From Micractinium sp. NFX-FRZ (lineage: Eukaryota; Chlorophyta; Trebouxiophyceae; Chlorellales; Chlorellaceae): DNA of 64,000 nucleotides. Position 1 is the stretch's first letter; the number at the start of each line of letters is the position of its first letter. Of this stretch, positions 1 through 64,000 are shown piece by piece. Position numbers and translations under genes: made by a program. The notes under the pieces are model-generated. The model had not been told where the DNA came from. It ran no database searches and saw nothing but the letters and a program-made list of their open reading frames with translations. Where the stretch lies: assembly GCA_029339195.1 (NCBI GenBank), contig JAPTJF010000005.1:372001-436000 (forward strand), in the 5' to 3' direction.

Positions 1-160
1 CAATCTACAGGCATTGTGATCAGCGCCGCCGAGGCGTTTGGCACCGGCGGCGGTCCACATCACCGCGTTCTCGTCTGAACCCCGATCCCCAGCCGCGGCG
101 ACCAGCACTCCCTTCACGGGCGCATAGGTGGTCTGACAGCGGGTGGCCCGGCCGGGGGCG
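1..160. other. Left-edge sequence before the RRM gene
   Basis: No gene is supported here. An in-frame TGA at 134-136 precedes the ATG at 161, so the following gene is unlikely to extend further left unless a splice acceptor lies here. The stretch is probably its 5' UTR or proximal promoter. Confidence 0.4.
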
Positions 161-3130
161 ATGGAGGGGGAGGCGGCCGCCCCGCGGGCGGCGGCAGCAG
201 CGGAGCAGCGGGCGGCAGCGGCGGAGCGCCGGACCGAGCTCTTGTTCCAACAGCTCGAGTCGCAGCAGCAGATGCTGGAAGCAGCCGCGTGCCGAGCCTC
301 TGAAGCCGAGGCACAGCTTGAGCAGGTGCAGGTGCAGCTGAAGCGCGCGCAGGCGGGGCACAAGGAGGGCGCTCGGCACTGGCCGACGCGGCACTCCGGA
401 GACGCCCGACAAGCAGCGGCGGCAGCGGGCAAGCTGGCGACCCAGCAAGTGGCTGCTGCCGCCGCTGCAGACCACGTGGCAGCGGTGGAAGCAGCACTCA
501 GTAAGCTGGTGTCAGGCTTTCTGGCGGCCAAGCTCCCGGCTGCAGCAGCTGCCGCCATCACGGTAGCTGCCAGCCAAGCGCAGGCTGCAGCCGCCGACTT
601 GGTGCGTCTGATGCATCAGCAGGCTCAGTTGGAGCAAGAACTGCAGCAGCAGGGCAGCGCGGAGTGGGAGGGCGATGCAGGTGCGTTCACTGTTGTCCCC
701 GCTGTGCTTGCGTGCTGCCATCTGCTGCCCCTGGCGCTGCCTGCTTCCTGCTGCCTTCTGCCCAGCCCACCGCCTCTACCATGCCCTGTCCTTCATCCAC
801 CCGAAGCTGACCCGCATTGATTGCGGCCACCTCATGCGCTGCAGGCACGCCCCGGGCGGACGCATGCCGGCGCCTGTGGATTGGCGGCGTCACCCGGCGG
901 CCCAGCGAGCGGGAGGTGCTAGCAGCGGTTGAGAAGTTTGGCGCGGTAGAGTCGGGTGAGTTTAGGTGGATGAAGGACAAGGCAGGGCAGGCGCAAGGGG
1001 GCTGAAGGCAGTGGTGCGTGGACGCCGGCATGTGCTGCTGCTGATGGGGCTGCTGCTGCTGCTGCTGCGGCTGCTGCTGCTGCTGCTGCTGCTGCTGCGG
1101 CTGCTGCTGCTGCTGCTGCTGCTGCTGTGTAGAGTGCCCATCGGCGGCGGGACCTCTTTTTCGCTGCATTCGTCAGTCAGCTCCTGCCCTCCTGCCCTGC
1201 CCTTCACTCACCGGCCCTCCCCCCACTTGCCAACCGCTCCCACTGGCCGCCCTGCCCCTCCCGCCTGCCCGCAGTGCGCGTGTTCCTGCAGCGGCGCTGC
1301 GCCTTTGTCGACTTTGCAGATGCCGAGTCAGCAGCCAGGGCCAAGCGTGCGCTGCACGGCCGCGCCCTCCCGCAGCTGTCAGGTGGGGCGGGGCGGGGGG
1401 GCGCCGGGCCAGCTGGGGCGCAGGGGGCAGGGGCATGAGCGGGCTGCCACAGGGTGGGTACAACGCTTGCTTGTAGCTTGCGGGGGCATGGGGTGGGATA
1501 GTTGATCTCTGCCTGTGGTGCCCTCCTTACCCTGCTCTGGTCCATTTTCCCTTGCCGCCTGCTGCTTGCAGGCTCACGCGAGCTGACTGTGCAGTACCAG
1601 AAGAGCGATCCGCCCCGGGCTTTCAGCAGCGGCGCAGCAGCTGCAACCGGCCGGGCGGCTGCCCCGGCGCCGGCGCCCCGCAGCAGCAAGCTGAGCGTGT
1701 CGGCGCCAGCCTGGCAGCCGCCCAGCGCCCAGCGTGCTCAGCAGGACCTGGGACCGCTGCCGCCGCCGCTGCCTGAAACAATCGACTGGGAGGCAGCGGC
1801 GGATGCTGCCTGGGCGGCGGTGGGCGGCGAGTGGGACGAGGACGGCGAGGGGGAGTGGTGGGGCGGCGACGCTGGCGCCGGGGCGCAAGAGGAGGTGGAG
1901 GAAGAAGAGGAGGAGGAGGGGAGCAGCCACCATTTGGACCAACCAGAGCTCTTCCTTCCCAGCGAGCTGCTCGACGCCGACGAACCCCCACTAGTGTCCG
2001 CACCCACGCCGCCCCTGCTGCCAATGCCGCTGCCCCTGGCGCTGTCTGCTGACTCGGCAGGCTCCTCTAGCGGCCTCAGCTGCACCGGCTCGGCTGGCAG
2101 CGGCGACCTGCGGCAGCAGCAGCAGGGCCAGGGCCAGGGCCAGCAGCAGCAGTGGGGGCAGGCGCGGGAGCGGGGGCGGGGGTGGGAGGTGGACGCGCCT
2201 GAGAGCGGGCACGCGCCCAGCCGGAGCCTCTGGGTGGGGCGCACCCACCCACAGAGCCGTTGGAAGCCGGTTGACTTTCAGCACAAAGTGGAGGTGGCCT
2301 TTTCCAGCTGTGGCGTGGTGGAGGCAGGTGAGATGATGGGGCGCGGTGCACAGCCGTGGCTGCCTGTCAGCACTGGCTGTGAGCGTGGTGGTGGAGGCAG
2401 GTACGATGATGTGGCGGGCTCACACTTTTGGCTCAACGGGGAGCGTTTGGTGGGGTGCAGAGCTGTGTCTGTCAGCACTGGCTGGTCAAGCGCCTGTGGC
2501 GGTTGGCCAACCGTCTGCAAGCGCTGGCTGTCGCTGGCAACCGCTGCCTCAGGAACAACTGTTGTGCCGCCTGTGCGCCGGACGTGCACGCCGTACTGCC
2601 ACAGCTACCCACCAGCCTGTCTCGTTGCTCTCCCACCCTGCCCCCCTGCCCCCTTGCCGCCGCTTTCGTTTTTCCCTCTGCAGTGGACGTGCCCAAGGGC
2701 AAGACCTTCTGCTTTGTGCACTTTGAGGATGCGGCCGCCGCGGGGCGCGCGCTGGAGGCGCTGCAGGGCGCGCTGGTGCCCGACCTGGCAGGCAAGTGGA
2801 CAGGGTGATGCTTTGCTGGTTGGGAATTTGGCAAGTAAAGTGGATAGGGTGGTGCTTCGCTAGCGGCAGTGCCGGCACTGGCAGGCAGGTGCTCAGGGTG
2901 ATGCGTCTCTAGCAACGGGGGCAGCAGGGCCTAACGGCGCCAGGCAATGGTGCCGGCCAGAGCTGGCAGGGCTGGTGCCCACTGGGCAGGCAGTCGGTTG
3001 CGCACCGGCCTGCCGCACACTCCCAATTTACCCCAAAGCAACGGCTTCGCCCCCACCAGGCGGCGTCCTAGGCACACTTCCCACCTTTTACGCTCTCCTC
3101 ATCCTTGCCCTGCGCCCTCATCCGCCCGGG

Positions 3131-3162
<32 letters not shown>

Positions 3163-3224
3163 CAGAGGGGCCTCTGGAGATCAAGTACTGCCGGAGCTCC
3201 AGGCCCCGGGCGTGGGGCGCGTGA
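161..3224 (+). CDS. Two-RRM RNA-binding protein, spen/FPA-like
   Basis: Predicted RNA-binding protein of 553 aa. Exons 161-680, 845-955, 1275-1382, 1572-2327, 2684-2791, 3166-3224; phase is kept at every junction. Residues 1 to about 173 are Ala/Gln/Glu-rich and probably coiled coil. The first RRM is assembled from three exons: RNP2-like RLWIGGV (from 904 on) and RNP1-like CAFVDFAD. A long acidic, Gln-rich linker follows, then a second RRM (SLWVGRT and KTFCFVHFED) ending in PLEIKYCRSSRPR near the stop. The layout of paired RRMs with weak RNP motifs resembles plant FPA and animal spen proteins, so a role in RNA processing is inferred. The last intron (2792-3165) uses a GC donor (GCAAGT). Start chosen at the first ATG after an in-frame stop. 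Family assignment is solid, the exact orthologue is not. Confidence 0.78.
1035..1127 (+). repeat. Interrupted (CTG)n microsatellite in an intron
   Basis: About thirty CTG triplets, interrupted by CGG and GATGGGG, fill part of intron 2 of the RRM gene. The sense transcript would carry CUG repeats. Open frames through it are artefacts of the repeat. Confidence 0.95.
2313..2484 (+). repeat. Exon-edge duplication at the exon 4 donor (RRM gene)
   Basis: The end of exon 4 with its donor (GTGGAGGCAG|GTGAGATGAT, 2318-2337) is repeated inside the intron at about 2383-2415 with donor GTACGATGAT. A flanking 16-bp piece (CTGTCAGCACTGGCTG) also occurs twice, at about 2364 and 2469. Confidence 0.75.
2783..2870 (+). 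repeat. Duplicated donor region after exon 5 (RRM gene)
   Basis: The exon end and GC donor (GGCAAGTGGACAGGGTGATG, from 2790) recur in diverged form from about 2830 (GGCAAGTAAAGTGGATAGGG) and again near 2885-2905. Confidence 0.6.
3131..3162 (+). repeat. (CCTG)n tetranucleotide repeat
   Basis: Eight CCTG units form the pyrimidine-rich tract immediately before the last splice acceptor of the RRM gene (CAG at 3163-3165). Confidence 0.9.
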
Positions 3225-4798
3225 GGAGCCGCTGTGGAGAGCGGCAGCTCACAAACACAGCGGGTCACCGCTGCGCCCCGCACGCTCAGGGGGTGCCTTC
3301 TGCTGAAGCCTTCTCACCTGCGCCATGCAAGAATACTGATGCCTACAAAGCCCCCACCTTGAGCTCGCCGCCCGGCTGCAAGGATGCCTCAGCTGCCAAC
3401 TGGCAGCGTGAGGCGCAGCTCTTACGACTGCACATTGCAAGGGCAGGGGCACCCTCCGCACGTGCCCTGCCCTGTTCGCCAGCACATGGACAAGTGCTGG
3501 GCCGCACTCCGCCCATGCGCTCCTCTCCGCCAAATGCCTTGCCGCCCCCCCGCACTCTCAGTGCGAGCCCCTGCCTGTCGCATTACCCTAAACCCAAGCC
3601 CGTTCTCACCCCCTGCCAGCTGGCCTCCTGGCAGCAGCCAGCAGCACCCAGCTGTCCTGTAGCACAGCCCTACAGCCCCCTCACTGCTGGTTGCGCGCCT
3701 TGCTCGGTGCATGCCGCCACACCTTGATTATTGCAACGCCGCCCCATGCAAAATTGCCCCACGCCATTAACCCGCTGCGCCACACACTGCTGTGTGGGGT
3801 GACGGCCAGGAGAGAGTGCGCTTGTGTGACCGACTGCCCAGTGCCCGGAGCTTGCCCGGGCGGCGGCCGCTGCAGATGCCACCCAGCAGCTGCTACCAGT
3901 GCTGGCTGTGTTGCTCTACACGTGCAATGCACCATGCTGCATCCAGGCTCCGTGTGGCTGCCGCCCTCTGGGGTGTGTCAGGGCCTGTTTACAGGAGGAC
4001 AGTCTACAGAACGCAGTCCAGACAGATGTGACGTGGTGCAGGCACCGGAGGGAGAGCAACAGGCGAATACTGGCAGCTGGCAGCTGGTCTGCAAGTTGAC
4101 CAGGGGCGCAGCAAGGCAGCGCAGTGGTGTGGCAGTCACATCGGGGGGTGGTTGTACAGGCGCCCAGAAGGGAGGTTGCCAGGGATGGACTCCGCTTCAA
4201 GCTGGGCAGGCGTGGGCGGCCGGCGGCCAGTTACTGGCGGCAGGGCGCATGGCTGAGCTCATGCAGCGTGGAATGTTGCGGTGCATGAATGGGGGGCCCC
4301 CGGGGCGTCTGCCGATGAGGCCAAACTGAAGTGCAAGTGGTCTAGAGTGTTAGGGGAGGCAGGCACAGGGCAGGAAGTCTGCACGCCTGCGTGCCTCGAA
4401 TGCGGGCATGGCAGCAATGTGAGGAAGAGGGCCAGGCGCGCCCGAAACATAAAAGGGAGTATGAAGCAAGTTGTAGCAGGCGGCAGCGGTGATTCGGGGC
4501 TGCTCAGCATTCAAGTCCTGGTTTGGTAGGCGGGGATGGGGGTAGGGCGCATGGTAGGATGAGGGGGGTCTTGAGTGACAGGGTGAAGGGGCCTTGTAGT
4601 GTAGGATGATATGTGTTGTGTGATGAGACAGATACCAGGAGAGCAGAATAGGGGGAAGGTAGCGGGAAGGCAGAACTGAAACAGCATTGCTTGCTGGGCT
4701 GGAGGGTGGGTCTACACAAAAGTGTCAGGTGGCTTGGTGGACATACACGGTGTGCCTGGTTTCTTTGGTTCGTGAGGTTGTCGGTACTATCGGGGCAT
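3225..4798. other. Intergenic region between convergent genes
   Basis: 1.57 kb between the RRM gene stop (+) and the SBP gene stop (-). Open frames here, including one of 212 codons at 3691-4329, show no recognisable domain and have erratic Cys/Pro-rich composition. It presumably holds both 3' UTRs. A TGTAA on the minus strand at 3989-3993 is far from the SBP stop. No RNA gene seen. Confidence 0.5.
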
Positions 4799-6654
4799 CT
4801 ACAGGGCAGTTGGGGCGTGCTGCACGTGCTGAGCCACCGTGGACTGCAGCAGCAGTGCTGCCACCTGTCCCAGCTGCTGCCCGCTGAGCTGGCCATGCTG
4901 CTGCAGCCCCGGCTGCCACGCACCCAGCTGCGACGCCAGCATGAAGGGCAGCGGCAGAGGCGGCGCCTGTGCTGCCAGGAGGGCCATCCTCGCCGCCGGC
5001 TGCGGCCAGTATGCGGCGGGGAGGGCTTGCGGCGGTGGCAGGGGCAGCAGCGGCAGTGGCTGCAGGACGGAAGCCTGCTGCAGGAGGAAGGAGTCGCGGA
5101 GGGACAGCGCCTGCTGCTGCCACGTCAGCTCCAGCTGTTTCAGGGCTGCTGCCGTGGCTGCAGGGGACCCAGGCTGCGCCGATGGGTGCAGCAGCGCTTG
5201 CGCGATGCCTTCAGCCGCTGCTGCCAGGGGTGCGTGCCGCTTGCGCTTCCTCCCCCATCTGGGGAGCTCCGGAGAGGAGGTCTCTGGCAAGCCCCCTTGC
5301 TCCGCTGCCTGCTGAGCTGGCGTGTGTGGCTGCTGAGCTGGCGGGTGTGGCAGCAGTGGCGCTGCCCGCTGCAGGGCTGGGAGCCTCAGGGTCAGTGAGA
5401 GCTGGGGCTGGGCGAGGGAGAAGGTTGGGCCAGCAGGCACAGCGGGCGCACGGCTGGCTGTGGGGCTATCCAGCTGCCAGCAGGGCCACTGGGGGAGCGC
5501 GGTGCTGTCGCTGCTGAGCATGCTTTGCCCGCTGAGCTGCGCCGGCAGCAGGGTGATGGCCTCTGCCGTGCCGCAAAATTGCCCCAGCTTCTGCTCTGCC
5601 TGCGGCTCCAAGTTCTGCATGCTCTCCTGCCCCTGCTGCTGCTCAGCCCCAGCACTGGGCTCCTGCTGGTGCCGCCCCGCGGCGGCTGCCAGGTATGCGA
5701 GCGGGCACCACTCTGCTGTTGGCTGCTGCTGCTGCTGCCACGCCTGCTGCACAGCTTCAGCCTCCTGCTTGCAGGCAAGGAACACTGAGGTGGGAGCAGT
5801 GCCGTCGCACAGCCCGCCGGAGCCTCTGCTGGCGCCTGCGCCTGGCGGTGCCCCGCGCTGCAGTACCGGCGGATTGCCGCTGCATGCCCCAGCAGGCTCT
5901 GACCTGGCAGCAGCCCCTGCTCTCTCACGATCCTCCTCGCTGCCGCTGCCGCCCCCGCCCTTGGTGCGCTGGCGCCGCATCCGCCGGCGTGCCGCGTGCG
6001 CTGCCAGCTGCGCGCGGCAGCTGCGCTGGGTGCCGTCGAAGGCGGAGAGGCCGTGGAAGCGGCCGCACTGCGGGCAGGGGGTGGCAGTAGGGGCAGGGTG
6101 CATTGTGGGTTGAAGAGCGGAGGCCTGAGCATCTGTGCTGGCACTGCCAAGCAAACTGCACGCAGTCTGCATCTCACGGGGACCTGCAGCAGGGCGGGTG
6201 ACTCCCACTGCCGTGTGCCTCCTGCTGTTTGCTACGGTACGCACCTGCTGGCAGAAGCGGCTGGGCAGGCCGCCGCGCTCCACCACCGGCGCTGCAGCGT
6301 GCTCCTTGCACACGCGGTACCTCTGCAGAACGACGAACAGATAGTGTGTGTTTGGGTGTGGGTGGGTGCATCGTGGCCCAGCAGGTATGCTGCAAGTGAA
6401 CCCTGCCAGTGCAGGCGGTGGGCAGGTGGGGTACCCGGCCCCCCTGCCAGGCAGCTCTCCGCGGAGATCCGGAGCACAGCGGGACAATTTCCCTCTCCTG
6501 GCGCTCTCACCTTGAAGAATGCTGGCATGGACGGGTCACTGGCGAGGCTGGTGCGGCAGACCATACACACCAACGCCGGACCTGCATCAGGCCTGAGGTG
6601 CTGCCCGCCAGGCTCTGCCCGGGATTTCATCGCATCACTGCTAGCCGCTAGCAT
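4799..6654 (-). CDS. SBP-box (SQUAMOSA promoter-binding-like) transcription factor
   Basis: Predicted DNA-binding transcription factor of 496 aa, acting in the nucleus. Exons 6511-6654, 6245-6322, 4799-6067, joined in phase. The SBP domain is split over all three exons, roughly residues 30-110. The first zinc site has CMVC, then RYRVCKEH. The second has RFCQQCGRFH with a Cys 12 residues after the His (SAFDGTQRSC). Arg-rich AARRRMRRQR supplies the nuclear localisation signal at the domain end. The family core APVV..GG..RFCQQC is unmistakable. The first cysteine pair is spaced C-x2-C instead of the usual C-x4-C. The remaining 390 aa are Gln/Ala/Pro/Leu-rich with a second basic cluster (GRKRKRH). 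The family binds GTAC-core sites and in green algae includes nutrient regulators; the target of this one is unknown. ATG at 6654 is the first in frame; a start nine codons in (MKSRAE) is possible. Confidence 0.9.
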
Positions 6655-7660
6655 GCGGCAACCGTGCAGGGAAGTTCAGTGCGTCCGCCCGTCCTCAGAG
6701 CTGGGCGCTCTGCAGGCCAGACTGTGTGGGGTCCGCGGGAGGAGGGCCGAACAACTTTGTTGATGATTGGAGGGACCCTCCGAAAGCTCCTGTCAGGTGC
6801 TTTATGAGGGGGGAGAGTGGCCCCCGCGGGTGGCCTCTCCCGGAGTTGGACTGGGCCGGGGGAGGCTGTAGATGGCGCCAAACGACAGAAAGCTGCGTGC
6901 GTTGGAGCCGAAAGCTGTTCGTAACATGTGCGTTGCAAGCTTCCCGCCGGAAATGGAGCTGGGTGCCAGGTGGCAGGGCCATCCTTCATGCATACGGTTG
7001 GTGAACAGTTGCCGCAAGCAGCCAGCATACCAGCACCCGCAGCCGCCGTGCGAGGGTGGCATGTTCAGGCACGCCGTTGGGGTCCTCAGCAGCGGTATCC
7101 CGCCCAGCCTGGGGAGGGGTGTTGGGCAGGGCGCTGCTCATGGGCTCCCTCCTGTAGGGGTGCCCTCACACATCCGTTCGCTCAACATTCGTTTTTAGGG
7201 TTGCTTGTCAAATCATCCGTGAAAGGCGGCGGTTGGTATGGCAAAAGCCCACCGCGTGCATTGCACAGCCCTGCACGCACGCTGCCATCTGCCCCCTTGC
7301 ATGCGGTCCCGCTTGAAACGGGGGCGCCCGCAGCAACCCCTCCCGTCAACTTCGGCGCAGGCAATGCTACTCGAGTGGGCACTGCTGCCGCATTCTAACA
7401 GGGATGTGCACAGGAACGCTTACACGCGGTTGAAGAGCTGCCCAGCAACAGCAGGCAGCGCCGCTGTCGCTGCGTGTGGAGCGCTGAACTGGGCCCACGC
7501 GCTCGACAGTGCCGCATGATGGGGCGGGGCGTGCAGCGCCCCTTGAAGGGGCACATCGCGACCGGGGGGGCTGCTGTCTACAGGTGCTGAGATCACACCA
7601 GTGCCTTTCTTCTCCCCAACAGTGCCGCGCTTCTCTCCCACTCAAGTAGGTCCCCCTGCC
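6655..7660. other. Upstream region of the SBP gene
   Basis: About 1 kb between the SBP start and the stop of the sucrase/ferredoxin-like gene, both on the minus strand. It should hold the SBP promoter and the other gene's 3' UTR. No conserved gene, TATA box or RNA gene was recognised. Confidence 0.45.
7420..7424 (-). terminator. Candidate TGTAA polyadenylation signal
   Basis: TGTAA on the minus strand about 240 nt past the stop of the sucrase/ferredoxin-like gene. TGTAA is the usual poly(A) signal in green algae; position alone supports this copy. Confidence 0.3.
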
Positions 7661-9586
7661 TCACTTGACCAGTTCTTCAATGTCCTTCACGGCCGCCTCA
7701 AAGTGGTCTTTCTGCTCCGGCTTGCTCATCCCCACGCGGCCGCGCCACCAGGGGCGCAGCGCCGCCTCGCCCGCAGCGCCGCTGGGGGACTGCGGCAGCG
7801 GGGGGCGCAAGGAGGGAGGAGCAAGCGGGTGAATGCCGTGTGCGTGTGCGCATCAGATGCATGGTTGTCTGTGGGGGCAACGTGGGGGCGGCGGCCACAG
7901 CTTGCAGGCCAAAGTGTGGGGTGGGGACCTGCAACGGACCGCGAGCAGCTGCCGGCAGAGCATGTCCTGAGCGCATGCACATGCACCGCACAGCTAGGGC
8001 ACGCACCAGGCGGCTGCGCCGGCACCCTGCTCCCAGAGGCCTCACAAAGTGCACCCACCCCCTCCATGTGCCTCATCAGAGGCCCACCCACCCTTGAAGC
8101 CGAGCTGGAACTCCCGGCGAGCCCTCTGCAGCGCCACACCCTCTTGCCTTCAACAAAGCACCCACGGCTGCCCCACGCTGAACAACTCCTCAAGTTGTGC
8201 ACACACACCTTGGCAGCCAGCAGGGCATCCAAAAAGGCCGCTGCATTCCCCGGGTTGAGGGCCCCAAACCAGTCACCATCGGTGCTCTTCCCCTTGCTGT
8301 ACACAAGCACGTTGCCGGCGTACTGCAGCGGGCAGGTGGGTGGGAAGGTAGGGCGGCACAAAGTGGATGGGACAACGGCATGTGTTGCGGTGTACGCGGG
8401 CAGGAGAGGGGCGGGTCACACGGGTGCCCCCACGGCCGACAACCCCTCCTCTCCAACAGAAACTGCATCCCGGCACATCCCCACGTCCCGCCCTGCCATC
8501 TCCTCAGCCTTGAACATGTGAATTGCAGGTTCCACATGGCATGTAATAAACTCCCACCCTCTCAACTCACCACATGGCCTCCAACGTGCGAGGTCTTCAG
8601 CACAGCCAGGCCACCGCCGCTGCTGCTTCCTGGCAGCTTCCCCGCCGCCAGCTCAGCCAGCTTGGCAGCCAGCGGGGGGCCGATGTGGCCGCACCGCGCG
8701 TCTCGTGCCGTGTGGCAGCACACAAACAGAGTGGTTCCCTCCACCGCCTCGCCCTGCGCTGCGCTGCCGTCCCCGCTGCCGCCTGCGCTGCTGCCCTCGC
8801 CGGCGCCTGCCAAGGCAGCTACCACCGCGCCTGGAAGCTGCTCCAGCGGCAGGCCCTGGAAGTGAATCCCGGCAGGGAAAACAAAGCAGTCTGCTGTGCC
8901 TGGGTCCAAGGAGGCCGGGGTCAGGTAGTCAAATGCCGTCACCTGGGGAGAAAGGGAGAGAACAGGCAACAGGGCAGACGGGGGAGGAGGGTCGGGGAAG
9001 GCGGTGCAGCGCTGAATGCCGAGGAGGCAAGGGCAGGCAGGTCCACAGGCACGGAAGCAGCGGGCACTGCAGGGTGGAGAGCGAGATAGACTAAGAGGGG
9101 CGGCCTGGAAGAATGGGCTCCTTTCCTGGGCCCCCACCCATGCGAGGTAGCTGCCTCCCGCCCCTCACCTTGACCTTGCCGCTGATGGCGTCGCCCGCCG
9201 CCTTGATGGCCGCACTGACCTCGGCGATGGCGGGCTCGCCGTCCACCTTCTCGGCCCACCACGCCTCGTCTGTGGCTGCCTCGTCAGCGCCAGCGGGGCG
9301 GGGAAGCTTGATGAAGACGTGGTGGGAGTGAGGCGTCACAGACCTGCGGGAGCGGAGGCGGTGCACGCACGCGTACGTGTTGTTCCCCGACCATCTGGTG
9401 CTGTTGGAATGCGTGGGTAAAGTCTATACATCGCTCACTCCTCACAATGTCCTCACGATGCATTGCAAAGTCCAACTCAACTTACCCCGGCTCTGCGGCG
9501 GAGCACTGGGCCAGCACCGCCGGGTCGCAGCCGGCGCAGGGCTCGGCGGCGCCCACGCCCAGCGCGCGCTTGATGGCGCCAAGCAT
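7661..9586 (-). CDS. Sucrase/ferredoxin-like protein (Apd1/Aim32 family)
   Basis: Thioredoxin-fold protein expected to bind a [2Fe-2S] cluster; 296 aa. Exons 9486-9586, 9169-9343, 8571-8942, 8209-8322, 7661-7789, all in phase. The C-terminal domain has the family pattern: FVCCHTARDARCG (Cys-x8-Cys) followed by TSHVGGH (His-x3-His), matching the two-Cys two-His cluster ligands known for yeast Apd1/Aim32. YAGNVLVY and DGDWFGALNP follow, then WWRGRVGMS. The N-terminus has another Cys group (EPCAGC, residues 15-20) and HHVFIKLPRP, typical of the family start. Family roles include redox or metal homeostasis; this member's role is not known. No transit peptide is obvious. The ATG at 9586 gives a normal family start. 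An exon-like stretch at 8089-8125 was left out because it breaks phase. Confidence 0.88.
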
Positions 9587-10308
9587 GGAAGATCGCTGGT
9601 TGGAGAACAGGTGGTTTGTGGAACGCTTGAGAGGCGCGAGAAAAGGCCGGGGCGAAGCGCTGCGAGAGGTGTGAAGGCGGGGCGCGGCTGCCAGCAGGGG
9701 CGCGCTGCTGGTCGCGGGCAGCAAGGGCATGCAGTGAATCGGGTCGCAATGCGCGCAGTGGCACGAGCGCATATGGTGAGGGGCTGACCTGCTGGGCGCG
9801 CTGAGGCGGCCCGCCGCCCGCCGGCAGGTCACCACACTTTCCGCACCTGCTGATCTGCTCAAGCCTGTACAGTTCCTCCTCCGCAGCCAGAGCGCCAATG
9901 TGTTCTGTCCAGCACGGTGCAGGGCAGAGGCGCTTTTACAGCGCCCGCCGCAGTCAGAGAAGTCAGGGGTCAGTGCAGATGGGGGCACGCACACGGTGTG
10001 GGCAATTCAACATAAAAGGAGGAGGCAGTCAGCGGGAAGGGAGGGCCATGCAGGGGCAGGCGATACACAGTTGGTTGGTAGGTCTGCAGCTGCGGCGCAT
10101 CGCCGGGCGGCCGCCTCCTCGGCGGCGCGCTGACCCGCCGTGAGCGCTGCGCTGTGCTGCCCGCGGTTCGGGCAATCTGAAGCGGTCGGGTGGTGCCAAG
10201 CACCACTCAAGCGGCCGTGCCTAGCCGGTATTGAGAAGTTGTTCGTGCAGCATGCTACAATTGTGCTGTGCTGTGCTGACGTGTCAATCTGCCAGCTCAG
10301 CGAGCTGC
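9587..10308. other. Intergenic: promoter of the sucrase/ferredoxin-like gene and MCM3 3' UTR
   Basis: 722 bp between two minus-strand genes. Apart from a candidate poly(A) signal at 9936-9940, nothing specific was recognised. Confidence 0.45.
9936..9940 (-). terminator. Candidate TGTAA polyadenylation signal for MCM3
   Basis: TGTAA on the minus strand about 370 nt beyond the MCM3 stop codon. Confidence 0.3.
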
Positions 10309-17533
<7,225 letters not shown>

Positions 17534-17585
17534 GGCAGCGATCGGGGTTCTAAAGAGGGGTCGCGACGGGCGATGGAGCGGGGTG

Positions 17586-17620
17586 CAACGTTGGCCTGTT
17601 TTTGAATATGCGCAACGTTG
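17586..17620. promoter_or_regulatory. Paired CAACGTTG palindromes upstream of MCM3
   Basis: The perfect 8-bp palindrome CAACGTTG occurs at 17586-17593 and again at 17613-17620, 53-87 bp upstream of the MCM3 start codon and 27 bp apart start to start. Both contain an ACGT core and a CAAC (Myb-like) half. Two copies of a palindrome so close to the start of a cell-cycle gene suggest a factor-binding site. No factor can be named. Confidence 0.35.
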
Positions 17621-17979
17621 AGGCCTTTAGCGACCTGGGAATGTGTTTGCCCTGTGTAGCACTGCCTGGAGGTGTAATCCCGGGCTGGCCAAACTCGGCA
17701 AAGAGGGCCGTGTGGCACGCCAGCTCAGCAGCGCAGCACAGCGGCGCTTCGGCGGCAGCCATTCTGCCACCACCACTTGGCGAGCCATCCCATCAATCTC
17801 ATGGCGGCATAGCGTCAAGATGTCAAATCAGAACATGGGTTTTGCAACGAGACCGCGCCCCGTAGCACATTCTGCCACACCCCCCTGACAGCGGCGGGCG
17901 GCGCGTGTGCACCACGCCGCAGGCCCCAAGTGAGAGTCTGCATCTGTCAGACAACAACTATATGCAGCGGTCATTGGAG

Positions 17980-17984
17980 TTACA
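17980..17984 (-). terminator. Candidate TGTAA polyadenylation signal for POLE3
   Basis: TGTAA on the minus strand about 40 nt past the POLE3 stop codon. Close for a poly(A) signal but plausible. Confidence 0.3.
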
Positions 17985-18023
17985 TGTCTGGAAGCAATCT
18001 AGTCAAGGGGCGCAGTGCAGCGT

Positions 18024-19121
18024 TTATGATGCCTCCCCGCCCGCTGCCGCTGCCTGCGCCTCTACATCCATGGGCGCTGCCCCGGGCTGCTGCTGCTGCT
18101 CCCCTGCTACCGCCGCCGCTGCTGCTGCATCCTCACCCCCGCCGCCAGCGCCGCCCTTCCGCTTCTTGCTCTGCTGCTCTGTCTTCTTCTTTGCCTTCTC
18201 CTTGGTCTCAAGCTTGTAGGCTGCGGGCAGGCAGGGCAGCAAGGAGGGGCACGCAGGCAGTGGGCAAGGGATTGACTCATTGCGAACCGCTTCTTGCAGC
18301 AGTGTGTGAACCGGTGTCGTTGATGTGCACCAAGGAATGATACTACTGCACGGCTCAACGGAAGATTCACACTAACGCACTGTAACACAGCATGTCTTCC
18401 ACCGTCGCCTTCAATGGCCCTAGCTGCCCAAACTTCAAGACCTCACACCACCACAGTACTGAGCAGCACAGCACAGCACAGTGCAGCGCGGCGCACTTTC
18501 CAGCGCCGCCTTGAGCGGCTCCACCAGCTCCCCAAACTCCAAGTCCTCCAGCGCCGTCAGCACGTCGTCTGCGCTGATGGTCTGCCGCCGCGCGTCCCGG
18601 CACGCGTCGTTGGCGGTGGCTGCCAGGTAGTGAATGAACAGCTTGCCCGCCTCGGAGCACGCCAGCAGCGCATCCTGTTCATTGGGAGGACAGAGGGCAG
18701 GGGCGGGCAGGGAAATGGTGGGTAACGATGGGCAGGTGAGCTTGGGAACGGGCTGTCCTGCTGGTGCTGGTGCTGCTCCTGCTGCTAGTCGTGTCGGACA
18801 CGAGTGGCCGTAGGCTACGCTGTCAGCAGAGCGATCACCAAGCTTTCTCGCCAACCGACTCAACCAACGATGGCTGCCAGCCCACAGCCCCCAGCTGCCA
18901 CCCGCCTCCCTTTGGCCACCACACACCTTGCTGATCTGGAAGTCGCGTGTGCCATCCCCCCCATTCTTCTCCGCATCCCACTGCGCCAGGCGCGCTTTGA
19001 GGATTCGCTTCAGCAGCGCCTTTGGCAGCTCCGCATCCACGCCCTCGCCGCCGCCGCCGCCGCTGCCCGCCTCGGCCGACTTGGAGGGGGAGCCCAGCGC
19101 CGCCGCTTCGGCAGTCGACAT
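18024..19121 (-). CDS. POLE3: DNA polymerase epsilon subunit 3 (POLE3/Dpb4), histone-fold
   Basis: Histone-fold subunit of DNA polymerase epsilon, also shared with CHRAC-type remodellers in other eukaryotes; 189 aa. Exons 18927-19121, 18497-18674, 18024-18220, in phase. A Gly/Ser-rich leader of about 30 aa precedes the histone fold: LPKALLKRILKARL (helix 1), then DALLACSEAGKLFIHYLAATANDA (central helix, read in two parts), RRQTISADDVLTALEDLEF and VEPLKAAL. The tail is Lys-rich (TKEKAKKKTEQQSKKRKG) and then Ala/Glu-rich, as in animal POLE3. NF-YB is the alternative family, but its DNA-contact motif is absent and the ISADDVL...LEF pattern with a charged tail fits POLE3. An in-frame ATG 14 codons upstream (19163) is a possible alternative start. 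It lies head-to-tail with MCM3. Confidence 0.88.
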
Positions 19122-19546
19122 GGCTGCTGTGTCAAGAGGGGTAACACGCACAGGGCTGAGCAAGTATCAGGGCTGCGCAGAGGAGAGCAGCACTTACCAG
19201 GAGCGCGGAGTGAGCAGGCGGAGACAGCCGGGGATGCATGCACTCTCGGGCATCACCTGCGGCTTGCTACGGGGGATTTGGGCCTGACTGGGGAGGGCGT
19301 GCCTTCAAATGGGGCCGTAGCAGGGCTGGGGACAGGAGCGCTGTGGGGAGTTGCAGAGGCTGATCAGTAAATGACGACGATCAAAGCGGGACGAAAGCCC
19401 GAACCAAGCGCCAGGTCCCGTCGTGCTGCGCGTTCCGCCGTGCTGCGCGAAGACTGGTGTTGGCTGGGCCGATCGGGGGCTGCTCAATTCATCGATCTCA
19501 CCCCATAATGGCATCACTCTAGTAGCGAGCCCAGCGGCGAGTGGCT
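19122..19546. promoter_or_regulatory. Divergent promoter region POLE3 / MED14
   Basis: 425 bp separate the two divergent start codons, so the promoters of both genes must lie here or overlap. The motif TGCTGCGCG occurs twice near 19422-19446. No TATA box was seen. Confidence 0.5.
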
Positions 19547-22500
19547 ATGCAGCGAGCGGGGGGCGACCAGGGGGCGCCAATCACGGGCCTGCAGCTGGTA
19601 CCCTTTCGTGAAGTGCTGGACAATGTGGTTCAGGAGGCTCACAGCGGCTTGCAGCAGCTAAGCGAGCGTCTTCCCGGTCTGGGCGACGAGGAGCGGTGCG
19701 CTCTTGCTGCTTGGCTGCCGCTGGCTTCCCTGCCGCCTTTTTAGGTGCATTTGTATGCACCGATATGTCCAACTGTCGAGCTAAGGGCGCGGTAGTCACC
19801 CTGCTGGCCGGCGCGCCCGCCTTCTCCCGCCGCCGTCTTGCCGCCGCCGAAATGCTCCTCCGCAAGTTGCGCACCGGCGCGCTTGCTGCCTGCGCCCCAG
19901 CCCCTTTTCTGACACCTTGTACTGGTGTTATGCGCCCCTGAATTCACTGCAGCAAGCGTCAGCTGCTGCAACACTTGCAGACCACGCGACAACGCCTGCA
20001 GCGCCTGCACGTGTGCGCGCAGTGGGCTCACAAGGCCAAAGCAGTCAACACCTGCCGGGAGGTGCTCAAGGCAGCGCAGGACCATGGCGCGGCGTTTGTG
20101 CACATGGGTGCGCAAACCGGCAGTTCAGCTGGCTGCTGGGCCGCTGGGCGGGTGCCAAAGTGGGCGCTGGCGTGCCAGGGGGGCGGGGCTGAGGCGGCCC
20201 CTTGCAGTGCGCAGCACCCACCTGCCTGCGTACCTGCTCATTCCCCCCCACAACCCTCCAACGTTAGCCTCTCATGTCTCCCTCTGTCCCTGCTGCGTCC
20301 CTGTAGCTGACGAGCTGTTCCGCCTGCACGAGGAGCTGCGCTTCTGCCGGGCGCCGCTTTTCGATGTCAGCACCGCCCTGCACATCACGCAGTCAGGTGC
20401 GCTGAGTTGCCGGCTGCAATGGTGTGGCCGTGTACTGATGCTGGGTGGAGCGGGGTGGGCTGCGCTGGGGTGGTTTTGGCAGGTCTGTGGACGGAAGCTG
20501 AGCGTCATCTGGCAGGAGGACGCTGCCTGTCAGCCAGGTGGGTGCTGCCCTGCACTGAGAACAGAGCAGGTGGGTGCTGCAGGGCAGGTGGGTGCTGCCT
20601 TGAGAACCGGTGCATCGCCTGCCTCACGAAGACTGCTGTGCATCTGCAGGCACCTATCGCCTGCTGCCGCCTCTGCTTTATTTGCTCTGTTGATGCGATT
20701 GCTGCTTTGCTTGCTCTTCAGGCACCTACCGCCTGCTGCCGCGGCTGATCGAGGATGAGCTGGCGCAGCCCGGGCAGCGGCTGGAGCGGCCGGGGGAGCT
20801 GGATGATGCGCAGCGTGCTCAGCGGCAGCGGGACGCGCTACGACGTGTCGACTTTTTGCTGCGCTCCAAGCTGTTAGCGGTGAGGCGGACCGGCGAGGCA
20901 ACTGATCCTGCAGTGTTCGCTGCGAGCTCTAGCTCAATCATCACGCTGGCATCGCCTGGCTGTGTGATGATGCTTGGATACGCAGTGTCTTGCAGCGTTG
21001 CATCCGGCAGTGTGTCTCATCGCCGTGATGCCCGCTGTTGCCTGCAGAGCGAGCTGCCGGCTGGCATGCGTGTGCTGCGGGTGCGCGGCGGCAAAACCTC
21101 CGTGGCCGCGGCGGGCGGGCAGTACACGGCGCAGCTCACTCTGGTGCCAGCCCCGCGAGATGATGTGACCCTCACCAAGTACCGCCCCCCTGGGGAGACC
21201 GAGGATGCAGCAGGAGGTGGGTGCTGCAAGGGAGTAGGGGCAGGGGCTTTCTGACGGGTTACTTGAGCGCTGATTGTCAGACTGGCAGCTCAGTGCATGT
21301 CATCTGGCTTGGTTGAAGATGGCTGCTGCTGCTGCTGCTGCGTGATATCTTTCATGGTGTGCACTTCCCTGGTGCGAATGCAACTGCAGCAGCCAAGCAC
21401 GAGCATGAGGTGACGCAGCCAGCAGCAGACGGCCAGCCTTCCAGCAGTGCAGCCGCGGCGGCAGCAGCAGCAGGGCCCAGCCACAGCGCAGGAGCGGTGG
21501 CAGCGGCGGGCTTCGCGGCGCAGCAGCGGCAGGGCGCCGACTGCTGGCGGTGGCAGCTGCTCTCCTTTGAGCTCCTTCCAGCAGCAGCAGGGCACGATCC
21601 ACCACCGCTGCTGCCTGCGCAGCGGGTCTGGCTGCAGCAGCACATAGAGCAGCGCATGTGGGCAGCAGCAGATGTGGAGCAGCTACGGCGGCTGGGCAAG
21701 CAGGCGTGGGTGACCGTGCCGGAGCTGCCCAGCGCAGCCAAGGAGCAGCAGCAGCAGCAGGGCAAGGCCTCCTCGACAGCCCCGCTCGCCTCCAGCTTGC
21801 CCGCCCTCAGCAGCGGCCCAGCACCCAGCCAGCTTGACAAGGGCAAGCAGGCAGTAGAAGCAGAGCCGTCAGGGCAGCAGGAGCAGCAGCAGGGGGAGGC
21901 AGGCAAGGGCTTGCCTGCGTACGCCACCAACCCGCTCACAGCCATGCACGACATCCTGTGCCAGACCGCCGGCCGCCTGGCGCTGTTTAGCCTGCTGCTG
22001 TCAGACGCGCGGCAGTTAGAAAGCGGCAGCTGGAAGGGCAGCCTGAAGCTGAGCAGGGCGGCCACTGGCAGCGGGCTCAGGTGGGCACGGGCCCTGGCTT
22101 GCAGAGCACGTGATGCAGGGTGCTGCTATGTTGGTTGGGGGCGGTCTGCACAGGCAAGTGTGGCATGCCTCTTCCCCTCACTGCTATGTCTTGCACGCAC
22201 CCTGCGCACCCTTGCAGGTTCTCCTACTGGCAGCAGCTGCCCTGCGCAAGCTACGCAGAGCTGCAGTGCCTGCGGGAGGGCCGGCCATACGAGGCAGATG
22301 CAGCAGCTACAGTAGCAGGGGCAGGGCCCGCCGGGCCTGCTGCCGCTGCTGCCGCAACCCAGCAGCAGCAGGTTGCGCCAGCGGTAGAGGTGTCGCTGCA
22401 GCAGGATGGCAGCTTGGCGGCAACCAGCAGCCCACAGCTTTGCCACGCTTTGAGCGGCGAGGCCGTGCAGCTGGCGCTGCCGCTGGGCAGTGCTGCGATC

Positions 22501-25417
22501 CTCAATGCAGACCGCTTGTTACTTGCAGCAGCAGCGCACAACGCAGCGGCGCAGCTGGCGGCGGTGCAGGCGGTGCTGCAGCGCGGTGGCAAGCTGGCAC
22601 CAGCTGGCATCCATGCTGAGCTGGCACTTGCGGCGGCCAGCGCAGCAGCGGAGGGGGCTAGCGAGGCGCCGCCTGCCTCCCCACACCTGCAGCTGTGGTG
22701 TGCTGGCAACCTGCAGCTGAGTGTGGGCGTGCAGCTGCGCACCGGGCGGCTGCTGGTGCTGGCAGGGCCCACGTTGCTAGAGGGCGAGCAGGGCACGGAA
22801 GCCGCAGCTCTGGTGGCAGCGCTGCAGCAGCAGCTGGACCAGTTGCAGCGCGATGCCATGTCGCAGCCGCTGCCCCCCGGCAGCAGCCGAGGCATGCTGG
22901 CTGCTAAGCTGGTTGCAGACGCAGTGGCGCGGCTTAGCGTGCAGCTGAGCATGAGTCGGCGCATGGATGCAGCAGCGGCAGCGGCTGCTGCATGCGGCCT
23001 GCAGCGCGGCGCCCTCCCACAGCAGCTGATGGACGCGCATCTGCGCCAGGTGGCGCTGCTTCTACCACCGCTGACCAGCAACACTCTGTCGCTGGCGCTG
23101 CCTGCCTTCCCTCCGCCCCCCGACATGCTGAGCTGGTCGCGGCAGCAGCAGCAGCGGCGGGTAGGCGGCGGCAGCGGCAGTTCTGGGGGGCCATCGGACA
23201 CCGGCGCCACCCGCTGCTTCCTCATGATCGACTTTGGAGACCCCTCAGAGGCAGCAGCAGCAGCAGCAGTGGCAGCGGCAGCAGCAGCAAGGCAAAGCGG
23301 AGCAGCGGCATCACCAGCAGCAGGGGAGCAGGCGCCACCCCGCATGCTGCTGGCGGTGTGCAGCTGCACGGCGCGAGGCACTGTCACGCGTGTGCTGCGC
23401 CTAGCAGAGCTTCCGGCGCACGCAACAGCCGGCGGGCAGGCAGCGCGGGCGGCGGCGGCATCGGGCGGCGGGGCGACAGCGAGCCGCAAGCGTCGAGCCT
23501 CAGATGCCGCCGAGGAGACGGTAGCTGAGGAGCAGCCAGCGGCAGGCGAGTTTGAGCACACCCTCACAGCTGCAGCGGCCTGGTGCCGGCGGCAGGCGCG
23601 GTGGGAGGTGCTGCGCTCGCAACTTATGCTGCTGCCGGTGCAGCATGCGGAGGAGCAGCTGCTGGGGCAGCCGCAGCGGCAGGTGATCCGCCTGCCCAAG
23701 GCGCCTGTGCTGGCCCAGCTGGAGGCCTGGGCGGTAGCCAAGCTGGCAGCAGCCGACGGCGGCACTGCCCCCCAAGGGCCAGCCCCCAAGCCAGCAGCCA
23801 CCTTGCAGCTGGAGGATGGGGAGGCGGCTGGGGCGGGCGCCTGGCGGGTGGACCTCTCCTCTGCCTACTTTGCCCACTTGGCGCAGCTGCTGGGGCAGCA
23901 GGGCATCCAGTTGGCGCCACCTGCCACGGACGCGCAGCACATTGCGGCGCACGGCAGCGGCCTCACGCTGCGCTACTCCCTGGCTCAAGGCAAGCCTCAT
24001 TGCGCTGCCTGCAATGCAACAACTGCATGTGCCGCTGTTGTTGCATGCCCCAGCCCCACAAACATGACTGGCCCGGCTCTTTGACTGACCTAACCTGCAA
24101 CTCGCCAGCCACATCACCCTTCGCCGCCTCAAGCAACCGTGCTCGGCGCCCGCCACCCTGCCTGCAGGCCACAGCGTGCTGACCGCCATCACGGACCTTG
24201 TCCGGCTGGGCATGCTGCACATGTGCCTCACCCGCCTTGCGGGCTGCATGGCCGCAAACCCGCTGGCAGCGGCTGCCAAGCCACCAGCCAGCCGCACCGA
24301 CAGCCTGAGCCTGCCCCTGGAGGATGCCGCAATAGCGGGCATTGAGGGGCCGAGCAACGGCGGCCTGGCCAATGGAGACCGGCAGCTGCCGGCGCACGGC
24401 GGCAGCGGCAGCCAAGCTGGCGCCAGCCTGGTGTGGCCGCTGCCGGGGTGCGGCTCGGTGCAGCTTCAGGAGGCGGGCTTGGCACACCTGGTGCTGCTGG
24501 TGGCGCCGCCGCCGCTGCCAGAGGGCTTGCAGCAGCTGGATCAGCCGCCGGCAGTGCGGCTCACCGTGAGCTGGGACAACACTCTGCTCAACAGCGCCAG
24601 CAGCAGCAGCAGCAGCAGCAGTGCCAGCGGCAGGCCAGCGCCAGCGGGCGCTTCAGCACCAAAGCGTAGCAGTAGCAACACCGCCGTGGCAGCAGCAGCC
24701 GTGACGGCAGCAGCGGCGGCGGCAGCATCGACGCCAGCGGGCTCCGCCGGCGCGGGCAGCAGCGCTGATAGCGCCAGGGGGTCGCTGCGGCACATCCGGT
24801 GCCGGGTGTCTTCGCAGCCCCCGTTGCCGGAGCCGGTGACAGCTGCCCTGGCACACCAGTTGGAAGCTGGCCGGGTGGACTTGTTCCTCGATTCCCTCTG
24901 CCTTGCGGCACATGCCGCAGCCGCAGCCGCACGCCAGCTCACTCCAGATGCCCAGCGTGCCGCTGGCCTGCTGCCCAGCGCGCTGAGGCTGGCCGGGGCA
25001 CCGGTGCCCACCCCTGGCGGGGCCGCCGCCAGCGCCCCTGCGGCGGCGGCAGGCAGCTCGGCGCTGCGCCTGCGTGCGCAGCTGCAGCAGGGCGGGCGGG
25101 CCGCGTCACTGTGCCTGGCGTTCCATGCGGGAGGGTACACGCTGGTGCAACTGGCGCCGGGGCCAAACGCCGCCGCCGCGGCCGCCGCCTCAATCTGGAT
25201 TCCGCCGCTGTGGGGCCGCCTGGCCAAAAGCGTGCCCACGTTTGCTGCCGTGGACGCCGCGCCTGCGCCCGGCGGCATCAGCGTGCAGCCTGGCGAGCCG
25301 CCGCGCGCGGTGCAGCAGCAGCAGCTGCACCAGGCGTGGGTGCATCACAGCGGGCTGTCCGAGGCGGTGGCAGCCATCATGCGTGCCGTGGCAGCGACCG
25401 CAGCAGAGGCGTGCTAG
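19547..25417 (+). CDS. MED14: Mediator of RNA polymerase II transcription subunit 14
   Basis: Backbone subunit of Mediator that links head, middle and tail modules; 1477 aa, close to animal and plant MED14. Exons 19547-19695, 19953-20107, 20307-20396, 20722-20879, 21048-21216, 21390-22080, 22218-23989, 24168-25417, all in phase. The conserved N-terminal region is clear: LVPFREVLDNVVQEAH, then TRQRLQRLHVCAQWAHKA, AFVHMADELFRLHEELR and STALHITQSGTYRLLPRLI, followed by RRVDFLLRSKLL and WRWQLLSFELLP. The rest is rich in Ala and Gln runs and only loosely conserved. Intron 7 has a GC donor (GCAAGC at 23990). The divergent neighbour is POLE3. Confidence is high for the N-terminal half; the poorly conserved C-terminal exons rest on open frame and phase. 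Confidence 0.9.
20646..20742 (+). repeat. Exon-edge duplication at MED14 exon 4 acceptor
   Basis: The acceptor and start of exon 4 (CAGGCACCTACCGCCTGCTG, from 20720) has a copy 73 bp upstream at 20646-20670 with one substitution. Just before it, 20536-20602 carries three copies of CAGGTGGGTGCTGC. Confidence 0.85.
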
Positions 25418-26166
25418 TCTCCCCGTCATACCCTAGTCTTCTGTACATGCTGCACTGTTTGAGATCACTTCCTCCCAAGGTGCACGCCCCTGTCTTCAAT
25501 CATGCCCTCCCTCCCGCAGATCATCCAATGATGTGCACCCCTTCTCTCTCCCTTTTGTATCCCCTTTGCTGCGCTGTCCCCTTCCCTGCTTTATCCCGTT
25601 CCCTGCTCATCTGCCGTCCCTCTTGGCACATGTGCGGCATTCCATGCAAGCACGCATTTCTTGCTCTTGAAGCGGGTACCACACGTCACAAGCAGTCTCT
25701 TGCAGGCGGAAAGGGGACCAGGACACATGGAAAGAAGTGGTCATGTGATGCTCACACTGATCATGCCAGGCACTCACATCACTTCCTAAGGCGCACTCGT
25801 TGCCGCTGCCCTGCTTGCTGGAATTTTCATGGCTGCATCCTTGCACATGAGGTTCCCATGCCCGGCGTGAGCAGGACCGCTGCCCCGCACGCCCCACCAC
25901 AAGCACAAGTCCTGCGTCTTGACCACCAGGGCACTAACAAAGGCCCCGTCTGGTGCAGCAGGCAGGCGCATCACTCTTCCTGGGTCCTGGTAACATAACA
26001 TATGCAGCGCTGAAACAGGCCAGCACGCGCCCCCAAGGGCTTGTGTGGCGTGGGCACATGCAAGCGGCGGCTGCCGGGGCCGCTGGTATTGGGCTTCACC
26101 TCGGCCGCTGGCGCCGCGCTTCACCTTGCGCGCTTGCCGGGCAGGCGGTTCCGGGGCTTGAGAGAG
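25418..26166. other. Intergenic between convergent MED14 and KDM1-like genes
   Basis: 749 bp holding the two 3' UTRs. No TGTAA in the expected orientation and no gene or RNA was recognised; the sequence is less GC-rich than the coding regions. Confidence 0.5.
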
Positions 26167-27807
26167 CTACCGCCGTGCCTGCTGGCCCCGCACCCTGGAC
26201 ACAAATGCCTTCACCAAATCCTTGATCTGGTCCCGCTTCTTGCTGGTGAGGAACTGCGGGCCGGCAGGTAAGGCAGGGAGGGGGGGGGGCGGGTGGTTGG
26301 GCACGATCAAGGGCAGGCCGGCTGAAAGGGCGGGGTGGCATGTGAGGCAGTGCACCCAGTGTGCAGCAGGGCTGACCCAACCACGAGTCCAGGTGGCAGC
26401 TGGCACGCCAGGCGCAATGAGTGGCACAGCATACACAAGAAGAGAGAGCAACAGATGGCGGGAATGGGGCCAGGGATGAAGCTGGGCAGGGCAGGGGTGG
26501 CGGCAGCTGCCAGGCAGCGCAGCGCACCTCCTTCCCACTGACTGTCGCGTCCTGCTCCCGCTCCATCACCTTACCCAGCGCCTTCTTATGTATCTCCCTG
26601 CACCACAAGGCACGGAGGGGCAGGGCATGTCAGAGGGGAGCAGTGCAGACGGGATAAGGCGGGGCTAGCAAGGTTGCGCACTAAGTTAGCGGGCAGAATC
26701 ACTCCCCCTTCCCTTCCCTCGTGGCCCACCAGTCGGCACTGCCTGCGCCTCCTGACCCCCCTGCCCCGTGCTCAAGCCTGTCTGGCGCTCAATGAGCAGC
26801 ACTCTGCCCGCCCGAGGGTGCACAGCAAGCACCACACCAATCACCCCGCAACCCCCACCAAGCACCCAACCTTTATGCTAAGCACCCCCTGTTTCAAGCA
26901 CCCACACCAAGCACCCAGGCAAGCACCCAATTTGAAGCACCCACACCAAGCCATGGCCACCCACTTGAACTGGTCCTTGGTGATGTCCCGCCGCCCGTAA
27001 TGCTGCTGCAGTAGGCTTGCAATGTACTCCTTCACGACCTCCTTGGCGCTGCCGCCTGCAGGGAGGGATGGGGGGCAGGGAATGTGCTGTGCTTGTGAAC
27101 TGGAGCTTGAGCAGGCTCGACGCGCAGGCGTTGTGCTGCTTTCAGCTACGCTCTTGGCGGCGTCTCCTGCAAGCCAGATGAGTGCAAGAGACGCACCACT
27201 GCTGCCGCCAGCGCCACCGCTGCCGCTGCCGCCGCCGCCGCTGCCGTCGCCGCCGCCGCCGCTTCTGCTGCTGCCAGGCTTGGAGGAGGAGCGCTCCAGC
27301 TTGGTCAGGGACTTGCGCTTGCCGCCGGCCTGCTCGCTGCGGTAGTCCTGCAGAGGGCGAGAGCAGCATACGGGCAGGGGGAGGAGGCAAGATTGGTGGA
27401 AGGGCTGCGCTTGCTACCCGGCTGCTCGCTGCGGCAGTGCGCTGGGTGGGTGGCGGGTTGGGCCGGGGAGGGGGAGAGTTCGCTGCCCTGAGAGAGCGCC
27501 CCCCAACACACGTCCCAGGAGTGCTAGGGCCGACAAATGTTGCGCACCCGCCCATCCAAATCTCTTCACAGTCCTCTCCTCCACCCATTGCACCCGCTAC
27601 CCGTGTGCGCTCCCCACTCTTGGTTGCCTACCATGAAGGACTTTATGCTGAGAGGCTTCTCAGGCTGCTGGGCTGCCTGCTGCGAGGCCACAAGCTCCGC
27701 TTTCAGCGCCTCAGCCGCCGCAGCCGCCTCAGCCGCCTGCCGCTCGAGTTCCGCCAGCTCAGCAGCTTTCGCCTCATCCACCCAAGCAGACAAATCCTCC
27801 TTCTGCG

Positions 27808-27849
<42 letters not shown>

Positions 27850-30800
27850 TGCCCTGCTGCGGCCTGCCCTGCTGCGCCGTGCCGCCGCCGCCGCCCGGCG
27901 GCCGGCTGCTCTGCCGGCTACCAGCGACGCTGCCCGGGCGTTGCGCAGCCTCGGCGCCCCCACTGGCGGCTGCCTCCAGGGCAGACCACTTGCGGTTGAC
28001 TTCCTGAGCCTGCTTGCGGGTGTCTGGGTCGCCGTGCGTGGTGCAGCGGGCACGCAGCGCTTTGGCCAGGCCTGCAGGCGAGGTGCGCAGGACGTGAGGC
28101 GGTGGGTGGGGGTGAGCCGGTTCGCACCAGGCCAGACTGATGGAGCGCGAACCGGCAGCCTTGCTGGGACGTTCTTCAGAAGCACGCCAAAATCTAGGCA
28201 CGACGGGCGGGCGGGCGGGCGGGCGCCCACCTGACTTGTCTAGCAGAGCCCAGTCAAAGGGCAGCAGGCGCAGCAGGCGCAGCAGCGCCCCCGCCAGCTC
28301 CACATCGGACGCCTCCGCTGCCGCAGCCTCCAGCCAGCTGCAGGGCAGAGCGGTCGGTCAAGGTGTAGGTAAGGCACAGGTGAAGGGACAGGGACTGGTG
28401 CAGGGCAAGGAGAGCAGCGGGGCTGGGCTACATAAGCGAAGGAAGGACGAGCGACGCCAGATCACGGCCACCCATCTGTGCGCTGTGGATGGTTCGCCAC
28501 CAGCTGCCCGGCAGCCACATGCATGAACGCGACAGGAAGCAGGGGGCAGTTCCAGCTGGTGCCAGCTGTGCAGCCAGGGGCGCTGACCTGGCGAGGATGG
28601 AGGCGCACTCAACATCTGCGGCAATGCGCTCCAGTGCTGCGTGGTCCGCGCTTTGCCGCAGGTTCTGCATCGGGGGGCGGGGCCGCAGGCAGGCAAGCGG
28701 CAGTCAAAGACAGGCTGATCGGCAGGCTGACTGGCCCTGGCACGCAGTTTGGGGAGAACACAGGCTATCGGGGGCATGCACTCCTAGGGCCCTGGACCTA
28801 AAACCGTGCGCCAGCTAGCATGCCAGAAGGCAGCAGCATGCCTGCACAGGAGGCTCTCCACACCGCACTCCACCCCTCTCCCATGCCACACTCTCACGCT
28901 CCTCAACGACAATGTAAGATATCTGGTGTGCGTTCTGTCTTCCTGCACGCGCAAACCATGCGTGCAAAGGGCATGCCTCGGGATTGCAGGGTTCACTACT
29001 CACGTTCAGCAGGAAGATGCGGGTCTCAGTCCCTTCTGTCTTTGAGAGTAGCTGCCGCAGCGGCGTCATGTCGCCTGCAGCACCAGGAGGGGAGGGCGGG
29101 CAGCGCACAGCGGTTGGCCACCGGTGCGCAGAGCAGAGCAGCACGCAAGTTCGTGGGCATGCTCATACCAAGCCCGAACACCATGCCCCAGGCAAGTTAC
29201 CACGCCAGGGCACCCAGCAGGCCAACCTAACAAAGGCGGCAGGGCAGGTGGGTGGGCAGCTGGCTGGCTGGGCTGGCTGGCTGGCTGACCTGTGGAGGAG
29301 AGCATGAGTGCCCGCACAACTTCCTTGGCGCCGTCGCGCTGCGCCTGGCGCTGCACACAGGCGAGCGGGGCGGGCGGAGAAGGTGGGCGGCAGGCAGGCG
29401 AGGCGGGAGGGCGTCATGGGCGACAAGCAGGGCTGGCGGTTGTGCTACAAGCTGGAGCGAAGCAACATGCATGGCCCTCTTGTGACGCCCGCCTAAAATG
29501 CCCCAATGCAACCATCCCGCTCTCCTCCAACACACGCTGCCGCTCCCTGCCGATGCCTGCCACCCACCCACCACCCATTTCTTTCTAATCCACACAATTG
29601 CAAGCACACACTCTGCCAGAGCACTGGAAACACACACGAGGCATACACACACACACACCTGCTCCTCCGACACACACTGCCGCTCCTTGCCAATGCCTGC
29701 CACCCTCCCAACCCATGTCGGCCATACCATACAGCCACAAGCAAAACTCTGTCACAGCACTGGTGAAAACACACACACACGAGGCATGCATACACACACA
29801 CCTGCTCCTCGGAAACGTACTGCCGCTCGTTGCCAATGGCTGCAGCATATTTGCGCTCCAGATTCTTCTCCAAGTCGTCCTCGCTGGCAATGTCGCCTGC
29901 TGTGGTGGGGGGCGCGCACAGCATGCACACCAGGCACAGCATGGTCAAGCAGGCTCAGCAGGGGCAGCATGTGAAACAAGCTGTGCTGCAGCGTCTCCCT
30001 GCAATGGCAACCCTGCCAGCACGGACAGCTTGATCAGGCGATCGCGCAGCCGTGGCAGGCAAAGCAGGCAGGTGCGCATTGCCAGGGAGACCCCACACAT
30101 GCTGAATGCTGCTGGAGGATGAATGTGCAGCATCACCCTGCCCACCCGCCCTGCAACCGAGCCAACCCATGCCCACCCACCGTCGTCCCGCCCGCGCCGC
30201 CGCTTCTTCTTCCCCACAGCATCCTTCATCTTTGCCTCCCGCCGAGCCGCATCCTCCTCCTCATCCCCCTCCCAATCCAACTCCTTCCCAATCTCGCTCC
30301 GCTTGATGTAGCCCCAAATGGCGCCGGCGCCGGACGCGTCTGCAGGCACAGCACAGGCAGCGTGGTCAGAAGGGTGGGCGGGTGGGTTGTTCAAAGGGGA
30401 CATTTGACAGCAAGCAAGCTGGGATTGTGTGGTGGCACACCATCACCGTCGCTGCACACAGCACTGAGCAAAGCAGCAGAATGCAGCTTGGCCCCAGACG
30501 GCCCAACGCAGCACAGCCCGCCATGAGGCGCAGTCCAGCATAACACGGTGCAGTGCAGCACAGTGCAGCACGGTACACACACTTACCTGCTGGCTCCCCA
30601 CCCTCCTGCTTTTCCTGCTTGGCGCCCGAGCGCTGCCGCTTGATCTGTGCGCCGCGGGCTGCACCAGCACAGCAGCGTTGGGAAAGGCAGGGCAAGCAGC
30701 TCAGCAAAGGCATGCATCATGTAACCACTGCGGTGCTCCTGAGCCATTGGTCCTGTCCATCCCAGAAAACAAGAACGCCTCACACACGCTGGTCAAGTAA

Positions 30801-33800
30801 ATCGTGGCTCACCAGCCTTCTGGGGCCGAGCGTCCCCATAATCCTCCTCCTCCTCCTCCTCAGACTGAGGGGCTGACGCCTCCCGCTGCTGGCTGCCCTT
30901 GCGCTTGCGCCCCGTGCTACCGCCGACGGCCGGCTGCAGAGGGCGGCGGGGGCAGGAGCGCAGGCGGCACCGGTCACGAGCAGGCAGGCGGGCAGGCGGG
31001 TGGGTGGGCAGGCACACCGGCGACATGCACATTCCCAGGCACGCCAGGCATGGACGTCAGCCCCTCCACAGCAAGCACTTCTCACGAACCAATCCCCCAC
31101 CCAGGGCGCTGGACACCCAGCCAGGCAGGAGGAGGCCGCTCACCCGCCACCCCTCCCACCCACCCACCCCACCGCCATTACCTCTTCCGCCACCAGCAGG
31201 TCCTCTCCAGCCTCTGCCGCCTCCGCCTCCATGTCAGCAGCCAGGTCCAGCACGCGCGCCGCCTCCCGCAGCCCCGACAGCATCGCTCCCCCCACTGTGT
31301 CTGGGTGCTCCCGCGCCGTGTGCTCCCCAGCAAACAGCAGGCGCCGCCCCACGGGCTGCGCCAGCGTGTCGTACTGCTGGCCCGACGCGCCCACGGCGAC
31401 GTACGAGTAGCTGCCGCGGGTGTAGGGCTCTGCACGCAACAGAAGGGGGGGCGGGGGCGGAGCCGTACTGTGAGGCGTGAGCACAGGATCTGTACAAGGG
31501 CAGTGCTGGTTTCAGGCGCCCACAGCAACGCCACCCTTTGTCTGCCCTCTAGCAAAGCATTGTGTGCCCTCACGGGCAATAGCGACCTCAAGGGCCAGTC
31601 ACTCGGTTACTTGCCTGAGGCCCACTGGGAGGCGGTGTAGGCCACAGGCTCGGGCACCTCCACCCCTGGGTGTATCCGGCGCAGCACTGCCAGCGCAGCT
31701 TCTTTCAGCGCCTCTGGCGTCTGCTCCTCGGCGGCCCGTGCCGACGCGCCTGCAGGGTGGCGGGAGGGGGCGGAGCTTAGCGGGTAAAGGGGCGGGGGGC
31801 GAGGAGGGTGGCAGCAGCAGACACCGTCATTACAGAAGCGGGCAGTCAGGCAGTTAGGCAGGCAGTCAGGCATGCAGGCAGCCGGACTGGCAGGAAGGCA
31901 GCCCCCATCCCATCCACACGACCATCGACGTTCACCCACCCACTCACCCGAGACGAGCGCCGCCAGGGTGTTGGACCCGCTGAAGCGGTGGAAGTTCCAC
32001 CACATGAAGCACCGCCCCCGCTCCGCCTCTGCAAAGAAGATGATTGTGCAAGTGTGTTGTGAATCCTCAAGTCAGACAAAAGCACGTGGCCTGAGTCGCA
32101 CAACAACGCCACTTGCATGCGGCGGGCAAGCGGGCCCAGCACCCTCCATCCTAGCACTGCGGTGGGGCTATGCGTGGCCACCTGTGAGCTCCCTAGCGGC
32201 CGCTGCAGATGGCACACAGCGTCACCACGCACACATCTGCCTGGCACCAATCTACGCAGAAGATCTCACCTGTGGGCTCCCCTGCCGCCCCAAAGTAGTC
32301 CACCTCGTCGTTCCAGAAGACGGCGGGGAACTCCAGCACCACCTGCGGGTCAGGCAGCGAGTGAAGCAACGCATTGACCGGTTGCCTTGCGTGCAGGACC
32401 CGCCGGGAGGCGGGCGAGCGGCGGGCGCGTGGGGCAAGCTGGGTGTCCTTCACCTTCCCCACCACACCCCGGCTCCCATGCATGCCCTTTCTTCCTATTG
32501 TGCCACGCACCACCTCCCCTAACCCCCTCGTTCCCCACCCGCTCCCGCTCCTACTGCGGCCAGCTCGACCGCAGAGGCGTCTAACAACATTCGCCGCCGG
32601 CTTGCCACCTCGTCGCGCCACAAAGCGCATGCCACCCTTATTACCCAATAACGCTACACACATCTTACACCCGCCTTGTTCAGGTCGCCAAAGCCCAGCC
32701 TGGTCACCACCCGGGTGCCTCATGTCCAAGCCTTGCCCTTCACTCCCTTCCGTCTTTTTGTCCGTGCCTCCCTTCCAGGCTTTGCCTTTCTTTTTAGCCC
32801 ACCTTGTTCAGGTCGCCAAAGCCCAGCCGGTTGACCGCCTCCTGCTTCCAGGGCGGCAGGTCGGGAACAAAGCGGATGCCCCCCGCCTTGAGCACCCCCA
32901 GCGGCACCGTCACAATCACCGCGTCACAACGCAGCACCTCGCCGCTCTCGGTGACAACCTCAACGGGCGAGCCGGTGGCATCCCGGATCTGTGGGAGGTG
33001 GGAGGGACGGGCGAGTAAGGGTGGGTGGGGATGGAGTGCACGGGGAGGTGATGGTGCTGGGCATAGTGAAGAGGGGCGCGGTACCCAGGCGGGGCAGAAG
33101 GCCGCTCCCGTGCGCTGCGCCGGCAGCCGCCATGGCCGCCCTCCTACCTCAGTTCACCCCTGCTTACAACCCTGCTCGCCTCTCTGTGTCTGCCTGCACC
33201 CATGCCCTCGTCTGTCCATCTGCCAGCTACGTCTGCCCACAACCCTGCCCTCGCCCCGCCTTTCCCCTGAACCCACCTCCACAACAGGCGTGTTGAGGCG
33301 CAGGCTGTCTCCCAGGGTGGCGGCAACCGCCTTGAAGACGGAATCGTAACCGCCCACCACCATGCAGTGTGGGCCGCCAAACCCGCCGGCGTCCTCGTCC
33401 TGGTTCCAGAAGGGGGCAGAAATCTGCAGCAGGGAAAGCGACGGGTGCAATGTGAGGCAACCGGATTGGGAAGAACAACGGAAAATCTACCAGAAGATTG
33501 ACTTGGAAGTGAACAATGCGGTGGCTCCAGTGGGAGGGTGGGTTGCAGGGCAGGGCAGGGCGGGGGCAAGCATGTGCTCTGCGCAGGCATGGGTTCACCC
33601 ACGTCCTCTGCCTCATCCAGCACTCTTAGCCCCAGGAGCGGCCTCGGCCTCCCAGAAGATGCATTTGATCACCCGCCCACCTCCCCAAGGCAAGGCAAGT
33701 CGAGGCAAGTCCTCGCCCACCCACGTCCCCAAGGCAAGTCCTCACGCCATGCCCCCCACCCACCCACCTCATCCAGGCGCGCGCTGCACCCATACTCCAG

Positions 33801-36800
33801 GTTGGCCCAGTGCCAGTGCAGCAGGCGGCGCTGGTCCGCGCTGATGGGATCCACAGCAGGCACGTCGTCAGCCTCACCCTCTGCTGCCACTGCAGCCTCC
33901 ACCGCCGCTGCCTCCACCGCTGCTGCCTCCGTGCTCGCCTCCCCCCCAGGCTCCTGCTTCACACCAGCAGTGCCGTTGGCAGCAGGCTTCGCCTCCTCCT
34001 CCTCTTGCTCCGCCCCTGCCGCCACCATGGCCGCCACAGCCGCCACGGGCAGCGGCGGCTCTGGCGCCGCCTCAAGCGGCTGCTTCTGGGGTGAGGGCGA
34101 TGCCAGCACAGAGGCCAGGAAATCGTCCACCTCCTCCTGCTCCCCCCGAGGAGCGGCCGGCACCCGAGGCGACTCCAGCAGCAGGCCTTCTGTCAGCTCC
34201 AGGCTGTCGCCCAGCAGTGTTGGTACGGGAGCAAGCGCCGGCTCTGTGAGCAGCGCCAGAGCGCTCTGCACATCGGGGTCGGGAGCGACGTCCACAGCCG
34301 GTGGCGCTGGTGCAGGGGCCGCTGCCGGCGCCACCGCGACCGCCGCCTCGGTTGCCGCCTCGGCCTGCTCTACCTTTGCCACCGCCGCCGCCGTCGCTGC
34401 CGCCGCGGCTTGCGCCGCCGCTGCCGCCTCTTCCGCCGCCTCTGCCTGCTTCACCCGCTGCTGGATGGCTCGCGTCAGCATCTCTCCGTAGGACACCTGG
34501 GCAGCAAGAAAGCACAGGGCAGGGCAGGGGCGTGTCAGCTTGCAGAGCAGACACGTTGCGTTAGAGCACATGCCACAGGCAATGCACGGGCACAAGCAAG
34601 GGGCAGAAGTTGGGGCGGCGCTGGCAGCGCCACACTCGTTCACCCACACAGCCCAATTGCTCCTCAGCCCAACCACCCAAGCAATCAGTTCAGAACATTA
34701 CGCCGACAACACTCAACAAGCAATCCCCCAGCCCCTGCTACCCACCGTATTGCGCTCCTCCTCGGGCATCTCATCCAGCAGGTCTGCCACATCATCCATC
34801 AAGTCATCCCGCAGCCTGCAGGCAGGAGCAGTGCGGGAAGTGGTTTGGAAGGTGAGTAATGCACGCTTGAAGAGGCACGCAGGTCCGCCACACCCATCCA
34901 TCAAGTCGCCCCGCAGCCTGCAGGTACTCCAAGTGTATCAACACCCACACACACACAAAGTGACTGAGTGAGTGAGTACCCTTCAGCGGGGCATGCCTGC
35001 CACATCACACACACCCATTGCGCAGGCCATAGCAGGATGGTGCATGTTGTATAGCAGTTGGGAGACAGGAGAGACCGGAGGAGCACAGCAAGTCCTCTCC
35101 AGACACGTCCACCGCCCCAGGCACTGTCAGCCATCACTGGTGGTTCTGTCAAGCAGCGGCAGCTGCCCTCCTCACTGCGGCCCATGCGGCTGCACTCCTC
35201 ACTCAGCCCCCCAACACAACTCGCTTTTTAACCCATAAACCCAGCTCACTTCTCCACCGAGGTGTCCAGCTCCTGGGGCACCGCCACCCCTGTGGTTGTG
35301 TCCAGCAGCGGCAGCTGCTCCCCGAGCTCGTGCAGCCGCACCCCCAGCTGCTTGCAGAGGACGGCGGAGGGGTCGGAGCGCAGGCCCTTCTCCACGTCTG
35401 GCTCTATCCCAGTGATGATGCTGGCGCCTGTGAGGCAGGCAGGAGGGGAGGGGGCACATGGGAAGGCAGGGAGGCAGGGTCAGCTGCTTGCAGAGGGCGG
35501 CAGAGCGGGCGGAGTGCAACGCCCAGGCCATCAACTGGCTCTGCCCCAGTGTTGGTGCTGGCGGGTGTAGAAGAAAGGGAACGGAAGGAGGCAGGTCACA
35601 TTTAGATCTTGGATGCTGGACAGAGGCAGGGGAGGTGGGCAGGTGGGATGCCGGGTGCTGCACTTGGGCCAGCCGGGCCAACGCAGTGCCTGCCTGCCAG
35701 GCTGCATCAGTCAGCACAATGCGGATCGCAGGGACAGGCCAGGCCAGCAGGCTAAAGAAATTTTGTCGCGTATGCTATTTTTTTTGAATTTGGAGTGATG
35801 CACACGCACCGAGGTCCACTGGCGCGGTAAAGCCGCCCTGCTGGTAGGAGTGCACCCGCCCGCCCACTCGATCGCGGGCCTCTAGCACTGTCACGTCGGC
35901 GCCGTTGCGCTGCAGCAGGGAAGGAGCAGGAGTGGCGGAGGGTGGAGGCGGCAGGGCAGCATGGAGGCGTGCGACTGTTGCTAGGGCAGGGCGGCAAGGA
36001 GGGTAGCACTGCCTGAGCTCACATCAGGCACCAGCAGCCAGCAGCCAGCAAGGCCGCCGACAACTGCACTGCTGGCAGCAAACCAGCATGCAGCTAGCTA
36101 GCTGGAAGAGGCGCAGCGGGGCGGCAGGCAGGGACAGCCGAGCACAAATGCGGGCCCACGCCCATACCTTTAGGTGCAGAGCGGCGGTGAGTCCCGCCGG
36201 CCCCGCGCCCACCACCACCACGCGCCACCGCCGCCGCCGCTTCTCCTCCCGCTCCCGCTGCTTCGCCTCCTGCTGGCGCTCCTTGAACCAGGCAGGAAGC
36301 CCTGCTGCTCCGAGGTAGTCGTTCACCTGCAGGGCAAGAGAGGAAGACAGGACAGGAGCTGAGCTATGTGCCTTTAAGAAGACAACGACAGCAACAGTAA
36401 CCAAGCCATGCTGCGCAGCTGGTTGCAAGCAGCAATGTGCACCAGGCGGTCAAGAGAGGCAGGCGGGCACGGCAGGCGGCATCCTCTGGCATCAGACAGG
36501 GAAACACCCAAACAGAGGGACACCAGGCCAAAGCAGGCCTGGCACCCACCCAGCCTCGGATCTGCGCCTTCTTGTGCGACAGGTCCACACCCAGCGCCTC
36601 CCCCGTGCGCTGCCGCAGCATCTTCTCCGTCGTCAACTGCAGGGCAGGCAGGCCGGGCAAGAAAGGCTCGGTCAAGGGAGAGGGCAAAGCGCGAAGGACA
36701 GGGGAGCACAGGCACAATTGGAGGGTGCACGGCAGGCAGAGCAGCAGCACCCCAGAGCCGCAGGGCATGCACGGTGCCAGGAGGCGTGCAGGGCACAGCA

Positions 36801-37999
36801 GGGACCCAGCAACGCGGCACCTTCTGCTGAGCGCTGCTGATGAGCACCAGCGCGCCGTCAATGGCGGCAGTGAATTGTGACAGCGCCACCGGCTGCGGGT
36901 ACAGCAGCTCGACACAGCCCCACAGAAGCAGTGTGCATCACTCCAAGAGCCTCACATTCATGTCCACAGAGGCCATGATCTCAAACAGCTTCCCCGCCAT
37001 CTCGTCATCGCTGGGCCCGCTTGGCACCACGTAGGCGTCGTCCGGCGGCGGCGGCAGCCGTGCAGCCACCTCGGGTGGCAGCGGCACCCGCGGGTCTCCC
37101 CTCAGCAGCCCAAAGTTGATGGCACCCTGGCGCTGCAGGAAGGCGTAGGCATCCGACAGCATGGCCTCCTTGCCAGGTGGCGCCAGCGCTGCACGGAGGG
37201 CGGGAGGAAGGAGAGGGTGTGAAACAGGGGCTGTGCATGGAGGGCAAAGCTCGCAGCATACAGTTGCCCATCCGCGGGGACATTGCAGCGGCAGCGTTGC
37301 AGCGACGGCAGTGCATCAGCAACATCGCAGCAGCGGCGCCACAGCGGCAGCAACAAAGCAGCACACCGGGCAGCACCACGCAGCACCAAGTAAGCCGCAG
37401 AACTCACACCGCGCTCCACCATTGGCCCCTTGGCTGCCTCCGTCACTCACTCACCCAGGCACTCCTCCTCCAGCAAGAAGCGAGAAGTGTCTGCATCCCA
37501 CCTGCCCAGCACAATGTTCCTGCACCCAACAAATCAAAGCAGCGGCAGCAAGGCAGGAATGGCTGTTGTGGGGCAGTGGGCTGCCTGCTGCCATGCCTGC
37601 CTGGGCCCGGTGCTGCGGCAGATGTGCAGGGCAGTAGCACCATTTGGCAAGCTGGATCCTACAGTCCTTGCAGGACAGCACGGCACCAGGCTGGCTGATA
37701 CAGTGCAGTCCAGCCGGAGCGATGACAAAAACCCATCTGCTGCCCCCAACGCAACTGCTGCCACTGCCACCACCCCAACCTGTGGCGCCCGCTGCCCACC
37801 TGGCCTCTCGGTAGTCGGGGGCACAGTGCGCAAACCTCAGCTGCTCCGCCTTGTTGAGCGCATATGAGCGCAGCCCGGCCTGCACGGTGGCGCGGCCTGC
37901 GGGAAAGGCAGCGTCTTCGCCGCCGCCGCCCGCTCCGCCCTGCCGCCGGGTGGCGGCGCGCGCCGAGTAGCGCGACTTGCTGTAGCCCTGCTGCACCAT
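26167..37999 (-). CDS. KDM1: LSD1/KDM1-type histone demethylase with Set2-like C-terminal tail
   Basis: FAD-dependent lysine demethylase, 1454 aa from 29 exons: 37800-37999, 37455-37519, 36956-37188, 36821-36892, 36550-36636, 36168-36326, 35810-35909, 35250-35427, 34746-34815, 33768-34496, 33277-33423, 32803-32988, 32270-32342, 31948-32028, 31615-31749, 31182-31429, 30813-30933, 30587-30658, 30181-30339, 29802-29896, 29290-29350, 29004-29074, 28588-28664, 28231-28337, 27632-28071, 27197-27347, 26965-27055, 26528-26597, 26167-26253. Domains: SWIRM (about 67-160); FAD site [11 protein letters not shown] near 260; amine oxidase to about 915, with catalytic-type Lys in TVPLGVLK and [17 protein letters not shown]. 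An Ala/Glu-rich insert of about 200 aa sits where LSD1 has its Tower. After basic/acidic linkers come a TFIIS-N/LEDGF-like helical domain (about 1092-1195), poly-Gln, and an SRI-like domain (about 1373-1448). One intron after exon 15 has a GC donor. Confidence 0.88.
27809..27848 (-). repeat. CAG repeat encoding poly-Gln in the KDM1-like gene
   Basis: About thirteen CTG triplets on the plus strand read as CAG in exon 25 and encode a glutamine run between the TFIIS-N-like and SRI-like domains. Confidence 0.9.
28205..28224 (+). repeat. (GGGC)n run
   Basis: Five consecutive GGGC units on the plus strand within an intron of the KDM1-like gene; the G runs could form a quadruplex. Confidence 0.8.
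29520..29850 (-). repeat. Triplicated exon edge at KDM1-like exon 20 donor
   Basis: The donor end of exon 20 (plus strand CCTGCTCCTCGGAAACGTAC, true copy from 29801) recurs in diverged form at 29658-29700 and 29520-29562, each followed by TGCCGCTCC-TGCC-ATGCCTGC. AC-dinucleotide runs flank two copies. Confidence 0.8.
32674..32828 (-). repeat. Exon-edge duplication at KDM1-like exon 12 donor
   Basis: A 27-bp block beginning CCTTGTTCAGGTCGCCAAAG at 32802 (true exon 12 end) is repeated exactly at 32674-32700 inside the adjoining intron. Confidence 0.9.
34794..34925 (-). repeat. Exon-edge duplication at KDM1-like exon 9 acceptor
   Basis: The start of exon 9 with its acceptor (plus strand CATCAAGTCATCCCGCAGCC, 34797 on) is repeated at 34895-34925 with one change. 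Confidence 0.88.
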
Positions 38000-38398
38000 G
38001 GCTATCTTGCTGCCCTCAATCAAGGGTGCAGGGCGTTGGGAACGTGTTCAGCCCCTGCAGAGAGCGCTGCCGGAGCGTCGTCAGTGGTGGCAAGCCTGCC
38101 GGGCTGCGTCACGTGTCTGCATCTTATGAGCTCGAGAAACAATACCCATACGCCAAGCCTGCAACAGCAGGTTCCCGGAGCTCTTGATGAGGCACCATTC
38201 TTTTCGGTGGCCGCAGCAGGCAGCGCAGGCTCGGCAATTGAAGCCTCGCCGGCCGCAATCGATCCAGTGTGTGTGAGGAGCTTACGCACTATCGGGGAAG
38301 TGACGATCACGACCCCATTGGCCGTGGCATCTTGAAACTCGCACCTGCGCGACCCCCGGCACGTCTGCCAACCTCAGCACACCCGCAAGGCATCCACC
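38000..38398. promoter_or_regulatory. Divergent promoter region KDM1-like / NTF2
   Basis: 399 bp between divergent start codons. It must contain both promoters or parts of them. No TATA box or repeated motif was recognised. Confidence 0.5.
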
Positions 38399-40057
38399 AT
38401 GGCTGGTGATCCGGAGGCCATCGCTAAGGTGCGGCGGAGCCGAGGGTGAAGAGTGGCACGGCGGCTCTGGTGCCTGCCCTGCCCTCTGCAAGCCAGCCGA
38501 GCAATCATAGCATTGATCAGGATGATGTCAGATGCCTGCACAGCGCCCCCCGGTGCTGGCGGAGCGATCGACTCGCGGTGTTCGCTCCTGCCCCTCTGCA
38601 CCTGCTGCTTGGGCAACCTGGTGACGTTTGGGGTTGACAGGACCGCTCAGAGGTCGAAGGTGCAAGCGGTCGCAGATGCTTCTGCCACCGCCGCCGTCGT
38701 CGCACGGACCGCCATGCCTGGGCTCCGCCAGACCGAGGTAGCAAGTGCACCTGCTCAGGCTCATTCCACCCTGCTTCTTGCATGGAAGCCCCAAACCTGC
38801 AGGCGTTCACCGACCACTATTACGCCACCTTTGACACGGCGCGGGCCAACCTGGCGGGCCTGTACCAGGACCAGAGCATGCTGACCTTTGAGGGGCAGAA
38901 GTTCCAGGGCACGCAGGCGGTGCGTGCTGCTTGCCGCCGGCTGCCTGCTGCATGTGCATGTGGCGCGTGCTAATCAGGGCAGGCCGATCAGGGCCACGCC
39001 GGCGCTGTTGGATGGCAGCGACGCGATGTGGCTGGCGGCAGCGAACGGGAGGTGCCACTGCCGCCTGCTCCCAGCTTCTGTCCTAGATTACGAACTTGTC
39101 CGCAATCACCGGCTGCCCCAACTTTTGATGGGCTCTGGGATCTGCCTGGTCCCGCCTGCAGATCATGGGCAAGCTGACGTCGCTGCCGTTCCAGCAGTGC
39201 AAGCACCACATCAGCTCGCTGGATGCCCAGCCCAGCCTGAGCTCCGGAGTGCTGGTCTTTGTCACCGGCCAGCTGCTGGTGAGGGAGCGGGTGCGGCAAG
39301 TTGTGATGGAGAGCATGGGGGTGGTTTGGAGGCTGGAGGAGGGCAGCGGGTATGAAAGCAGGTTCTCCTTGGTCAGCGGCAGCCAGCTGCTGGTGTGTGA
39401 GGTCGGGGCAGGAGAGGGGGGAGCGGGAGAAGGCTGCAGAGGGGAGCTCGTCTCTCGACGTCAGCTGCGGTGCCGGGGCAGCACGCATGCCGTTGTGTGT
39501 CAGCCAATTCTTACAGAGCCACTGCCCACCCTCCAACCCAATGTGCCCCGTGCTTCCTTTCACCCTGCTTCCCTGCCTGACCCACCACCCTACTGCCCCT
39601 CCTCTCCTTCTCACACCTGCCCGCAGCCCGAGGGCGAGACCAACCCCCTCAAGTTCAGCCAGACCTTCCACCTTGCGCCCGTGGGCGGCAGCTATGTCGT
39701 CACCAACGGTGAGCCAGCTGCTGGCCGCATGTGTGGGCAGGCTGATGTGCTGTGCACGCTGCTGTGCCATGCACGGGTGAGGCAGGGCAAGAGCGCGACG
39801 CTGTGTTGGTGGGGTTCGAGTGGCAAGAGGCAGGAGGCAGCTTCGGTGTTGCAAGTGGTGAGGCGGTGCCTGGCTCTGCAGCAGGGTGCTTGCTCATGAA
39901 GCCACCCAGCGGTAGCAGGTGCCTCACGCCGGTGCCTGCCAGCCTTCTGATGCCGTGCTGATGCACTCCCTCATGCTTGCCTCTGCTTACTCTCCTGCCT
40001 TGCGACTCGCCCTCCCTGTCCCTTGGCGCAGATCTGTTCCGGCTGAACTACGGATGA
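38399..40057 (+). CDS. NTF2: Nuclear transport factor 2
   Basis: Small nuclear import factor that carries Ran-GDP into the nucleus; 123 aa against about 125 in the family. Exons 38399-38428, 38803-38919, 39162-39278, 39627-39708, 40032-40057, in phase. The first exon encodes only MAGDPEAIAK, matching the family start. The body is strongly conserved: HYYATFD, LYQDQSMLTFEGQ, MGKLTSLPFQQCKHHISSLD, LVFVTGQLL, LKFSQTFHLAP, VTNDLFRLNYG at the end. The protein is complete with no odd residues. It is divergently paired with the KDM1-like gene. Confidence 0.97.
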
Positions 40058-40084
40058 ACCCGGCGTGACAGAGCTGCGATGCCC

Positions 40085-40089
40085 TTACA
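40085..40089 (-). terminator. Candidate TGTAA polyadenylation signal for the Kelch-MYND gene
   Basis: TGTAA on the minus strand about 440 nt past the stop. It lies within the presumed NTF2 3' UTR, so the two transcripts may overlap. Confidence 0.22.
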
Positions 40090-40258
40090 CCCCTGCATGG
40101 AAGAAGGCGTGGCAGCGCTGCCATGCCTTCCAGGGAGGTGCCACGCCCTCCCGCCTTGACCCGCCCGCCACCTCCCCTGCCACCTCGACCCCGCCACGCC
40201 CACCTCCCGCGGCCACACTGTGTCTATATTCTTGCCTGCAAGCACTGTTTTGAGACGC

Positions 40259-40263
40259 TGTAA
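40259..40263 (+). terminator. Candidate TGTAA polyadenylation signal for NTF2
   Basis: TGTAA about 200 nt past the NTF2 stop on the sense strand. Confidence 0.4.
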
Positions 40264-40526
40264 CGTGCCTGGAGGGCAGCAGCAACCAGCGTGAGAGGGG
40301 CTGGAAAGGTACGGCGAGCAAGGCAGGCAGACGCAAAGGCAGTTGAGCGGGGAGGGCGAGAGGCGAGGTGCTGGCGCCAGGTGGCACGCCAGGCAGTGTA
40401 CGGGCAGCATGCTAGGCGGCAAGACTACATTGGGAGGGGCAAGCAGGCCAGGCAGGCAAGCTTCACGGCAGCGGTGGGCAGCGCCTCGTGCTGCTCGGCG
40501 CGCAGCCGAGCGCTGCCGCCCTCCGT

Positions 40527-43500
40527 TCACTGCAGGAGGCCCTTGACGCCGCACACAATCTTGTGGGTGCTCCAGTCTGCTGACATGCAGTTCTGGGAGC
40601 AGTAGTACACTTGGGGCCGCCCCTGCTCCTTGCAGCGCGAGCACTGCTGCAGCTTGCCCCCGGGCGCGGCGCCGCGCTTGATGCCGCAGTGCGCGCAGAC
40701 GCGCATGCTGCAGGGGGGCAGAGGATGAGCAGGGGGGCGCATGCCGCAGAGTAGTGTTGACATCATGCACAGCGAGCTATGTGAAGGTGGCTACTCGTGG
40801 ATGGACGCATGGGCAACTGCTGGTACTGTAAGAGGCACGAAGGCAGACGCCCGTGCTAGGAATGGCGCCATGCCGGGAACTCTGTGCCACATGGGGTACC
40901 GAAAATGAACACACACCACTCTACCTTTGCCACCTCCTATATATGCAACGAGGCACGGGAGCATTGCGTGTGCTTTTTGAGCTCCACAACTACAGCGCAA
41001 CCCAGCCCGCCACAGGACTCACTCGACAGACACGATGCTGCGCTGGGAGACGGGGGCCGCCTCATGGGAATAGTAGCCACCAATCACGTGGACCTGTGCA
41101 GGCAGCAGTGGGCAGGGAGGGGGAGGCTGAGGTCAGGCAATGGACGGCACAAACAGCGAGCAGGCAGCCCAACACAAGAGGCGGGGCGATGCGCAACAAT
41201 TCCACACCGGGTGCCAATGGAGGGATCAAGGCAAAGCGGTTGGTGCATGCACGCCTGCACACCTGCCCGTCCATCCAGCAAGCGGTGGGGCCGGCACGCA
41301 GCCCGCCCAGCGGCGGCTGCATGTCGGCAGTCAACACCTGCGGCGGCACAGCAGTGAGGAGAGAGAACCACGAATTACGAGGCATCTTCTTTGGGTGGCC
41401 ATCCTTCTTGCTGTTCATTTGAAAGCCAGCACTCTGCTGGGGAGGGAGCAGCAGTGCAACGCGACCCGCCGGCAGGACAAGGCTGCGCACATGAGCTTGA
41501 CCGATGCAGCTGGCTGTTGAGGAACCAGCCTCCTGGAGAGGGCTGCATGTGCCCGCTGGCCTCCCGCAGGGGCCCCGCTCGCTGCACTGCCCCTTCGCCG
41601 CCTCCCCAGGCGTCTGCTTCCCCCATCACTCTTGCACTACCTTCCCCTCCTCCCGGCCCTCCCTCCCTCCCTCTACCCACCCGGCGGAAGCAGTGGTTTG
41701 TGCAGCAAAACTCGAAGAGCTCAGCTGAGTAGGCGGAGGCCAGCACAGAGGCTCGAGTGAAGGGGCCATGCGGGCGCATGGGGGTGGGGGTGCCTGTGGT
41801 GTAGCCACCTGCGGGAGACCGGGGGGGCGGGCAGGGGCAGAGGGACGTGGGCACGCGGAGCAGGCTGCAGGCTACAGAGGCCGGCAGGCTCAGGCAATGC
41901 GGGTGTGCAAGGCAAGCCAGCGCAAGATGATACACTTCACGTGCCTTGCTGCGTGAGGTGGGGCGGCCGCAGCGATGTGAACAAGCACACCCTGCAGCCC
42001 AACTTTGGTTCTGCTTGGCAGCCGCCCTACAGTACCTGCCAGGTATACGATGCCTCGAGGGGAGACGGCCACCGCCACCTCGCCCCGTGCTGAGGGGAAG
42101 TTGCCTCGGTAGTGCACCTGCTCCCAGCTGCGGCGCCAGCACAGGGCAGGGAGGGCATGGGACAGGCGGCTTCAATGAGAGGGATTGTTATAGCCGGAGC
42201 CTCTGCAAACCCAATTCCACTTCCCTGGCGCGATGCCGGCGCTTTTACTGTTTTGCGCCTCGCCCCGCCTCGCCCCAAGCTGCCCCACCCTGCCCGGGCT
42301 CACCGCCGCTCTGTCAAGCTGAAGCGCCACATGGAGGGGAAGGTGTAGGCGTTGAACATGTACTGCTGCTGGGCCGCCTCGCTGGCGCTCTGCACCGAGT
42401 TGCTGACCCCTCCAAACAGATACAGCCAGTCGCCATGCACCCAGGAAGCGTGCTCTCGCCGCGGCTCCGGCGCGGCCGCCGGCACGCCCAGCCTGCAGCG
42501 GGGGAAGCGTGGGGGGCGCATGGGAAGAGCCAGTGTGTGGGGGGCATTGCTTGGCCTAGTAGTTTACAAAGTGAGGCAGTGGGAGCACAGGTTGGTGGCT
42601 CGCTGCCGGATCGGTAACAGGCGTTGCCGCTGCACGCCCCTACATCTGCTGCCCTCCCGCAGTGCGTGCTGCCTGGCTGGCAGCGGCTATGGCACCCCAT
42701 GCGCAAGTTGCGATGGGTTAGAGCTCAGAACACAGTGTGGGACCCCCGATTTGAGATCCGGTTCCAACTCCCCAAACCGCCTGGCTGTGCGTGCATTGCA
42801 TTGAAGGCTGTGAGGGCTGCAGCAGGCAGGATTGACCTCCTGGGGGGCGGGGTGGGCGCCAGCTGGCGCCAGCGGTGGTGCACAAGATCAAATGCCCATA
42901 CGTCTCCCAGGTGTGCACCCGCCTGGCAATTTCATGGAGAGGGCAGCGAGCACAGGCGATGCGCACAGTTAGCAACCTGGACGCGCTGCGCGCCGAACAC
43001 AGGCAAGCGCGGTGACGTGGCTTGGACAACAGCAAGCATGGGCACTCGCCCGACCCACACTGTGTGCAGCAACCAAAGGCAGGCCCTGCCACCTTGCCAC
43101 CCACATGCGCCTCCCCTGCACTCACCACCATCTCAACTTCACGCACCGGCACTGCCGCGGACTCCAAGCCGACCCAAAACAACGTACACACGGAAGTAAT
43201 CGAGGGTAAGAGCTCACCTGCGTCTCCCCTCCGCTGACGACCATCTCATCCCTCCACACCGCCGCAGAGTGGTTGCGCAGCAACGGCGGGGCGACGCCTC
43301 CCGGTGTGAACAGGTGCTGCCAGGTGAGCAGCTCGGCCTGCAGCATGGCCACGGGTGTGTGTGGGAGGCAGGACGGTGAAGGGGAGCTGAGGCAGAGAGC
43401 GCGGCAGAGGAGCTTGTTCCTAGAGCACGCCTGGTGAGCTGAGTTGGTAGGCCTGCAAGAGGTCTGGACCAGACCACCTGGTGCGTCATGCTGCCTGTGC

Positions 43501-46500
43501 CAGTTGGGGAGTTGGCAGGGCAGGAAGGCCCGCAGAGGGCAGGCGAGGCAAGCCTGCTGCCAAGTCGACCCAGGTGCCAGCATGTGCTGGCTTAACACAC
43601 TTTATGTAGACCTGATCATAGTCCTGGGCGGCTCACGGCAGATAGGCGGCGTCACATTCCTACTGCCACCAACATTTATGGAACACGCAGATTATGTATC
43701 CGGGGGGCTCACCGTCAAATCCAGGCGCCACACGGTTCTGGCCTCTGAGACGCCTGCTGGAGGGGGGGCGGCAGGGTGGCAGGCGGGGGCACTGGTTGTA
43801 GGGGCATGGTTAACGACTGGTGGAGGCAGGTGGAAAGGTGTGGCAGAGGGGCGAAACACGCGGGAGGGACTTGGATGGAGGTATATATAGTTAGGCGCAA
43901 GCAGTGCGGCACGATAGGGTACCAATCAAGGCCACAAGCACACGCGCACAACAACTGAACAACACGGTTATGCGGCCCACCATCGGTCTCCAGCTGTCCT
44001 CCATACACATGAGCATGTTGCGTGCCATCAGCAGCCTGCCGCTCTGCACCTTTTAAAAACACGCACATCTCACCCCGCCAGACCACTACAGCCACAGGCT
44101 GCACCCTAAGACCAAATGTATATATTAGTTGTCAACTCCACATCTGGGCGGCCTAGGCGCACCATCGGTCTCCAGCTCTCCACCATACACATACAGAGCA
44201 TCCTGCCAGAGAACCATGGTGTGGCGCAGGCGCGCGGCCGGCTGCCCCGACAGTCCGTGCCGCCGCCGGCTGTCGGGGTCGGCCTGCAGACGCACGAAGG
44301 ATGGGAGTGTGGGCAGGGCAGCTCAGGGCGGACGGCGCGGGGGAGGGCGCGCAGCACGCAGGGCGAGGCAGGGCAGAGGAAGCCGGCCATAGCCAAGGAG
44401 GCAAGGCAGGTGCAAGGTCGGTTCGAGCCTGTCACGCCGTCACAACCGCCAGAGCGGCTGTCGCCCGGCGGTGCCAGGCCTCACCTTTACATCCACCAGG
44501 GTCACACTTTCTTCCTGGGGAGCCACAATGGCCAGCTTGCTGGAGGGGGTGGGGTCCAGGGGGTCTGCAGCAGCCACAGCGCAGGTGTGGTGTTAAAACA
44601 CTCCTGCAGGCTGCTCAGACTAAGACACCTTTTGGAGCAAGCACAAAGCCCAGGAAACTGGGCATGGATTCGAGGGTCCGGAGTGTGGCGGGCCACAACC
44701 AGCGGGCTGGGTGGGGGATCCAGCAAGGTTTGCCAGTGCATGCATGCTGAGCGACCAGTTGACCAGTTCGTGCTAGGCGGCCAGTTGACCAGCTCATGCC
44801 GGCCCTGCTGGCTGGCACCACCCAGGCCTGCCAACAGACTGCCCACGGTGCCACCACTCGCCTGGGAGGGCCCCATCCCAGCATGCACACCAGGCCAGGT
44901 CAACCCCACGAGCACAAGCAGGGCAAGCCCACAGCAAGCCCTCGGCAAGCACCTGGGATGCCTCCACCGTAGCAGTAGATGCGCCCACCCCAGGCGGCAC
45001 ACTGCATGAAAATGCAGGTGGGGGGCAGCCTGCAGGGGCAGGCGCAGGGGGGAGGGGAGGCGGTAGGGAAGGTGGGGGCAGTAAGCAGCAAGAGCCGGCG
45101 CAGGGGGAGGGGGCGCCGGGGTGGGGGGTGGGGGCCGGAAAGCAGCAATGCCAGGGCGATGCACTGGGTTCATCAGGGCAGGGCAAGGGCCACGTGGCGT
45201 GTCTCGGCACTGTCAGCCTCTGCAGCAGGGGCAGGGGCGGCGGAGCGACAGACCATGCAGTTTGGTGGCACAGCACAGCACAGGCACAGCGCAGCACGCA
45301 CTGGCATTTGAGGCGCCTGACGACAGCGCCGTCCACGTTGGTTGAGGAGCGCCGGGGCGGTGGCGGAGGGAGGGAGTGACCCTCTGGGAAGGTCACCCCA
45401 TACCTGCAGAAATGCAGCCCCAGGGATGGAAGAGATGGAAGATGTAATCAAAATAAACATGGGACCAACCAAGCAAGCACACAACGTGAGCCTGTGGAAA
45501 GACCCTTCACAGCACACACAGGGAAAACGCAGCAGCGGTGTATTACATGTTAAACAGAGTACTACACCATAACGCAACAGTGACGCTACCCTGCCTGCCA
45601 CCCCAAAACCGCCGCTGGTGAGATGCTGCCTGGCCTCTTACCATGTGGGACGCCTCCTTTCGTCCGCTTCTTCCCGTGCAAACACACCGCACCTTCCCCG
45701 CCCCTTCAGGGGACAGTGTAAGGAGACCTGACCCCCCTCCCTCCAGCCCCACCCACCCACCCTCCCACCCCATCACCAGCATAAGGGTTCAACCCCATCC
45801 CCCACAACCCTTTCATACAAGGAAACCATTTGTCTTTGGAACACAACGGCAGGGTGCTCCAGCACCCACCTGATCGGGTGGTGGCAGCCCTCGGCCATGT
45901 GGAGCGCGCGGTGCTGCGCCGTGCTGTCAGAAGTATGCCGCCCTCCAACCACATAATCACAGCTTGCCTGCAAGTGATGCAGGGAAGGAAACAGGGAGGC
46001 AGGGTGGTGTGGGAAAGGTATCACGCAGGATGGCCGGTGGGCAGGTACGCGGGCAGGCAGGCAGGCAGGCAGACAGGCCTGGCTCCGCACGACCCACCCC
46101 ATTTAGCGACCTGCATGGCGCAGCACCCTCCCCATTCCATCTAGCGCAGCACCCTCACCATCCCAACTGACCCGCAGCCCCGCCCCTCACACTCCACACC
46201 CCACCCCCAGCTACGTGCCTTTAATTGCTGTTGCCACGGTCAAAGGCATTGTTCACGCCATCGTACCGCTGCCACACCATCGACACAGATTCCTGACACA
46301 TATTCCTCCCACAGGCCCTGCCGCCAGCCCACCCAACAAACGGCCACTAGCCTGCATAAAGTTGCCGAGTGCCTCAAAGGCGGTGGCGCGCCGCACGTGC
46401 GCCTTGCCATACACCGCCTGCACGCTCGGTGGAACGCGCACGTCTGCACGGCGAGCAGTGGTATGGGAAGCGTGGCGGCCATTCAGCAGGGCAGGCAGTG

Positions 46501-47478
46501 GTCGAGCGTGTGCCCCTGGACGTCATTCAGCCGCCATTTAGCACAGGTGTGCACAGATTCTTATATCTTATATGGTTTAAACCGCCAGAGAGGCACAACC
46601 CCAGTACCGGTATGGAACCGCTTCTGCAGACACTCTACTTGAAGCTTCTGACCTGCCTCCATGCAGGTCAACACTGGCGGGGTCGGGGCACCCGGCACGG
46701 TCTGCCTGACACCTTGCTGCCCCCTGTGTGTGAACGGCCTGCGGGCGCACCCGAGTCGGAGCAGCCCTTCCTGACCAGCAGGGCGGAAGCTTGGGAGGCA
46801 TCGTGAATGACCTGCAGCAGACACAAACCCACCAAATTTGCGCACAAGAAGAGGCTTTCTCAAAGCAGGTATCATCGGCGGGTGCATGGGACCAGGGAGG
46901 AGGAGGGTGGGCCCTGCCCCATGTCCGCCGCGGCAACAACTCAGCTGCCGGCGCCCCGCTGCCCCGCCCAGCTTCCCCCGAGAAGCCCCCCCAGGCTACT
47001 GCTGGCCGCCCCTCCTGACCTGTTCATAGCGCAGCAGCCGCAGACCGGCGGCTGCACGGTTGGCGTACAGCGTGGCAACCAGCTGCAGAGGGGCAGGCGG
47101 GCAGGGCGGGGCAGCGGGGGGGTGGGAGGGAGGAGTGGGCCCTCCAGGTTTGTACGTGGCGGGTTGGTGGCGGTGGCAGTGGTGCCGTCATCATGAGCTG
47201 CAGCACAACCAGCAGTATTGAACAGCACAAGGGCAGTAGCCGCAAGAGCACACTGCTCAGACAGACCCTAGCCAGCCGGCCGTGTGCCCCCATGTGCCCG
47301 CACTTGCCTGCGCCACGCTGTCGCCGCTGGTCTCTGCATCCAGCCTCACCACTCCCGCCTGCCAGGCCTTGTCGATGCCTGCCGTATAGAGCTTCACAGC
47401 CGCTGCATCCTCCCCCCTCTTGAATGCATCGTTGCCATCAGAACGTGCAGTATTCAGTTGACTTTTGAGCTCCTCCAT
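40527..47478 (-). CDS. TPR-Kelch-MYND domain protein
   Basis: Predicted scaffold protein of 612 aa from 18 exons: 47308-47478, 47020-47082, 46751-46811, 46352-46443, 45870-45967, 45302-45403, 44953-45029, 44485-44564, 44163-44283, 43713-43753, 43218-43337, 42837-42922, 42304-42492, 42036-42127, 41691-41809, 41263-41337, 41023-41093, 40527-40707. Phase holds throughout. The N-terminus has TPR-type helices (SDGNDAFKRGEDAAAVKLY, LVATLYANRAAAGLRLLRYEQ, YGKAHVRRATAFEALGNF). Kelch-type strands follow (WGGRIYCYGG, LWQDALYVYGGELETDG, WRDEMVVSGGETQ, GDVWAFDLVHHRWRQLAP, VHGDWLYLFGG). The C-terminus is a MYND zinc finger (CAHCG, CSRCKE, YYCSQNCMSADWSTHKIVC). TPR and MYND domains bind partner proteins; no substrate can be named. 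Exons 1 and 4 end in GC donors; the second (GCTAGT) is a poor match, making that junction the least certain. Confidence 0.82.
43101..43252 (-). repeat. Exon-edge duplication at Kelch gene exon 11 donor
   Basis: The end of exon 11 (plus strand TGCGTCTCCCCTCCGCTGAC, from 43219) has a diverged copy at 43105-43140 in the following intron, still carrying a GTGAGTG donor. Confidence 0.6.
43977..44195 (-). repeat. Exon-edge duplication at Kelch gene exon 9 donor
   Basis: The end of exon 9 (plus strand ACCATCGGTCTCCAGCTCTC, 44161 on) recurs at 43979-44013 in the intron. The copy would still encode VYGGQLETDG followed by a GTGGG donor. Confidence 0.85.
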
Positions 47479-48524
47479 GCCGGATGGCGCCAAAAGACAG
47501 TAACGGGAATTGCCCTGCCGCTCGCACACACCCGACCGACGGCCTGTGTGCCTGCCTGTGTGCACGCCCGCGATGTGGGTGCCTGCCCAGATGCATAAGG
47601 AGTTGAAAAGTGAGGTCAGGATGCAGCAATTGGGGGAGTTGGCAAGTGCCAAAGGAGCAGGCCTGGGCAGAGGAGCAGAAGGCGACGGTGCAGCGGCGGA
47701 ACGGCACGCTGCCTGCAGCACCCCCTGCGCTAACGTCCAGGTCTAGCACCCGGCACCTCCGCAGCCCCAGCCGGCAATGCGGGGCGACTTCAGCCACTCG
47801 TACTGACCTCTTGCCTCTCGCGGCCACCGCCAAGCGCACGTTGCAGCCTCCGTCTTTAAAGGACAGGCTTGCCGTGCGGTCACGCTGTCAACCCGCTACA
47901 GCAGTGAATTACGCCGCTCTGCCACGCCCCCCGCAATGCTGAAGCGTGCAGAGGCGGGCCACTGGCACTGCTGGGGCCTGGCGCGGCGTGCACAGCGGCG
48001 CTGTGCACGGTCGCCGCCGCATGTTTGAATTGCACACTCGCATACATACAGTGTATACGTACATGACACAAAGGCAGGGTCACTGCAGCATTACATGCCT
48101 ACTCCAGGGGCATACCACCCCTGCTGCCGGTGGCGGCTGATCGCCATGGGTACACGTGTGCCGTTCCCCAGTACGCAATATGCCTGGTTCTTTCGCCATT
48201 CAATTTGATCATTTCAATGGCAAATTTGAGACTTTCAAGCTGTAAACCCACACAAGAAGGACACCAATGCCCACTCCCCAGCCCTGTGCCTGGCTCCCAA
48301 CCTGCAGCGCTCAGTGCACCTGCCCTGCTGCGCCTCCAAGCAGCCAACTGAACTGCTTGCCCAATGACGCTTTACACAATGCGTGCAAGGCAGCGCAAGA
48401 AGCCCTGCGACTGGCCATGTTCGTGGTTACCATAGCAGTCGGCGCAGCATGCAGAGCATGCTGGGCTCCTGAGGTCTGTTGCTGCAGGGTGCAACACACA
48501 CAGACTGCTGTGGTGCACATGCGC
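47479..48524. other. Intergenic: Kelch-MYND promoter and DIS3 3' UTR
   Basis: About 1 kb between two minus-strand genes. No gene recognised. A less GC-rich patch at about 48020-48250 contains several T-rich and A-rich words. Confidence 0.45.
48372..48376 (-). terminator. Candidate TGTAA polyadenylation signal for DIS3
   Basis: TGTAA on the minus strand about 150 nt past the DIS3 stop codon. Confidence 0.38.
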
Positions 48525-51500
48525 TCAGTGCATCTGCTCAGACGCCGGCAGCTCGCTGCGCGGGACCAGCCGCAGCACCAGCTGCCGCCGGTTGCCGTGC
48601 GTCTCCTCCACCAGAATCCTGCAGCAGGAAAAGCCACGCAGTACGAGGGGAGGGAGGGGTTGGCCTGGGCAACGGGGCGGCAAGTGAGCGGCGCCCGGCA
48701 AGCAGCGAGGGTTGCAAGCCAAGGCCATGCCGCCTCGCGTTGAAGGATGCAGCCAGGCGGGCGCACAGGCGGGCGTGCTAACAAGGGTACTAACCTGACA
48801 GCACACTTGTCAAACACGGTGTAATGAGTGCTGCCATCCTTGCTGCGTACTGTCTGCATCGGGGCACAGGGGCAGGGCAGGGACGGGCAGGAGAAAAAAA
48901 ATGAGTCGGAAAGCGGACAAAAGCAGGAGGGTACTTGATCAGCAATGCACAGGTACAGAACTGCGTGCACACGACATGGGGCAGCACATTCACAAGAGCC
49001 CTCTCCACATCAACACGTATCCCACCTGCTTTACACAGAACTTCACACACAAGACCCCGACAGCACAGGGGCACATCCCAACACAGCCGACACCCCTCCT
49101 CTTCCCACCTGCTTCTCTTCGTCATAAACAAAGTTGCTGTCAGCCGCCGGCACAGCCTTCTTGCGCCCGCCGCCGCCGCTGCTGCTGCCGCCGCCGCCGT
49201 CTGCTGCTGCTGCCGCCGCTGCCGCTGCTTCTTCGAGGTACACGGGGCCCTCGATTCCGTACTTGGGGACAAACACGATGAGGCCGTTGGCGCGCACCTG
49301 CATGGGGGAGGGAAGCGCAGCGACAGCGGGCGAGGATGTGAGAGGATGGGGGAGGGTTGGGAGAGGACAGAAAGGGCTGGAGGTGGGGCACTGCCGGTGG
49401 TGCCGGCAAAGGCCGCATGGAAGGCTGGGTGGAGGAAAACATGTTGGTGCTGAGCTGGTGCTGAGCTGGCGGGCCTCAGTAACACACGCATCAGCCTGGC
49501 GCTGAGCTGGCGCTGAGCTGGCGCTGAGCTGGCGCTTTGGGAAGACTCGCCTTGGTGACGCGTGCATCCGCCACCACCTGCCGGCTCTTGAAGAAGATGA
49601 GGGTGTGCAGCTCAACTGACGCACGCCCAGCCATCTGGGCATTCCTGTTGTGGTTGGCAGCCGTAGGTAACAAAAGCATGATGTCAGGGTACGGTTCATG
49701 AGGGCGTGCAGTTCAACTGACGCACGCCCAGCCATCTGGGCATTCCTGTTGTGGTTGGCAGCCGTAGGTAACAAAAGCATGATGTCAGTGTACGGTTCTT
49801 GAGGGCGTGCAGCCCAGCTGAGGCACGCCCAGCCACCTGGGCATTCCTGTTTGGTTGACACCGCCACGGGAGTCGGGCGGGCAGGGTGGGCGGGCAGGGG
49901 CATCAGAGTTGGGTGGGTGGGCATGCTAACAAATGGGGGCAATGGGAAATGGGGCAGCACAGGCCACAGAACGGAGCCACGTGCACAATCACCAGGAGTG
50001 GCCAACGTGTGCCCACCTGTGCCGCAGGTTTGCATTGTCCACCACCCCGTGCATCAGCTCGCGGTCGCGCAGGCCCTCTGGCAGCGGGCGCAGCCCCAGG
50101 GCGGCCATCAGCACGCGGTGCACAATGACGTCGGCGTAGCTGCAGCATGCGTATCAGGCAGTGCATGTATTTCAGTATCAGGCAGTGCATGTATTTGAGT
50201 AGACTTGTTAACATTTCGTAAGTTGGAAGATGCCAGGTAGGGGAGCACAATGCTGTCGGCAAGCTGCAGCGCAGACACAGGGGTGCATTCAATGCACTGC
50301 TGCCATATCGTTTGACTGTGCAGGCGACGGTAGCGGGGAGGTGCACCGTGACATCGGCGTAGCTGCAGCATACAGGCGATGCAGTGCATGAACCTCAGTC
50401 TACTTCGAATCAGTCTACTTCAAACGCAGGGCAGCAGGGAGCTCACCGGCGGATGGGGGAGGTGAAGTGTGTGTAGAGGGGCGCCGCCAGGCCGTAGTGG
50501 TGGTACTCTGGCACCGACAGCTCGCCTGCATGGCAGGAGTGCAAACGGCTAGGTGGGTGGCTGTTCAGGTGCAACGGAGGCAGCTAGGCAGCCCGGCAGG
50601 CAACCCTGCAGGCCCTCCCACCTCCCCCTCTGCGCCCGCGCTGTCCGCCTGCCCCCTCCAGGCACCCACCCCTCCACAGGTACCCACCGCCGGCGTCTTC
50701 AGCAGACGCCCTGAGTCATGCAGCGTCATGCGCCAGGCCCAGATAGGTCATATGCCCTGCCTTGCACCGGCCTTGCCTGTCAGCCACCTAGGCAGGCATG
50801 TTGCCATCACGCCTTCCCAGTTACAACCCAACCACCCACCGGAGGAGCAGTAGAAGGCCCGGGCCATGCGTCTGCCCCGCCCGCCAGCCACCCAGACAGG
50901 TCACATGCCACGCCTCCCGAGACACAACCCATACATTGTTCACCCACCCACCGGAGGAGCAGTAGACTGCCTGCGTCATGCAGCGTCATGCAGACAGGTC
51001 ATATGCCATGCCTCCCCAGCTACAACCCACCCACCCACCCACCGGAGGAGCAGTAGACTGCCTGCGTCATGCACCGCGTGGCCATGATGCGTAAGAGCCT
51101 GTTGAAGTAGGGGTCGTCGGCACGCACGCAGCCGTCCAGGGACTCTGCCAGCGACTGCACTAAAGGCAAGGGAGGGAGGGAGGGAGGAAGCGGAGAGAAG
51201 ATGTGGAAAAAGCGGGTCTGGTTGGGAAAGGGGGGTGTCAAAGCCCCCCAGGGGCTCTGCCAGATACTGCCTTGGGTTGAAAAGAGAGCAAGGGGGGAAG
51301 TCGAGGGTCCAGGGGTTTCGTGTTTGCACCCGTGCAGCAGCGGCGGCAGCTCGGTACTGCATGGCATGCCTGCACCGGCGCCACCCGTGTGCACTGATAC
51401 TGGCAAGCTCTCAGCAAGCTCCGGGAAATCCTTCAGCAAAAGCTACGAGCTGACATGCCCTGGCAAGCTATGACAAGCTGCCCGCAAGCTGCTTGCCTTG

Positions 51501-54500
51501 CTGGTGGAGGGGTCGATGCTGGCGCCCACGGCGGCGGCGGCACGCAGGAGCGGCTCGAACTGGCGCGGCGGCGGCACGGGGTGGCGGCGCAGCATGGCGC
51601 AGGCCGGGAAGTGGCGCAGGGTGAACTCGGCGACTGCGACATGGTGTGGGGAGAGGGCGGGGAGAAGGGGGGAGGCAGGCAGGTGAGCGAGGCGGCAGGG
51701 TGTGGGCGGGGCGGTGGGTGTGGGCAGCGCACGCAATCAGCAGGGAGGCACGCCGGTGCCGCATGCCTTCAAGCGGTGCATGGCACCCCGGCGAGTCACG
51801 CAATGCCACAGGGAACAGTCAAACCCGCCCTGTAGCACGCGCACCCGCCCAGCCACCCACCCGTGCAGTTGGCCAGAAGCATCATCTCCTCCACCATCTG
51901 GTTGGCCTCACGCACCTGCGCAGGGGCATTGGAACACACGAGAAACAGTGAGCATGGCTGAAATAGGGTCTGTGTATCTCTCGTGCCTTGCCTCACTCTC
52001 TGTACACACTGCCACGTGGCCCACCCTCCAGCACTACAGTTAACCTTCGGCTAGAAGTAGTCCTGGTAGCGCACCTGGTACATGCCCACATCCAGCGGGT
52101 CGTGCGTCTCTGTGTCAATCTCAAACTTGACCTCAGGGCTGGCCAGCTGCAGGGGATGGCAGGGTGGTGGCAGGGGGCGGCGGGGTGCGGAGGCACGGTC
52201 GGAGGCGCAGGCGGGTTGGTGCATAGGTTGGATGAATGGGCGTGCTGCATGCGGGCTGTGGCTAGGTCCCAAGCCCACGCCCAGCCTAGAGCCCCGGGCA
52301 GCGCTAGGGAGGGCGGGGTGTTCATGAAGTCCGCCGGCCCCTGCGCCCGCTCCGGGGGCTTGCCTGCAGGGCGCCGCGGTCGGCGCGCCGCTTGCGCAGG
52401 ATGCGGGCCAGGCTGTTGAGGGTGCGCAGGTTGGTCTGCAGGCAGAGGGGTTGAGGGCGTGTGTTGCGAGTAGGCGGGCAGGATTTGCACACCAGCGGCA
52501 CTGCCCGACAAGACAGCCGACCTGCCGCTCAATTCACCACCACCGCACCGCTCGCGCACAGACCACTCATCCGTCAGGCGCTCGTCTTCATTGATACGCC
52601 CCAACCTTTCTTTGCAAAACCATTGTCCGAATGCTCACGCACCGACAGCTCATCCGTCAGGCGCTCGTCTTCATTAATGCACCTTCACTTTTCACTGCAA
52701 AACCATTTTCTGAATGCTCACGCACCGACAGCTCATCCGTCAGCCGCTCGTCATCGATGCGCGACTGCGCCTCTGCATACGTCATCGCCGCCCGGCTGCG
52801 GATGAGGCTCTTGGTGAACTGGCTGGACACCACCTGAAGAGGCAGGGGGCAGGGGCGTGATGATCAGTGCGGAGAGGAGACAGGTGGGCCACAGAGCAGC
52901 GCAGGGTGGCATGTTGTGTGGACTATGCTTCTAACATGTCTGTTGTGCACAGGACTTTTAAAGATCTACGCATGTAGTGCGATCAAACTGCATCTCACAT
53001 GCCCGCCTTGCGCATGCATCCGATCCTTCCCCATCCCACGGCATGCAACTACTGAACTCAAGAGAGCACAGCTTGCCTCTGCCTCGGGCGTGACCTCCCA
53101 GATGACGGAGAAGGCGAGGCGCTCCACGTCAGCGCTGCAACCACAGCACGGCACAGCACGGTACGAGTCAGCGTCAAACATTGTTGACCACAACACAGCC
53201 GTGACTGGGCATAGACTGGCACCTAGGCAGCTACTGTGGGTGGGGCGAGCTCCCCAAGGCACAAGCACATGCCGGCCGGGTCCTTACTGGCGACATCTCA
53301 TGTCTCCCACCCAACATAAACGCACAGGGTGCCTGAGCACCCAAGCGTGCACTGCCGGCATCGCATGCCTATCAATTACGTAATTCACAAGCCAGCAGGC
53401 CTGCCCTCACCGCAGCGAGCAGATGTCTTCCGTGAGCGGCTTGGGGAGCATGTCGATGCGCCGCTGCACCAGGTACACGGTGGTGGCTCTGCAGGGGCCA
53501 GCGGGGCCTCAACACGCACGAGACGGGGCAGGCTGGGCAAGCATGGCAGGCGGGCAGGCGGGCAGGCAGCACGCAGGGAGGGGGTTGTTGGCAGGCAGGC
53601 AGGCAAGCGTGGGAGGGCACAGGAGGGCAAGCAGCACAAGCAGGGTGACCACAGCGTGCTGACCTGGCAGAGGCCTCCTCATCCATGGCGGTCCCCGGGT
53701 GCACAAAGTTGGTGACGTCGGCAATGTGTACGCCTGCAGGGGGAGGGGGCAGGGGAGCCCAGGGCAGGCTCAACGTTGAAGAGTTAGATAGGGTGGGGTT
53801 TTGACAGACAATGTCACACCGCACATGCGCCAGCATACCACCGCTGTGCGGCCGTTGGGCTGCCCGCCTCGTGGTATGCCTGCCTGCCAGCTGACCCAAT
53901 CCACTAGGCTTAAACGCCCGCCTGCCACTACCCCCGGTGCTTCACTGGGGCAGGCGGCGCATCACCACCGCGTCACACCCCGGCACGCACCCCAAAAGGA
54001 ATAACCCAACCCCCGCCTCCCGCCAGCCCGCCTCTCACCCAGCTCGTAGTTTCCGTTGGGCAGCTTGCGCACGTGCAGGGCATCATCAATGTCCTTGCAC
54101 CCAGGCGGGTCCACGCTGCAGACCGCCAGGTGGCGCAGGTCGGCGCGGGACGGGTCCGCCAGCTCAGCCTCCGTCACCGCCCAGGGCAGGGGCGGCACAC
54201 AGGCGTGCACGGCAGGGGTGAAGGGGTTGGTGTTGATGTCGTTCTCAATGAGGAGTACCTGCAAAGTGGAGTGGAGACGAGGAGGGGAAGCGTGGGGTGG
54301 GCTCAGGGTGCAAGCGCAGGGGAACGGGTTGGTGGCCAGGTCGCTCGTTACCCTCTCAATCTCCTCGTCTCCTTACACCCCTTGCCAACAGGCACCCAGA
54401 GGACGCAGTATTTCCAGAGGACACAGCATGTCCTCATCATCGCTAGTACGCCTTTGCATCCTCCAGCACCCACCTCCGTTTCCGTCTCCTTGTCTCCAAT

Positions 54501-57500
54501 GGCCCCCAGGGTGCGCACGTAGTGGCCCGAGGGGTAGAGCGAGTCCGCCTCCCAGCTGTCCACCGCCACCACGATGCGCTTGTCCGCCAGCGTGGACGCC
54601 TGCGTGGCACAGCACGGCGCAGCATGACCACAGCACGAGCACAGCATGGTGATGGGTCGGGACAATCATGGCCACCATCGCGCGCTCGCCCAATAGCGTG
54701 GACGCCCCCGCAGCACAGCATGCAAAGCATGGCATCACAGCATGCAAAGCATGGGTTCACACGGGCAGCATGACCGCAGCGCAAGCATAGCAGGCAGGCA
54801 GGGTGAAGCTCACCTGGCGCGTCTGGATGCGGATGTAAGGGAAGCGTCGCTCCACGGGGCAGAACAGAACCGACTGCGTGTGGTTGGCGCTGCCCCCGGT
54901 GGACTTGAGCGGCTGCGGCAGTCGGCCGGGGAAGGCGGGCAAGGATGAGGGGGGAAGCAGCTTGGTGAGGAGCGAACAAGGGCGGGGCGGGGCGGGGCGG
55001 TGCATGCGGCGCTGACTGGCAAAAGGATGCAGGCAGCGCTGATTGGCAAAAGGATGCAGGCAGGGCTGCACAGGCGAAGAGGTGTGTGTGTGTAGTCACG
55101 CATGCGGAGGCCTCAGAACAGATCTTGGTGTTAAGTTTTGCTATCCACATTGACCCCAGGAGGGTCGTCGGATGTAGCATAAACGGTTTGCATCAGCGGC
55201 CGGCAATGAGAAAGCAAAGCTAAGCGTGAGTGTGTAGGCAAATGCATGTCTGCACACGTATTCCCATCCGCAGCAGAGGCCTCAGAACAGATCTTGGTGT
55301 TGAGTTTCGCTATCCACACCGCCAACGAAGGGGCATCGGTTGTAGCATAAACGGTTCGCATCAGCGGCCAGAGGACGTTACTCAAAAGCAGGCACACCTA
55401 TGCATGCGCATGTGCATGTGCATGGGCTTCTCAGCACCTTGGCCAGCACGGCTTTAGCAGTGGCAGCCAAATGTGCCGGCCCCTCACCTGCAGAGACCCG
55501 CAGTAGCCTCTTGTCCGCCAGTTGCGCTTGATCACACCCACCACCTTGCCTGCAGCAGCCAGCAGCGGGGTGGCATCGCGGTGTTTGGTTCACAGAGCAT
55601 GCTGCTTCCATCCACATGCACCCACCTAAATTCACATGCCAGAAAGCGCAAGTGTGTGGGCAGACATGCAGAGGCACGAGCGTGCGTGACAGGCAGGTAG
55701 AAGGCAGGCGGCAGCGCACCCGTGGGCCGCTTGCCGCTGGCGCCCGCCGCAGAGGCATCCTCGCCATAGTGCTCTCCTGGGTCCACCTGGAGGGGGGAGA
55801 GAAAGGGAGCATGATGAGCCAGCAGTGCAACGAGCAGGTGGGGGGCAGGCAGGCACACACGCTTGTGGCAGATCAGGCGGGGCAGGCTGACATGTGATGA
55901 CAACCAGCCAGCTACCCTTTGCACCCCACCCACAAACCCACCGACCCACCGACCCACCCACCTGTGCTATGTGCGCTCCCTCCGGCGCCTCCGGCGCCTC
56001 CTCGCCTGCCGCCGCCGCCTCGGCACCGCCCGCCGCAGCCCCCGCCGGGGGCAGCTTGTTGGAGGGGCCCCGCCACTGCTCCTCAGGCAGCAGCTCCACT
56101 GCAACACAGTGACAACAAGTACAGGCAACAAGCGACGGTGTTGAGGCAAGGCAGCGCGGGAGCGATGTTTTGGCCACGCTCAGTTGGGACAGCGGAGTTT
56201 TCGGGGTAGGTAAGAGCGGAACAGCAGGATGAGGGGCAGGTAAGAGCGGGAAGGTTTACTCCAGCACAGCTGGGTCAAAGGCTGACGCTGCCCAAGGCCT
56301 GTCTGCCACCACCTGTTTTGACTCATGCCAATGCACCCTGGCCCCCCAACCCACCACCCCTGCCTTGCTTCCACACAAACAAACACAGAATGCAGGTGAA
56401 AACCCAAAGCCCACATCATCCCCCATCGCTCTGCCATGTCACTGCGCCCATCCAACCTCAAATCCCAGGTTGAGCCAAAGCCCCGTGCCCCACCACCTCT
56501 CACCTGCCACCACGTCCCCCTCCATTGCCCGGTTCATGTCGATGCGCCCGCTGATCAGGATGTCCTGCCCCACGCTCTCGGAGCCCACCCAGCCCTCAAA
56601 CGAGTTGAAACGGCTGACCCTGCAGGAAGCGGGGGGCATGGGCGGGGCAGGGCCAGAGTGAGGGACGTTAAAAGCACCTGCATGACAGGCAACGCATCAC
56701 CTGACACCACTGCGCGCCTTGTAGCCGCCGCCCTGCAAGCCCACCCGCTGCATGCACGCAGGCACGCCGGGCTCCTCTGCCCTGCCCCAACCCGCCCACC
56801 CTGCCCACACCCGGTCTGGCCTCTGCAAGCCACCTAACCCCCCCAGCACACAACCCTACCAACGCACCGCAGGGTCCCCTGGTGGTACCGCCCCGCCTTG
56901 ATGCCCGCCGTGATCTCGCTCATCAGGCGGTGCTCCTCGTACACCCGCTGCCGCTTGGCGGCACGCCCCTTGCCGCTGCCGCTGCCGCCTGCAAACGGGA
57001 TGTGCAAAGGTGTGCAAGGGGTAAGATGAGGGGTGTGAGCTCACAACATGAGCAGCTGGTGCAACGCTGTGTGGCTGCCGCTGGGGCCTGTGGCAGTGCA
57101 AGGACGGGCGGGCGGGGCGGAAAGACGATGGGAGGTTGAAGGGGGGATGGACCGCCACCAAACCCTGCATTCCCCTTACTCTTCCCTGCCCCCCATGCCC
57201 TGGCAAACCGGCCAGCGGCTAGTGACAGTCCTGCCCGCTCCTCTGCCCCGCCTGCACTGCCCCCGCTTTCTCCGCTCAACTCCACCCTTTACCTGCGCCG
57301 CCCGCCTCGCCGCCGCCTCCCGTCGCGTCCGCCTCGTCCCTCGCCGCCACCGCTGCCGCCACCAAATCCTGCAGCTCCGGCTGCTGCGCCGCCTGCTGCC
57401 GTGCATAGGCTGCTGTGCTCAGGGCCTCCACACCGAGCTCGCCAGCCTGGCGCCGGTTGTCGGCGTCATCGGTCAGTAAGATGACCTGTCAGGAAGAAGC

Positions 57501-58638
57501 AAAGCCCGGGACCGAGTCAAGTGCGAGGGGTACACTTGACTCACATCCCTCGCACCATGCACATCCTCGCCCTGTCAGCCTCCACATATTGATCTCGCCG
57601 GCGTCCAGCACTCCCCCCCCTGCCTGCCATGCGCGCTGTGCAACCCCACCTTGTGCCCCGGCAGGCGTGCTGTGTACCACGCCGCCGCCACGCGTATGGC
57701 GCGGTCGTTCCGGTCGTTGGGGGTCTCCCCTGGCTCCTGCTTGATGAACGTCTCCCTGCGGGAGTTACAAACAAGAGGAGCACCACACACCTAAGTCCAT
57801 GCACACATGCCTGTCCGGGGGCTGCACCGCATGACATCCCCAGTCATCTCCCTAACGTCTCCTCGACGGTGTGCCTTCTCTCCGAAAGTTCAATCAGCTG
57901 CACCAAAAAAGGGCGCCTTCCTCTCACCTGTGGTGCTCGTTTGCAAAGACGTAGAAGCGCTTGTCTGGTGCGGCTGCCAGCTGGCGCAGGCGCTGGTAGG
58001 CCGCCATGTTGCGCGCCTTGACCTCCTCCAGCACCACGCTGGGCACGACCACGTCGCGCACAGCAGGGTGCTCCAGCAGGTCCATCTGCAGAGGGTGGTT
58101 CGTTGCCATTACGTGTTATCAACAGAAGCCCGCCGGTCACCTCTCCGCGGCACCTCCCCAGCACCCGCCCACCCTAGCGCAGTCACTCTGCCACGTGCAT
58201 GTCCTCCAGCAGGCTTCTACAGCAGCACTCCACCACGCCCACGCCTCCCACGAGCACCCCCCCCCAGCAATTCACTGCTGCAGAGGCGAGCACCCACCTG
58301 GTGCATCGCCACATTGGTGTCCACAATCAGATAGTGGGGCGCCTCCCCGCTGAGCTTGACCGCCTCGGGGGGGCACTCTGGGTCCAAGGGCGACCCGCTG
58401 TAGATGTCATCTCGCAGGTAGTGCTCGCGAACCACCTGTGACAGCAGAAGGGGTACAGAGGAGAGAGAGGCATGGCGTGTGGGCTGCACACACCCGGCGG
58501 GAGGGCGGGCGGCGGCAGCGTGCAACCGCCCGACACAGCGTCAACGCTGCCCATTGCTGCCGATCGCTGCCGGCCTGCACGCACCTTCAGCACCTTCCCC
58601 TTCTTCGTCTTCTTCACAAACTGCTTGGACTGCAGCAT
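48525..58638 (-). CDS. DIS3: Exosome exonuclease DIS3/RRP44
   Basis: Catalytic exosome subunit with endonuclease (PIN) and 3'-5' exonuclease (RNB) activity; 998 aa. Exons: 58585-58638, 58298-58435, 57928-58085, 57650-57755, 57293-57485, 56868-56988, 56504-56619, 55962-56098, 55720-55786, 55488-55549, 54814-54912, 54474-54599, 54039-54258, 53664-53733, 53411-53488, 53077-53134, 52726-52833, 52364-52435, 52075-52146, 51861-51915, 51497-51633, 51043-51154, 50447-50525, 50017-50139, 49551-49644, 49109-49297, 48795-48853, 48525-48618; all in phase. Start [14 protein letters not shown] and [10 protein letters not shown] are family hallmarks. PIN acids lie in VDTNV and LLTDDADN. Cold-shock region: VELLPEEQW and [13 protein letters not shown] active site: [13 protein letters not shown], then [19 protein letters not shown]. 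The S1 part has [18 protein letters not shown] with an Ala/Gly insert. Only one Cys is seen where the CR3 motif normally has three. Four introns have GC donors. Confidence 0.97.
49608..49865 (-). repeat. Triplicated exon edge at DIS3 exon 25 acceptor
   Basis: The first half of exon 25 with its acceptor and about 50 bp of intron (49608-49701) is followed by a nearly identical copy of about 95 bp (49709-49802) and a more diverged third copy (49803-49865). The shared core is ACGCACGCCCAGCCATCTGG. All three keep the CAG acceptor except where the third has lost bases. Confidence 0.93.
50128..50395 (-). repeat. Exon-edge duplication at DIS3 exon 24 acceptor
   Basis: The start of exon 24 and acceptor (plus strand CGTCGGCGTAGCTGCAGCAT, 50129 on, with following CAGGCAGTGCATG) has a copy at about 50352-50395. 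The GCAGTGCATG piece occurs a third time near 50180. Confidence 0.8.
50685..51075 (-). repeat. Exon-edge array at DIS3 exon 22 donor
   Basis: The donor end of exon 22 (plus strand CACCGGAGGAGCAGTAGACT, true copy 51040 on) recurs at 50945-50985 (near identical), 50834-50870 and, degenerate, near 50685-50735. The period is about 90-110 bp and the copies share ACAGGTCATATGCC in between. Confidence 0.9.
52551..52762 (-). repeat. Exon-edge array at DIS3 exon 17 donor
   Basis: Three copies of the exon 17 end with donor (plus strand GCACCGACAGCTCATCCGTC; true copy 52722 on) lie at about 52551-52603, 52634-52682 and 52717-52762, with a period near 83 bp. The spacer TGCAAAACCATT is shared too. Confidence 0.92.
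54587..54780 (-). repeat. Exon-edge duplication at DIS3 exon 12 acceptor
   Basis: The start of exon 12 with its acceptor (plus strand AGCGTGGACGCCTGCGTGGC, 54589 on) is repeated in diverged form at about 54686-54730 (AGCGTGGACGCCCCCGCAGC). Short GCAGCATGACC blocks also recur to 54780. Confidence 0.75.
55107..55372 (-). repeat. Pair of about 95-bp direct repeats in DIS3 intron 10
   Basis: Two similar blocks, starting GAGGCCTCAGAACAGATCTT at 55107 and 55275, share GTAGCATAAACGGTT and CATCAGCGGCC at their ends. A smaller tandem pair (about 55005-55060, GATGCAGGCAGCGCTGA) lies beside them. Unlike the others, neither copy overlaps an exon. Confidence 0.88.
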
Positions 58639-59577
58639 GGTGCCTTGCTTCTCAGCAGGCAAGCACCCTGTAAAGCAGAGATTGCAGGAAGCGGCGGCGG
58701 CGGCAGCGGCGCGGCAGGGGGTGGCGGGTCAGCGGCCTCGAAACGGCGATAGCGGCGGGCATGCATTTTTAGTATCATTACAGAGCATCGATGGGCCGGC
58801 AGGCAGCGGCGGCGGTCAGTGGCAGCGAGCATGGCAGCGCCGGCGGGGGGCTTGCTTACAACAAGTTTCTGCGTCTCTATCTGAATCAGTAGCAGCGGTG
58901 GGCAAGTGGTCACTGCCTGCCACCGCTGGTTTCTGTCGCGGCTTTCAGTAGCGCCGCCCCAGCGCCTGCAGCATTGCTCAAGTAGCAGAAGAATTCGAGC
59001 ACTCGTTAAGTATAGCTGCCTTTCCGCAATGCTGAGAGCCCCTGAAACTGGTGGGCGCCAATATGCCCAATATGCGCCAGGCGGGCGGCAGCGGCAGGCG
59101 CCGCCAGCGGCTCTCTGGCGCCGCCAGCGGCTCTCTGCCGACTTGGGACATCCGAGTGCCATTGTGTCCATGCACAACAAAGATGAGGCTAGTCAGGCAG
59201 TTTGTAAGCACTGGAGCTGGGCCAGCTCCGGTGCCCGCTGGCCAAACGAGCCGCTTTTGCTACGCAGGCCACAGATGCCTGCCCCCTTCTGGCTGAAGGC
59301 GGAATGCTCCCTACTTTATCTCCAGCAACCCCTGTGTTTCGAGTCTGCAATGTGCTGCACAGAGGGCCTGTGCATCCTAGGCAGGCAGCGTTCAGGCAGC
59401 AGCCCGCTCAGCGCGACGGGCGGGCGGCCCAGCCTGGCGGTGCGGCGGGCTGGTGTAGCCTGCGATGGCTGCCTGGGAACGCAAATCGCGCATCCACGTC
59501 CATTCTGTGTGACACTATTCTTGCTAGAGGCCAGCCAGCAACGTCTCCGACACGGCTGGGCGACCTCGCGTGGGGAA
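58639..59577. promoter_or_regulatory. Divergent region DIS3 / short-chain dehydrogenase
   Basis: 939 bp between divergent starts. It holds a direct pair CAATATG (about 59059 and 59068) and a 20-bp tandem repeat at 59099-59138 (CCGCCAGCGGCTCTCTG). Part may be coding if the dehydrogenase starts further upstream, because its frame stays open back to about 58906. Confidence 0.4.
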
Positions 59578-62500
59578 ATGTCGCAGCGCGCCTCGGGGAG
59601 GCTGGCCCGGCTCGTGGGGCACCTGGGGGACATCACAGGCGCCAGCAGCAGCGAGAGCCCGCTCCCAGCAGTTTCAGCAAGCCCCACCGCCGCCACCGCC
59701 TCTCCCGCCGCCGCCAGCGGAGACTCCTGGCACCAGCAGTGCTGCAACTTTGAGCCTGGCCGCCTGTTGCTGGGCCAGGTGGCAATCGTGACTGGAGCTG
59801 GCGGAGGGATTGGCCGTGCGGTGCGCTCCTGGGGAGCTCGCAGGTGGCAGGCTGTGGGGCAGCGGTCGGGTGCTGGGGAGCCGTGTTTCAGTGGCCCTCA
59901 GCGGCGTGCTGATCAGAGAGTTCAAAAGGCGCACCACACCTTCCTTAGAGTGCCTGCCCTGTGCCTCCCGTGTTGTGCAGACAGCACTCCTTTTTGCGCA
60001 CCAGGGAGCCAAGGTGGTTGTAAGCGATCTGGACGCCACACGGTCGCAGGTTCGCTGGAGCCCGCCAGGGTCAGGACCATGAACCTGCCTGCCCGCTCGC
60101 TGCCATCGTGGCGCTCTCTTCTTCATCAGCCTTCCCATCCCTGCCCACCCTGCCTAAACATACATCGCCCTCTCCCCACTTGCACGTCCGTTTGCCCCCG
60201 TCATTTGCCCGCGGCATCCCTCCCGCAATTCCTGTGCATCGGTTGCTATCCTACTTGTATATCAGCGCCTCGCTCTGGTTGACTCGTTCGCAGGCCACCG
60301 TTGACTTCATCACCAACAGCTGCGGCACCGCCATCTCAGTGCCAGGCGACGTCACAGACCCCGCCTTCCCCCAGCGCATCGTGGCGGCAGCAATGGAGGC
60401 CTTTGGAGGGCTACACATTCTGGTGGGTGGGTGGGCGGGTGGGTGGGATGTCCGGGCAGGTCCCTGTCGTGGGGTGGGGTAGTTTGGGCGGCTGCTGATG
60501 CGGGTGAGTCGTGTTGGAGTGCGGGTGGGTGGGGTAGATTGACGCGGGGTTCTCGCCTGAATGAGGGGATGCTGCTGTGCAATGAGGGGCGGCTGCTTGC
60601 CTCTATTCTGCTGCACCCTCAGGCTGTCGGCGCTCATGCAGAAGCGTGGCGGGCGGGCGGGCCGCCCATGCGCAGCCGGTGTGTTTTCACGGTGCCTGTC
60701 CACCCGCCTGCCCATCAGGACTGGCAGCGCGCCTCCGGCGTTCCGTCCCTCTGCCCTCTGCAGGTGAACAACGCTGGCTTCACCTGGGACGGCATGCTGC
60801 ACAAGATGAGCGGCAAGCAGTGGGACGCCATGCTGGCAGTGCACTGCACCGCCCCCTTCCGCCTCATCCAGGTGTGCTTGCACTGCACGGTACTGCCTTT
60901 GGGCTGGGAGACCTGCCCCTGTCCTCTGGGCAGTACAGCCACACTGCCGGCTTCTGGACACCTCACAGGCACCTGCATGTGCACGCCCACTCCTCCGCCT
61001 CTTGCCCTCCTCTATCACACACAATCTGCCGACTTGCCAGCCCTAACAGCCCACCTTCTCTGGCCGGCGCGGCGGCCCGCAGGCGGCGGCGCCCCACATG
61101 CGGGAGGCGGCCAAGCGGGAGATGGAGGCGGGCGGGCGGCCGCGGTCACGCTGCATCCTTAACGTGTCGTCCGTCTCAGGTGACAGGCTTTGCTGGACGG
61201 GGCTGGGGGGGGCAGGCACGTCTTGGCGCTGGAGGTGGCGGGGTGCAGGCATGCTGACGATGCACAGGGCAGGGATGCTCTTGAGCTCTATGCTGTGTCC
61301 GCCAGTCGAGGTGCCTGCACTGTGTGCCTCGTCCGCAGCTCAGCCACAAGTCCCCCAGCTCCCCCGCTGGGTTCCCCCCTGCCACCCAGCCTCCCTCCCC
61401 CCTGCTGCTGCTGCTGCCCCCGCAGGCGTGCACGGCAGCGTGGGGCAGGCCAACTATTCGACAGCCAAGGCGGGAGTGGTGGGCCTGACAAAGAGCGTGG
61501 CCAAGGAGTGGGGGCCCTTTGGCATACGGTGCAACGCACTCACTTTCGGTTACATAAACACACGGTGAGTGGGTGAGCCCAGGTATTGGCTGATCTGGCT
61601 GGCTCGTGTGTCCACCTGCCTGCCGTCTCCCTGGGGTGCTACTTGCCAGCTGCAGCGCCCTGGCAGTTGCAGCGCCCTGGCAGTTGCAGCGCCCTTGTGG
61701 TGCTACTTACCAGCTGCAGCGCCCTTGCATTCGATGCACTATAACCAGATAACCAAAAGCCCAGGGTGGGCTGCTTCTGTGTGTAGGCTGCGGGCTGGAC
61801 GTGCCGGTGAGGTTGGGATGCTGGGCCAGCAGGGCAGCTGCCGCGCTCGAGCAAGAGCGTGCGGCTGGCCAGGGGTCTCCGCCACCCCGACCCCGCCTGC
61901 CCGCCCGCTTCCTGCCTGTGTGTGCTCCCGCAGGCTGGTGGCTTCCAAGGACAGGGGAGCCACAATAGAGGTGGATGGGGAGACGGTAAAGCTGGGTATC
62001 CCGCAGGTGCGATGGCGGGACAGTGCAGCTGGGTGTCCCGCAGGGTGATGGGGGTCTCAGCAACTGGCAGGTTTGGGGGCGTCTGGCGGTGGCTTGGGGG
62101 GGGGGGCCTTCAAGCCCTCCCAGAGCCACCCTTGCTAAAAGCCAAGCACTCGGTTGCTCGCCACCCTCCTGCACTTCGGCCAGGCCATCTGCTGCCCTGC
62201 ATCCGCCCTGGACGCACGTGTCCGCCTCCGCTCTTGCTCGCCCACCCCTGTGCCCTCGGGCTCAGGGGGCGGCAGCGGCTGTGAAAGCAACTCATTGCAC
62301 TGCCCCCTTGCCGTCCTTGCCGTCCCGTACCCCATACCCCTTCCCCATCCCCTCATGTTTGCACCCTGGCGGGGCGGTGGCAGCCATGACGCAGCTGCAC
62401 GCTCGGTCAACCCAACATCCTGCACACTTGCCCGCTCGCCCATCCCTCTCCGACTGCCCGTACTTGCAGGCTGACGGCGCGGCGGCGGCAATGAAGCAGC

Positions 62501-62625
62501 TCATTGCTCTGGGGCGTGTGGGGGCGCCTGAGGAGGCGGCTGGTGCCATGCTCATGCTGGCCAGCCCTTATGCCAGCTACATCACCGGTCAAGCGGTGGA
62601 GGTGACCGGCGGCGGCTGGCTCTGA
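59578..62625 (+). CDS. Short-chain dehydrogenase/reductase, FabG-like
   Basis: Predicted NAD(P)-dependent oxidoreductase with a Rossmann fold, 337 aa. Exons 59578-59820, 59981-60049, 60294-60422, 60764-60871, 61083-61179, 61426-61564, 61934-62006, 62470-62625, in phase. The classical motifs are all present: cofactor glycine motif VTGAGGGIGRA (about residues 70-80), VVVSDLDATRSQ, GDVTDP, VNNAGFTWDGML, active-site Ser in ILNVSSVSG, YSTAKAGVVGLTKSVAKEWGP with the catalytic Tyr and Lys, and C-terminal ITGQAVEVTGGGWL. The closest family look is bacterial-type 3-oxoacyl-ACP reductase; the substrate is unknown. The first about 60 aa are Arg then Ser/Ala-rich (MSQRASGRLARLVGHL), suggesting organelle targeting. 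The start is uncertain: the frame is open upstream with several other ATGs. Confidence 0.88.
61981..62048 (+). repeat. Exon-edge duplication at dehydrogenase exon 7 donor
   Basis: The end of exon 7 with donor (GTAAAGCTGGGTATCCCGCAG then GTG, 61986-62009) is repeated 38 bp on as GTGCAGCTGGGTGTCCCGCAG then GGTG (about 62023-62047). Confidence 0.75.
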
Positions 62626-63213
62626 CCCCGCCGGCACCCCCGGAGCAGCCTGCCTCTGCCCCGCCGCAATTCTCTGAGCAGCCTGGCTCTGACCTCACTA
62701 CCGCTCTGTGAGCTGGCTGGATCAGGGGACGTGTGCCATGTCAGCTTGGTGTTCTTGTCTTGCAAAGCAAAGCGAGGCAAGGCAGTGCTACGGCTGCCCA
62801 GCTTGTAAAGTCAGGGAGCGCATGATTCAGTGGGAAGGCGGTGGAGGAAGCTGTGGTGCGGAGGCTGTCACATTGGGGTAAAAGCAGTGCAGAGGGAGTG
62901 TCTCACAGAAGGGGAAGAGCAATGCGCCACACAGCTGGGACGACCCACGGTGGGTGGGTACGTAGAGCAATGCTGCTTCTGAGCTTCTTACTAAAGACGT
63001 AATCCGATCGAAATACGTCCGGGTCGTTTTGTTTTGCACTGCAGGACGGTGCACCTGGGCATGTGTCGTGCGCATGCTGGAGAGGGGGGGCTGTGATGGA
63101 AGGTCGGTACAGACAGAAGTGTGCGATTGCTGGAGGGTTTGTAACGAGAGGTCTGTTGCACATGCAGGGAAGCGATGCAACAAGCAGGGCTGGCACCCAA
63201 CCGGCGCCACCGC
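62626..63213. other. Intergenic between convergent dehydrogenase and right-edge gene
   Basis: 588 bp holding both 3' UTRs; no gene seen. Confidence 0.5.
62804..62808 (+). terminator. Candidate TGTAA polyadenylation signal for the dehydrogenase
   Basis: TGTAA about 180 nt past the stop on the sense strand. Confidence 0.42.
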
Positions 63214-63731
63214 TCAGCTGCAGGGTGGTGTCATGCTGGCCTGTTCGGCGGCGTGCTGCGAAGCACCCGCCATTGCCTGCAGCACTCTCAGCAGCTGCTC
63301 TGCGAGCGCCCCCTGCCCAGCATCAGGCTGAGCTGGCGATGTGGGCACTGCCGGCTGGGCCCCAGCCAAGGCCACCCAAGGGGCCGCTGCTGCTGCCGCC
63401 ACTGGTGCAGGGTCAGCAAAGGGGCTGGGCAGCGGCAGCTGCTGCCAAGGCAGCTGGATGCTGGGCACAAGCATCCCCGGTGACTGCACCACTGCCGCCA
63501 AGTGCCGGTAGTAGGCCGTTTGAAGGGCTGCTGCATGCTGCTGGCGCTGCACCTCCAGCTGGCAAAGCGCTGTGAGCAGCGCTGCGGGCGCCAGGCGCTG
63601 CAGCCCATCAGTGACCAGCCCAGGCCCGGCAAAGCCCAGCAGGGCAGGCTGGGACCGCACAAGGGGTGGCAGCAGGGCTGCGCCCGCCTGGCCAGCAGTG
63701 AGCGGATATGGGAAGCAGCTGAGCTGGGATG

Positions 63732-63766
<35 letters not shown>

Positions 63767-64000
63767 AGCAGCAGTTCCAGGCTGCCTGCCTCCTGGCGCT
63801 TGCGCTTGAGGCCCCTCTGGGGCATCGCGGCCTGCCCATGCTGCTGTGCCCCCTCCTGCCGCTGCCCCTCGCCTTCCGGCGACAGCCTTAGCGCCGGCTG
63901 CTGCTGCGGCGGGGGTGCACCAGGCGGGGCCAGGGAGCCGGGCGGCTGCAGAGACGGCATGGAGAGGGCGAGCAGCAGCTGGTGTACCTGCTGCTGCGCC
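63214..64000 (-). CDS. Gln-rich protein, C-terminal part, cut by the window edge
   Basis: An open frame runs from the right edge to a stop at 63214 (262 codons visible). No start is assigned, because the frame is open past the ATG at 63960 to the edge. The visible part has no named domain. It is Gln/Ala/Pro/Leu-rich with a poly-Gln run, a basic cluster RGLKRKRQE that could be a nuclear localisation signal, and a helical stretch ([20 protein letters not shown]). Composition and order (basic KRKR, then a Gln-rich L.QLE..QQ..AL helix, then a Pro/Leu/Trp tail) resemble the C-terminal region of the SBP factor at the left end. A transcription-factor paralogue is therefore possible but not shown. 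Confidence 0.6.
63733..63774 (-). repeat. CAG/CTG repeat encoding poly-Gln
   Basis: Eleven or so CTG triplets followed by CAG triplets on the plus strand; in the minus-strand gene they read as Leu-Leu-Leu then a glutamine run. Confidence 0.9.

Follow-up and report, generated by a model that had tools for sequence, protein, structure and literature searches.

An algal orthologue of the plant histone demethylase LDL3 with a TFIIS-N-type domain and an SRI domain behind its amine oxidase

Introduction

The closest described relatives of the protein examined here are the LDL3 proteins of land plants. In Arabidopsis (At4g16310), the SRI domain of LDL3 is needed for binding to phosphorylated RNA polymerase II, and H3K4me2 is removed co-transcriptionally (Mori 2023, PMC10690457); a dependence of LDL3 on Paf1C has been shown in the same plant. 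Overexpressed LDL3 lowers H3K4me2, whereas its K949A form does not (Ishihara 2019, PMC6467990). Citing Rebehmed 2014, Mori 2023 also names SRI domains in the LDL3 proteins of rice, poplar, Selaginella and Physcomitrella, suggests conservation among land plants, and describes Arabidopsis LDL2 and FLD as lacking an SRI. Martignago 2019 had earlier drawn attention to a TFIIS-like domain in LDL3.

A second point of comparison is the H3K36 methyltransferase Set2/SETD2, in which a catalytic part is likewise followed by a TFIIS-N-like auto-inhibitory domain (AID) and an SRI, with the SPT6 motif Y[KR]IPK beside the AID. Domains of the HEAT/TFIIS-N type (TND) are also found in PNUTS and in IWS1, and that of IWS1 binds the elongation complex (PMC13175633).

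Herein, we describe a gene within a 64,000-nucleotide stretch of DNA (the window) from the green alga Micractinium sp. NFX-FRZ. An earlier note on this DNA had proposed that an LSD1-type demethylase is fused to a Set2-like tail, and its author knew of no described LSD1 of this kind. The SRI (Mori 2023) and the TFIIS-like domain (Martignago 2019) were each already described for LDL3, and therefore the architecture is not new. Among the matches listed from the open-licence PMC literature, we found no paper that joins these pieces for a green alga, that treats the LDL3 TND as similar to the Set2 AID, or that reports an SRI in an algal LDL3. The reach of the TND-SRI tail into chlorophytes is thus a modest addition to a printed SRI claim that covers land plants, and the resemblance between the LDL3 TND and the Set2 AID is a similarly modest one.

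Results

Gene model

When the gene was re-built on the minus strand by splice-aware prediction and hand curation, the frame proposed earlier was recovered: 29 exons encoding 1455 amino acids, in which all 28 junctions preserve phase and no stop codon interrupts the reading. All junctions but one are GT-AG. The sole exception is the GC donor of exon 15 (31614), a join backed by relatives, in which exons 15 and 16 are aligned in a mean of 4.0 and 3.94 of four homologues. Support was scored by alignment with proteins from Micractinium tetrahymenae (P0001), Micractinium sp. (P0002), Chlorella sorokiniana (P0003) and C. vulgaris (P0005). By this measure, 28 exons are aligned in a mean of 3.2 to 4.0 of the four homologues, and exon 4 is aligned in none.

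Because no homologue aligns with exon 4, and because its removal completes the DEK_C domain (see below), this segment of the earlier model is probably an intron. We therefore dropped it, which leaves 28 exons, 27 junctions and a protein of 1431 amino acids; exon numbers used herein are those of the 29-exon model (Table 1). The resulting 27 introns compare with 5 to 19 reported for clade PII (PMC6558185).

Automatic DP gene prediction had given 40 exons, many of them micro-exons, and was replaced by hand curation with homologue support. Some of its false exons came from copies of exon pieces. At five sites, pieces of 30 to 71 bases recur approximately 100 to 150 bases away in the neighboring intron with 62 to 93% identity. 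Three of these repeats extend over the border of an exon (20, 12 or 9) and two lie inside exon 8, and the end of exon 20 occurs three times at spacings of 140 and 143 bases. To judge from their sequences, these repeats look like local duplication that has enlarged the introns.

Table 1. Positions of the LDL3-type gene and related features (window coordinates unless a contig is named)
Feature	Position	Strand	Exons	Basis or remark
LDL3-type gene	37999..26167	-		Start ATG 37999; last base of stop codon 26167
SWIRM	37112..37816	-	1-3	PF04433 below cut-off; region of Myrmecia bisecta P0023 above cut-off
DEK_C	36315..37014	-	3, 5, 6 (without 4)	PF08766; outer limits approximate
Exon 4 of the earlier 29-exon model	36821..36892	-	4	Unaligned in 4 homologues; DEK_C complete without it; probably intron
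Amine oxidase	31248..36224	-	6-16	PF01593 8e-87; long low-complexity insertion in exon 10
Ala/Pro/acidic insertion in amine oxidase	33768..34496	-	10	
Catalytic-lysine-equivalent codon	32803..32805	-		K in 20/20 aligned rows
Intron 16	30934..31181	-		Between oxidase and tail; in-frame ATG at 31032
TND (HEAT/TFIIS-N-type helical domain)	27986..29350	-	21-25	Profiles and model of relative P0023
Linker motif SIKSFMDY	27342..27649	-	25/26	Between TND and SRI
SRI	26200..27044	-	27-29	PF08236; model of relative P0023
Exon-piece repeats in neighboring introns	29490-29843, 32670-32839, 34793-34924, 35140-35323, 35345-35518			
Second SWIRM + amine oxidase gene of the genome	C274:45001-54900			SWIRM at 46491; oxidase exons to ~51175

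N-terminal domains and amine oxidase

The removal of exon 4 raises the DEK_C match (PF08766) from a partial 30.1 bits to 44.4 bits across all 54 domain positions. The SWIRM score (PF04433) moves from 21.8 to 24.8 bits, which is below the cut-off of 28.6. Scores in relatives are 24.7 and 26.9 bits in the two Micractinium proteins and 26.7 bits in C. vulgaris P0005, all below the cut-off, and 35.7 bits in Myrmecia bisecta P0023, which is above it. The C-terminal half of the amine oxidase matches human LSD1 at 1.4e-67, and the lysine that aligns with the catalytic residue of LSD1, which we take to be K661, is present. Thus, the protein has a SWIRM domain and an LSD1-type amine oxidase with its catalytic lysine, as LDL3 does, with the SWIRM above its cut-off by way of P0023 and not in NFX-FRZ itself. 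An NCBIfam scan of four homologues gave families of bacterial or archaeal flavoprotein type, none of them near its cut-off among the matches listed (25 each).

We assume that the insertion in the oxidase occupies the place of the LSD1 Tower, where an insertion has been reported for LDL3 homologues (PMC6558185). Within it, a 14-residue stretch appears by eye to be near-identical in P0001, P0002 and P0003, as a short motif without explanation.

SWIRM, amine oxidase, oxidase insertion and a long C-terminal extension with a TFIIS-like domain and a terminal SRI are all shared with LDL3 of Arabidopsis, Physcomitrium and other land plants. The algal protein differs in its shorter N-terminus and in the DEK_C domain between SWIRM and oxidase, which is above its cut-off in NFX-FRZ and is not listed for the scanned Physcomitrium, Wolffia and Selaginella proteins. 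SWIRM, amine oxidase and catalytic lysine are shared more widely, with LDL1, LDL2, FLD and animal LSD1 (KDM1A), whereas the SRI sets the NFX-FRZ protein apart from LDL2 and FLD.

The TND and the linker

The TFIIS-N/LEDGF-like domain that had been recognized in the tail stands through homologues and a profile, and not through the NFX-FRZ sequence alone, which gives PF08711 scores of 11.7, 14.6 and 16.7 bits against a cut-off of 20.6. This cut-off is exceeded in M. bisecta P0023 (26.3 bits) and C. vulgaris P0005 (21.1 bits), and PF08711 is matched at E<=1 in 13 of 16 family members. Searched against PDB sequences, a 16-row profile of the domain finds the TNDs of PNUTS (7e-9) and IWS1 (2.9e-7), which are its best sequence matches. 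The predicted structure of the P0023 domain resembles PNUTS, the best fold match, and also the SETD2 AID, with Foldseek E-values that are weak (best 0.009). Known TNDs are therefore matched by both sequence and fold. We know of no demethylase part and no SRI in either PNUTS or IWS1.

Between the TND and the SRI, the family pattern [IVL]x[ST]Fxx[FYW] occurs in 87 of 114 linkers compared with 0.5% of shuffles. A motif of the Set2 SPT6 type, sought with the pattern [FYW][KR][ILVM]P[KR], was found in none of 121 LSD1-type proteins.

The SRI domain

The terminal SRI was borne out by PF08236, whose score in the whole protein equals the cut-off (23.5 bits) and in the isolated domain exceeds it (29.7 bits, E 8.1e-7). 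Fourteen of 17 family members match this model at E<=1, and the two Micractinium proteins score below its cut-off (18.8 and 22.7 bits). No chain of SETD2 or Set2 was among the PDB sequences matched at E<=10 by a 17-row SRI profile. When the P0023 SRI model was compared by structure, the Set2/SETD2 SRI was tied with helices of DXR, and DXR helices also head the Foldseek list, where none is below E 0.6.

Of the residues that contact the polymerase CTD, the equivalent of K2506 is a lysine in 112 of 115 SRI domains, and two further contacts are mostly kept. The position of H2514 is not conserved and is a glycine in NFX-FRZ. Leaving V2483 aside, four contact positions were counted, and three of these are retained.

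Spread of the tail and orthology

A search with the amine oxidase only gave 823 matches. The best 120 of these and the NFX-FRZ protein formed a survey set of 121, with candidates limited to approximately 800 to 2546 residues so that short LSD1s were left out. Using TND and SRI profiles that were seeded from the NFX-FRZ domains and iterated on the same 121 proteins (threshold E<1e-3), we found a TND in 120, an SRI in 115 and both in 114. The order oxidase, TND, SRI holds in all 114, and the carriers range from chlorophytes to flowering plants. With reversed sequences as control, the TND profile matched nothing and the SRI profile scored no higher than 6.5 bits. Land-plant tails were matched even in the first, single-sequence pass, with E-values as low as 1e-6 for TND and 6.5e-13 for SRI; that pass covered 70 of the 121 tails, namely those in which a text pattern located the end of the oxidase. 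Only P0004 misses the TND, and narrowly (E 0.0014 versus 1e-3). The SRI is missing in P0044, P0059, P0083, P0085, P0097 and P0107, which have 829 to 1441 residues, four of them fewer than 1000.

In a tree of the C-terminal half of the amine oxidase, NFX-FRZ adjoins Micractinium (87 to 88% identity) and falls in the same clade as land-plant LDL3. This clade is split with support of 100/98 from human LSD1 and the second LSD1 of the same genome, an outgroup of two long-branched rows in which the paralogue was joined from exon pieces and from which Arabidopsis LDL1, LDL2 and FLD were left out. The NFX-FRZ oxidase is 53 to 57% identical to seven land-plant rows versus 47% to human LSD1. These comparisons give good support to the assignment of this gene as a green-algal LDL3 orthologue.

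The second LSD1 gene gave no match to the TND-SRI tail (tblastn, E<=1), and a TND-like stretch of 3.4 bits behind its oxidase was taken as chance. A family search of the NFX-FRZ genome for SRI gave no match, but its controls were also silent and the known intron-split SRI was missed, so the search is uninformative on absence. Scans of two AWS-SET loci (C292 and C240; 9.9 kb and 14.9 kb), made to learn if the genome also has a Set2 with this tail, found no SRI and a best TND score of 4.3 bits, although exon splitting weakens such scans.

Discussion

Our preferred reading, which we consider likely, is that the gene encodes a green-algal LDL3 orthologue, an H3K4 demethylase of the LSD1 family that acts with elongating polymerase. 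The C-terminal SRI would grip RNA polymerase II by its phosphorylated CTD during elongation, the TND would either hold the elongation complex at a second point, presumably on its Paf1C or SPT6 side, or gate the enzyme, and the FAD-dependent amine oxidase would then remove H3K4me2 from nucleosomes of the transcribed gene body. For the alga, the sequence, the domain order, the orthology, the catalytic lysine and most of the CTD-contact positions were obtained directly. By analogy, the algal protein may work as Arabidopsis LDL3 does.

This reading presupposes one gene. Perhaps instead an ordinary LSD1 gene and a neighboring gene for a TND-SRI protein have been mis-joined, or the locus yields two transcripts. 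The statement that neither stop nor start separates the halves holds for the spliced frame as regards stops; its other half fails, in that intron 16 contains in-frame ATG codons (31032 and 31026) from which the frame is open into exon 17 and, for the former, through it. Were this intron retained, the oxidase frame would stop 13 codons past exon 16. The first methionine of the spliced tail lies in exon 19. A promoter scan found none, and carries little weight here because it was built for bacterial promoters. Annotated single proteins that join both parts, two of them from Micractinium and others from C. sorokiniana, C. vulgaris, Myrmecia and land plants, speak against two genes. In M. bisecta P0023, SWIRM, DEK_C, amine oxidase, TND and SRI are all above their cut-offs in one protein, as are all except SWIRM in C. 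vulgaris P0005. The 114 surveyed proteins with both tail domains point the same way, and P0084, whose name marks it as an ORF from a Trinity transcript, combines oxidase, TND and SRI in a single frame. When the tail was searched on its own, with scoring confined to the 8000 candidates that had the most words in common with it, the result was four proteins of 1401 to 1516 residues, all of them amine oxidase proteins and one named LSD1-like protein 3 (C. sorokiniana). Because of the joined algal proteins, a two-gene artefact is very unlikely, and the fused reading frame is real, although the ATG in intron 16 leaves a small probability of separate transcripts in this alga.

Given one protein, the role of its tail might still differ from the one that we favor. 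The SRI could have drifted to another partner and no longer bind phosphorylated CTD in algae. Consistent with drift, one contact residue has been lost, and conservation is lower in the three SRI exons than elsewhere in the gene (mean identities with four close relatives of 28%, 47% and 49%). However, the nearly invariant K2506 equivalent and the two contacts mostly kept argue otherwise, as does the requirement for the SRI in phosphorylated polymerase binding by Arabidopsis LDL3 (PMC10690457), and we regard such drift as improbable. The TND, for its part, might be an auto-inhibitory gate as in Set2, holding the oxidase back until the SRI meets polymerase, rather than a second anchor. This is somewhat unlikely in our judgment.

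A broader speculation starts from the shared order of parts in Set2/SETD2, whose AID and SRI folds are matched by the P0023 models (for the SRI, in a tie with DXR helices). The two enzymes are otherwise distinct. Set2/SETD2 is a SET methyltransferase, whereas the NFX-FRZ protein is of FAD demethylase type and has no SET, AWS or WW domain among its Pfam matches, and the SPT6 motif beside the AID has no counterpart in the 121 LSD1-type proteins. Quite tentatively, the LDL3 HEAT/TND could be the counterpart of the Set2 AID, and TND plus SRI a module of co-transcriptional control that is common to a writer (Set2) and an eraser (LDL3) and that predates the split of chlorophytes and land plants. The SRI would read phosphorylated CTD, the TND would gate the oxidase and read a second part of the elongation complex, either SPT6 or a Paf1C component such as Leo1, and the linker motif would be a docking peptide in the role of Y[KR]IPK. 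A TND that acts in this manner would account for the Paf1C dependence of LDL3.

If the algal protein acts like Arabidopsis LDL3, then transcription-driven erasure of H3K4me2 would be as old as the green lineage rather than a land-plant trait, and the process would be open to study in a one-celled alga. The resemblance between TND and AID also raises the question of whether the same two-part module switches both writer and eraser on only on a moving polymerase.

Several neighbors of the gene can be recognized in the window. A gene for nuclear transport factor 2 (NTF2; 38399-39896, plus strand; PF02136 1.4e-13 for 39129-39896) lies head to head with the LDL3 gene. Its ATG at 38399, placed by eye, is approximately 400 bases from the LDL3 ATG, and the two genes may share a promoter region. 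Open stretches on the minus strand encode an SBP-type transcription factor domain (4802-6535; PF03110 4.3e-19) and a CBF/NF-Y-type histone-fold domain (18438-19166; PF00808 6.2e-7). A tandem array at 49597-49857 consists of 2.6 copies of a 101-base unit with 93% match.
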